Shown here in pieces: positions 1 to 64,000 of a stretch of DNA of 64,000 bases. The position numbers and the translations under genes were made by a program. The stretch's first letter is position 1. Each line of letters opens with the position of its first letter. The notes beneath the pieces were generated by a model that was not told the origin of the DNA, did no database searches, and worked only from the letters and a program-made list of their open reading frames with translations. Source of the stretch: Zingiber officinale (lineage: Eukaryota; Streptophyta; Magnoliopsida; Zingiberales; Zingiberaceae); the NCBI RefSeq assembly GCF_018446385.1, contig NC_056000.1, forward strand, positions 47,772,722-47,836,721, written 5' to 3'.

Positions 1-596
1 TTGGGTTTAAGTTTTAGGTTTACGTCGATTTGTTTTATAGTTATAGTATACAGTTATAGTTTGTGTTTATATTGTATTCATTTAAGTTAGGTTTAATTAA
101 CTTAAGGTTTTTCTTTTAATTTATATTTATTTTTGAAGTTTTAATTTTAGAATTTAAGGGAGGGTCATTTGATTTATTTTGATTTATGTAATGAATTTTA
201 TCTTTAGGTATATAATATTGATTGAGTCCTACTTACGTGATTAGGCACGCTTTTGGAACTCAATCCTTAATTTGATTTTTATTTTGGTTAACTAAAGAAA
301 TAAAGGTTTTGTTGGTTGAGTTGGACTTGTATCCGAGTCCGGACTTATTGTACACAGCTCTTTGTGATCCAAGTATCATGTCAAGGTACTTGAATCTAGT
401 TATGAATTTTTATAGTAATTCTTTTAATTCAATTATTTCATTTTTCAGTCTGAAATTATCCTCCTCAAGTTTTGCAACTTGAGTTGGGATTTCAGGTTGA
501 ATTGGTTCAGTTGTTGAACTTGATTTTATTTGTTCTTTAAGTATTTTATTTTTTGGGGTTAGTTCAATTATTTTAGTTTCAGAAGTAGTTAATTTC

Positions 597-1735
597 TTAT
601 TTAAACATGAAATGATTTAAAAACTTTTTAGTTAAATCAAAATATACCCCATCAGAACCTTCTGAAATGAGTACGGACTCATGGCTTGACTCGGCTTCGG
701 ACCCGTCTTCCGATTCACTCTCCGATTTTGGTCCATACGCCATCAGTGCGAGGTAGTTGTTGTGTCTTGGCTCGTCGTTGTCCGATTCCTCTGAGGACGA
801 TTCGTCCCAAGTCACGTTTAGAGCTTTCTTCTTCTTGAGACTTGGGCAGTCGGTCTTATAGTGCCCCTTCTTATTGCATCCAAAGCATGTCACGTTCTTG
901 CTATTCGAGTTGGAGGTGGAGTTGATCTTCTGCAGATCCTTGTTAGTGAAGTTCTTATTTCTCCTAGTGAACATTGTCCTTACCAAGTTCAACAAGTATT
1001 CTTCATCATTTGACTCTGGGTTAGACTCGACTTCAGGTTCCAGCTTGGTCTTGGATTTTTCTTTTGACGTTCCTGCAACAAGAGCAATACTTTTATCAAT
1101 TTTGGCATTAGTCTATTCATGTAGCTCTAATTCATAAAAGAGTTCATCTAATTTTAATTTTGATAAATTTCTCGAAGTCTTATAGGCATCCACGATGGAT
1201 GCCCATAGTGAATTTCGAGGAAACACATTTAGAGCATACCTGATTAGATCCCGGTCCTCCATATGGTGGCCGATGGTGTGAAATCCGTTGAGGATATCCT
1301 TTATCCTCGCGTGCAGCTGACTAGCAGTCTCACATTCTTGTATTTTTATATTAAATAATTTATTTAGATATAAGTCTCTTTTTGTTACCTTTGCGTCGTT
1401 GGCCCCCTCATGTAGTTCTATGAGTTTGTCTCATAACTCTTTGGCGTTTTGGTGAGGTTTGGCGCGGTTCAGCTCTTCTTTTGTTAGCCCGCACTGGATT
1501 GTGTTAAGGGCCTTGAAGTCAATTTGTACTTTTTTCTTCATTTTCGGATTCTAATTTTCCGGGTTCATTGGAATTCCAACGTTGTCCATTGGTGCCTTGT
1601 ACCCTTTGGTGACGCTGAACTACTAGTCAAACTCCGTTTTCAGGTATACCTCCATCCATTTCTTCCAGTATAGGAAATCGTCCTGTTGAAGAGTGAGGGA
1701 CGAACGGTACTGCATCCTTCATTTTGGGTCATTTC
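597..1735 (-). mobile_element. Copia-type gag remnant with CCHC zinc knuckle
   Basis: The clearest open stretch is 597-995 on the minus strand. It carries a nucleocapsid knuckle C-F-G-C-N-K-K-G-H-Y-K-T-D-C (CX2CX4HX4C), a basic K-rich tail and then an acidic Ser/Glu/Asp-rich segment, as in plant Copia Gag. Upstream, degraded gag sequence continues to about 1735. It is broken in several places. Confidence 0.7.
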
Positions 1736-1977
1736 ACAACTGTAGATAGAAAACTAAAAAAAAGATGCCAAGACTTAGTCTTGGATTAGCAAAGTTTGAG
1801 ATATAAAAAAAATATAAAACAATTTGAGAGGTGTTGCACCAACTTCAAGTTAAAATCGAACAAAAAAATTATCTGAATAGGTAAAGTTTTACCAATTGAA
1901 ATAAAATGCGAAAAGAAAAATCTAAAGATGATTCCCCCGGCTTGATTGGTGGTTGCACCAATTCAGAGCAAAACGTC

Positions 1978-1989
1978 GCTCTGATACCA
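1978..1989 (-). other. Primer-binding site (initiator Met tRNA)
   Basis: The minus strand reads TGGTATCAGAGC, the standard plant Copia PBS, two bases inside the LTR end. Confidence 0.85.
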
Positions 1990-1991
1990 CT

Positions 1992-3269
1992 TGTTGGACC
2001 GATACGCACGTGAAGGGAGGGGGGGGGATGAATCACGTGGTTTTCAGAAGCTCTTCTTATCTTTTTAAAATTTAAAGTATATGAACACAGCGAAAAAGAA
2101 AAAATAGCACAAAAAAAAACACGAACAGTTTACTTGGTTCAGAGCCTTCGGCGACTCCAACTCTAAGACCCAGGTCCGCAGACCTATCAATGGGTAATTC
2201 ACTATAAGCCTCTTCCAGTACCTCTGGAAGAGAGAATCAAGTACAAGAATTAAAGCAGTAGAATTAAAAAAATGCAACATTAATAACAGGTTACCAACAA
2301 GTTGGAGAGTTTGGTATGTTGCTGTTGGTCTGCCGGAGATGATCAGACGTCCCGGAAGCATAGCTCGAAGGCAAACAGACTTTCTAGAGTAGCAGTAGAA
2401 AGCATAAACAATCGAAAGCCCAATCGAATGCGTAGTAGTTCATATATCTATTCTATTTTGAAGCCTTCTCAAGACCCACTTATATAAGGCATGGAAGGCG
2501 CCTTCCATAGGCTTGGAAGGCACCTCCAACCTGTGAAACTTGATCCCAAATAGCTGAAACACTCATCCGCGGCGAAGTCAAAAATTTATCGTGCGGAAGG
2601 CACCTTATATAGCCATGGAAAGCGCCTTCTATAGCCATGGAAGACGCTTTCTATGAATAGTACGAAGGCGCCTTCATTGCTTGAAGGCGCCTTCAGACAC
2701 TGTTCATCCGAAGGCAATTTTGCACTTTTTCTGTAAAACAACGTTAATCCAAATAACCTGCAACACAAGTATTAGAACAATAATAATTAATAATAAAGAG
2801 TAGTAATTAGTTCATGTCCTCTCGGGACCATAAACTAGTCAAGGTCTCAGTTTAGGGATTCTAAATGGACCTAAACTAGACCGACGCCTAATGCCCCCTC
2901 AACCGGGATCTGTCCTCACTTAGTCACTCTTCTCCAGTGACTTACCTTAACTTACCAATTTGTCAGACATCCAGTCAGCCCGTCGACTTGTCTGGACTTC
3001 ATGACAGCTATTCGGTCGGCCCGTTGACCTAGATGGACTTCTCGCCAGATATCCAATCAGCCTATCGACCTATCTGGACTTCATACCAGCTATCCGATCG
3101 GCCCGTTGACCTAGCTAGATTTTCTGCTAGATATCCGGTCAGCCCATCGACTTATCTGAACTTCATACTGCACACTTAATCAAGTGGTTAGATCACAACA
3201 GAACCTAATTTAACTTACTTGTCATTAATCAAAATCTGAGTTAGACCTTTAGTGCAAATTACACCAATA
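1992..3269 (-). repeat. 5' LTR of the left Copia-like element
   Basis: It begins on the plus strand with TGTTGGACC directly after the PBS complement and ends at CCAATA, aligned against the better preserved LTR ends near 24281 and 33101. A TATA-like motif (TTATATAAG on the minus strand, about 2480-2490) separates U3 from R/U5. U3 carries five tandem hairpin units at about 2963-3166. Length 1278 bp. Confidence 0.7.
2963..3166 (-). repeat. Five tandem hairpin units in U3 of the left LTR
   Basis: Units of about 41 bp each contain a 6-base arm, a loop of about 19-20 bases with a conserved core, and a complementary arm. Arms read CAGACA/TGTCTG, CAGCTA/TAGATG, CAGATA/TATCTG, CAGCTA/TAGCTA and TAGATA/TATCTG. 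Most pair fully, the others with one mismatch. The same design occurs in the LTRs at 23163-24281 and 29558-33101. Confidence 0.75.
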
Positions 3270-3294
3270 GTTACTGATCTAATTGCATACTCCT

Positions 3295-3655
3295 AGTCTT
3301 TCCCTCCAAGCTTCCAAGTATTATCTTCCTCTCCAAACCTAAGTTTCATAAAAGAGAGCATTATGAGAGGTTTGTTCCACCGAGAAAGAGAAAGCTCTAG
3401 CCGGAGATTGTCACGAACTAACCCACCAAAGGATTAAGGGATCGTCCACCTCAAGGATAAGCCGTGGAGTAGGAGCAAACAATCTTCGAACCACGTTACA
3501 TCGAGCTTGTTAGCGTTTATATTCTTTTTTTATTGTTTTCATTGTTTTAGTATAATCCACTACACACTAACCTTCTTGTAAATAAGTAATCGAATTAGGA
3601 GTGACTTAGCTATTCAACCCTTCTAGTCGGCTACTGATTTACAACAAGAAACACT
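3295..3655 (+). mobile_element. LTR fragment of another Copia-like family
   Basis: The stretch shares several blocks with the 3' half of the LTR at 17481-18457: the GATCGTCCACCT block, GCCGTGGAGTAGGAGC, CGAACCACGTTA, and near the end CTTCTAGTCGGC. Only the R/U5-like half is present. It is an old, truncated copy. Confidence 0.6.
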
Positions 3656-3893
3656 TTTCCGTCAGTAATTCTGATTATGACAAACAGTGTTTCCGATGGT
3701 GTGTACCGACGGAATAAATATTCCATCAAAAAAAATAATGACAGAATTTTAATTTTCATCGGAAATCTCTATTTCGACCAATAATATTCTAACAAATAAT
3801 TTTTCATCAAAATTCCATCGATATAACAAATATATCAATGAATTTTAGATAAAAAAATTTCATTGGTAAACTAAGAAATTTTTGTAATGAATG
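3656..3893. mobile_element. Possible CACTA-like DNA transposon remnant
   Basis: The left edge (TACAACAAGAAACAC) resembles a decayed CACTACAAGAAA terminus, and the interior repeats CCGACGGAA / CCATCGGAA-like motifs in both orientations, as CACTA subterminal regions do. The right edge (rc CATTACAAAAATTTC) is a weak terminal match. No transposase and no clear target duplication are visible. It could instead be unrelated AT-rich DNA. Confidence 0.3.
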
Positions 3894-6149
3894 GGCATTT
3901 AGATTACTCACTTTAAGAAGATAATATCATATAAAATCAACGATGTTTCCATTGTCAAGATTTTCATTTCAAGTATTTACTGTAAATCATCATTGAATAA
4001 GTGAAAAAAAAGTTATTCACCCTTCGAACTCTTTGTTTGCGATAAACTATGACTCGACAGAAGCCGATGTGACCTAAAAATTCACATGTGAAAGTCTGAT
4101 ATACTTACAAGATATTATAATTTATTTGAATCAAACAAAATAAATCCATGATTTACGTTTTAGTACATTGTTGACCATCTCGATCAATTCCCCCACTTTT
4201 GTGCTTCTCCCAATTAATTTCCAAAAAGGAATTTTGATTATTTCCCCAATAACAGCAATTACACATACCCTAAATAATAAATAATAATTATTTTTATTAT
4301 TTAAAAAAAAAGTGGATGGCCCTCTTTAATTCTTATCTGACTTGATTTCGACACTTGAAGCCCTTATTTTTCACTGAATATTAAATTATTTTTTTATTTA
4401 TTTACTGCTTTGCAATTTTTGTTTTTTCTAGTGTCCGTTTTCAAATAACAAATTATTTTTTAAATTATTCAAGTGATAAGTATCTACGTGTTTGAGTCAA
4501 GTAGTAACGTCAATATGACTAGGAAGCGAGTCATTAAGTTCTTTTTTCTCCATGAATGACGAGCTCGATGCGACCCTAAATAGATCGAGCTAATCTATCC
4601 AGATTAATAGAAAAAAATAATCTTCCAACTGACTTCTACTCGATTTATCCTCCTTTATCAAGTCGTGGATCCCTCAGGCTGTAGCCGGGGTAATTTAAAA
4701 AATAGCTCTCCAGAGGAATATGTTTGTCGCCTCTAACATCTCCGTTAATTTATTTCAGGATCAATATAAAGAAGGTAAATCATGGACGACTGATAACTTT
4801 TGGAACAGTGACTAACATGTAAAGAGACATTTATCTCGACTATGTCAAATTTCGAATCCTAGATCTCATGATAATAACACTTCATATGTTAATCACTAGA
4901 CTATTTTGAGAGGACATAAGTGACTTTGCTCTTGAGTTAGGGTGACTTGTATTCAGGCTAACCTAGGATTAGGATGTCAAATTAGTTTGAACTCGTTCCA
5001 TGTGTTTCGAGTGATCATGGTACAATTGAGATTATTTTAGATCATATGTATTAATTTATTGATTGAAATATTATTTTAAGCATAGCTGTTATAATGTAAT
5101 TTGAGACGTCATTTAATGTTTACTCAATATTTATTATATATAAAATGTATTTAGGAGATATCTTATTTATTTATTTATTTATCTCAAATTTTAAAAAATA
5201 AATATCAAATATTGTTTTTAATGTGATTTACAGCACGTCCAGATGATTAATAAATTTTTAGAATGGCAACTCATCCAAAGAAGTAGTCAAAAGGCGAGAT
5301 CTAACGTTGACTGCTACAAAAGTCAAATTTCTTACCAATATTTCAATTGGTTGACCCGATTCTCCTCGTCAAACTGAGAAATTCTAATTTGGTGATAATA
5401 GTAAGGTTTGACACGAAACTTAAAGTCCTAATCAAATTTTGTTTGTTTTTTCATGAATTCAGACTACTGTTTTTTTTATATGAAAAAGCTCTATTATTCA
5501 ATGATTATAATGAATTTTAATCATATAATAAATTACTTAAATTTCAAAACAAAACACACGATAAATTTATTAAAATATATAAAGTAAAAAAAAGGCTCTA
5601 TTATTTATTTTTAAAATGGGAGGAAAGATATTTTTCCCTACAAAATTATTTTGCTCATAATTGTACCGAAAATAAAAATATATATAATATTTATTATGAT
5701 TTTTAAATTTAAAATAATGTGTCGGCTAAAAAGAACTTTGACATTTGACAACATCTCACAAGAACAAAATTCAAATTCAAAATGAGCTCTTGTTTGAAAA
5801 AAAAAACAAAAAATCAAAGAGAGTCAATCTTAATTTTATATTTTATAAAAAGTAATATATCTATTTTGGCTCAAATTAATCTTCACTTTATAAAGTTCAT
5901 CTTAGTAGATATTCCAGATATTTTTTTATTATTTTAGAATTTTAAAGGGCATTTTACAAAATAAAATGAATGAGATTTTTCTATGAGTAATTTTTAAAAC
6001 ATCCATTAAGCAATATGGATGATAATATAAAGAATAAAGCAGATATTTTAAATTTTAGAGAAGGATATTTTAATAATATAATAAAGGTGTTAAAGATTTT
6101 TCTTAATTCTTATAAAATTTTTAGAGGAAATTTAAAAGATGTTTTAAAA
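3894..6149. other. AT-rich intergenic DNA
   Basis: About 2.3 kb of AT-rich sequence. I see no long open frames, no tRNA-like fold and no clear transposon ends on either strand. Confidence 0.6.
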
Positions 6150-6335
6150 GCATGCTCCAATCGGCACGAGCCCGAACATGGTGACCTAGCATGACTTAAT
6201 TTTTGTCCGGCTAAGCTAGGTCTGTAGGTTCGGCTCTAATTCCCAATTCAGATCTACTAGGTGTGTTGGATCGTGTGCACGAGACCATTCGGTTCATGCC
6301 GAGTATGGCCCGAACCATGTTAGGCACTGTCAAAT
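6150..6335 (+). repeat. Direct repeat copy 1 upstream of the F-box gene
   Basis: About 185 bp beginning at GCATGCTCCAATCGG, matched by a second diverged copy at about 6590-6770 (shared blocks GCATGCTCCA, CGAGCCCGAA, GATCTACTAGGTGTGT). It is CpG-richer than its surroundings. A small inverted-repeat element sits between the two copies. Origin unknown; it may be a fragment of a transposable element. Confidence 0.6.
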
Positions 6336-6344
6336 GAGCCTGAA

Positions 6345-6498
6345 TTCTCTGGATCATTTTTTTTATGGTTCAGGAGATGATCTCTAAACATGTATTAAAG
6401 GAGATAAATGACCCTCACCTATTTTATAAGTAACGACCATGTATTCCATCAATACATATTTAGAGATCATCTCCTGAATCGTAAAAAGTAATTCAGAA
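6345..6498. mobile_element. Foldback MITE, about 154 bp
   Basis: The two ends form long imperfect inverted repeats of about 50 bases. The best block is TCAGGAGATGATCTCTAAA, repeated inverted as TTTAGAGATCATCTCCTGA. A short central spacer separates them. No coding capacity. I could not fix a target duplication with confidence. Confidence 0.6.
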
Positions 6499-6589
6499 GA
6501 TCTGCTCTCCTGTCCAACTTGGTCAGATCATATTATGCTTGGTCCGATACAACTCCGAATGGGTTGCGCTTAGTATGCTTGGAGAAAGA

Positions 6590-6770
6590 GCATGCTCCAT
6601 TCGGTACGAGCCCGAATGCTTAATCTGTGTCCAACCAAGCTGGGTCCGCAGGCTGCGACTCTGATGCCTAGCTCGGATCTACTAGGTGTGTCGGGACGGT
6701 GCGCGCGAGACAACTCAGGTCGTGCCGAATATGAACCGAGCCGCGCTAGACGCCACCCAACCAGGTCGGA
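6590..6770 (+). repeat. Direct repeat copy 2 upstream of the F-box gene
   Basis: Diverged copy of 6150-6335, lying just upstream of the probable F-box gene promoter. Confidence 0.6.
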
Positions 6771-6815
6771 TCATGAGCGGCCCGGCATGGTGCACACACC
6801 CAGGCCCATGGGAGG

Positions 6816-6824
6816 AATAAAAAG
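6816..6824 (+). promoter_or_regulatory. TATA-like box of the F-box/kelch gene
   Basis: AATAAAAAG is followed by a G-rich start region and lies about 350 bp upstream of the first inferred leader intron. It is the best-placed TATA-like motif, but no initiation data support it. Confidence 0.35.
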
Positions 6825-6849
6825 GGGCGGTGGGGGAGTTGAGACTTGA

Positions 6850-7822
6850 GAGGCGTCCCGGGGCCAAAAAGGAAAAAAGAAAAAGGGTAGCGAGAGCGAA
6901 GAGAGAATGAGCAGCTCGTGAAGACATTTGCCCGCACCACAGCAATCGCTATGAATTTTGGCCCCTCGTCGATCGCCGGCACCAATCGAAGCCAAAGCAG
7001 AAGCAGGAGGTAACCGCCCTGAGGAGGAGGAGATAGAACAAGGGTATCGACGCATCCAAACTTGAGCCAGAGCCGGAGGAACGGCCATGCTGATTTCGAT
7101 TCTTCTTGCCGTCTCTGGCTATTCCGTGTCCGTGATTCGTCTCCTCCTCCTCCTCCTCGCTGTTTATGCTCACGTATGTTCAAAATTTTAATTTCGATCC
7201 TTATTTCCGTGTTGGTTCTCATGCTCCCGTGCTGATATTCAGTGAAGGTGAAATTTTGAGGGGGGATTTTATGATGTTTACATGTTTGTGTGATCTATGC
7301 TTGTGGGATTCTGGTGGAAAGTCTTGGAATTTCTGAATATAGATTAGGTTCCGTGCAAATACTTTGTAATTATGGTTTTCTTGCAGTGGGAGTTGGGGGA
7401 TCTGGGTCTGGTAAGCTCATTCTAGGGTTTAGCTCGTCAAAGTCTCCCCCCTTTTCCCCGTGATGCTGTTGTTCTACTTAGTGGTTTTTTTTTCCTTATA
7501 TAGCTTAATTGGATTGATCGGATGCTGTTGTTCTCTTCCTGTGTTTTCTTGTATGTGGCGATCTTGTGTTAGTTCCCCCAAATTAGTTCTCAGTGGGAAT
7601 TCGCCATTTTTGCTAAGAAAGACCAATTCTATTTTGATCGATCGAAGAATTTGACTCGTTGCTGAGAACAAACTTTTGACTATCTGTTCCTTTTAAATTG
7701 TTGCTAATTTTTGCTTCCTTTATCTCCTCTGCAATAGGAATTTCGCTCTTAGCTTTCGGATGACAGATTGCTCAAACGTGTTCCTAAGGAAGGGCTGGCG
7801 TTCTTGGTAAGGGGGGAAGGAA
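6850..7822 (+). other. 5' leader of the F-box/kelch gene with two introns and two uORFs
   Basis: A leader exon ends at 7173 before a good donor (GTATGT). A 24-base exon spans 7387-7410 (acceptor TTGCAG, donor GTAAGC). The last leader exon begins at 7738 after GCAATAG. With these splices an upstream ORF from ATG 7087 stays open across all three exons and stops at 7752 (41 codons, hydrophobic and Leu-rich N-terminus). A second uORF of 16 codons runs 7760-7810 and stops 12 bases before the main ATG. Splice sites are inferred from sequence only. Confidence 0.5.
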
Positions 7823-9136
7823 ATGATAGAGAATGAGTCTTGTTTGACCAGAAGAACATTGAGGAGCTCCCTTGAGCAAGAATCCGAGTGGGCTTACATG
7901 ACCTACCAGCTCCTTGAGATTAAAACCAACAAACGCCCGCCGTCCGTGGAATCCTTAGAGCTACAAGAAGCTAAAGTGAAACGGGAAAGATCCACTGAGC
8001 CTCCTCCCTTTAGGGAAGAGACAACATTGCCTCTTGATGAATCCAGTTGCCCTATTGGTGGCGGTGGTGGTGGTGATGATGATGGTTTCTCTGATACAAC
8101 TTCTCTCATTAGTCAAATTGGTCGTGATATGTCTATCAAGTGCCTCCTTCATTGCTCCAGATCAAACTATGGCATCCTTGCTTCCTTGAACCGAGCTTTT
8201 AACTCTCTCATACGAACCGGCGAGCTCTACAAACTGAGGAGGCAGGCAGGCATCATTGAACATTGGGTATATTTCTCTTGCAACATACTTGAATGGGAAG
8301 CATATGATCCTTATTGTAGCAGATGGATTTCTTTGCCAAGAATGCCTCCTAATGATTTCTTCATGCGCTCTGATAAGGAATCGTTGGCCGTCGGCACAGA
8401 GCTCCTTGTTTTTGGAAGAGACTACACATCTCGTATTTCTCATATCGTGCTGAGGTATAGCATTTTGACAAATTCTTGGTCCCAAGGTGTTGAGATGAAC
8501 TCCCCTAGGTGTCTGTTTGGATCTGCCAGTTTCGGAGAGAGAGCTATCGTAGCCGGTGGCATAGATGCCCGAGGAAATATATTGGATTCTGCAGAACTCT
8601 ACAATTCTGATACACAAACTTGGGTTAGTCTTCCTAGCATGAATAAACCGAGGAAGATGTGTTCAGGTGTGTTCATGGAAAACAAGTTCTATGTGATTGG
8701 CGGAATGAGTAGCCCTACAGAATTGCTAACATGTGGGGAAGAATACGATATCGAGAAACACACCTGGAGAATCATTCCCAATATGTCTCAGGGGCTGAAC
8801 GGCCCTAGCGGGGCACCTCCGCTCGTTGCAGTAGTTAATGATGAATTATACGCAGCTGATTATGCAGAAAAGGAGGTTAGGAAGTATGACAAGCAAAATA
8901 ACTCTTGGATAACCTTGGGCAAATTGCCTGAGAGACCTGATTCAGTGAATGGTTGGGGGCTAGCTTTCCGAGCTTGCGGTGAACGTCTTATCGTAATCGG
9001 TGGACCTAGGATGCTCGGGGGTGGAATGATCGAACTCAACTCATGGACTCCAAGAGATGGACCTCCGGTCTGGAACATGATTGCCAGCAAGCATTGTGGG
9101 AGTTTTGTGTACAATTGTGCTGTCATGGGGTGCTGA
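7823..9136 (+). CDS. SKIP11: F-box/kelch-repeat protein, SKIP11 type
   Basis: A single coding exon gives 437 residues. The protein is a substrate-recognition subunit of SCF ubiquitin ligases by family: a degenerate F-box at about residues 93-140 (DTTSLISQIGRD, then CLLHCSRSNYG) would bind a SKP1-like adaptor, and the kelch repeats at about 190-430 form a beta-propeller that binds the target. Kelch signatures are visible as repeated GG pairs followed by Tyr and Trp (AIVAGGID, FYVIGGMS, LIVIGGPR). It ends FVYNCAVMGC, the conserved end of the Arabidopsis SKIP11/At1g26930 group, and a GGWGLAFRACGER-like block precedes the last repeat. A low-complexity acidic/Gly segment lies at about 77-90. The start is the first in-frame ATG after the leader splice. 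Substrate unknown. Family assignment is firm; the choice of SKIP11 over its close paralogues is not. Confidence 0.9.
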   Translation: MIENESCLTRRTLRSSLEQESEWAYMTYQLLEIKTNKRPPSVESLELQEAKVKRERSTEPPPFREETTLPLDESSCPIGGGGGGDDDGFSDTTSLISQIGRDMSIKCLLHCSRSNYGILASLNRAFNSLIRTGELYKLRRQAGIIEHWVYFSCNILEWEAYDPYCSRWISLPRMPPNDFFMRSDKESLAVGTELLVFGRDYTSRISHIVLRYSILTNSWSQGVEMNSPRCLFGSASFGERAIVAGGIDARGNILDSAELYNSDTQTWVSLPSMNKPRKMCSGVFMENKFYVIGGMSSPTELLTCGEEYDIEKHTWRIIPNMSQGLNGPSGAPPLVAVVNDELYAADYAEKEVRKYDKQNNSWITLGKLPERPDSVNGWGLAFRACGERLIVIGGPRMLGGGMIELNSWTPRDGPPVWNMIASKHCGSFVYNCAVMGC

Positions 9137-9751
9137 ATTGTATCGGAAAACTCGTTTCATGTGCTGCTCAGTTAAGGCGGATATGCAAGATCGGCTGGAG
9201 GGCATTCGATACTGATTTTGCCAGGGTAAATACCGATATCTGCCTTCCTGAAACTTCATATTTTACTTATGTAGCCACCTTCGCCTCTCGTCCCTGATTG
9301 TGATTTACAACCGATTACTTTTAACCCCTTTCGAGTTGCCATTCAGCATGAGAATTTTCTAGAGGATCGTGCAGTATCGGCGCACATAATAACTCGATGT
9401 AGCTGCATATTCCTAGGCTTCCCTGAAAGTTATCATCTTCGTTAGATTCAATTGTGTTACCATTCTGCCATTTCATTGTTACCTCGACCATGAGGAAATA
9501 AAACTGTTCCATCACTTTCTTGTATTCTTTTACCAACTTAATCATTGTTTGAATCAATCTCATCTCACATTTTCTAGGTTATATCCTCCTAAATATGGCA
9601 ATTTATTTATTTTATGGCATTCTTCACTCTCATGTATCGAAAACTGTTCGACAAATATGGAACATGGAAATTTTTACTGATGGAAGTTTGCAATTTCATA
9701 CTTGTTCATATGATTGTAATATTCATGGAGCGGAGTAGATTGTTCAGCAAA
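9137..9751. other. Convergent 3' flanks of the F-box and aquaporin genes
   Basis: The two genes face each other here. The sequence holds their 3' untranslated regions; AATAAA occurs near 9497. No other gene is visible. Confidence 0.5.
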
Positions 9752-10914
9752 TTAGTCAATACGGGGGCTGGCGGCGGCCATCTCCTGGCTCCTTGTCCGC
9801 CGGAGCTTCAGAGATGGCGACTTGTTCGGTGCACTATCGGTAGCTTCACTTGCTGATGGCGGCGGCGGCAGTTTCTCCGACATGCGAATGAAGTCGTAGG
9901 CGATGGCGCCTGACACGGTGCCCACCACCGGGCCGATGAAGTAAACCCAGAGGGAGTTGTAGATATTGCTTGCCACCGCCGGCCCGAGCGTCCTCGCCGG
10001 GTTCATCGAGCCACCAGACACAGGCCTGCGCATGCATCTCTTCCTCTTCTCCTTAATTTCTCATCTAATTAATTAATTATTGTAATTACAATTAATTAGA
10101 TTGATTAGTTTACCCGGCAAGGATGGATGTGATGCACACGGCGGAGCCGACGGCTAATCCGGCCAACTCTCCGACCTGCATACATTAATTAATTAATTCG
10201 GATTTAATTATAATTTAAATAAAATGGATGGGAGGTGAAAATTATTTATATGCCGGAAAAAATTACTGACGGCTCTAGTATCGGTGGCGACGGCGGCGGT
10301 GACGAACATCATGGTGAAAGTGACGATGGTCTCCATCACGAGGGCACGAGCGGCGGTGCTAGAGGGGGTAGTGACGCCGAGGATGGTGATGGGGTGGAGC
10401 AGCTCCCGGAGGATGAAGGCGGCGACCATGGCGCCTGTGAATTGGGCCGACCAGTAGAAGGGAACTTGTATCCAGGGGAAATGCCTCGCGACGGCGAACG
10501 CCAAGGTGACGGCGGGGTTCATGTGGGCGCCGGAGATGTGCCCCACCGCGTAGATCATCACCGTCACGACGAGCCCTCCGGCCACTGACGCCCCCAGCTG
10601 CGACACCACCCCGGTATTGTTCCGGTTCAGTGCTCCGGCGCCGCACGTCACGAACACCAGCAGAAACGTAGCGATCACCTCCGCCACGACCTGCACGCTA
10701 GCTCGCCGTCGCAATTCTGAAGGCGATTTAAGAATGAGATGAAGAGTTAATTGACGGAGACCTTTCTGAAGAGGTGGGGCGGGAAGAAGTCCTTGAAACT
10801 CTTCTGCCGACGGAGTCCGGCGCCGGCCCAGGCGAAGGTGTTGTCGTCGGCGCCGGCGGCAAAATTCTGGGCCGTGATCACCTCGATGTCGTGGATTTCG
10901 TTGGACGACGACAT
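9752..10914 (-). CDS. NIP2-1: NIP-III aquaporin, Lsi1-type silicic-acid channel
   Basis: Four exons on the minus strand, 10914-10762, 10690-10271, 10175-10114 and 10025-9752, all with GT/AG borders, give 302 residues (rice Lsi1 has 298). The product is a six-helix plasma-membrane channel that by family lets silicic acid, and often boric and arsenous acid, enter root cells passively. NPA motifs lie at residues 109-111 and 220-222, exactly 108 residues apart. By alignment to rice Lsi1 the selectivity filter is G89, S208, G217, R223 (GSGR). The N-terminus has the SNEIHD block and FFPPHLFRK before helix 1; the C-terminus keeps KLRRTRSQ, a likely phosphorylated basic tail. Helix 2 to the first NPA ([20 protein letters not shown]) is almost identical to rice Lsi1. 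Start chosen as the only ATG giving the Lsi1-like N-terminus. Function is inferred from these residues, not shown. Confidence 0.95.
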
Positions 10915-10971
10915 CTGCGAACTACTAGCTGCGCTGCTTTGCTCTGCTCAGCTTCCACCGAGCTCGCCTTG

Positions 10972-10981
10972 CTATTTATAG
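10972..10981 (-). promoter_or_regulatory. TATA box of the Lsi1-type channel gene
   Basis: The minus strand reads CTATAAATAG, a consensus plant TATA box, about 60 bases upstream of the start codon, so the 5' untranslated region should be short (about 25-35 bases). Confidence 0.75.
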
Positions 10982-10984
10982 AAG

Positions 10985-11930
10985 AGTAGGGACCCATATG
11001 TAAATAAATATAAACGAGGGTACAAAAATACGTGAACTATATTTAAGTCCTAAAAAAAATTGGAATTATTCAATTTTTTTCTTCCTACGATTATATCCAT
11101 CTATTGATAGATTAAATCTTCTAATTTACTAGTATATAGAGCTTAGTTAGGCTCATCTAGCGGTATTTCTTAATTTATTTTTTTAAGTTAGGCTCATCAA
11201 GGTCCCTTCGAGGTGGTATAGTAATTAAAATATAAGGTATTACTATATTAGATCTTGGGATCAAAATTTGACACATCTGAGTATGTCTTCTTCTATATCT
11301 TGGTCACTACATTAATGACTAGAAATTATCCGTGATTTACCTCCTCCGTGTTTACCTAGAAATGGATTGACGGGACACTAGGGGTGAACGAATCATCTTT
11401 TACCACATTAGTTAGGCTCATCTAATCTCCATGGGATATCCAACTTGTTAGAAAATGGCATATTTACTATAATTAGATAGGGATCAATTTTCGACGAACA
11501 CATATCATTATTTGACGGCCGGCTATAATCTAACCTCGTGATTTACTTATCTTCAATTGTCAGGAGCACCTAAGGTAAGTGCAATCATCTTTTACTACTA
11601 TTCGTTAGGCTCATCTAGTCCTCATGGATTGATATAGTTAATATCTACACGGGCATTTACTCAAACAGATTTTAAAATAAATTTTCAACGGGTGTCAAAT
11701 ATCTCATTAGTGTCTAATATTTCTCATGCAAAAGATGACTACGATAGGATAAAATATCACTCATGATTTATCTGTCTATTCTTATCGTATAATTGACGAT
11801 ACTAAGTCATTTATGATGAATAATATCATCTTTTACCTCATCATTTGGACTCATCTAGTCATTGTATGTTTTTTTTTTCAATGATAATTTATAAAGACAC
11901 ATTTAAAGTTGGGGAGTTTTTAGAAGGCGC
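10985..11930. other. Upstream region of the silicon channel gene
   Basis: AT-rich promoter-proximal DNA. Diverged repeats of a TTAGGCTCATCTAG phrase occur several times (about 11147, 11191, 11410, 11608), suggesting an old repeat rather than a gene. Confidence 0.45.
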
Positions 11931-12210
11931 GATTTTTCAAAAGACATACGTATTTTTTATTTTACTCTCGTCAATTATTATAGTGTTGCATTCGAAGAAT
12001 AATATCATAATCAACATTATAGTAGTGTTTAGTGTTAAATATCAGTACTACTATGACAATGTTGTATTTTAAAAATTAATATCATAATAGTGCTAATTTC
12101 TGAAATGTAGTATACCATAGTAGTATTATTCATAAATAGTATTATTCTTTGAATGCGGCACTGATGAGCGAGAGTAATAAAATAGAAAATAAGTCCGTCT
12201 TTTTATAATC
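11931..12210. mobile_element. Foldback MITE, about 280 bp
   Basis: The two ends are long imperfect inverted repeats of roughly 70 bases: the left end contains ATTTTACTCTCG and GCATTCGAAGAATAATA, and the right end contains the reverse complement of close variants (CGAGAGTAATAAAAT and TATTATTCTTTGAATGC). The middle is a further AT-rich partial palindrome. No coding capacity. It lies about 1 kb upstream of the silicon channel start codon. Confidence 0.6.
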
Positions 12211-13953
12211 TCAAATTAGATTTGTCTTTTAAAAATTTAGCAATGCCCTTTAGTCAATTATTATTATTTCAATTTTCAATGCACTAGGTTTGTCTACTCT
12301 GCTTCATTTGTTAAATCTAAATTGTTCGATTTGTTTCAATTGCCTAATCTCGTTAATGTATCCTCCTTATTGTCCTACTAATCGTTCGATCTACATTTGA
12401 CTAGTTCAATTCACTCACGCTGTCTAGTTCATTCTATGCATTTCAAGAGGAGAAACTTCAGCAAACATTCAATACCCCTTTCATTGTATATCATGATCAT
12501 AAACTATTTCATTGATGGAGAAAGGAAGATCGGTGAACTACCCTAACATCAAAATGCCTAATAGCGGTTTTTTCTCTTCTCTTCATTGCTCATGAATTAG
12601 CAGCCTTACTTTCTCCTTTCTCTCAATCCATTCAAGTAGTTATAGAAGAGGCTCTAGCTACACCAAGAGCAACCTCAATCACTTGGGTGAAAGAAAGTGA
12701 CTCACTTTTCACCATGTATAGTCATTCTAGTACCTCATCTCATATCTTCGTAGTTCAAATGAGAAACATTGAATAGGCGTAAATGAAAAAAATTATATAA
12801 TAAAAAATTTGCTATTCTTAATACAATATATCGAATTGTTATTTGAATATATGAATATCAGAAGAATTAAATGAGTACATAGAATTTTGTTTCATGTCAT
12901 TCTAAACTCTCTAAATTTATGTTAAATCGTTTAAAAAAAGTTATATCCGAATTGACTACTACACTATAGCAATCGATTCGACGAATGAGCGGAGGGGCAA
13001 AATAAATATTTGATACTTGTTTTGATAATTTTAAAATTAAAATACATGATTTAGATATTTTAAAAAATATTTATTTTTGCCTTCACCAAAACCACTCGAA
13101 CCTTGTCAAGACTTGATAAGCATCACCTCATAAAATAGTGTCAAACTAATGAATTGTCATGTAGTGTTGTAGAAATATATAAAGTCAATGTTGTCAAAGT
13201 TAACTTAAGTTAAATAAAATGAAAAGTAGTACCTAATTTTTTAGGGTTTTTTATTGTTTTTAAAATGTCTCTAATATTTAATATTTTAAATATGGGAGAA
13301 CTCTAAATATAGAAGAAAAAAAAAGCAAATAGTTAAAATTATGCTTAAGATTGTTACGTTGTCTAAATATAATTTTGCATTTGTATTCAAAAGTGTTTCC
13401 AAATCATTATAATTTTCACATATTTATTCTTCATAATCAAAGGGAGAGGATTAGGTGAAGTGGGAGAGGTGGATAGGGGATTGAGCAATTAACCTAATGA
13501 CATGTTTATTGTCCATCTGAGGCCTTTAGTGATGTTTTAGTACTTGTCATTACTCTCAAGTGAACCTTAGAAGAAACTTAATTGGATCATTTTGTCCTAA
13601 AATAAAAATAATTACGATAAAAAGAAGTAACAATGAAAAAGTATATTTTTCTAATCAATAAGTGAGTGTGTGATAGATGCAAAGTACTAGAAATAATAAA
13701 CGACCGACTTGTCACTAGATCAAAGTCACATATGGACAATTGATCTCCTTCACTTAGACCTTTTATATACAAATATCCTCAAACATCGAGCCGCCCCTAT
13801 CGTAGATAAAGTGTGTAGGTTCCTTTTGTTTGTTTCTCGTAGGATGTAATGAAGAATTTAGTATTCTACCTGAATGGAAGAAAGTATCGAGAGAGTTTTT
13901 TTTTAACCTAATTAAATAATCAGGTATAAAGATTTTTTCAAATTCTAACATGG
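12211..13953. other. AT-rich intergenic DNA
   Basis: About 1.7 kb without a supportable gene or RNA on either strand. It borders the left end of the nested retrotransposon block. Confidence 0.6.
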
Positions 13954-14020
13954 TGGTGAGTCTGTAGAATCTTATCCATATCCGATCCGAATGTACGATT
14001 AAATTATAATACATATATAG

Positions 14021-14867
14021 TGAGTTTGTCTGGAAATAACAAGGATGGCAAGCTGGGGATATGGTTAGGATTCAACGTAGCCCTGCAACACAAAAACGTT
14101 AGTAATGGATAGGGAAGGGGTTCCCGGCGTTAGCCCTCCGACGCTCGAGTTAGTCTCCAACGATCTTAAGAAATGGAGAAATGTAACCAAATGATGTAGA
14201 AGACAAAATTACGCATATCTCTCCCTGTGGATGGGAACCCCCTTTTATAATGTCACTTTAGTACTCGTACACACGTCCCAATGCATAGGCACATTTTCCT
14301 TGGTGTCCTAGAAAAAGACAAAATAAAAAGTGTCTTTGATATCATTCCTTAAGCAGTTATGCAATCCTCTGACGTGATAGCCTGAAAGCTTCTAAAATAT
14401 AATTTACCTACTGGGCATTCCCTGCTGTCAGCGGCACAAACTCCCAAAAGGATATAATGAGATATTTATCGGAACCATGCTCAGCCGACCAGCGTTCGGT
14501 CGGTCGGGCTTCACCCACTTGGTAGCATCTTTAGGCCTTCTAGCTCGTCCCTTTCATAGCTTCCCGACTGTCCTCAATTATCTTTGTCTAATCAGGCATG
14601 GTCATCGGTCGGTGAGACTAGTGGTTGCTTATCTTTCTTTGTAGTCAGAGGGCAAACTACCCAGACGGGAAAAGCCCGACTTACTTGTCTCTCAAGCTTG
14701 TACCATCTGCTAAGAAGTACCTGGTTTGCTCGGTATTACTCGGTCCGCTTGGTCATAGCCGGCCTACTTGACGGGCATGGATACCTCGCTTAACTTTGTT
14801 TTCCATGTCAACCGGTCTTTCTTACTTTGACCTTTCTTTGGTGGGACCCCTCATCATTACTGGATCA
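14021..14867 (-). repeat. 3' LTR of the old gypsy element, copy in unit 1
   Basis: 847 bp, bounded by TGAGT at the plus-strand start and GGATCA at the end, followed by a purine tract complement (CTCCCCTTCAAG). A TATA-like TTATAAAAGG occurs on the minus strand near 14241-14250. Confidence 0.7.
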
Positions 14868-14989
14868 TAAGCCTCCCCTTCAAGTCTAATCGAAGGAGGC
14901 TGCAAGTCCGACTGACTGGACCATTCATATGTTCGTAAGCCTCTCTCTCAGATCAGGCGTTCTGCCACTCAGGGTTGCCCATAGACTTT

Positions 14990-15302
14990 GATGATGTCCT
15001 CTCTTATGATTTTTTTAGTCATCGTTCGACTGATGATGGCGAAGACAATCAGTTTTAAAGCCGTCGTTCGACTATTGATGGCGAAGACTTTTAGTTTTAT
15101 AGCTACCATTCAGCTGCTGAGGGCAAAGACTTTCGGTTTTATAGGCGTCGTTCGACTGCTGAAGGCGGAGACTTTCGATTTTATAGTTGTCGTTTGGCTG
15201 CTGAAGGCGAAGACTTTCGATGTTATAGCCATCATTCATCTACTGAGGGCTAAGACTTTCGGTTTTATAGTCGTCGTTCGACGGCTGAGAATGAACACTT
15301 TC
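14990..15302. repeat. 42 bp minisatellite (about 7 copies)
   Basis: The unit contains GTCGTTCGGCTGCTGA and GGCGAAGACTTTCGGTTT. Forty-two bases is 14 codons, so one frame looks like a 14-residue repeat protein, but this is a by-product of periodicity in a retroelement 3' region. Confidence 0.8.
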
Positions 15303-15368
15303 GGTGAGTCTGTAGAATCTTATCCATATCCGATCTGAATGTACGATTAAATTATAACACATATATAG

Positions 15369-16231
15369 TAATCTTGTCCAGAAACAACAAGGATGGCAAA
15401 CTGGGGATATGACTTTGAGGTTGACGCGGTGATGACTCAACGTAGCCCTACAACACAAAAATATCAGTGTCGGGCCAGGAAAGAGTTCCCGACGTTGGTC
15501 CTCCGACACTCAAGTCAGTGTCCGACAATCTTAAGAAATGGAAAACTGTAGCTAAAGGATGTAGAAGACGAAGTTACCATATCTTTCCCTATGGATAGGA
15601 ACCCCCTTTTATAATATCGCTGTAGCACTCATGCACGTGTCCCAATGCATACACATATTTTCCTAGGTGTCCTAGAAAAAGATAAGATGAAAAGTGTCTC
15701 TGATATCATTCCTTAAGTAGTTATGCAATCCTCTGATGTGACAGTCTGGAAGCTTCTAAAGTATAATTTACCTGCTGGACATGTCCTGCTGTCAGCGACA
15801 CAAACTTCCAAAAGGATATGATAAGATATTTGGCGGGACCTTGCTCGATCGATCGACGTTCGCTCGGCCGGGCTTCACCCACTCGGTAGCGTCTTTAGGC
15901 TTGTTGGCTCGTCCCTTTCATAGCTTCCCGACTGTCCTCAATTATCTTCGTTTGATCAGGCATGGTGATCGGTCGGCGAGACTAGTGGTTGTTTATCTTT
16001 CTTTGTAGTCAGAGAGCAAACTACCCGGTCAGGAAAGACCTGGCTTAATTATCTCTCAAGCTGGTACCATCCGCTTGATAGTACCTGGTTTGCTCGGTAT
16101 TACTCGGTTTGCTTGGTCGTAGCCGGCCTACTCGGTGGACTTAGATACCTGACTTAATTTTGTTTTCCACGTCAACTAGTCTTTCTTACTTTGACCTTTC
16201 TTTAGTGGGACCCCTCATCATTACCAAATCA
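15369..16231 (-). repeat. 3' LTR of the old gypsy element, copy in unit 2
   Basis: 863 bp, aligned end to end with 14021-14867 and with the two halves of the right LTR. Confidence 0.7.
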
Positions 16232-16361
16232 CAAGTCTCCCCTTCAAGTTTGGTCGAAGGAGGTTGCAAGTCGAACTGATTAGACTATTAATATGTTCGT
16301 AAGCCTCTCTCCCAAATCAAGCATTCTACCACTCAGGGTTGCCCATAGACTTTGATGATGC

Positions 16362-16704
16362 CCTCCCATAGTTTTTTAGCTGTCGTTCGGCTGATGATGG
16401 CGAAGATAGTCGGTTTTAAAGTCGTCGTTCGACCATTGATGGAGAAGACTTTCAGTTTTATAGCCACCGTTCGGTTGTTAAGGGCGAAGACTTTCAATTT
16501 TATAGATGTCGTTCGGCTGCTGAAGGCGAAGACTTTCGGTTTTATAGCCATCATTCGGCTGCTGAGGGCAAAGACTTTCACTTTTATAGTCGTCATTTGA
16601 CTGCTGAGGGCTAAGACTTTTGGTTTTATAGCCGTCGTTCGGCTGCTAAGGGTGAAGACTTTTGGTATTATAGTCGTCGTTCAGCTGCTGAGGGCGAAAA
16701 CTTT
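16362..16704. repeat. 42 bp minisatellite, second array (about 8 copies)
   Basis: Same unit as 14990-15302, in the second duplicated segment, with about one more copy. Confidence 0.8.
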
Positions 16705-17149
16705 CATGAACAATTAGATTGGAAGATGAAAGGATAAACCCCTTTGGTATTCATGAGATGGATATATATATCATTTGGATGATATTTTCATGATGTGAAA
16801 AACCTTTAGTATTCTTCTTCTTCCTCCTTCCTTCTCTTGGCCGAAAACCCTCTTGTGGTTGCTAGCACAACCTTAGGTGATTTCCATCTCTTTCTTGTGA
16901 GTTTGTGAGATAAACAAATGCAAGGCTTGTTCGTGTGGATACCGTAGAGGCGTGAACGTGTGATCGTGCGGAGATCCAAGCTATCTGGAGTTCGTGAGCA
17001 CGTATCAAAGGTATAACCCTATCATGAAACTTAGTATAGATTGTTTTAAGCAATGTTTCTTCCCTTCGCATGGATCTGCTGGATAAAGGAACTAGAAGTT
17101 TTCCGCTGTGCTTTCGCGTATTTAGCGCCCTAGTTCTTTACAAGGTTTA
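16705..17149. mobile_element. LTR-retrotransposon debris
   Basis: The stretch resembles the R/U5 half of plant Copia LTRs (CTTGGCCGAAAACC near 16840, a TTTTCCGCTGTGC motif near 17100). No intact ends are visible. Assignment is by resemblance only. Confidence 0.35.
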
Positions 17150-18457
17150 GTTGGGAAAACCTGAAAATACCTTTGCGGTGGTGAAAATCCTAGCTCGGGA
17201 GCTTACGTATAGGGGGAGCCTTGGGATAGGTTCCAATGCATGGTGCATTTTCATTCGGCAGTGTAAGTCCAAGTGTGTAGCATTGGCAACGTAAGTCCAA
17301 TCGGCGGTGTAAGTCAAAGTGTGTAAGTCAAAGTGTGTAGCCTTGGCAACGTAAGTCCATTCGGCGGTGTAAGTCCAAGTGTGTAGCCTTGACATCGTAA
17401 GTCCATTATTTTTAGCATGTTTATTTGGTATTTATTTTCCCTAACTTAAACGTATTGTCAAATATCAAAAAAGGAGAGATTGTTAGAGCAATCTCAATGG
17501 TCCGTGTGACCATGTGTTTTGGTGTTTGGGCAAAGGGTTTAAATTAGGTTCACCCTTGTTATTTGATATGTGTATGTTAGTGTGCAGGTTTGCAGGATAC
17601 ACATATGACTCAAGTTGATGGCTTCGGGCCCGGTGAAGGATGGAGCATCCGAAAGACTATGGATAAGGCAGCAAGGACAAGGGTTAAGGGAAGCGACTTC
17701 GAGGCATACGCGAAGGATGACATTGGGACGAGCCGCGGGCTTGGGTGCATCCGAGGGATGAGAGTCAAAAGAAAGTAGACTTGAAAGCAAGGAGGTCAAG
17801 GCTGCAAAGAGGCGTCAAGTGAGTCGTAAGGGTGAGGGTCCGAGTATTGAGTGATTGTATTCGGGTACCAGTCAACTGGTGGTTTCATCAGTTGACTGGT
17901 GTAGTCGACTGGTGCTTCTGTTCGCTCGGCCAGTGTGGAGAAGTCGACTAATATCGAGTCGTTGGGATGTAACGGTCCAATTTCCACAGAGGGTAGTTGA
18001 CTGATGGTTTTGACAGCTGACTGATAGGCGGGGTTTCCCAACCTGCGGCCTATATAACCAAGGCTTGGGAGCTTGGTTATAGTTGACGAAATAGAGGTGG
18101 TTAACCCCTATTAGTAATCTACCTGTGCCCTAGCATCTCATGTGTTCTCTTGAGAGTTGTGGTGAGGTTTCTCCACCCACAAGGAGCTACGTGAGCTAGT
18201 TGGAGTTTATCGAGGAGTCATCCACCGAAGGATCGGGATCGTCCACCTTACGGCCAGCCGTGGAGTAGGAGCTCTAATCTCCGAACCACGTTAAATGATC
18301 GTGTAGCTTGGTTTGCATTTCTTGTCTTGTATTTAGATTAGCTTTCTACTTGTTTGTTTATATTTCCACTGCGTAACTAACAAGTGTAGGAAGAAGCGAT
18401 CGATTAGGGGGCACGATTATTCAACCCCCCTTCTAGTCGGCCGATCGATCCCCTACA
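17150..18457 (+). mobile_element. Copia-like 3' end: internal tail, polypurine tract and 3' LTR
   Basis: A purine tract (AAAAAAGGAGAGAT) ends at 17480, immediately before an LTR that starts TGTTAGAGC and ends CCCTACA (17481-18457, 977 bp). The LTR has a TATA-like CCTATATAACC near 18050. Upstream to about 17150 is internal sequence with short repeats of GTAAGTCCAA-like phrases. The rest of the element is missing. Confidence 0.6.
17481..18457 (+). repeat. 3' LTR of the Copia-like fragment
   Basis: 977 bp, bounded by TG...CA. Its second half matches the fragment at 3295-3655. Confidence 0.6.
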
Positions 18458-18757
18458 TTGTTCTCTTTCTTAGTCTATTTCTTAAGCTATCAATGTCTGT
18501 AAGAGGCTTCTCCGCCTGCAACGAAGAGGATTTTCTAGTACCTTTTACTACCTTGGATTAACAACCATCTAAGTTGTAACCAAGTTAATTTCTGGCATTC
18601 TTACGTCTTTTTTTAAGTCATTTAGTTCAGTTTTATTATTGTTGTTTTATTGTCCTACTAATCAAATCAAAAGAACGAGAAGGGATTATTTTTTTAGGCA
18701 ATTCATCCCGCCCCCTCTTGCAGACCCCGCTACACCAACAACGCCCACTTCTTGCTT
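18458..18757 (+). mobile_element. LTR end fragment of a further Copia-like family
   Basis: The run ends GGCAATTCATCCCGCCCCC then TCTTGCAG and CACCAACA, the characteristic 3' end of many plant Copia LTRs. Only about 300 bp are present and no primer-binding site follows. Confidence 0.45.
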
Positions 18758-18813
18758 TGTACAGGCACTTACTTAGATTGAGCTTGATTCCATACCTTCT
18801 TAACATTTGGTAA

Positions 18814-21242
18814 TGTTAGAGTGTATACTAAAAACCTAGCTTTTTGTAAACATTTATTTTATGAAATAAGAATCACATTGATCAAGTCTTTGCATTTATG
18901 TTAAATGTAGTTGTCCATTTAATTTATATTGTAGATAACATGGTGTTTGGTGTGACACAGAAGATTATGTTATCAGTTCCTTATAAATTATAAATAGTAG
19001 CTCACGACCAAAAAGGAAATGGGCAAACCATTGGAATGGTCGTAGTGTAATTTGATATTAGTTTATCTTGACTATAAAATTACACTAGTACACTTAAAGT
19101 GTATTAAGTAGGACCATTTGAGGTGTTTTTTTATACTGACTACATAAAAGAACAAAACCTCTGTTATTATGGAAGTGTGTACTCTTAATCATGATATAAT
19201 AACAAACACGTATACTTAATATTTATTTCTTTAATTTATCAAAGGGTGTGATTTAGTTCGTTAAATCAATAGGCCCAATAAGTTGGGAAATGATATTATT
19301 TATATGGTGTGTTGTTGATTATAGAATGAAAATGTGTCCTAGTAATCTAGGTTGATGATATCCCCTTGAGGAGCTCATAAGAATTGTCATGTAAACTCTG
19401 CAGGTGGACTTAGTCCGACATGACAATAAGGATGAGTAGTACTACTCTTGGAGCTAGATATTAATTGAGTGAGTGTCAGTAACTCATTTAATTAATGGAT
19501 ATTCGATATCTTAAACACAGGGAGATTAACACACTCATAATAAGAAGAACCCATAATGTAATTTGGGATTGGTGCGATAGTTCAATAATAGCTCTTTAGT
19601 GGTATGAGTTATTATTGATGAACTTGAGTTGGGTGTTCGGGGCAAACATAGAAATTCAAGATCATTGGGAGACCAAAACCAATTGCTCCTCTCGATCCCT
19701 ATTGTAGCCTCTTATATAAAGCTTTATATCCAACCAAAGTCTAGCCTCTTAGCCCATGCTAGGGGTCGACCCCTATCCTTGCTTGGAGCCCAAGCAAGGG
19801 GTCGGCCAAGCCAAGCTTGGAGCTCAAGCTAGGGCCGACCAAGCCTTGCTTAGTGCCCAAGCAAGTGGTCGGCCAAGTAAGGAAAGGAAAGAGAATTTTA
19901 TTAAAAATAAAATTTTGATAAAATCTTTCCTTTTATGTTTCTATCCACATGGTTTTAAATGAGAGTTTTAAATTTTAAATCTTTCCTTTTATAGATTTTT
20001 TACAAAGGATTAAAAGAGAGATTAGATATCTTTCCTTATTTGTAGATATCTATAATGTTAAAAGAAAGATTTTAATTTTTAAGAAAACTTTCCTTTTATT
20101 GTAACCATGATATAAAAGGAGTTTTATTTTAAAAATCTTATCTTTTATAAATATCCATAAAAGGATTTAAAAGAGAGAGATTTTAATTTATAAAGCATTC
20201 CTTTTATAGCTAACCACATAAGGGATGTTTTAAAATAGAGATTTTAATTTTTGTTTAAAATCTTTCCTTATTTGTTTGATAAGAGGTGGTCGGCCATGTC
20301 ATGAATAGAAAATAAAGTTTTATTTTTTGTTATAAAACTTTCCTTTTTTGGATTCTCCAAGGATTATAAAAAAGAGGTAAAGGGTGCATTTATGGAACAC
20401 AACTTCTATTCTATTGTTCCTCTCTCTTTTCCTTTGGTGGTCGACCCTCTTCCTTTCTCTCTTCTCCTTTTGTTTTCCACATTGTGGTCGGCGGCATCAA
20501 TTCTTTTAGGTGTCTTGGTGGCCGGTTACTAGGAGGAGAAGAAGAAGAGAAATGAGCCCCTCTTGTCTAGATCCCTTTAGTGGCCGGAGGTTGGAGTAAG
20601 AGAAGAAGGCTTTGGTGGATTTCTTCTTGGTAGATCGTCGCCCACACGACGTCTAAGAGAATGAGAGGAATACAATAGAAGATCAAGAAGTTTTTTTTAA
20701 CAAAGAAATGTATAACTAGTTGTCATATTCCGCATCATACTAGTTTTCTTTGTACGGATTTTTGAAATACCAAATACAAGAGGCTAATGATTCTAGGCAA
20801 TCAATTTTATGTTTTGATTTTGTGTTTGTTTTGTTTTCGATCTTGTGATTCGATTGTTCTTAGTGACTAAACCTAGGATTACTATAGGGATATTAAATAT
20901 TGAATTTCGTTGAAAGACTTTGTTTAGGAAGTGGTGGATGATCTCATACCCAAGAAGGTCAGTGTCTCACCATGTTTAACCTGGAAGTCGATCTTTGAAA
21001 TAAATATTTAATCAACTTTGTAACATGGGTGAATTTAGATTAATAATATTAAGCATCGTTTGCGATCCAAGTCTAAACCTCTAAGAACAGATAAGTTGAA
21101 CTTAGAATCAATAATATTAAATTCTGTTTGCGATTCCAAGTTTAATTTCTAAAGAACACAATAGATTGTTAAAAAAGGTTCGGGACTTGTATAAAATTTT
21201 TGTATAGGGGGACCAGTACGATATTCCGAATAACAACCAACA
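18814..21242 (+). mobile_element. Solo LTR, 2.43 kb, plus strand
   Basis: It starts TGTTAGAGTGTATAC and ends AACCAACA, flanked by a perfect 5 bp target duplication GGTAA (18809-18813 and 21243-21247). No internal retroelement sequence is attached. The insertion splits the old gypsy reverse-transcriptase region. A TATA box (TATATAAAG, about 19713-19721) gives the orientation. A second, inverted, diverged copy lies at 30622-33022. Solo LTRs arise by recombination between the two LTRs of a full element. Confidence 0.85.
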
Positions 21243-21247
21243 GGTAA

Positions 21248-23157
21248 GTCTCCTTAATATCTACACAAAGATCAGCGACTTGGAGGGATTTTATCAAAAT
21301 GTCGTCGACATATACCTCCATGTTTCGGTTGATCTACCGTCGAAATACCTTGTTCATCAGTCTCTAGTAAGTAGCTCCGGCGTTCTTCAATCCGAACGAC
21401 ATCACATTATATCAAAAGGTTCCGTCAGCCATTATGAAGTTGACCTTCTCTTGATCTTCTTTGGCGAGCGAGACCTAGTGTTAGCCCTGATATGCATCCA
21501 ACATGCAAATCAGCTAGTAGCCGGCCATGAGTCCACCATTTGATTAATGCAAGGCAACAGATGGTAGTCCTTCGGCACGTCTTGTTCAAATATCGAAAGT
21601 CAATGCAGATGCACCATTTATTACCCAACTTGGAGACTAACACCATATTATCTAGTCAGCTCAGGAATTAGACTTAGCGTATGTGGTCGACCTATAGCAG
21701 TTTTCTACTTCAGCCCGAATAATCTGATTTGCTCGGAGCTGAAGTCTCTTTTCTTCTACTTAACTAGCCTAGTGTCTGGTCGGACGTGCAACTCATGTTG
21801 TGCAATGGTTGGCGAGATGCCCAGGAGTTCATGTGTTGTCCATGTGAACACGTTGTATTTTGCCTTAAACAGGTAACTAGCTCCTCCTTTTTTTCTGCAA
21901 CCATATCGGCGGCTATAAAAGTAGTAGACTCCAATCGGGTTGGATGAACTTGGACTTCTTCTCTCTAAGATTACATTTACCTCTATCCACTAGTACTTCT
22001 GAGCAACTTTTGACTCGGTCTTGACCATCTTAACGTAGCATCACCGAGCAGCCAACTGATCACCCTTCACTTCTCTGATAGAGTTCTCGACGGAAAACTT
22101 GATCTTCTGGCAAAAGGTGGAGATGACCGCCTGGAATTCATTCAGCACCGGTTAACTCAATATGACGTTATAGGAGGACAGAGAGTCCACCATGATGAAG
22201 TTCATCATCCTTGTCCTCTTGAGCGGCTCTTCTCCGAGCGATATGGTCAGCTGATCCTGGCCGATTGACAATACTTTATTATCGGTGAACCCATATAAGG
22301 GAGTCGTCATGGGCCACAACTCGCTCCAGTTGATTTACAATTGATCGAACACCTTTTTGAAGATAATATTTATCGAGCTACCTATATTTATGAAGGTATA
22401 GTGAATATTGTAGTTAGCGATTACTACTTTGATGATCAGGGTATCATTGTGAGGGACCTCCACTCTCTCTAAGTCTTGAGGACCGAAACTGATATCTGGT
22501 CTTACTACTATTGCCCCGGCTGCACCCGACAGCATGGATTTCCAAGCGTCGAGCATGTGACTTCTAGGCTCAATTGGAGTCACCGTCGGTCGGGCCCCTT
22601 ACGATCATTCCTATGTCGCCCCGAGCGGTGTTGTGGCGGTTCTCCTCTTCATGAGCTGAGGGTCACGACCGCTCAGCTGATGCTCTCCGGCTTTATAACG
22701 GCTATCAATGCTCTTCGACCGAGGGCATTTTCTCTTGACACCGCCCTCCTGATCTCTTGTGATGGTGACGATCAGGGGATAGGGAGTGGCGGTGCGATCT
22801 TGGCGAGACCGCTTGGCGAGGCCGCTTGGCGAGGCCGCTTGGCGAGGCCTTGGCTTAAGACTATAACAATCTCTAGTGTTGTGTGTCGCCACTCGATAGA
22901 ACGAGTAGAAGAGCGGCATGCACTGCCGTCTTTTAGTGGATCTTCCCCGCTCGGCTTCCACATGCTGGACCACGTATATACAGGGCTCTGGGTGCTATTG
23001 TGTTACTCTGGCTCAGGGCCCCTTTGGTGGTGGGTTTGAATGGGTCGTTCGACATTCCGATATGATTGCTGGCTCGGGGATCGGTTCCCTCCTCTGAGTT
23101 GCTTGGGCCTCTTCCACATTGATACTCGGTAGCAAGTCTGAGCGGATGACTGAAGTC
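21248..23157 (-). mobile_element. Old gypsy element: protease and reverse-transcriptase remains
   Basis: Translated minus-strand pieces match the corresponding parts of the element at 35778-46934: VLVSKLGNKW and CIDFRYLNK (reverse-transcriptase fingers) near 21580-21640, and INIGSSINIIFKKVFDQL (protease active-site region) near 22340-22400. Many breaks. No protein product is expected. Confidence 0.7.
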
Positions 23158-23162
23158 CTTAG

Positions 23163-24281
23163 TGTTGGACCGTGAGATTCGATAGAGGGGGGGTGAATAT
23201 CGATAAACAAAATCGTTCGAAAAGAGTTACGCGCAGCGGAAATAAAAGGACAATGCTAACACAAGCTGGTTTTACTTGGTTAGAGCCTGTGTCGACTCCT
23301 ACTCCAAGGCCCGCACACAAGGGTGCTTTCGGTGGGCAATCACTAGCAGTTCAAAAATTGTTACAAATTAAAGTACAGGAATGCTAATGGAAATAAAGCA
23401 AATACCGACAAGAATTTAACCAAACAGGGAAGGAGCTTGTTGTCGGAGCTTTGTTAGCGTCGCAGGAGCGCAGATCAGCAGAGCAAGCAGTAGAAGACTT
23501 TCTTTCAGTTGTTGTGTTGAAGCTCCCCTCTGACCCTCCTTTTATATGAGGCTCGGGGTGCCCCGGATCCCTTCCGGGCATCCTGGTGAGACGTGGCAGG
23601 TCCAACCAACGAGCTCCACGTGGCGACGCGCAATCTGGATAAAATTCACCTCCCGGGCGCCCGGACCACTTTCTCCAGAAGACAGCTTTCCTGCAAGACA
23701 AGGTTAGTCCGAGGCAAATAGATAAGATATATCATGCAAAACAAAGTGTTAGCATAGTTTATAGGTTTAATATAAAAAGTATGACTTAGATTCCGTCTTT
23801 CCGAGACCGGAATCTAGTCACGATCTCGACTTAGATATCCGAAATGGATCTAAGCCGGATCGACGCTAATGTTCCCTTCCCGGGAACGCGTCCTCACAGT
23901 CACTCCCCTCCAATGACTTACCTTACTTACCTGCCAGACGTCCGGTCAGCCCTTCGACCCGTCTGAACTTCTCGCCAAGCGTCCAGTCCGCCCGTCGACC
24001 CGCTTGGACTTCTCGCCAAGCGTCCAGTCAGCCCGTCGACCCGCTTGGACTTCTCGCTAGCTATCCAGTCAGCTCGTCGACCTAGCTGGACTTCTCGCCA
24101 AGCGTCCGGTCAGCCCGTCGACCCGCTTGGACTTCGTGTCAGACATCCGGTCAGTCTGTCGACCTGTCTGGACTTCGTCTGCACACTCGGTCAGAGTGTT
24201 AAATCACAACAAACCTAACTTAACCCGATTTGTGATTCATCAAAAACCTGAGTTAGACCATTAGTGCTAACCGCACCAACA
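23163..24281 (-). repeat. 3' LTR of the non-autonomous Copia-like element
   Basis: 1119 bp, TGTTGGACC to CACCAACA on the plus strand. A TATA-like CATATAAAAGG (minus strand, about 23538-23548) marks the U3/R boundary; U3 holds six hairpin units at 23935-24185. Confidence 0.85.
23935..24185 (-). repeat. Six tandem hairpin units in U3 (3' LTR)
   Basis: Arms in order on the plus strand: CAGACG/CGTCTG, CAAGCG/CGCTTG twice, TAGCTA/TAGCTG, CAAGCG/CGCTTG, CAGACA/TGTCTG. The loop core GTCAGCCCGTCGAC is largely constant while the arms change together. Confidence 0.85.
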
Positions 24282-24296
24282 ATCTCCCCCTTTTTG
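24282..24296 (-). other. Polypurine tract
   Basis: The minus strand reads AAAAAGGGGGAGAT directly against the start of the 3' LTR, as expected for plus-strand DNA priming. Confidence 0.8.
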
Positions 24297-24439
24297 ATGG
24301 AATGACAACCTGGTTAAGTTAGTGAAAATATATGCAAAAACCAAGCATGATTTTTGAGGTTTTTAAGGTTTTGCATTTAGTTGCTCTAACTTAACCTAAC
24401 TTAACCACCTACCCCTCCCCCTTTGACATTCATCAAATA

Positions 24440-25824
24440 GGGACATAAGTACGTGACCAATACAGGATTCAAGCAAAATGAAGGTTGTAGAAAATGTCAA
24501 GCTAACTTGGGGGAGTTTTTAAATTTCACTATATAGTAACTGAACTTTTGTAATATAACTAAGTTTTGAAAAATAATTAATTTAGCAACATAACTTAGTA
24601 TATTTTGAGTAATTTTTTAAAGATAATTTTGGCAAAATTAAGTTCCAAATTTCAAGAGATTAAATTTTCAAAATAAGTTTTAACTTGGAACGCTTTACAA
24701 ACATGAGTTTTCAAAATCAAAGTTTTAGGATCAAGGTGTAGATTTTTCAAAATAAGTGTCAACTTTGAAACATTTTTCAAACCTGAGTTTTCAAAACCAA
24801 AATTTCGAAATCAAGGTTTAAATTTTCAAAATAAGTTTCAACTTTGAAACAATGAGTTTTCAAAATCAGAATTTCAAAATTAATTAAGACTAAGTTTGCA
24901 AATGATTCAATTTTTAAAAACTTAGTTTATAAAATCCAATTTAAAAGCTTAGTTTTATAAAAACTAGTTTTCAAAAATATATATATCAAATTGGATTTCC
25001 AAACAACAGATTTTTAAAAAGAAATTTTAAGAGGAGATATTATTTTTAAAGCCGAGGAAATAATTTCGGTGTTAAGTGTTGATTTAATTCTCCCCCTAAA
25101 CCTGACATTATTAAAATTTTTGCTAAGAATATTTAATATAAGATTTTCAAAGTAATTTTTTTTTAATAGATTGAGGTAGAATTTTCTAAAGAGATTTTTT
25201 TTAAAAAAAAAACAACATTTAAGGAGATAATTAAAAAAATAAACCTCCCCTGAATTTGATACTCCTTTAATTTATTAATCCTCCTTATTTTATTACTCCC
25301 CCTTAATATAATGCTAAGATTTGGGTTTGTTAAATTTCAAAACCTTAACACATTTTTCTACCTGAGTGTTCTAGGGGATATAGTAACACTTATATTATTT
25401 ACATAATTAATTGTTTATTTGAGTTTGATTAATCAATAATTAAATTCAGATGCTTAAGCTTCAGTTTAAGGTTAAATAGGATTAACTTTTATTAATTCAG
25501 TAGCAGTTAACCATTATCAATTATTTATTGATTAATTTTACTTGATTTAATACTTAGTAAATTTCGTATTAATTGATTGAGCTGGTGAAAATGTTAGTTA
25601 ATAATTATTTTTTTTATTAACTTCCTTTTAAGTAGGACTAATTTAGTTTGAAGTTAGCATGAAGTTGAAATTATTAAACACAGTTAAATAAGGTTCAAGT
25701 TAATTTTAGTTCTCAAATAAAGTTAGACTTAAACAATTAAGTTCTACTTACTAAGTTTAAAGTTTAAGTTAATGAAATTTAAGTTTTTAAGATAGGTGTC
25801 TAAGTTTTAAATGAATTTAAAAGA

Positions 25825-25873
<49 letters not shown>

Positions 25874-28500
25874 ATTATTATTTATTTTATAAAGGGATTT
25901 CTAACGGGATTTTTTAAAACAGTGTTTAAAAGAAAAATGATTTTTTATAATATGTTTCATGGCAATTAACATACATTTCATTTAGTTTTGATTTTAGATT
26001 TAAGTTTAAGTTTAATTTTAAGTTTAAGTTAAAATTTTTAATTTTAAATGTAATTTCAATATTAAGTTTAAATTTAAGTTTTAATTTTCAGTTAAGCTAA
26101 ATTAAGATTAAAGATAATTTTAAGGTTAGAATAATATTTAAGATTAAAAATAAGTTTAAAGTCTGAATAATAATTATTATTTTTTTGGTAAAAAGGATTT
26201 TTAATATAATTTTTTTTAAATGATTTAAGTTTAATTTTATGTTTTAAATTTAAATTAAGTTTAACATCAATGTTAAGTTTTAATTTAATTTAAAATTAAG
26301 TTTTAACTTTAATTTTAAAGTTTTTAGTTTAAGTTTTAAAGTTTTAATTAGCATAAGTGTCTTAATATTAAAATGACTTTAAAATGACTTTAAAATTATT
26401 TTTAATTATTAAAATGAATTTTTTTTTTGAAAGGATTTTTTTTAAAGAATTTTTTAAAATAATTTTTTAAATAATTTTTAAAGGATTTTTAAAGTAATTA
26501 TTAAAGAATTTTTAAAATGATTTTTAAGGATTTTTTTTTAAAGGAATTTTAAAAATAATTTTGAAAATATTTTTAAAATAGTTTTAAAAGAATATTTAAA
26601 ATGGTTTTTAAAAGTTTTTAAGATAGTTTTTAAAAGAAGTTTTTAAAAGAATTTTTATAATAATTTTTAAAAGAGTTTTTAAAATAAGTTTTAAAAGATT
26701 TTTTTTAATGATTTTTGAAAGACTTTTTAAATGATTTTTAAAACAATTTTTTTAAAAGAATTTTAAATAATTTTTAAAATAATTTTAAAAATGAGTTTTA
26801 AAAGTTTTTAAAATAATTTAAAAGAATTTTTAAAATGATCTTTAAATGAGTTTTGAAATCATTTTTAAAAGAATTTTTAAATGATTTTTAAAAGAATTTT
26901 TAAAAGAGTTTTAAAAATGATTTTTAACATAATTTTTTTTAAAAGAATTTCTAAAAGAATTTTTAAAATAATTTTAAAATGTTTTTTTTAAAGAATTTTT
27001 AAAATAATTTTCAAAATAGTTTTTAAAAAGATTTTTAAAATAGTTTTTAAAATAATTTTTTTAAAAAAAAAATTAAAATTGTTTTTTAAAAGAAATTTTA
27101 AAATAGTTAAAAAAGATTTTAAAAATAATTTTTAAAATGTTTTTTTTCACAAATTTTTAAAATAGTTTTTAAAGAATTTTTAAAAGAATTTTTGAGTTAA
27201 AATAATTTATTAAGTTAAAATAATTTAAAAAAGAATTTTTAGATAAATAATTTATTAAATTAAAATGATTTTAAAAAAAAATTTGGTTAAAATAATTTTT
27301 AAATTAATTTTTAAGTTAAAATAATTTAAGTTTAATTTTTAAAATAAATTTTTAAGTTAATAAAAATAAGTTTAATTTTTTTTTTAAAAATAAATTTTTA
27401 AGTTAAAAAAAAAAGTTTAATTTTTAAAATAAGTTTTTAGGTTAAAAGAAAATTAACATGTTAATTTAATTGATTTAATTTTAATTAATTTAATTTAATT
27501 TAATTTAATTTAATTTAATTTTAAGTAATTTCTTTTAGGTTCTTAGTCATCTCACCCAATCTATGTTTTCAATCAGGGAATCCTATAATTTTGTGAGATA
27601 AATTAGGTTCAATTTTAGGGTTTATTTTTAACTTGTGTTAGATTCAAGTTTAGCTTTGGGTTCAACAAATAGGCGTTCTCTAGATAAACTTCTGGGCTAT
27701 TGTTAGTCACCTGGACATCATTAGAGTAACCATGCCTTCGAGGTTTTCCAAATAGTCCTATCCACTGAACTTAATACAAAACATTGGTCTAACTGGATAG
27801 GATCCGTAAGGGGTAGCTTCGGCTAGTTCCACTTAGCCAAATGCACCAGGTCGAAGCTATATCTTCCTAGACATGCATAGACTAAGCTTCCCTAACGTAC
27901 TATCATCCAAAATTTCACCAGTACCATTTTTCAAATTAAACTTAAACCCTTTTCTAATTAATCCTAAGTACCCCGCCGGGTAGATTTGTTTGGGTTACCC
28001 TTTCAGGTAGGTTAGTTTCGGAGGTGTCAGCTATTCTGAAGCCTCCCCCTGACTTATTGACTTTCCTTTTAAAATTTTTGTATAATTAGAGTTGGTTTTA
28101 GTTAAGTTTTAATGTTTAATTTGTAATTTAAAATTTAAGTTTTTTATTTTGAATTAATTAAATTTGTCAAATTATCTTTCTTTAAAAGAGTGTATTTAAT
28201 ATTTAATTTTTCATTCAATTTCAATTTTATTAGGTTAATTGAATTATCTTTCTTTAATAGCTTATTTTTAAAGTTTAAATTTTTATTAATTTTTAAATTT
28301 GAATTAATTAAATTGTTTGAATTATATTTCTTTAAAGGTTTATCTTTTAGCTTGTTATTAATTGTTAATTTTGAATTTTTTAGATTATTTTTGTTTAATA
28401 TGTTATTTTTAACATTTAATTTTAAGTTTGTTAAGTTTATTTTTGATTTTATCAGAGTGTTTGGATTCCTTATATTTTCTTTATCTTTTAAGTTGATATA
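24440..28500 (-). repeat. Low-complexity AT-rich interior of the non-autonomous element
   Basis: About 4 kb is made of short motifs such as TTTTTAAAATAATTTTTAAAAG, degenerate and tandem-like, densest at 26380-27500. A pure (TTA)n run lies at about 25828-25870. A short better-mixed block at about 27540-28080 resembles ordinary retroelement sequence. No coding capacity is visible. Confidence 0.75.
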
Positions 28501-28819
28501 ATTAGTGGAATTTATTAGATAAGTTTTATCTTTAATATTTACTTTTTTTGTTAATCAGATTATCTCGAGTTTGGATAAGACTTTCTAGATTAATATTGTC
28601 TAGATTATCACTTAATTTTAAATTTTCTAATTGATTAAATTATTTGAATTGATTTGGTCATTGTTCTGTTTGACCAAGTCAAGGTTGATGCCAAATTGAT
28701 GAGTCTTGATTGACTTGATCAGTATCTAGATTATTTTGTGATTTTGAATTTAAATCTTTTAGATCTAGATTATCATGCACCATACTTGGAATAATTTCAT
28801 ACTTATCTGAATCATCATG

Positions 28820-29245
28820 CTAATTATTTAAACTACTATTAGTAGGGGCATTTTGGTAAACATTACTAACCTTGAGCGCATCCCCTAATTCAGTAGGCTT
28901 TTCGATTGGATCTAACCCGTGTTCGGATTCGATTTTTACTTGATCCTCGAGCTCCATCGGCTCCTCCTCGTGAAGTTTGATCAACTGGGTCCAAAGCTCA
29001 TGTGCATCTTTGTACTTTTCTAGTCTACATAAAACACTGTTAGGTAAAACATTACAAATAATTTTACTTACATTTGTGTTTAGTTCTGAGTTCTGAGAAG
29101 GTCTTCTCAATATCAGCCAATAATCAAAGTTTAAACTTCCTAAGAAACATTCCATTCTTCGCCTCCAGTAGTTGAAATCTTGATCGTACGGTGGTGGTTC
29201 GTTGGGGTTCCATCCTTCCTGAAGAGGCATTGATCTTACACACAT
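28820..29245 (-). mobile_element. Short gag remnant of the non-autonomous element
   Basis: An open stretch of about 140 residues near the 5' end of the element. It starts MCVRSMPLQEGWNPNEPPPY, followed by an FNYWRRRMECFL block, typical of the N-terminus of plant Copia Gag (DUF4219/UBN2 type). There is no zinc knuckle or pol after it. Broken fossil. Confidence 0.65.
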
Positions 29246-29543
29246 GGAAACAGAGAAAAAATTCCAAGACTTGGTCTTGGATTAGGAGTGTCGGAGAAAA
29301 ATAGTATTTTACTAATTTCAAAAAAAATATTAATAAAAAATGTTATTTCAAATTTTTGAAAATGTAATATTTTGTCAATACTAAGCACTGGTGAAAAGAT
29401 GACGATGTATTTTTCAAAACCAGTTTTGGAGGGAAAAAATGAAAGGCGTAAGGTTTTATTTTAAGAACGAACGATATCTAATTTTTCTTTAAAAAGACCC
29501 CCCTTTGTCTGATTGGTGGTTGCACCAAATCAGAGCGGTACCT

Positions 29544-29555
29544 GCTTTGATACCA
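29544..29555 (-). other. Primer-binding site (initiator Met tRNA)
   Basis: The minus strand reads TGGTATCAAAGC, one base off the usual Copia PBS, two bases inside the LTR. Confidence 0.8.
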
Positions 29556-30339
29556 CTTGTTGGACCGTGAGATTCGATAGAGGGGGGGTGAATATCGATA
29601 AACAAAATCATTCGAAAAGAGTTACGCGCAGCAGAAATAAAAGGACAATGCTAACACAAGCTGGTTTTACTTGGTTCGGAGCCTGTGTCGACTCCTACTC
29701 CAAGGCCCGCACATAAGGGTGCTTTCGGTGGGCAATCACTAGCAGTTCAAAAATTGTTACAAATTAAAGTACAGGAATGCTAATGGAAATAAAGCAAATA
29801 CCGACAAGAATTTAACCAAACAGGGAAGGAGCGTGTTGTCGGAGCTTTGTTAGCGTCGCAGGAGCGCAGAGCAGCAGAGCAAGCAGTAGAAGACTTTCTT
29901 TCAGTTGTTGTGTTGAAGCTCCCCTCTGACCCTCCTTTTATATGAGGCTCGGGGCGCCCCAGATCCCTTCCGGGCGCCCTGGTGAGACGTGGCAGGTCCA
30001 ACCAACGAGCTCCACGTGGCGACGCGCAATCTGGATAAAATTCACCTCCCGGGCGCCCGGACCTCCGGGCGCTCGGACCACCTTTCTCCAGAAGACAGCT
30101 TTCCTGCAAGACAAGGTTAGTTCGAGGCAAATAGATAAGGTATATCCTGCAAAACAAAGTGTTAGCACAGTTTATAGGTTTAATATAAAAAGTATGACAT
30201 AGATTCCGTCTTTCCGAGATCAGAATCTAGTCACGATCTCGACTTTGATATCCGAAATGGATCTAAGCCGGATTGACGCCTAATGTTCCCTTCCCGGGAA
30301 CGCGTCCTCACAGTCACTCCCCTCTAGTGACTTACCTTA

Positions 30340-30597
30340 CTTACCTGCCAGACGTCCGGTCAGCCCTTCGACCCGTCTGGACTTCTCGCCAAGCGTCCGG
30401 TCAGCTCGTCGACCCGCTTGGACTTCTCGCCAAGCGTCCGGTCAGCCCGTCGACCCGCTTGGACTTCTCGCCAGCTATCCGATCAGCCCGTTAACCTAGC
30501 TGGACTTCTCGCCAAGCGTCCGGTCAGCCCGTCGACCCGCTTGGACTTCGTGCCAGACATCCGGTCAGCCCGTCGACCTGTCTGGACTTCATCTGCA
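30340..30597 (-). repeat. Six tandem hairpin units in U3 (5' LTR)
   Basis: Arms in order: CAGACG/CGTCTG, CAAGCG/CGCTTG twice, CAGCTA/TAGCTG, CAAGCG/CGCTTG, CAGACA/TGTCTG, all fully complementary. Same order as in the 3' LTR. Confidence 0.85.
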
Positions 30598-30621
30598 CAC
30601 TCGGTCAGAGTGTTAGATCAC

Positions 30622-33022
30622 TGTTGGTTGCTACTCGGAAAACCTATAGGTTCCACTGTACAAAAATTTTGTACAAAGGTCTGAACCTTTTCCTAGCTAC
30701 CATGTGTTCTTTTAAATTAAATTTTGGATCGCCTGCGGAACTTAACACGTTTGATCCAAAACTTAATCTATTTGTTCTTTTAGGTTTTGACTTGGATCTC
30801 CTGCGGAACTTTACACGTTCGACCCAAGTCTCCTTAAGTTATTAATTCCATTAAATATTAATTTCCATAATTGGTTCCCAGTACTGACGTGGCAAGGCAC
30901 ATGGCCTTCTTGGATATGGGAGCAACCACCACCGACTAGACAAAACCTTTTATAGAAAGCTAATATTTAATTTCCTAAAATAACTTTAGGATAACCAAAG
31001 AGAACAATCAAATCACAAGGAAAAGAAAAAATAAAAGAACACAATATCGAAAAATATATTCGAAATTCTAGAACGTAAGCCTCTTGTATTTGGTATTATT
31101 TCCATAAATAACTAGCATGATGCGGAAATAAAAATTACTAGTCATACCTTGTAGAAAAACCTCTTGATCTTCTACCGTATTCCTCTTCTAACCTCGGACG
31201 TTGTGTGGGCAACGATCTACCGAGATGAGAAACCACCAACCACCTTCTTCTCCTCCAAGCAAGGTTCGGCCACAAAGGAAGAACTTCACCAAAGAAGAAA
31301 ACCAAAATACTAACCAAGCTCCAAGAGATGCTAGCTTCCTCTCCTTCTTCTTCTTCTTCTCCAAGTAGTATCCGGCCACCACAAGAGCTCCAAGGAAGGG
31401 AGAGAGGTTCGGCCACCACAAGAGGAAGAGAGGAAGAGGATGGCCGGCCACACCAAGAAACAAAAAGGGGAGAGAAAATAATAGAGGTTGTGTCTCATGA
31501 AGGCACCCTCACCCCTTCTTTTATATTCCTTGGCCTAGGCAAATTAGGAAATTTAATTACAATAAAATTTCCTTAATTTTCCTTGACATGAATTAATTGA
31601 AAAAAATAAAATAAAATTTCCCAATCAACTTGTGATGGCCGGCCACAATCAAAAGAGCAAATTAGGAGAGTTTCAATCAACAAATTAAAACTTCCTAATT
31701 TGTTTCCGGAAATTTTAAAAAATAAAATTTCTCTTTAAAAATCTCTTCATGGTTAATAAAAGGAAATTTCTATAATTTTAATTTTATCAACATGTGAATA
31801 ATTTTTAAAGAGAAAATAAAACATCTCTCCAATCTACAAATAAGGAAAGAGATCTAATCTCTTTCTTTAATCTTTTGTAGATCTTTTACAAGAGAGATAT
31901 TTTAATTTTAATTCTCTTTAAATTATATCTTCCACATAATAATAAAAATTAAAATTAAATTTCTTTTTTAATTTAATTTGGCCGGCCCCCACTAGCTTGG
32001 GTTCAAGCTAGGGCCGGCCACCCAAATTCATACCTAGGCCGGCCCTAGCTTGTTCCCAAGCTAGCTTGGCCGGCCCCAATTGGGTGGGAATAGAAGGTGG
32101 GTATAGAACTCTACAAATAAGAGGCTACGATAGGGACCGAGAGGAGGAATTGGTTTTGGTCTCCCGATAAAATTAAGCATCCCGTGTTCGCCCCGAACAT
32201 ACAACTTAATTTTATCAATGATAATTCATTCCACTAGAGAACTATCATTGAACTACCGCACCAATCCCAAATTACATTTTTGGGCTCCTTCTTATTATGA
32301 GTGTGTTAGTCTCCCTGTGTTTAAGATATCGAATGCCCACTAATTAAGTGAGTTACTGACAACTCATTTAATTAATATCTTAGTCCAAGAGTAGTACCAC
32401 TCAACCTTATCGTCATGTCGGACTAAGTCCACCTGCAGGGTTTAACATGACAATCCTTATGAGCTCCTCTTGGGGACATTCTCAACCTAGTATCTCTAGG
32501 ACACAGTTTCCTTCTATAATCAACAGCACACACTATAAGTGATATCATTTCCCAACTTATCGGGCTTATTGATTCATCGAACTAAATCTCACCCATTGAT
32601 AAATTAAAGAAATAAATATCAAATATATGTGCTTGTTATTATATTAGGATTAAGAGCACACACTTCCATAATAACCGAGGTCTTTGTTTCTTTATAAAAT
32701 CAGTATAAAAGAAACGACCTCAAATGGTCCTACTCAATACACTCTAAGTGTACTAGTGTAATTATACAGTCAAGATAAACTGATACCTAATTACATTATG
32801 ACCTTCTAATGGTTTGTTCCTTTCCATTTTGGTCGTGAGCTACTGTTTATAATTTATAAGGTACTGATAACATTATCTTCTGCATATGACACCACATGCT
32901 ATGTTATCTACAATATAAATTAATTGAACAACTACAAACAAATGTAGACAATTTGACCAAATGTGATTCTTTATTCATAATGAATGTTTACAAAGCTTAG
33001 GCTTTCAGTATACACTCCAACA
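30622..33022 (-). mobile_element. Solo LTR, 2.40 kb, minus strand, nested in another LTR
   Basis: It starts TGTTGGTTGCTAC and ends CACTCCAACA with a perfect target duplication ATCAC (30617-30621 and 33023-33027). It is the reverse-complement relative of 18814-21242, with conserved ends (AGTGTATAC) and clear divergence inside. It is younger than the LTR it splits. Confidence 0.85.
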
Positions 33023-33106
33023 ATCACAACAAACCTAACTTAACCCGATTTGTTATTCATCAAAAACCTGAGTTAGACCATTAGTGGTAACCGCACCAAC
33101 ACTTAG

Positions 33107-34018
33107 GGGGCCTCCAAATGAGCGAGTAGAAGAATTCGCCCTATAACAACCCTTGTGAAAATGAACTCACAAGGATCTCCGGCATGGCCGAATGAACTTC
33201 CATAGTTACCTGGTTAAACCTCGTAATGTAGGCCTGCAGTGTCTCCTTGGGTCCCTACTTAACTAAGAACAGATTGATGTTCATCTTCTGATGGTGGCAA
33301 CTACTTGCGAAGTGCTGCAGAAACACCGCTCAAAAGTCTTTAAAGCTACATAAAGAGCCGATCGGCAGTCGCCTGAACTACCTCTGGACCGATCCAAAGA
33401 GCATAGTGAGGAATACTTGGCATTTGACTCCATCGGAGTACTGATAGAGCATGGTCATGTTGTCGAATTTTATGAGGGGATCCTTAGGGTACGTCACCCC
33501 TATGTATTCTCCGATTCTTAGCTGCACATAGTGTCACGACAGTCGATCGTCCAGGATCTCATGAGAGAATTTCCTGTTTATCCACTCGGGGGAATCGTCG
33601 AGCCTGGGTGATTTTCCCTTATGCTCGTCTCGGGTGGGCGCTTCGTCTAATGAGGATCCTTGGGCTCTATCCGCTCAACCTTATTCCTATGAAGGGGTGT
33701 CGAACATCTCCCGATGATAGGGGATCGACACATCCGGTGCATCTTCGAATGTGCTGATCGGCTTGTTATTCAGACAATGAGTGGTGGCGTTTCCGGCTTG
33801 GCCTCCATGAGCGGCTCGTTGTCCTGTTGTCGATGCTACTTGTTCATTTGCTTATCGATCGGATATCACCTACTACTACTGCTCCAACATATTGGCCGCT
33901 CGTGCTTGTATCAGCATGTCCAATTCTTCTTGCGTCAACATCATGGTCGTAAGTCGTCTAGCCCCCTCCATCTTCATGTTTCGGATACAGGTTAAGTTCT
34001 CACAGATGACGCTAAATA
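33107..34018 (-). mobile_element. Old gypsy element: gag and 5' leader remains
   Basis: Minus-strand translation near 33960-34000 gives LTQEELDMLIQARAANMLEQ, matching LSQEELDALVEMRAAKLVEQ at the Gag N-terminus of the young element. The leader next to the LTR keeps a decayed PBS region (TTTAGCGTCATCTGTGAGAA against TTTGGCGCCGTCTGTGGGAA). Broken. Confidence 0.7.
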
Positions 34019-35550
34019 TGATCTTATCCGGAAACAGCAAGGATAGCAAGCTAGGGATATGGCTTTGAGGTTGACGCAGTGATGACTCCACATAGCCCTG
34101 CAACATAAAAACTATAGGATCGAAAAGAAGTTAAATATTTTCATAATGACATGATATTATCCACTTTGGGGCCTAAGCCCTTATGATTTTTCTCTTGGGC
34201 TCTACCCAAAAGGCCTCAAGACAATGGAGATATCTTTTCTCTTTTAAACCTATGATCTTTCTCATGTATTTTCAATTTGAGACTATGTTTGCAACCTTGC
34301 AACCCCAACAATCCCCCCTTAAACAAAGGACCACAGGCTTCCTACGTCCGATCCTCGACCCACCAGGTCTTCCTGCCCCTTGGTCCACCCGACCTACTAG
34401 GACTTCCTTGCCTAGGCGCAACTAAGACTTACTGCCTGGTGTCTGGTCCTCTTGATCCGAACATAGGAATCCTCACTTTTTTTGTTCGAGGTCAATATTG
34501 TACCCACATGGCTCAATCAGACCATAGCTCTTGTGCACAGTCGGCAGTTAAATCTTCTGACAGTCCGAGCTCTAATACCAATTATAGGATCGAAAAGAAT
34601 TTAGATATCTCCACAATGGTATGATATTGTCCACTTTGGGCCTAAGCCCTCATGATTTTGCTCTTGGGCTCTACCCAAAATGCCTCAGGACAATGGAGAT
34701 ATCTTTTCTCTTATAAACTCATGATCTTTGTCATGTATTTTCAATGTGGAACTATGTTTGTAACCTTGCAACCCCAACAAAAATGTCAGTACCGAGACAG
34801 GAAGAGGTTCTTGACGTTGGCCCTCCGACATTCAAGTCAGTCTCCAACAATCTAAAAAAATAGAGAAATGTAGCTAAAAGATATAGAAGATGAAGTTACA
34901 CATACCTCTCCTTGTAGATGAGAACATATTTTTATAGTGTCATTGTAGTGCTTGTGCACGTGTCCCAATGCATACACACATTTTCCTAGGTGTCCTAGGA
35001 AAAAACAAGATAAAAAGTGTCACAGATAGCATTTCTTAAAGAGTCATGCAATCCTCTGACGTGACAGCATGGAAGCTTCTAAAATATTATTTATCTGCTG
35101 GCATGCCTTGCTGTCAGTGGCACAAACTCCCAAAAGGATATGATAAGATACTTGGCGGGACCCTGCTCGGCCAAATGGCATTCGCTCGGCTGGGCTTCAC
35201 CCGCTCAGCAGCGTCTTTAGGCCTACTAGCTCGTCCCTTTCATAACTTCCCAACTGTCCTCAATTATCTTCATCTAACCGGGTGTGGTGACCGATAGGCG
35301 AGACTAGTGACAGTTTATCTTTCTTTGTGGTCGAAGGGCAAACTACCCGGCCAAGAAAGGAAAGGCTTACTTGTCTCTCAAGTTGGTACCATCCGCTTGA
35401 CAGTACCCGGTTCACTCGATAGTACTCGGTCTGCTCTGCCATAGTCAGCCTGCTCGACGGACTTAGATACCTCGTTTAATTTTATTTTCTATGTCAGTCA
35501 ATCTTCCTTACTTTGACTATCTTAGTGGACCTCTCATCGTTATCGAATCA
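34019..35550 (-). repeat. 5' LTR of the old gypsy element, interrupted by a TRIM
   Basis: It starts TGATCTTATCCGG next to the decayed leader and ends CGAATCA. Without the TRIM at 34113-34779 it is about 860 bp, the same length as the left copies. Confidence 0.7.
34113..34779 (-). mobile_element. TRIM (miniature LTR retrotransposon), 667 bp
   Basis: Two direct repeats of about 198 bp (34113-34310 and 34583-34779) flank a 272 bp interior. In sense (minus) the LTR runs TGTTGG...CCTATA, a non-canonical TG...TA pair. A PBS (TGGTATTAGAGC) lies just inside the 5' LTR at about 34569-34580 and a purine tract (AAGGGGGGAT) just before the 3' LTR. No coding capacity. The site is A-rich (AAAA), so the exact target duplication is ambiguous. 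It lies inside the old gypsy 5' LTR. Confidence 0.8.
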
Positions 35551-35555
35551 TATAA

Positions 35556-35777
35556 GATAATGGCCTTGGGATAAATTATTTTTAATATTTTCTTATTTCT
35601 TATATAATGTTTATATTTATTAATTTTTATCTTTAATCTTTTTGTGTTCTTAAGTTTCTTAAGAATTTGATAAATATTCGTAGCTAGCTTGATCTAAATA
35701 ATTCAAGTTTGAAAAAAAAATACAATTATAGACAGTAATAAAATATTTAGATATGATATAAATATAAGAATGATAAC
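35556..35777. other. Short host spacer between two gypsy elements
   Basis: About 220 bp of AT-rich DNA. It continues past the young element at 46940, as its target duplication shows. Confidence 0.6.
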
Positions 35778-36443
35778 TAATCCGGCGGTAAGAATGGGGG
35801 GCCCACCCTCTGAAGGGTCCGAGCGGAGCTAGAGATAACCCATCCATGGGCTTGGGTTTCCGACGCTAAGGCAGGAGGATCGAAGGGCCGAGCGGGTTGC
35901 CCGATCGGCTAGGATCGAAGGGCCGAGCGGGTTGCCCGTTCGGCCAAGATAAGGGCGAGGGTACAAAGGTAGCCGAGCGGCCTATTCGCTTGTCTCGGGA
36001 TCTGGGATGTCAGAGAAGGCATGTCTGATGGTTGGGCCGTACACAAGATTGCACGATGGAAGATCTCGCCGTCACATCATGGAAAGGTTGATACAGTAGT
36101 AGTATGGCCTCATGGACGTCTTCCTGACAGATCCATGTCTGGGCATGGCCCTTCTGACAGACCCATACCTGGGCATGGTCAAAAGCAGGTGGTTACTTTG
36201 ATTGGCGCGCCCAGGCTTCTTTGAGAGGTCTATATAAGGTCTCCATTTCTTCACCGGAGGTACACGAGTCTTCTACTTAAAAGCCACTTCTTTGCTATTT
36301 CCTCGCCTGACTTGAGCGTCGGAGGGCCGTCGCCGGGACACCCCTCCCGGCTCGGTTTGTTGCAGGTTCGCCGGAGCACCTGAGGATCCAGTAGGGAGCG
36401 CCACGTCCCCAGCGTTCGTTGACCCTTGGTTCGGACAGGATCA
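35778..36443 (+). repeat. 5' LTR of the young gypsy element
   Basis: 666 bp ending GGACAGGATCA. A TATA box (TATATAAGG) at about 36231 separates U3 from R. U3 has two copies of a 35 bp unit containing GATCGAAGGGCCGAGCGGG. Confidence 0.9.
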
Positions 36444-36488
36444 ATTTGGCGCCGTCTGTGGGAACGCACCTGCATCCGAACAGAGACA

Positions 36489-37625
36489 ATGGACGAGGCT
36501 GGAAGAATACACAATGTGGCACTCTCACAAGAAGAGTTGGACGCTCTGGTCGAGATGAGGGCCGCCAAACTTGTGGAGCAGAAACAGAAAGAGGCAGCCG
36601 AGCGGCCGGAGCAACAAGCAACATCTGCGTCGGGTGGCCGAGCGGACGCACCTCAAGCCACCGTCGCATTCCACCGGGCCTTATTTCGCACTCCTGAAGC
36701 CGCACCAGCTCGGAGAGATAGAGGATCTTCTTCCGACGAAATGCCTAGGCGAGACGCCAGAAAGGGGAAAGCTCCCCGAGCGGACTCATCTCCCGAGCGG
36801 ATCAATCGCCAATTCTCAGAGGCTATTCTACGAGACCCTTTGCCCAAGCATTACGTGCCTCCGACGATCGGCGAGTACAATGGAACAACAGACCCGGATG
36901 ACCATCTGGGTAAGTTTGATAACACAGCTACACTCCATCAATATACAGATGGAGTAAAGTGCCGCGTCTTCCTTACAACTCTCTCGGGATCGGCTCAACA
37001 GTGGTTTCGGAGGTTGCCGGACGGATCCATCACTAGCTTCAAGGACTTCCGAACAGCCTTCCTTCACCACTTCGCCAGCAGTCGGCGTTATCAGAAGACA
37101 AGTGTCAGCTTGTTCGCCATCAAGCAAGAACCGAGAGAATCGCTTCGAGCTTATATCCAGCGATTCAACCAAGTGGCGATGGATATCCCAACGGCCACAT
37201 CGGAGACGATGATGAATGCCTTCACTCAGGGCCTTGTGGATGGGGACTTCTTCCGGTCGCTCATCCGAAAGCCGCCCCGAGATTATGATCATATGCTACA
37301 TCGGGCCAACGAATACATAAACGTGGAAGAAGCACAAGCCGCCCGGAAAAAGGAAACTCCCACCGAGCGGGCACCTATTCATGCCGAGCGGAAACAGCAC
37401 GCCGCTCAGCAGCCACCTAGAGGACCGAAAGCTGAAGCAATCCGATCCCCCCACGCCAGGTCGCACGTACAAGAAGTGGCTGCCGCTCGGCCCTATGTTC
37501 TTCTCCTTCCACCGGACGAACACGCACAACACGAAGGATTGTCAAGTCTTCCCTTCGTGGCCAATCCTGCCCGGGAATGCCGAACCACGGTCTCCTCCCA
37601 TCAACAGGAGACAAAGGACCCATGA
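36489..37625 (+). mobile_element. gag region of the young gypsy element
   Basis: Starts MDEAGRIHNVALSQEELDAL soon after the PBS. The retrotransposon-gag fold is at about 36830-37330: YNGTTDPDDHLGKFDN, GSAQQWFRRLP, FASSRRYQ and LRAYIQRFNQVA are family blocks. The tail is rich in charged residues and Pro. Gag forms the virus-like particle in this family. Confidence 0.85.
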
Positions 37626-37913
37626 AGTCGACCGGACCCGCACCGAAGGCGACATCAACAGACACCCGATCGACACCGATCTCCGAGACAGGAGAATCGC
37701 CGGGCGTCCAGAGAACGGTCACGACCGTCCGCTCGGGAAGAGGAAAACAGAAGCAATACTTCCCGGGGCGAGATTAACGTTATTGCTGGCGGGCCGACCG
37801 GAGGAGACTCCAACCGAGCCAGAAAGGCGGGCGTCCGGCAGCTACAGATCCACGCAGTTGGTTGTAGCCAAGAGCGGGCAAGTGGACCGGAAATCACTTT
37901 CGGTCCCGGAGAC

Positions 37914-40900
37914 TTGGAAGGAGTAGAAGTGCCCCACGACGACGCTCTGCTCATTAAAGCGGTAATAGCAAATTATACTGTTCACCGCATATTTGTTGAC
38001 ACAGGGAGCTCGGTCAACATCATATTCAAGAAGGCGTTCGATCAGCTGCAAATTGATCGTGCCGAGCTACTGCCCATGACGACCCCGCTCTACGGGTTTA
38101 CGGGCAACGAAGTTCAGCCGGTCGGACAGATCCGACTGGCTACCTCACTGGGAGAGGAGCCGCTCAGGAGGACCAGGACAATAAACTTCGTGGTGGTCGA
38201 CTCTCCCTCGTCCTACAACGTCATTTTGGGACGACCGGCGCTCGGCGAATTCCGAGCGGTTGTCTCAACCTTCCACCAGAAGATAAAGTTCCCCGTGGAG
38301 GACAAAGTGGGAGAAGTACGGGGTGATCAGTTAGCAGCTCGGCGATGCTATATCGAGATGGTCCGAGCTGAATCCAACTCTGCTCGGAAGGCACCCCGAA
38401 TCGAGGTAAATGTCATCACTGAAAAGCCGCCCCCTTTAATTTATGAAGAAAAAGAGGAAGTACAGATTCACCCGACCCGATCGGAGGCTACAACTTTTAT
38501 CGCCTCTGACCTGGAGGAGGAACAGAACGGGGAACTGATCCAATGTCTCCAACGAAATCATGATATCTTCGTCTGGTCGACACATGAGTTGCCCGGAATT
38601 TCGCCGAGCCTAGCGCAGCATGAGTTGCATGTCCGACCGGAGGCTCGACCAGTGAAGCAGAGAAAAAGGGACTTCAGCGCCGAGCAGAATGCCATCATCC
38701 GGGCGGAAGTAGAAAAACTTCTGGAGGCTGCAGTTCCCGAGCTGGCTGGCCAACGTGGTATTGGTCTCCAAGCCGGGCGGCAAGTGGAGAGTCTGCATCG
38801 ACTTTCGGGACTTGAACAAAGCATGCCCCAAGGATTTTTATCCTTTGCCCCGGATAGATCAACTGGTGGACTCTACAGCCGGTTGTGAATTGATTTGCAT
38901 GCTCGACGCATACCAAGGCTATTATCAGGTGCCGCTCGCCCGCGAAGATCAAGAAAAGGTTAGCTTTGTGACTGCCAACGGCACGTATTGTTACAATGTG
39001 ATGCCGTTCGGATTAAAGAATGCTGGGGCCACCTATCAACGCTTGATGAACAAAGTGTTCAGGGAGCAGATAGGGCGAAATCTGGAAGTCTATGTGGACG
39101 ACATTCTTATTAAATCCGTCCGAGCGGCCGATCTTTTCAAGGATATGGAAGAAACCTTCCGAACGCTGCGCAAATACGGAATCAAGCTAAATCCCCAGAA
39201 ATGCCTGTTCGGAGCCACAGGAGGGCGTTTCTTGGGATATATAGTGACCGAGCGGGGAATTGAAGCCAACCCCAGCAAGGTGAAAGCTCTGCAAGACATG
39301 CTTCCTCCTAGAAACACAAGGGAAGTGCAGCGGTTGACCGGCCGGATAACTGCTTTGTCCAGATTCATCTCCAAAACCGCCGACCGGAGCCTTCCATTCT
39401 TCAAGATCCTGCGCAAGGCTACTAAATTCCAGTGGGATGAAGAATGTGACCGAGCTTTCGGAGAATTGAAGACATATCTTAATTCTCTGCCAGTGCTAGC
39501 CAAGCCGATCGGGGGTGAGTCACTGTATATTTATTTGTCGTCAACTGAGCATGCTGTAGGCTCAGCACTTGTGAGGGCAAGCGGCGAAGTATTTTCTAAG
39601 CCACATTTTAAAAGATGCTGAATCTCGTTACACCGGGCTCGAGAAGTTGGCCTTTGCTTTAGTTCTAGCCGCTCGGCGCCTTCGACCGTATTTCTTGGCT
39701 CACACCATCATTGTCCGGACGAACAGTCCACTCGGAAGAGTACTGTTAAATCCAGAAGCGTCCGGACGGCTCATCAAGTGGACGACAGAATTAAGTGAAT
39801 TTGACATCCAATATCAACCCCGCTCGGCGATCAAAGCCCAATCCTTGGCTGATTTTGTGACCGAAGTGCAAAGGCCAGAGCCGGAAGCTATGTGGAGGAT
39901 ATATGTGGATGGATCCTCTACTCGGCTCGGAAGCGGGATTGGAATATTGCTGCTCTCACCTCAAGAAGAGAAGATGCACCTATCCGTCCGGCTGGATTAC
40001 AAAGCTACCAACAACGAAGCAGAGTATGAGGCCCTCATAGCCGGATTGCAGGCAGCACGGCATATAGGGGCTGGTCGGGTGACACTCTATTCGGATTCAC
40101 AGTTGGCTGCTCAGCAACTTTCTGGTACCTTTGAAATCAACAGTGTTCGGCTTAAACTCTACGTTGAGGCCTTTGAAAAACTCAAAGCTACTTTCCGAGA
40201 GGTTCTTATCCCCCGAACGGAGAACCAGGCAGCAGACGAGTTAGCCAAACTCGCAAGTTCAATAACACCAGTTGTCATGCAGCAACCAATTGAAAAAGTA
40301 CTGCTGGTGGCACACGTCGATCGGATGCAAGGCCTCACGTTTCCAAGCGCCTGGAGGACACCTATTATAGCATTCCTCCGTTCGGGCACCACACCCTCCG
40401 ATGAATATGCAGCTCGAGAAGAGCCGGTCGGTTTACACTCATTGGAGATCAGCTTTACAAGAAAGCTTTCTCGCGCTTCTGAAATGTGTAAGCTCGGAGG
40501 ACTCACCATCCTCCGTGAAGTACATCAAGGATCATGCGGGGTCATCCGGGCGGCGCTCATTGGTCAAGAAGATCCTCTTGGCGGATACTTTTGGCCAACT
40601 TTATAAACAAACGCCGCTCGGACAGTATCGCCTTTCATGCCGTAGTACCACAACTTCTCCCACCGACCCAAGAAATGAAGGCGTCAGCGTTTCATGCCCG
40701 TCAACCAATGGGAATGGATATTGTCGGTCCATTTCGATGGCGTCCGGACAAAGGAAATTTTACTAGTGGCGGTCGACTATTTCTCCAAATGGGTGGAAGC
40801 CGAGCACCGCAAAGATCATCGAACAAATAGTTAAAAATTCATCCGCAACACATCATTTGTCGTTTGGCATCCCTCGTCGACTAGTGTCCGACAACGGGCG

Positions 40901-41527
40901 GCAGTTCACAGGGAAGATGTTAGAGGATTGGTGCAAGAGCTACGGCATTGAGCAACATTTCACATCCGTGGCCTATCCTCAGAGCAACGGTCAAGCTGAA
41001 GTGGCCAACCGGGAAATTCTCCGTGTCGGCTCGACCACTTGGGAGGAGGTTGGCCAGATGAAGTGCTGAGCGTTTTATGGGCCATCCGAACAACTCCTAA
41101 GGAAGGAACGGGCGTTACACCTTTTCATCCGGTGTACGGAGGTGAAGCGGTCATTCCGGTTGAGGTCGGCGTTGAGTCCATCCGGGTCTAGTGTTATGAT
41201 GAAGGCAACGCCGAGCGGAGGAATATGGAGCTGGATTTGGTCGACGAAGAGCGTGCCAAGGCATCCGTTCGGCTGATGGCGTACCATCAACGGATGAAGC
41301 AAAACTACAACCGGCGCGTCATCCCCCGATCATTCCAGGTCGGCGACCTTGTCTGGAAGAAAGTCAAGCCGGTCGGCGACGTCGGCAAGCTTGAAGCTCC
41401 GTGGGCAGGTCCCTTCAAAATCATCGAAAAGCTCTGCTCGGGCGCGTATTATTTGGAGGATGAGGACGGTCGGCAGTTAGATAGGTCGTGGAGCGCGAAC
41501 CACCTCCAGCCTTACCGGGCGGGGTGA
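37914..41527 (+). mobile_element. pol region: protease, RT, RNase H, second RNase H, integrase
   Basis: Protease near 37990 (FVDTGSSVNIIF, active-site DTGS). Reverse transcriptase about 38630-39250 (KPGGKWRVCIDFRDLNKACP, MPFGLKNAGATYQ, YVDDILIKS). First RNase H about 39440-39800. Second, archaeal-type RNase H about 39890-40260 (IYVDGSSTRLGSG, ATNNEAEYEALIAGL). Integrase about 40500-41070 (FGIPRRLVSDNG, AYPQSNGQAEVANREI) with a C-terminal part to 41527 (QVGDLVWKKV, WAGPFKI). The region is broken in several places. Confidence 0.8.
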
Positions 41528-41984
41528 AAGGTGTGCCAATGTAAATCATCCTATGTACTTTTTTCAACTAATACTGGAAATGCAGAAATGAAGAATCAAG
41601 AGAACAAATATAAGGCATTGGCAAGAAACGAAGGCCACGAGCCGCTCAGCCGGAGGTAAATGGGTCGAGCCAAGCGCTCGAGGATCAAAGACCCAGTACC
41701 TTCCGGATGGAGATAAATTATCCGAGCCAAAATGCTCGAAGCAGACCCTGAGCCGTTCGGCCAGGAGTACGTTCTCCAAGCTGGGTAAAAGGGGCATATG
41801 GATTATCCGAGCCAAGCACCCGAATAAGTGAAGGCTTCCCAGCCGATTAGGTTCGCAAGCAAATGACCCATGCCGTTCGGCCGGGCACAAAGACTGTTCA
41901 AGCTCGAGATAAGTTATGAAGGCCAAGGTCGCTCGACCTGGTAAGGAGTTAGCCTTGAAGGCCGTCTAGCCCAGACGTTAAACC
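41528..41984 (+). mobile_element. Untranslated tail of pol in the young gypsy element
   Basis: No conserved domain. It contains loose repeats of GAGCCAAGC and CTCGAG-like phrases, possibly an older decayed array leading into the minisatellite. Confidence 0.4.
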
Positions 41985-43142
41985 GTAGAGCGGCGCCGAT
42001 CGGCTATAAACATCCGCGCCGACGAGCACCGTCGTTAAAGATCGAGAGCCGCGCCGATCGGCTATAAACATCCGCGCCGACGAGCACCGTCGTTAAAGAT
42101 CGAGAGCCGCGCCGATCGGCTATAAACATCCGCGCCGACGAGCACCGTCGTTAAAGATCGAGAGCCGCGCCGATCGGCTATAAACATCCGCGCCGACGAG
42201 CACCGTCGTTAAAAATCGAGAGCCGCGCCGATCGGCTATAAACATCCGCGCCGACGAGCACCGCCGTTAAAATCGAGAGCGACGCCGACCGGCTATAAAC
42301 ATCCGCGCCGACGAGCACCGTCGTTAAAGATCGAGAGCCGCGCCGACCGGCTATAAACATCCGTGCCGACGAGCCCCGTCGTTAAAGATCGAGAGCCGCG
42401 CCGACCGGCTATAAACATCCGCGCCGACGAGCACCTTCGTTAAAGATCGAGAGCCGCGCCGATCGGCTATAAACATCCGCGCCGACGAGCACCGTCGTTA
42501 AAGATCGAGAGCCGCGCCGACCGGCTATAAACATCCGCGCCGACGAGCACCGTCGTTAAAGATCGAGAGCCGCGCCGACCGGCTATAAACATCCGCGCCG
42601 ACGAGCACCGTCGTTAAAGATCGAGAGCCGCGCCGACCGGCTATAAACATCCGCGCCGACGAGCACCGTCGTTAAAGATCGAGAGCCGCGCCGATCGGCT
42701 ATAAACATCCGCGCCGACGAGCACCGTCGTTGAAGATCGAGAGCCGCGCCGATCGGCTATAATCATCCGCGCCGACGAGCACCGTCGTTAAGGCGCGAGA
42801 GCCGCGCCGACCGGCTATAAACATCCGCGCCGACGAGCCCCGTCGTTAAAGATCGAGAGCCGCGCCGATCGGCTATAAACATCCGCGCCGACGAGCCCCG
42901 TCGTTAAAGATCGAGAGCCGCGCCGACCGGCTATAAACATCCGCGCCGACGAGCCCCGTCGTTAAAGATCGAGAGCCGCGCCGATCGGCTATCGCGCCGA
43001 TCGGCTATAAACATCCGCGCCGACGAGCATCGTCGTTAAAGATCGAGAGCCGCGCCGATCGGCTATAAACATCCGCGCCGACGAGCCCCGTCGTTAAAGA
43101 TCGAGAGTCGCGCCGATCGGCTATAAACATCCGCGCCGACGA
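41985..43142 (+). repeat. 58 bp minisatellite, about 20 copies, inside the gypsy 3' region
   Basis: Each unit contains the palindrome GCCGATCGGC (GCCGACCGGC in some units), then CTATAAACATCC, then a small hairpin CGACG-AGCAC-CGTCG and TTAAAGATCGAGA. Units are nearly identical; one junction near 42985 is irregular. Fifty-eight is not a multiple of three, so it is not a coding repeat. Confidence 0.95.
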
Positions 43143-43492
43143 GCTCATGATCGTTCACAAGTACCAGATTGATTAATGTCGGTCGGCCGACGGTTTACCA
43201 ATACTTCGCGTGCACGGAATGCAAGCAGTATGGTTAAGCGCTAAGTGCAAACAATATGGTTAAGCGCTAAGTGATTTTGAGGAAGCGACTCAATTGATTA
43301 ACCCGATCGGTCGTTTAGTAGGAAACCCGGGGAGCCTGACAGATTATACGAATGAGCAGCAACGCATTAAAAAGGGGCAATGAAAGGCAAACAAAAAATA
43401 CAAGGCGCATAAGGGAGCCGAACGGCACGTACAATAAAGTTTTTGCATCCGCCGAGCGGATGAAATACAAAAAGCACTTGAAAGAACTCGCC

Positions 43493-45606
43493 TCACTCCG
43501 GGTCTTCAAAATTAAAAAAAGCGTCCGGGATGTCATCAATCATGGCCGCCAGGTCGGAGGCGGGAATGTGCATTCCCTCGGGAAGGTGGCCACCCTTCTT
43601 CAGGTACGCCAGGGTGACCTTGACCGCTTCGGTGAATGTAGAAGAGACATTGTCGCCGAATTTCGCGCCGAACAGCTCCGAGTGGAGATATTCTTGGCGC
43701 GCCGCTGCTAAGCGACTCGGCTCTCCCTCCTTATACCTTTTAAGCACCGCCCGGGAGGCAATTAGGGAATCTTGGACTGCCTTCAAGTCCATCGCAGCTT
43801 TTGTGTGTTCAGCCAAACGGATCTCCCGCTCGGCATTCAGCTCGGCCTCTAGCTTTTTAGATTGCTGATCTAAGGCCCGGACTTCAACTTTCATTTTATC
43901 CAGATCAGCAATCGCCCGCCTCTTCCGGCCACTGGCGCGTTTCACGTCCCCGTCCCGCTTCTTCACCAAGTCTTCGAGTCGGGCCACCTCTGCAGCCAGA
44001 TCAGCAGCCTTCTTCTGTTCGGCTGATGGACCCCCAGATCCTCCAACTCTGCCAGCCGGTGGCTGGTGGCGATTTGCTCAGCCCAACGCTGTAAGGAAAT
44101 AATAAAATCAGGAGTCAAACAATAGCATGGCACATGAAGAAAGATGAATTCACCTGTGTGGCCTGCTGCATATTGTTATCGCCGAGCTGCTTGGGCGTCA
44201 TGAGGGCAACCTGAATCTGGGCGTCCTCAAAAAGCTTGGCGAGCGGACCCGTCAAGGTTATTTCGTGAACAGGGCTCGATGGCCGATCGGCAGACAGTAA
44301 ATATTCCTCCGATGGGAATCGGAGGGTGGTCTTGATGGTCGGATGGCCGGACGGCGCTTCTTCAGTTGTAGCCGCTTGTTGCGAAGACTCCCCTATGGTG
44401 GAAGTTTCGCCCAACTGACGTAAACGGCGACGAGTCCGGGGAGGAGAGCCGGAAGGCTGTGCGGTAGGCGAGGCCGCTGGAGTCCCGATCTATGATGGCG
44501 TGCTAGCAGGCGAGGTTACGCCGATCGGCACCTGTGGTGCTCCTTCTTGTGGCGGCGGAAGGCTGGAGTCTCTTCGACGCTTTCGCCGAACTTCCAGCGG
44601 TGGATCCCCGACCTGAGGGACCCCCAGCTCGGCGGGAGCTGAGGAAACAGGATCCGCCTCAACCTCTGTTGAAGCTGATGGGGCAACATCTGTTTCAGGG
44701 GCGGACTGCGCCCCCCCCCTCTCCCGCGTCTGCCGGGCGGCTGGGAATGAGACCCCGCTCGACGAGCTCCTTTTTGGTGGCCGCCTCAATTTCCACGGCC
44801 TTCAGTTTCAAATGAGCGGTAGCCTTAGAGCGCCACATGACTTCAGCTGCAGTAAAAGAAATTAAAATCAATTAGACAAAAAAGACTAAGAGAGTAAAGA
44901 ATTCTTACTCATGCGGAAGGGGAGATTTGCCCGAACGGGAGACAATCCGAAAATATACAACACCCCCTTGAGAAGCAACTGGTCAATCTTGTATCGATGA
45001 CCAGACAACCAGTTCGCCGCATGAAGATATGCCGGGTTGTTTCTGAATTTGCCGAGATCCGGCTGGGTCGGCACGGCGGTTTGCCATTTGGTTCGAAATG
45101 CTGGCCGCTCGGGGAGTCAGATGTAGAAGAAAAATTCTTTCCAGTGCTTGTTGGAGGTCGGCATATTGTCAAAAAATTTAAAGCCTATTCTACTCTGGAA
45201 AATAAAAGTCCCCAGCTCGGATTGTTTAGGGTAGAAAAAGAAGTGGAATATTTTGGGGTCAAGAGGGATACTGTGCAGCTTAAAGAGGACGACCACCCCA
45301 CTCAGCAGTCTAAAGGAATTCGGCACAAGTTGGCCGAGCGGGATGCGGAAATAATTACAAACCTCCAAAATGAATGGATGGGTAGGAAATCTAAGGCCGC
45401 CCTGGAATTGGTCTAAAAAGAAACAAACGGTGCCGATTGGCGGGTCATGGGGCCGGTCAGACGGGTCGGCTACAACTATTTCATAGTTATCGGGAATCCC
45501 ATACGTCCGAACAAGGCGCCGAGCGCCCTCCTCATCAAATCGGCTCTCCATAGTCAGGTACCAAGGGCCATGAACTCCAACAGCGGGTTCAGAGGAGCTT
45601 GCCATC
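43493..45606 (-). mobile_element. Antisense open-frame cluster in the young gypsy element
   Basis: At least four open stretches lie on the minus strand between the minisatellite and the 3' LTR: 45606-45117, 44789-44490, 44414-44115 and 43987-43493. The first (MASSSEPAVG...) has a GLRFPTHPFILEVCNYFRIP-type block like the plant 'putative gypsy-type transposon' domain (PF04195). The middle ones are Pro/Ser/Glu-rich. The last is a charged coiled-coil (KKLEAELNAEREIRLAEHTK). Gaps between them could be introns. Antisense extra ORFs in this position are known from Tat-lineage elements; their role is unknown. I do not assemble them. Confidence 0.7.
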
Positions 45607-46233
45607 TCGAAGGAGCAAAAAGACAGCGAGAAATCGAAGGAATGGGAACAAAGGAGGCAGAACAAGTTGGGAAGGCCCTTGTAATGGAAGGGAGAAGCTT
45701 ACTGAGGGAAGGTAGACAGAAAGGATCACCAAAGAGCCGAAGACCACCAAGAGGCGAGAGCTGGGACGGCCGGAATGATGCAGCGGCAGCGGGCACCTTC
45801 GACGGAGAATACGCGATGAAACAGAGAATGCGGCGTAAAAGGTGAAGACGAGGGCTTTATACGAACGAAGCTGGTCGGCCTCGTCCGTCGGATGCAGGTC
45901 ACGGAAGACGAAGTCATCATCTAGCCGTCCGTTTCAAAATGACCAGCGTCCCATCGTACGGATCATCACCGCCACGCCAGAGAAGCCACGTGGCGCTCTG
46001 TCTCCAGGCACAATTAATGCGCCCATACCGCGCATGCTTCGACTTAATGGAGAGGATTTGCGTGATTTTCGAGAAGATCTAGACAAGACAATTTTCGAGA
46101 AGATCTAGGCAGAAGGGCCGAACGGCCCTAGAGATATTATAAGCGACTGGAAGGCGACGACCGCCCGCTCGGACATATAGTCCAGTCAGTCGGACTCACT
46201 GCCTCCTTCGACTAGACTTGAAGGGAAGGCAAG

Positions 46234-46934
46234 TGATCCGGCGGTAAGAATGGGGGGGCCCACCCTCTGAAGGGTCCGAGCGGAGCTAGAGATAATCCAT
46301 CCATGGGCTTGGGTTTCCGACGCTAAGGCAGGAGGATCGAAGGGCCGAGCGGGTTGCCCGTTCGGCTAGGATCGAAGGGCCGAGCGGGATCCCGATCGGC
46401 TAGGATCGAAGGGCCGAGCGGGTTGCCCGTTCGGCCAAGATAAGGGCGAGGGTACAAAGGTAGCCGAGCGGCCTATTCGCTTGTCTCGGGATCTGGGATG
46501 TCAGAGAAGGCATGTCTGATGGTTGGGCCGTACACAAGATTGCACGATGGAAGATCTCGCCGTCACATCATGGAAAGGTTGATACAGTAGTAGTATGGCC
46601 TCATGGACGTCTTCCTGACAGATCCATGTCTGGGCATGGCCCTTTTGACAGACCCATACCTGGGCATGGTCAAAAGCAGGTGGTTGCTTTGATTGGCGCG
46701 CCCAGGCTTCTTTGAGAGGTCTATATAAGGTCTCCATTTCTTCACCGGAGGTACACGAGTCTTCTACTTAAAAGCCACTTCTTTGCTATTTCCTCGCCTG
46801 ACTTGAGCGTCGGAGGGCCGTCGCCGGGACACCCCTCCCGGCTCGGTTTGTTGCAGGTTCGCCGGAGCACCTGAGGATCCAGTAGGGAGCGCCACGTCCC
46901 CAGCGTTCGTTGACCCTTGGTTCGGACAGGATCA
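46234..46934 (+). repeat. 3' LTR of the young gypsy element
   Basis: 701 bp, TGATCCGGCGG to GGACAGGATCA. It has three copies of the 35 bp unit instead of two, which accounts for nearly all the length difference from the 5' LTR. Confidence 0.9.
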
Positions 46935-46939
46935 ATAAC

Positions 46940-47323
46940 TAAGATGAGAATGCATAGGAGGATAAATATAATAAATAAAAATAAAAATAAAAGATATAAA
47001 ATTTATCTAAATCTGATTCATGATCATCCTATCAGATATCAGATATCAGATATCAGATATATTTAGGTCTTTATTTTAATTTCTATCCATCTTTTTACCA
47101 AAATTAAAGCAAGAAACCTAATTGGTTCTTTTGTTGAGAATCTTCTTAGTGGGGTTAGATTCATGTCATTTAGGATGTTGACACATCTTCTAACAATTAA
47201 TTTTTTTGGGTTACCTTTCGTATATATATTTTTTATTTTATCCTTCATATTCTAAAATATTATATTTATGTAATATAGTTTATAAAATAGAACCAAAACC
47301 CTCTATCACCTTAACATTATGGC

Positions 47324-47360
<37 letters not shown>

Positions 47361-48856
47361 TATTATTATTTTATTAAAAATCTCCCTCCTTTACTAACTA
47401 ATTTTAGTGAAGTCTAAAATGTATTTACGTTAATGCCCTTTTTTCTATTTACACTAAAAATAATTTCAAGATTTATTAGTAATTCCATAAGCGAAATAAT
47501 CAGTACTCTAGAGTTCGAGACTCAGTTACCCATATTATTATGATTTTTTCTCATCATTAATTTTCTCTGGTTGTTTTATATTAAAAAATATAATTCTCTT
47601 TAGTCTCATATCTTAGAATTGACAACACTGTTATCAAAGAAAGTTCTATAAATATTTTAGATAGACGATATTAAAAAATATACTTTTCTTAGTTTTTTTT
47701 ACTAAGACGAGTATAATTAATTATTGGTTTATAAGGGTGACACTAGAAAATCCAAACAATTCGGATTTTCAAATACCCAAATATTTTATATATTATTATA
47801 TTACATACGCAGCGCGTGTGCCCAATCACACTAGTATATATATATATATGCATATGCATATGCGCATAATTTAAACAAGTGGGGGGCACAATCAAAGAAG
47901 ATGAGGGGGCACAATTAAAGGAGGATAAGCTTCTGAGTTGGTCGTCACGTGTATTTTTTGATTTATTCTTGTGGTCAGTAGAAAATTTATGTGGAGTCGG
48001 ATCAGTCACCCTAAAGATAATCAAAGAGACTAATTGAAATTATCATAATCTAAATAATATCAATTAAATCTGAAGTTATGATTCACATGTAGTCATTTGC
48101 TTAAAGATATTTATAGTGACGAATAAATCAAAGGAAAAAAGAAAATAAAAATACATGTATATGATGAAGACTTTCATCATGTTTGTTTTATTCTAGTTCT
48201 TGACATGAATATTGGCTTCTTGCAAGGCATCGATGAAGAAAAGGCAATCCTTATGACGATATCATACCATGTGAAAGTTTAACATTATGTAGTAGAACAT
48301 GTTAGCGGTTGATGGATGAACTAAGGAGTAAGGAAACCCCAAGCAAGAGCTATTTCAATAAGGTTTATTGAAGCATTGCTGGCCGATCGAAGTCGGGCCA
48401 CACCATCGAACTAAATCTTAGTCGACACCCAAGCACACAAACCCCATCCTTTCTTTAAACCGATCAACGGAGGATAATAGAATCATGTTTTTTTTTCTTT
48501 CTTTTTTTTTTTGGCAAGAAATCTACTGAAATTTTTGCAAAAATTCACGTTTTTTTTTCCCATCAGGAAGATGATCCTTTTGGTCCACGCGATGTTGATA
48601 CCCAACCCCATCTTCCTCTGTGTCTCCCTGCGATTCGCCGCCGTATTCGACAATGGCACACCGCCCACGAGTATTCCTCTGGCTCCTATTCGTTCTTTCT
48701 CCTCCTCCTTCGACTGCTTGCCGCCAGGTATGCGCACGCCTCCCTCGTGTTGATTTGGTGGGCGCTGGAGGAATTTGGGAAGAAAATCTAAACAATTGCT
48801 AAATTATAAACCCGATCGCGATACTTCTCCTCAAATCCTCATCCGTCCCCCCAAAA
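46940..48856. other. Intergenic region and promoter side of starch synthase II
   Basis: AT-rich DNA with an (AT)n microsatellite at about 47330-47358 and a GCATATGCATATG alternation near 47850. A poly-T/poly-A-rich patch lies at 48487-48565. From about 48567 the sequence becomes GC-richer and pyrimidine-rich, as in a 5' leader; a donor-like GTATGC at 48729 could mark a leader intron. No other gene is visible. Confidence 0.5.
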
Positions 48857-51800
48857 ATGGCGTCTTTCCGCTCGCAGCCTTTACTCCTCGATGGCGTCGG
48901 CAGCGGCCCTATTTTGCGTCGGAATAAGACGACTCGCGGCGGTGGAGAGCTTGTGGCGGCGGGATTCTTCAGGGAGGTAAACAACCGAGTGAGGTTTCCG
49001 GCGATGGGTGCGCAGAAGAGGTGGAATGGTCAACGGGCCACCGGAAAAGGCGGCGCCTTTGAGGAGGCGAAGGAGCCAGAGTCGGCTGGTGCTGATGCCG
49101 GCCGCGACGGCGACGGCGACGGCGACGGCGGCGGCTCAGCTCAGGCTGCGGCTGCGGCTGCGGTGGAAAAGGGCAAGAAGGTAGTGGCAATGCAGCAGAG
49201 ATTGGTCGACAAGGTGATTCTCCCTCCTCCCTCTTCGTCTTCTCCAGCTACACTGCAACCATGACCATGTTCTTGCTTTCTTGAACTTTGGATAAACTTT
49301 GATTCGAAGTTAACACCCATCTACAACACATTCCTTGGATCAAATCCAAGTGAAAGGGGATTGAACTGACATCTTTGATCGAGGCTAAGTGGATGGAATT
49401 TGCTAGCTAATTAGTAGGGGAGGATCTTCCCTCGAGTAGTTTAGACCTTGTGTTATGAAATTGTACTTGTATAGTTTGCTTGACTTGCTCATCTCGGTTC
49501 AGATTTTGGGGAGGAGGAGCCCGGTCTGGTCGTTCGAAAGAACAGCTGCTGAAGCAGATAACGATATCGATTCTACTAAAGAGGTTAGAACTTACGATTC
49601 AAATCTAAGTTCGTACAATGGCAATGCTACTACTTCCAGTGCTACAATGGAACCAAAGGTGCAAGATGTTGGTGGTCTTGATACAGCCATTTCTCCATCT
49701 GAATCCAAACTTCCCGCGGTAGATTATAAATCTAGTTCTCGAGATGAGACTCCTGATAGTGTCGATGCGAAGGAAGAGGTCATCGATGCCCCTCCTCTGG
49801 CCGGGGTGAACGTCATGAATGTGATAGTGGTGGCAGCGGAATGTGCTCCTTGGTCCAAAACTGGTAGCTCTGATCATGCAAATATCGACCAATTCAGTTA
49901 TCTAGTGTTGCGAGATTACTATTTCGAGTTTAAGCTAGTGTCTACTGTCTAGTGATACGAGGATATATAGTTTTTCTAGTGTTTCATCGATCGTTGAACC
50001 ACACTGACATTAACCTTCTAACATCAACAGGAGGACTCGGAGATGTAGTTGGGGCTCTGCCAAAAGCTTTGGCCAGGAGAGGGCATCGAGTTATGGTACT
50101 TGTTCTTACCTGTTCTACTACAATTCTATGAATGTGGAGTCAAATATGGAGCTTTGGCCAGGTTGTTGTGCCGAGGTATGGAAACTATGCTGAACCGAAA
50201 GATCTCGGTGTTCGCAAACGTTACACGGTTGCTGGAGAAGTATGAAGATAGTTCTCTTATGTGCCCTAAATCTATCTTCTTGCTTTTATACATGTATTAA
50301 ACTCTCATTTTTTTTGTTCGAATTAAGGATTTGGTAGTAGCTTACTTTCATGCTTACATTGATGGAGTGGACTTTGTGTTCATCGATTGTCCAGTTTTCA
50401 GACACTTCGAGAACAACATTTATGGCGGAAACCGAGTGGTAAACTCCATCTCTACTTTAATCCTATGCATAGAAAATACATGTTTTTTTAGTAACGATTT
50501 GGCATTGTGATGATCGTTGCAGGATAGTTTGAAACGGATGGTTTTGTTCTGTAAAGCTGCAGTTGAGGTGTTCTTCCTATTCTTGCCGCCTTCTTGAAGT
50601 TACTGCATAAGAAATTTTCATTAGGATCATGAAATTAATGCTAAATGTTAATGTAGTCGATCTGTAAGAGCATTTTTGATTGGTTCCTTGAACTCGCATT
50701 AGTGAAAATCTTCCATTTTTTTTGGTCTTGTGACAATCACAAAACTAATGCCATGATTTTCAGGTCCCTTGGTATGTTCCCTGTGGTGGTGTGTGCTACG
50801 GAGATGGAAACTTGGCCTTCATTGCAAATGACTGGCACACGGCACTCTTGCCGGTTTATCTGAAGGCTTATTATCGCGACAACGGCTTGATGAAGTACGC
50901 GAGATCGGTTCTAGTGATCCACAACATGGCTCACCAGGTTAGCTCCTCAAGTTTGTTACTAGTCTTCTTTGAGGAACCTACGAAGATTGAGTTACACTCG
51001 TTGAAACTTCCATTTGCTAGTGAGATCTTCATGTGCAGTCTGGTTTCCGTAACTCCGATTCCGGCGAGCTTAACTTTGAACTGATGATCCTCATCTGTCA
51101 GGGTCGCGGCCCCTTGGAGGACTTCTACCATGTTGACTTACAGGAACACTACTTGGACCTTTTCAAGCTGTATGATCCGATTGGAGGTGACCACTTCAAC
51201 ATCTTCGCAGCCAGCTTGAAGACCGCCGACCAAGTGGTCACTGTCAGCCATGGTTATGCTCGGGAGGTGAAAACTTCCGAAGGTGGATGGGGACTCCACA
51301 GCATTATAAGCGAGAACGACTGGAAGTTCCGAGGCATCGTTAACGGCATCGACACAAAGGACTGGAGCCCTGAGCTGGATGTGCACCTGCAATCTGATGG
51401 CTACACCAATTACTCTATGGAGACTCTACGGACGGGCAAAGCACAGTGCAAGGCCGCGCTGCAAAGGGAGCTCGGCCTGCCGGTCCGGGAAAGTGTTCCT
51501 CTCATCGGCTTCATTGGGAGACTGGACACCCAGAAGGGCGTGGACCTCATTGCGGAGGCCATGCCGTGGATCGTCGGCCAGGACGCGCAGCTGGTGATGC
51601 TGGGCACTGGGCGGCCGGACCTCGAGGAAATGCTGAGGAAGGCTGAGAGGGAGAACCGCGACAAGGTCAGAGGATGGGTTGGGTTCTCTGTGAAGACGGC
51701 TCATCGGATAACTGCCGGCGCCGACATCCTTCTGATGCCATCGAGGTTTGAGCCCTGCGGGCTGAACCAGCTATATGCTATGAAGTATGGCATGGTGCCG

Positions 51801-52058
51801 GTGGTGCACGCCGTCGGTGGGCTGCGAGACACGGTGATCCCCTTTGATCCCTTCAATGAGACTGGGTACGGGTGGACGTTCGATCGGGCAGAGTCGGGCA
51901 AGCTGATCCATGCCCTGGGCAACTGCCTCAACACCTACTGGAATTACAAGGAGAGCTGGGAGGGGCTTCAGAAGCGGGGGATGGAGCAGGACCTGAGCTG
52001 GGACGACGCGGCAAAGAACTACGAGGAGGTCCTGATCACGGCCAAGTACCAGTGGTGA
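48857..52058 (+). CDS. SS2: Starch synthase II (soluble, plastidial)
   Basis: Eight exons with GT/AG borders: 48857-49213, 49503-49863, 50031-50095, 50162-50239, 50328-50438, 50523-50567, 50764-50937, 51102-52058; 715 residues. It is a GT5 enzyme that moves glucose from ADP-glucose onto amylopectin chains, lengthening short chains in the plastid. The N-terminus (about 1-60, [10 protein letters not shown], basic and Ser-poor acidic) fits a transit peptide. A variable linker holds a DG repeat (about 83-92) and an Ala run. The catalytic half starts near residue 224 with AECAPWSK and K238-TGGL (ADP-glucose binding), then [64 protein letters not shown] and [10 protein letters not shown]. It ends AKYQW, the SSII terminus. 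SSII is chosen over SSI or GBSS by the linker, exon pattern and C-terminus. All catalytic blocks look intact. Confidence 0.95.
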
Positions 52059-53088
52059 GAGCATCAATTATCGAAGTGGCAGAGGTAGGATCTTACCGCA
52101 ACAGACACTTGAGCTGAGGCTTGTTGTAAACGGAATGAGATCAGCGAGCGGGCGTCCTGGCTTCAATTACTGCAAAATGATTATTTCTTAATTAAATACA
52201 ATAACAATAACTGAGGCTTTTCCCCTTCAATGAAAATATGAACTTCAGTTTTGCCGGAATAAGGAGCAACAGGTTAAACAGTAAAAAATCTCAAATAAAA
52301 AGATTTGTTTTTTTAATCTATTAGAACATCTTATCGATAGGACAGATTTCTCAGATTCAGCACATTTACAATACAGCAGTTAGGCGAAAATGGAAACTGT
52401 CTTTTGCATGATTGTTTTTTTTTCTTGCCAGATCAAACAAGAAAAGCCAGATGGAGAATTGATACAATACCAGATCAAGTTTCTACAATTATAAGTTCCA
52501 AACCTTGGATATGAAGAGAATTGAAATATCTAGATGCAACTTCATCAGATTCCAGATGCCTCTGCAAGTCGTGTTGTTCTGGTTATTGTTCGTTAAAACT
52601 GAAGTGAGGGGAATAGTAATGAAATACAGGATATTAGCAGGAGAGCTTAGTAGATCTGAGCAAACAATTTAGTTTGATAGCATCAAATTTTTCAAGGACA
52701 TAAAAAGGTTTCATCCAATTTGTAAGAGGCAGCTGAAGATCTGCATAATATTGCAAAGGTCATAGCTCATAAGAAACAGCTACCAAAGAATCTCACAATA
52801 AGAGTTTAACAACTCACCTGAGCTATAATACAAAGGGAAAGCATAAAATAGTGTGGATTTGATAGAAAATAATTGAGAGAAACATCATATGAAAAGAAAA
52901 GAATTGGCATAATAAGAACCAGATGGAAATTATATCGATAAGAATACAAGACGCAACTGGTTCAAAGCATCAGCCAGCCTTGATCATGAACACATACAGC
53001 AATTTACTATTGTTATGGCATATTGGTGGATAAATTCATACAACAGTCATATGATGTAACTGACACAAAGAATGTGAGAAGAAGCAGT
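52059..53088. other. Convergent 3' flanks of starch synthase II and PTB
   Basis: About 1 kb holding the 3' untranslated regions of both genes. I see no further gene. Confidence 0.5.
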
Positions 53089-56000
53089 CTATTGAGCGAA
53101 ATAGGGAGACTGAGTTTGAGGTGCAGCAGGAGGCTGTGCATTTGCCAGTTGACCAAATTGAGATGAACTTTGTGAAGCTTGAAGCGCCCAAGTAGGGGTG
53201 CTAGAAGTAGGGTAATAAGAAACAGGATTTGCAGAGGTTGACACCAAGCTTCCACCTGAGGTGCCAATGTTCCATGTAGGCATCTGACCCAGTGGAACCG
53301 TTGCTTGTCCTGAGACAGGATAATCATTGCCAATATATATGGACGAAGACTGTGGATAGGCGTGCCAACCAGTGGATGTCGGCAAAATGGGAGCCTGGGG
53401 CATTGTTGGTATACTAGAGTCTTGAACAGTGTAATCTCTTCCTCTATCATTGTGCACCTGTATAAGAAACAGAATGCAAACATAGAATCAACTACCAAGA
53501 CATCATATCACAGGTAAACAGTGAATACAAGAACATCAACAGATACAAAATCATAGTTTTATAAACCAAGAGTTATGTTACTCCATTTGACACAAAGAAT
53601 TCATCTATACCTTAACACTGAGATCAGTATGATGAGAGTATGTCAAATGGAGTCTGCAATAACCACCATCATAGATGCTGTGTCCCTCCAAAGCAGCTTT
53701 GGCAACTGAAGCAGTGGTAATATCTGATAAAACAGAGAAACGACAAATTGACAATATAAGATACAGGTTATGCATTAACATAAAATCATGGACAAAATGA
53801 TCCATTCATATTGATGTGCTTACTAAAAAAATATGTTTTAAATAAATATTTTTATTTTATTTAACACAATGAAAATTTGTGCTCAATGCAACTAGTAATG
53901 ATTTAAATCTTCTGCTGAGAAACAATTTCCTACTAGCACATGCAGGTGCAAATGAATACCGTACTGAATAGGTACAAGCATTGACAAGCAGATGGTTCTG
54001 GCAAAATGAGCTAACTCATAGATGAACAAAAAAATTACCAGGATACTCTATCAGAATGAACCACCAGGCAGAAAACATACACCTTATAATTCATTTGAAA
54101 ATTTGACCAGGACACTGTATCTACTTAGAAAATTTTACCTGGATACTGTATCAAGGCCTGCACACCACCATTTTTCTCAAAAATTAAAATTTTCTGTACA
54201 GTTCCAAAAGCAGAAAATACCTGTATTATAGAACATCAACTTAGTGGTCATGCTTTGGCTAAAATATTAAAATACTAAAAACTTCCAGAGGTAGAAATAA
54301 TATCTTACTGTATGAAGAACATCAACTGTCACAGCATATTGCATGTTCTCTATAGTAGCTAACAGGACGTTACTCTCAGGATCCTGCTTCTTTACTTCAG
54401 GACCTGACAGAGACTGTGAATAACTTCTCATAAGAACATTGAAAAACATGGGAAAAGGTACAGAGGTGGAGATGAGTTATGCAAAAATTACCAGTATGCC
54501 TCCCTCTATAGCAGAAGGGTTCACAGGAAGATAAGGATTTGTGTAATCCCTGTTTAAGAAAAGATTATTATAAGTTTGTACAAAACTTAGATTGCAAACA
54601 ACTTGTATAAAAGCTAACATCAATATGAACTTGAGAAAAAATTTGCCTCTGACAGGTGATAATATTATAGCAATGTGGCAGTATTGTAACAACGACTGAG
54701 ATATTATGACCAAGTTAGTGTGAAGATGTCAAAACCCTAAAAACCCAATTGGAAATCCTTGAGAAAGAAAGAGCTTTGCATGGACAGGTTAAATACCAGT
54801 ACACAGTTTGACTAGAGTGCAAGCATCTTTTACTGAGTATGATAGTGCTTAAAATAATTGAAATTACAAGAGTGAATCAGATAGTGTTAGCCACTCTAAC
54901 ACAACAATCATATAAAAAAAACTCAAAGCCATTTTATTATAAGATCAGGTTCACTGCAAGCACCTTTTACTGAGTATGATAGTGCTTAAAATAATTGTAA
55001 TTAGTGAAACAGATGTTAGAAGTCGCAACAACCAAAAAAACACTCAGAGCCATTTTATTATAAGATCAGGTACACTGCATGATATAGCACCAAGACAAAG
55101 GGATTACAAGGGATTAGTGTCATTTTTAAAAAGGTCTCAACTCTCAACCAAGACAAACTCGGAAATAGACTCATGCCTAAAATACCCATTTCTCCCAAAA
55201 CAAGACCATTAGCTAATAAGGAGGTTGGATTTAATGAGCCATCACTTCCACTTTTCGACTTACAGTTGAACAAAGAATTTTTGTGCCACAAACTAATTTT
55301 ACTCGGATTAATGTTTGTCCGAAAAAGTTACATATCAGAAATCATGATGCAAGAACTTGCAAAAGGAAAAAAGAGTGTATTCTTGAGATACGTTCTCACT
55401 GTGACAAGTATGCAAATTCTAAGAAAAATCACACTCTAGGCGTTGCTTTTCTTGTATGAATCTGAGGATAAGATATGGCGTTCAGAATCAAGATACTAGA
55501 ACTAAAACCATATACAATCATAAACTACTTGCACCAGATTGCAAAGCAATTTTTACCTGCTACGATGAGACTGGAATTTGATGCTTAAATCTGTGTGGGC
55601 CGAATATGAAATACGCAAATGGCAAGATGTAATATGTTCAGGGAGCAAGTACCTGGAACATTCAAGTTCAATTAGCATAAATTCAAAAAACTTAATAGAA
55701 TAGCATACCTTTGACGTGGAAACATGGAAAAATCTACAACCTGGGAATACTTCTCCCATCCAAAGCATGTCTTGCACTAGCAGCAGTCTCTGCATCTGTG
55801 TATTGAATTAGTGCCTGTAGAAGGTCCAGTCAAAAGAAAGTTAGAACCTGCAGTTTAATCAAAGAACAGTGTGGTGACATCTTACCTGAAAGCCAGCAGC
55901 TTTTTCAAAGGTTGCAATTTTATGCACAAAGCCAAAGGCTGAGAACACCTGAAACAATTTTGAGAACATTTTACTATTTCCTGTTATAAAGAAATTCATC

Positions 56001-57529
56001 TAACATAGACTATAAATGTAGAGTTTAGACCCATAACTGAGTTTCCTTTCAAACATGGATGAAGTCACCCGGATGCAACTCAAAACAAGAGTGCAGATAC
56101 ACCTTTTCAAGCAAAATGTTATGCAAGGAAAAATAGTTACCTTAAAAACTTGCATAAAGGACAAAAGCAATTCAATCATAAAAATGGCTTGAAAAGAAAT
56201 ACAACAGTATCCGCATTCTGATTTCTGAGAAAGACCCAAGTTTGAGAATCCAAAGCTAAGATTGTCGAAAACTAACATCAAAAAATTATCAATTCAAATT
56301 AATCATTCTCCTAAATCCTACTGAGAAGATTTTTAACAAGGCTCACATAGTCAACATGAGCAAGCTAGACATCACAGTAAGTTAATAAGAACAACAATTG
56401 GAGAGAGGACCTTATTTTGCAACAAGGTTTCTATTACACGTTCTTTACCTGAAAAAAGGTCCAATAAACTAAAAACCAATTATTTAATAGGAAGAACATA
56501 GTCTTTAAACAGCTTTATTTGTATTTTGTAACAAAGGGTTCTACCAACAACTTACCAGATGAATAACATCTATGCTGACATCACCATCTTCAACACCTTC
56601 GATAGTGACAAGCAAAACATTGCCAGGAACTTCTCCAGTACTCCTATTGTTTGTAATTTCTGGCCTGTTAGAATACTGGATATAAACAGTTTTTCCACGA
56701 ACTTGGGCTGGCTCAGATGAAGAAGCATAGTAAGAAACCATTGAAATTGCTTGGTTAAGGTCCGCCTACAAAGAGGAAAATGTAATTTTCAAGTCTGACC
56801 ACAATGAGCAAAGAGTTTAAACATTGAATATCAATAGAAAACTCTTTCAATCTAGTAGATTGGTACATATACTACACGGACATGCATACTAGCAGAAGGG
56901 AGTAAAAACGAGAGTCAAGCTAAATGATAACGGGACTTGAGGAAAGAGCCTGACCTATGTTAACAAGTTAATTTACTTCAAGTATACTAGGGTATAAAGA
57001 GTAAACAACAGAGGGATATGATTCATGCTTCTGTAAAGTTCAAACGGGAATCCTGATAATTCGAGAGTTTGTTGATAGGGGGAAAAAATCCTTTTCTTCA
57101 ATTTTGTGTTTTTTATAACTGTTATCTTTCTAACTCCAATCCATCAGAAAATCAAGTGGGCAACAAATTTCCGGAGCCCCGTATTAAGATTTTAGGTTCA
57201 GACGTGAAAATCAATCAACTCAAAGATTGGGTGGTCGTAAAATTTAGATTTCACTAGTTTTTATTTAGCAATACACTAGACATAATGCTAAAAACAGCAC
57301 AGTAGATCAGGGAGAAGGGTTCATTACGCACAAATTCGACGAAGGCCTGGTTCTTGTTGGCGCCGACGTTGCACATGGTATTGACGACCCTTCCGAACGG
57401 CTTGCAGAGGACGACGATCTCCTCCTCGATGCACTCCCACGGCAGGTTCCGAAGGTGGAGCACTTTCGACGGCGTCTGCGTGTAGCGAAACTGCTGCTGC
57501 GGCAGCCCCCCTCCTTGCCCTGGTGCCAT
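53089..57529 (-). CDS. PTB3: Polypyrimidine tract-binding protein homolog 3
   Basis: Ten exons on the minus strand: 57529-57332, 56765-56556, 55948-55886, 55814-55741, 55652-55557, 54549-54492, 54413-54309, 54220-54139, 53723-53611, 53457-53089; 455 residues. An hnRNP-I type RNA-binding protein that binds CU-rich RNA and regulates alternative splicing in the nucleus, with cytoplasmic roles in plants. Three RRMs are visible: about 22-100 (VLHLRNLPWE, NQAFVEF), 113-205 (NVLLVTIEGV, GFQALIQY) and 245-330 (NVLLATIENM, GVQALIQY). The linker after RRM2 has DYTNPYLPVN, a plant PTB3 signature. The C-tail (334-455) is Gln/Ser/Pro/Ala-rich without charge pattern. The start is MAPGQGG; an in-frame upstream ATG exists but adds residues unlike the family. 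Long introns, including one of about 1 kb with a tandem repeat. Confidence 0.92.
54819..55079. repeat. Tandem duplication in a PTB intron (two units of about 130 bp)
   Basis: Both units contain TTTTACTGAGTATGATAGTG and CATTTTATTATAAGATCAGG. Boundaries are about 54819-54955 and 54956-55079. It lies between the fifth and sixth exons. Confidence 0.75.
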
Positions 57530-58106
57530 ACCTTGCCAAATCCAACCTTCCGGACCGTACAACAGAAGTCGAAGACGAGAGAAACCCGAAATCGCCTGGA
57601 ACACTCCACCTTAGGGGTTTGAGATCGAACAAGGCACGACAACGAGGGGGGAGGGGTTGATCTCCGATTCTCCTCTCGCTCGCTCTCCTGCCCACTGGCC
57701 GAGGGCTGAGCTATCTGTACGTCTTCTGGTTATCGTAGCGCCGTCGGTAAAGGGAGAGGAGTTTGTAGCGGTTCGAATCGCTTATCGTTCTACAGAACGA
57801 GTAGATATCGCTCCGCGCCCTGCCTCCGGGTGTGCAGACGAAACGCGTCATCTCAACCGTTCGTTATATTTATCATGATATCTTCTTATTATTATTTACC
57901 TTGCATTTTCCTAAATTAATATAAATCTTAAATTTTAATAATCTTTAGTATTAATTTAAAAACATAACATACGAGAGATTAAACATCCAACAACATATTT
58001 TATACTCACATATATATATATTATGGACGCTTGGAATTGATCCAGTCATCTGAAATGAATTTAGACGCATAGACTCGTTCATTAATTTTTTTTAAAAAAA
58101 TTATTT
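57530..58106. other. 5' leader and promoter region of PTB
   Basis: GC-rich and then AT-rich sequence upstream of the PTB start. No clear TATA box; the promoter may be TATA-less. Confidence 0.4.
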
Positions 58107-58108
58107 TA

Positions 58109-58522
58109 GGATATATTATATATATTTAAAATTTAAAATTTAAAATTTTAGAATTTAGGAATTGAGTTATAACAAATTTGATTTAATAAGATTTTCTCTC
58201 TAAGATTCAAACTTTCTTCATAAGGTTCTGACTCTGTGACAAGTTTGTCAGGATGGCTAGATTAATTTCAGACACCTCGATTTACTTTTTTTATTTTTTT
58301 CTCGATTTCCTTTTTGTATGTTTATTTTTAAAAATAAAAGAATTTCTTAAATCATGAATTTGAAATATTCTAAATACATATATTATACTCCATGAACATC
58401 TAAAATTATTTATCTTGAACAAAAAAGACAGAACCTAAAGAAAAATTTTATTAACTTAAACTCATTATAACTCAACTCCTAAATTCTAAAATCTTAAACC
58501 CTAAATACATATAACATACTCC
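58109..58522. repeat. AT-rich inverted repeat, possible MITE
   Basis: The left arm (58109-58195) contains TTTTAGAATTTAGGAATTGAG and the right arm (58440-58522) its reverse-complement variant CTCAACTCCTAAATTCTAAAA. The arms are about 85 bases with roughly 240 bases between. No target duplication identified. Given the base composition, chance similarity adds uncertainty. Confidence 0.45.
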
Positions 58523-58597
58523 ATAAATATATAAAATTTTTAATCTTAAACACTATAATAATAAAAAAAATCTTATTAAATCAAATTCATTAGAACC

Positions 58598-58689
58598 AAT
58601 TTCTAAATCCTAAAATTTAAAAATCTGTACTGTACTATGTTACAATTTCTAAATCCTAAAATTTAAAAATCTGTACTGTACTATGTTAC
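58598..58689. repeat. Perfect 46 bp tandem duplication
   Basis: Two identical adjacent units containing CTGTACTGTACTATGTTAC (58598-58643 and 58644-58689). Confidence 0.85.
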
Positions 58690-59183
58690 CATTAGCGCAT
58701 GGATAAATTGTAGATGCCCAAGTTAAATCCGGATATATATATATTTCTGTGAAGGACCTCATCGAAGCCAGCCTGTACCTCCCTTATAATCAGTTTTTTC
58801 TTTTGGTATTTCTTACTAATTCACCATCATCAGATACCTTTATTAGAGCCCTTTGTTGCTCTACCCGAAAATCGCAAGACCTGGCAACCATCAGATCTGT
58901 TAACTGCCGCCGATAGGGACGAACTCGACAGAAGCCAACCTGACACATATCCGATCTGCCTAAAGAACTCGACTACGGACACACGATGGAGTCAGCCGAC
59001 CAGATCAATGACAATAAAGAACCATTTAATAAAATCACATTAATGAAAAAACTGGAACATTAAAAATGCAATCCAAAGAAAAGATCAAGACATGAACCGT
59101 CAACAAATTGGTTTATCGTCTAACTTTTGGTTCCAAACAAAGATTGAACAGAACAGTTGTTCAGGTAGAAGGAATGTGACTCG
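58690..59183. other. 3' flank of glycerol-3-phosphate dehydrogenase
   Basis: Probable 3' untranslated region and spacer. No gene recognised. Confidence 0.4.
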
Positions 59184-61538
59184 TCACGGCTGGCCGAGAA
59201 GTGATGGCCTGTAGAAAGCATGACTTTGCGCTAGCACGATTCGGTCGCGCGGATCGTTCATTGTTTCGTCCCGCAGAGCTTGAAGGATCGCTTCGGTTGG
59301 AAGTTCTCTGCAGACAAAGTCGACAACAACTTAAATATGATCAGTGACCAAACGAAAAAGAATCCTCTCACCTTTTTATCAAGATCTTGTGTAGTGTTTT
59401 CAGAATGGGGCATAATTGGACTGGAGTAACAGGCTTCTTCTCTTCAGGATCAAGAACACTTAAGCTGGCTTGACTCAGGAGTTCAAAAAATGCATGCACA
59501 GCAGAGACACCCTGAAACAATTGAATGTCTTTAGTAAACATGGAAAATGGAAATCTGAAACCACAAATATGAGGAGTCAGTGTTGGGGCAAGATTATATA
59601 CCTGAATTGTACCTTTTCCTTTGATACTGTCACCCATGTCGAGACTGAGTTCCCCCTTGGCTAGCATCTGACCGTACCATGCGTTGCGACCTTTCAACAG
59701 AGTAACATATGTGTCGGCTAGCAATGGGCCGGCCAGTTTCTCTGGCTCTTCGGTCAACAGATGAGTGATGAATATCATCTCCGATGTGCAATGCGCAAAG
59801 TATACCGATTTGCTAGTAGCACTTTCATTGGTTAGAGCTGCTATCATCCCTGAAGAAATACAAATTGTCAAGAAAGAAATGAGACGACAAACAGTTTGTA
59901 AGATAAAGCAAAGGTATTGATCATGGCAATTAGCTGCAAAATCCCGTGCAACGCGATGAACTAGGACTGATACCCTTGAAACTCCTTTGTTGGGGTTAAA
60001 CAGATACTAATGTGATCATCATCGTGAAACTAAATCATGATTTTCTATCTCGATTGCACAGTTTTGAGGCTTTTGGCTGGTCATAGGATTCTAAGAGAGG
60101 GAGAATCAATTTTGTGATATTCAACCTGTTGATGCTTTTCCATTGTTCATTTGCTTCTTTTACGGTTACTAGCATCTCCTGAAGAATGCTGATCGATGTG
60201 CCAACCATTGGTGTGAACTAGGTTGCTAGTTATTCTTATCCGTCGGTTTTAGCTACATGCTTAAGTTGGCAGTGCTAGCCATTGGTGGAAACAAGGTCGC
60301 AAAAGTGGTTCTCATACATTGGTCAGAACTATTTCCATCTCGCAGAAGTAAAACGATAATGTTCATCTCCAATGACATAGCCGTATAGGCAAAGAAAGAG
60401 TACCTGCACCGATAGCATAGACATTCTTCAATCCGCCCATAACCTCATGAGTAATAAGATCACTGTTATCCCAGACAATAAAATGGGGCTGCCTCAAGAA
60501 CTTAGCGAGTGGTTTCCTCCACTTTTCAGCTCCACATATGCGAGCATTCGCGTATTCCTTGTTGTAAATCTCTGAAGCAATATTTGGCCCGCCGACATAG
60601 AGAATGTTCTCCATTGGAACTCCAGCTGCAAAACACATTCAGAATGCATGATAAGTGTTACTGATTCTCCAATACAGAATGCTTAGTTGCCCGAGGAGGC
60701 ACCAAATGATCAAGCAAGATTGAATTTTGACTAATGGAAAAGTTACAGTAAGTTCTTCATCAGGTGTTACACCATGTCATTAAGCATATAAAAGTTGCAA
60801 TTTTTCTCATCAGAAAGAACACTATCTGATCAGTAGTAATCGACCAAGAAAGTAAGAACATCTTAAGGAATTTGGGAGTTAGAGAGATTGATTACTTGCA
60901 AGGTTGATCATCTGAGTAGGTGTGATAATGCGTGGAAGGGGATCCAGAGCTGCCTCAATGCCCTTGGCCAGAGAGATGATTATTGGGGGGCTTCGCCTGT
61001 CCTTCCAGTACCGAGCAATTTCCTCGAACACCTCGCGGGTCTCCGTGGACGGCAAACCGTTCACCACAATGTCAGCGTCCCACACCGCCTCCTGCAAGTT
61101 GGTGACGACCTTGAGCGGGCAAACCGGCGTGTCGATCATGTTCAAGCAGAAGCCGTCCTTCAATATCTCGTCGGCGTAGAGGGTGCGGTCGCCGAGCCTG
61201 CCCTCGACGTACTTGAGGTAGGCGCAGCGGCGGATCAGCCGCCGGAGGACGTCCTCCCTCGAGTTGATCACCTCGAAGAGGTGCTCCGCGGTGGCGCGGT
61301 CGACGGCCCGCCCCGGCCGCCGCCAAATCAGGATCTGGACCCCGTCGCGGAACTGACCGTACGCGTCCTGGATAAGGGCGGCGAAGACGGTTCCCCACGC
61401 GCCGGCGCCTACACCGACAATCTTGAGCAAGTCGCCCTCCGATTTGCCGAGGAGTCGACGGAGCTCTTCGAGCCTCTCTTCAGTGCCATTGCTGTGGCAG
61501 TGAGCGGACCCGTTGGATTCGTCGACGGTGCCCACCAT
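59184..61538 (-). CDS. GPDHC1: Glycerol-3-phosphate dehydrogenase [NAD+], cytosolic (GPDHC1 type)
   Basis: Five exons on the minus strand: 61538-60896, 60625-60404, 59849-59602, 59511-59372, 59307-59184; 458 residues (Arabidopsis GPDHC1 is about the same). It interconverts dihydroxyacetone phosphate and sn-glycerol-3-phosphate with NADH, supplying glycerolipid backbones and a cytosol-mitochondrion redox shuttle. The Rossmann loop is G42-V-G-A-G-A-W-G49. Catalytic-site lysines are K192 (ISLAKGIE) and K281 ([10 protein letters not shown]), with GGPNIASEI at about 226-234. It ends SLLGQP like GPDHC1. No transit peptide: the first 20 residues are Ser/Asn/Glu-rich. The first exon border splits a codon (A|CT). 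Start is the first ATG, matching family length. All expected active-site residues are present. Confidence 0.95.
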
Positions 61539-62939
61539 GTCGCGTTAATTGAAATTAACAACCAAGAATAGCAGCTGCGAAGATCGCAAGAAGGGCAATT
61601 CTGAATTCTTGGAACTAAAAAAGGTGATCTTTTTGCCAAATAGAACTCTCGCCACGGACAGCCCCAAGACCTTTTCCCCCAAAATTCCTGCCTTTTTTAT
61701 CGCTCGACACTCGAGAACCAAAGCGGAAACGCGAAGAATGCTTGAAATCAACACGGAGTTGCAGAGATATCACCGCCTATTTTATGGGAGCGCCCCAACA
61801 AGATTGGTTCTTTATGGGGGGAGCAGCAACAAAAAGGGGATCTTTTGCTGGAAAAAAAAAAAACTCTTCCCACCGACGGCCCCTAAAAACCTCCTCTCTT
61901 TTTCCCCCTAATTTCCCGTCTTCTTCCTCCTCGACACTCCAGAATCAAGGCGGAGACGCAAAAAAATGCCTGAAATCAACACCGAAACGCAGCGATACCA
62001 CCGAGGGAAGAGGCAACGAAAAGGTCCAAGGAGGCTTGAATTCTCCGCCCGAGCAGACGGCAAGACGTCTAAGGAAGCTACGGAGACGTGCGCCGCTGGA
62101 AAAGCGAGGACAGAGGGAGTTTAGTCATAAAAAACCCAGAGAGCGAAAGATCCGCGTGGCGCTATGTTGGCGAGAGCCAAAGCCGCGGCGCCGAGTTCCG
62201 CGTGTGGTTTCTCCAGGGTTCGCTATAGGCGAGACATGGATGCGTTGGACGACGGTCGGCGCCGCGCGCGGGTGGCCGGGTTGGCGGGGGCCGCGGGAGC
62301 GAGATTTTGATGGTTGGAAAGCGAGGGATGATGAGGTGGGCAGGCGCTGATGAGGAAGAAAGGTAAATCTATCTAGGTATATCACATCTCATCAATCTTT
62401 ACAATAAAAAACTTTTAAAATATAAAATAAAAATAAATGGTATTTCTCAATTAGAAATTTTCTTTGTCAATAATATCAGGATATGCATAAACAATATTCC
62501 AAACCCTACTACCTTTTTGTTTTTTTTTGATTGGATATAGTTCTTGTGATCTAATTCGACTGTCTAATCCGATCACCAACTAAATCTAAAAAATAGAGAT
62601 GAATCCTTACTCAGTACGAGATTAATATTGTCTGAAAATCGAACTCTCATTGTATAAGCATACTATCTCACTTCGCACCATGCTCCGGGGCCTATGACCC
62701 AAGTTGATGTTACTAAATGGAAATAACATCAAGCAATTAACGTTCCTATGCTTGTAGGTTTGTTCTAATCATCATGAGCTTTCAGCCTCTAAGCGATCGT
62801 CGTGAGCTCGTGGCCAAGTTGCAATCCTAAGTGCATTATTATGTTCTGATTTTGAATGGATTGAAAGAAAAAATTCTTAATTTTCATGCATTTCGCCCCT
62901 TTTGAAAAAAAAAAAAATCTATTTACCTTTAACCGAAAG
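61539..62939. other. Promoter side of glycerol-3-phosphate dehydrogenase and spacer
   Basis: A moderately GC-rich block (about 61900-62350) precedes AT-rich DNA. Open frames here have Arg/Pro-rich, low-information composition and no family resemblance. Confidence 0.4.
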
Positions 62940-63472
62940 TAGGACTGTAAACAAACCGAGTTGAACTTTGGGATGTTCAAACTTGTTTGATAAGGTAATC
63001 AAGCCGAGCCGCTGAGCTTAAAATGAATCAAACTTTTGAAATGAGTGTTCAAGCTTGACTTGGTTTATTTTTTATGAGTCTGAGCTTGTTTGAAGCTTGA
63101 CTTGAGCTTCGTTCGTTTAGATGTTATCAAGCTCTCAATTTAAGCTTGGTTTGAGCTTGGTTCCTTTATATGTTATCAAGTTCTCAATTCAAGGCTACTT
63201 GATTGTTTGAAATTTTTAGTTGTTTGATTGATTATTGAGTTTGATAATTTAAATTTATTTAGCATATTGAAAAGAGTTTTATTAATGAACATGGTTCACG
63301 AACGTTGTTCATAAACGTTAACGAGCTGAACACATATGTGTTCAAACATATTTGTTTAACTTAACGAGCTGTTTGTTTAATTAATTTTATGTATATTGAA
63401 CAAATATAAATAAGCTCTTACCAAGCTAAACACTAAACTTGTTCACGAATGCTTGGTTCATTTACAGCCCTA
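62940..63472. mobile_element. hAT-like MITE, about 533 bp
   Basis: Ends are imperfect inverted repeats: TAGGACTGTAAACAAACC on the left and GGTTCATTTACAGCCCTA on the right. The interior is rich in GAGCTTG / CAAGCTC phrases, as in a common plant MITE family with TAGGGCTGTAAA termini. No coding capacity. The expected 8 bp target duplication is not clear. Confidence 0.6.
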
Positions 63473-64000
63473 GTCGAAGCATTTTATTTTTAATTTTTTT
63501 ATGTTATTTATTAGATGAAATATAAATCCTGATACTATGTTCTCTTGGAGGATTACTTTAGAATGAAAGAGGAATTTTAGGAAAATATCATCTATTTATA
63601 GGAATCCATAAATACCTCATTCCAAAAATAAAAAGTTCAAAATAATTAAGATTTTTTACAAAACGAAATCTTCTAAGTTCGATTCTATGAAAAAATTTAT
63701 AAAAGCATTTGATTTACTTCTATTTTATTTTCGGAATGTATCTTAAGTTTTTGAATTAATTCTTTTTCTAACATCAATTCAACTTTTGAACTTAATTTAT
63801 CATGCAATGAGAATTTATATTTTACTTATATTAGACATTTTCTAATATCTACCGAGTTTAAAGATCGCTCCGTGGTTCACCCGTGCTTTCTAAATTTATC
63901 CATGGGCTAAATTATCTACCTTAGAATTAATCGGATCATAAGTACTGAATATGATTTAGAAATAAAATTTTCATTTTTTAAATAAGTTTAATGAGTGAGT
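63473..64000. other. AT-rich intergenic DNA at the right edge
   Basis: No gene, RNA or repeat end recognised. Confidence 0.5.

Follow-up and report, generated by a model that had tools for sequence, protein, structure and literature searches.

In U3 of their long terminal repeats (LTRs), members of a ginger retroelement family carry tandem 41-bp units in which two short arms vary from unit to unit yet stay complementary. We interpret these units, with a probability of about 0.52, as a Sirevirus palindrome array whose units remained able to fold back within the transposing lineage, likely as a signal at the RNA level. In this ginger-type family the array would correspond to the clusters of repeated palindromic motifs known from Sirevirus LTRs, and each unit can fold back into a bulged hairpin made of a 7-bp arm, a 3-nt bulge, a GGTC/GACC stem and an apical loop. 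In the transposing lineage folding would have been kept and the arm letters changed, giving rise to a handful of paired unit types that then spread via whole units and whole LTRs; inserted copies decay without repair. The folded form would act where the nucleic acid is single-stranded, the best candidate being U3 at the 3' end of the genomic RNA. Its sense strand is the minus strand of the window (the whole stretch of 64,000 nucleotides that was analysed), and the hairpins could serve as a protein-binding or processing signal.

The host element

Judged by its sequence hallmarks, the host of the array belongs to the Sirevirus type of Copia elements; it reads on the minus strand and is a member of a family that is very abundant in ginger. 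Its parts are as follows.

23163-33101, minus strand: whole host element, with an internal region that extends to about 29557
23163-24281, minus strand: 3' LTR of the host element, with U3 running leftwards from 24281
29558-30621, minus strand: main part of the 5' LTR; the remaining 80 bp of U3 lie at 33022-33101
30622-33021, no strand assigned: nested insertion within the 5' LTR, with ATCAC on either side
23541-23546, minus strand: TATA box TATAAA (sense start 23546), about 390 bp downstream of the array
24284-24291, minus strand: terminal polypurine tract AGGGGGAG; after it come AT and the TG that opens the LTR
24422, 25097, 25303 and 28050 (sense starts), minus strand: further copies of AGGGGGAG, by sequence match
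29544-29552, minus strand: primer binding site TATCAAAGC, preceded by AGTGG
29582-29588, minus strand: run of seven C near the LTR end, at the position of the Sirevirus integrase signal (available text of PMC2829016)
28820-29281, minus strand: candidate gag fragment of 153 aa

The LTRs end in TG...CA and the element is flanked on both sides by CTTAG (23158-23162 and 33102-33106). In alignments the 3' LTR is 94.7% identical to the main part of the 5' LTR (1,064 columns) and 97.5% identical to its split-off piece. The nested 2.4-kb insertion has the ends TGTTGG...CCAACA. Several Sirevirus hallmarks were found. The polypurine octamer lies 10 bp before the 3' LTR with an AT/TG junction (24291-24276 reads AGGGGGAG, AT, TGTTGG), and five identical copies occur on the sense strand of 24281-29560. 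According to the available text of PMC2829016, the 5' junction of Sireviruses is CA/ATTGG (or AGTGG) followed by the 9-bp primer binding site TATCAGAGC, and a poly-C integrase signal lies about 21 bp from the LTR end. In the ginger element the junction is CA/AGTGG, the primer binding site agrees with the published one in 8 of 9 positions, and the C7 run ends 24 nt from the LTR end. An inverted repeat around the terminal polypurine tract was recognized by eye (...CATTCCATCAAAA, mirrored by TTTTTGATGAATCAC inside the LTR). The TATA box is at sense offset 736 of the 1119 LTR positions, and another TATA-like string is at offset 519.

The candidate gag fragment, the only one of the six listed ORFs of at least 70 aa that was searched against profiles, gave a weak match to Retrotran_gag_2 (E 0.078, below the cut-off), and inspection by eye of 24282-29560 revealed no pol-like ORF. 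Since a single weak gag-like ORF lies inside the element, the host copy looks non-autonomous. ORFs beside the more diverged relative described below matched Retrotran_gag_2 (E 1.3e-4) and zf-CCHC (E 7.8e-4), both below the curated cut-offs. The internal region of the host also contains a long AT-rich low-complexity stretch (25993-27521).

Other palindromes and tandem arrays occur in the window. A perfect 9-bp palindrome with a CGG-CCG type motif, GCGCCCGGA-cc-TCCGGGCGC, lies at 30053-30072, close to the TATA box in the 5' LTR. At 19777-19877 there is a tandem array of 33-bp units, the first of which is a perfect 10-bp palindrome, CCTTGCTTGG-agc-CCAAGCAAGG. Tandem units of 34-35 bp at 35876-35944 and 46333-46435 are imperfect palindromes whose outer letters vary by unit (CCCGATCGGC, CCCGTTCGGC), and no perfect arm of at least 7 bp was found in them. 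Two related 42-bp tandem arrays (15011-15305 and 16371-16705) are about 1.1 kb apart, and a long array at 41987-43144 repeats a 58-bp unit rich in CGCGCCGATCGGC about 17 times or more.

Anatomy of the array

The window contains 17 units, with a period of 41 bp in all three arrays.

23934-24171, minus strand: array in the 3' LTR U3, with six bulged-hairpin units of 41 bp (starts 23934, 23975, 24016, 24057, 24098, 24139); arms paired 7/7 in three units and 6/7 in the other three
30348-30585, minus strand: second array of the host element, in the 5' LTR U3, also with six units (starts 30348 to 30553); 7/7 paired in all six
2963-3159, minus strand: five units belonging to lineage B, a more diverged relative (starts 2963 to 3127); 7/7 paired in one of the five

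A unit consists of a 7-bp arm, a 3-nt bulge (TCC in 16 of the 17 units), GGTC or a near form, an 8-nt apical loop, GACC or a near form, the 7-bp partner arm and an 8-bp spacer. The original prediction had described hairpins of about 41 bp with 6-base arms around a loop of 19-20 bases. The unit length is right; the arms are 7 bp long, and GGTC/GACC lengthens the stem beyond the bulge, which leaves an apical loop of about 8 nt. All five arm forms that had been named (CAGACA, CAGACG, CAAGCG, CAGCTA, CAGATA) were found, with TAGATA and TAGCTA in their place in two units. The matching of the arms is real: 110 of 119 arm pairs are Watson-Crick pairs, compared with a mean of 76.0 and a maximum of 100 in shuffles, none of 20,000 of which reached the observed value. 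Ten of the 17 units are paired at all seven positions, and the inner six positions are all paired in 13. Of the three arrays compared earlier, the two large ones are not independent, as both sit in the LTRs of one element (23163-33101). The location in U3, upstream of the TATA box, was likewise borne out, on the minus strand: the array of the 3' LTR occupies LTR offsets of about 110-348, in the upper half.

Pairing across the family

The family was sampled with two exact flank patterns that are blind to the arms, all loci being on one contig (C1). From the first pattern, present 2,206 times genome-wide, 90 of 100 listed loci were taken, and from the second (1,316 genome-wide) 50 of 100. With the three window arrays the sample comprised 143 loci, of which 136 contained arrays and 7 did not, and 693 units; loci L001-L008 were left out. 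Sampling by exact flanks means that young copies are over-represented, and the parse fixed the bulge at 3 nt and missed units with indels in the core. Genome-wide (3.09 Gb, 211 contigs) there are 52,769 exact loop cores.

In the sample 0.895 of the arm positions were paired, versus 0.658 when partners were shuffled over all units (maximum 0.685) and 0.693 when they were shuffled within arrays (maximum 0.713); the pairing thus exceeds chance family-wide, and the first of the two outcomes that the original prediction had set against itself, pairing no better than chance, did not occur. With one LTR per element (586 units), pairing fell from 0.888 to 0.214 or less when the partner arm was slid by 1-3 bases (0.20-0.21 for one base). 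The paired-site mutual information proposed earlier as a check was, among the variable positions, highest with the true partner at p5, p6 and p7 (1.19, 0.54 and 0.65 bits), although the margin at p6 was minimal, since the partner of p5 gave 0.53 there, and p4 was the exception (0.29 with the true partner versus 0.38 elsewhere). The bulge began with T in at least 576 of the 586 units. Pairing between neighbouring units was considered as the true structure and rejected; over 523 neighbour pairs it amounted to 0.574, which is below the shuffled value.

Folding, the conserved core and the strand

Single window units folded as the sense strand formed the arm, bulge and inner stem in 14 of 17 cases (brackets judged by eye). 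The minimum RNA folds of whole arrays do not consist of six separate hairpins; local hairpins are mixed with longer-range pairs. The fold z-scores were modest throughout: -2.80 (sense) and -3.16 (antisense) for the 3' LTR array, -1.15 (sense) for the 5' LTR array and -1.87 (sense) and -1.73 (antisense) for the lineage B array. An Rfam scan of the window returned no family at the gathering score. Transcription places U3 at the 3' end of the genomic RNA, which makes RNA hairpins the favoured form, and cruciform extrusion of duplex DNA is unlikely where arms of only 7 bp enclose 19 bases. That the types remain paired although the letters of their outer arms vary points to folding and not to a protein that reads duplex DNA.

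The class of wobble pairs gave no consistent strand direction across lineages A, B and C. The ratios of sense G.U to plus-strand G.T were 35:54, 108:95 and 35:27, respectively, and at the inner positions 28:37 in lineage A and 90:57 in lineage B, the latter leaning to sense G.U. A genome-wide contrast in matched local context (513 sense G.U versus 338 plus-strand G.T) was set aside as strand evidence because it counts copies, not events, and because the sample gives 24 versus 21.

In lineage A 14 core columns are conserved at 0.96 or more, with one exception at 0.87. Core and bulge columns together range from 0.87 to 1.00 in lineage A and more loosely from 0.62 to 1.00 in lineage B. The near-fixed core and bulge of lineage A are as expected for a part that something recognises. 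It is tempting to extend the RNA reading accordingly, although the odds are against so specific a version: in an array of U3 RNA hairpins, the conserved bulge and inner stem might be read by a protein, and outer stems that differ and do not cross-pair might prevent misfolding between neighbours, so that a packaging, export or 3'-processing signal might lie within what has been supposed to be a promoter palindrome cluster. Adjacent units in lineage A are of the same type in 9 of 281 cases, versus 40.6 after shuffling (minimum 23), and in lineage B in 35 of 156, inside the shuffled range (mean 46.7, minimum 32). Differing neighbours would keep the hairpins from cross-pairing, but an inherited order could give the same pattern, and the alternation may indeed reflect one inherited order.

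The conserved core also fits a DNA cis-regulatory array, in which transcription factors would read the GGTC/GACC dyad upstream of the TATA box and the outer arms would be the baggage of a few ancestral units. The array is CpG-rich (GC 0.63, CpG observed/expected 1.19), and the available text of PMC2829016 describes Sirevirus repeated motifs that have CGG-CCG dyads, mark out CpG islands upstream of the TATA box and mainly matched sites of stress-related factors. A factor that reads letters would fix the letters, however, and the several outer-arm letterings that stay complementary are left unexplained, which makes this alternative unlikely.

Decay after insertion

LTR mates were assigned from distance and strand. 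Of 22 pairs, 18 contained units (91 units), and two are doubtful: L107/L108, separated by 11 kb, and L109/L110, with an identity of 88%. Between mates 51 arm differences were one-sided and 2 were compensated, the latter both in L109/L110. In the 17 pairs with units and at least 94% identity, 46 differences were one-sided and none was two-sided. Differing positions amounted to 55 of 1274 in the arms and 61 of 1703 in the stretch between them. Inserted copies decay evenly and without repair, and since arms and intervening stretch decay alike, the pairing pattern arises before insertion. Variants common to both LTRs of an element were also mostly one-sided (17, versus 1 compensated; 7 of the 17 came from two swapped-arm units), which means that a single round does not strictly require pairing.

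Changes within a unit type agree with decay. For one pair within one type, genome-wide single changes numbered 513 and 338 and compensated doubles 23, versus 13.8 expected by independence. Within types in the family sample, 329 changes were one-sided and 26 were double, 24 of them complementary, versus 16.3 doubles expected. As the doubles are near independence, young variation is mostly decay, and the small excess could come from age mixing alone.

These counts bear on a non-selective route that the original prediction had also raised, the correction of one arm on the template of the other during reverse transcription or repair, which would produce matching arms without function. Such correction would change both arms at once and would yield several paired types, the two compensated differences in the doubtful mates L109/L110 are of the kind it predicts, and at the reverse-transcription step it keeps some weight because both LTRs would inherit its product. 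In inserted copies it was not seen, the closely related pairs lacking any two-sided difference. Moreover, the asymmetric bulge persists although correction tracts should have removed it as well, and neither the near-independence of genome-wide doubles nor the mostly one-sided variants common to both LTRs suits it. We therefore consider it decidedly unlikely.

Unit types and their origin

A few unit types, copied wholesale, account for most of the covariation. In the family sample five types hold most units, and the arrays follow recurrent orders. Genome-wide, exact-loop units of two types numbered 12,559 and 9,467 with matched arms and 154 and 123 with swapped arms, i.e. 22,026 versus 277 of 22,303. 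The second outcome that the original prediction had set against itself, a few ancestral units copied wholesale, was thus largely encountered in the young lineage. It is not a full account, in that the origin of the distinct types still needs paired changes.

Evidence for such changes came from more diverged copies. A pattern at the start of U3 added 20 loci, some of them diverged. An older lineage, marked by a flank of its own, has 149 sites genome-wide; 13 of the 15 that were read contained units. Its arms, by slot, include CCAGTTG/CAACTGG, CCAGATA/TATCTGG and CCAGCTA/TAGCTGG, and TCGGTTG/CAACCGA is perfectly paired in L164. Pairing in 51 units was 0.796, versus 0.637 after shuffling (maximum 0.700); the poorly paired fifth-slot units, save one in L173, were left out of the 51. 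The loop core, previously described as almost constant, is so in the young lineages, but in the older lineage the apical loops are mostly of 4, 5 or 8 nt, depending on the slot. One type of the older subfamily, CCAGACA/AGTCTGG, keeps an A/A mismatch next to the loop (6 exact units, 23 nearest units). L160 (positions 1-411) has a diverged U3 with GTCGGAC...GTCCGAC, near the Usier motif GTCGGACGTCCGAC published in the available text of PMC2829016.

Arm forms present at three or more loci were clustered blind to pairing (715 units; L157, L160 and the loci without units L170 and L175 were left out). Eight of the ten centres are perfectly paired, a result reached by 3 of 200,000 permutations, although this figure is not a true probability because the test ignores relatedness among types. 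The two unpaired centres are a swapped-arm form and a form decayed at two outer pairs. At position 5 all four Watson-Crick pairs are present among the centres. Two paired centres, CCAACTA/TAGTTGG and CTAGCTA/TAGCTAG, differ by one transition per side from the commonest type and could have arisen by joint decay. With a threshold of two loci there were 25 centres with 140 of 175 positions paired, and none of 200,000 permutations was as good.

Copying alone, in which a few ancestral units were palindromes by chance and wholesale amplification followed with no later selection on pairing, agrees with the few types that carry most units, the rarity of swapped-arm units and the near-independence of changes within types, but it is very unlikely, as at least six well separated, fully paired letterings (eight with the two possible decay forms) and the paired arms of the older lineage need several paired double changes before copying, and the permutation result, with its treatment of related types as independent, also speaks against it.

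Comparison with known systems

Sirevirus LTRs characteristically contain palindromic repeated motifs that lie upstream of the TATA box (Bousios et al. 2010, PMC2829016). In the available text of that study the motifs are short palindromes of one sequence per element, present in at least eight copies per element and starting 200-400 bp into the 3' LTR. Like them, the ginger array is CpG-rich, belongs to a Sirevirus-type element and consists of repeated palindromic boxes, which sit as a cluster upstream of the TATA box within the upper half of the LTR, and the published motifs CGGTCAGACCG and GTCGGACGTCCGAC resemble its GGTC/GACC core and the 7-bp palindrome of L160. The GGTC/GACC dyad is present, and flanking CGG and CCG occur together only in some of the window units. 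Unlike the published motifs, the ginger array starts about 110 bp into the LTR and has six 41-bp units per LTR, with outer arms that vary between units yet stay paired and with a 3-nt bulge. Six units were counted in the 3' LTR of the window element, and eight were found in 3 of the 143 sampled loci; because this count, which covers the LTR, falls short of the published minimum of eight per element, the array is not classed as a strict repeated motif. It works like the Sirevirus kind of palindrome and is best called a variant of it.

In maize, Sirevirus LTRs contain hairpin-forming palindrome regions with an excess of small RNAs (2016 Genome Research study, as summarized in the available text of PMC10760457). 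A palindrome cluster with predicted strong secondary structure in a Sirevirus LTR is the common feature, whereas the commonest Copia motif is given there as CACCGGACNNNGTCCGGTG. Unit-to-unit changes of the arms with pairing kept were not reported in the literature searched, which did not extend to the 2016 maize study itself.

Retroviruses possess constitutive transport elements and other RNA hairpins close to the 3' terminus of their genomic RNA. As a working analogy only, the ginger units may be likened to the constitutive transport elements in being repeated hairpins near that end.

Sirevirus palindrome clusters have so far been read as promoter boxes (PMC2829016) or as hairpin regions matched by small RNAs (PMC10760457), and the available texts of both leave undecided whether the letters or the folding is the trait that is kept. 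With its 52,769 loop cores and 277 natural swapped-arm units, the ginger family offers enough variation and ready-made controls to decide between the two.
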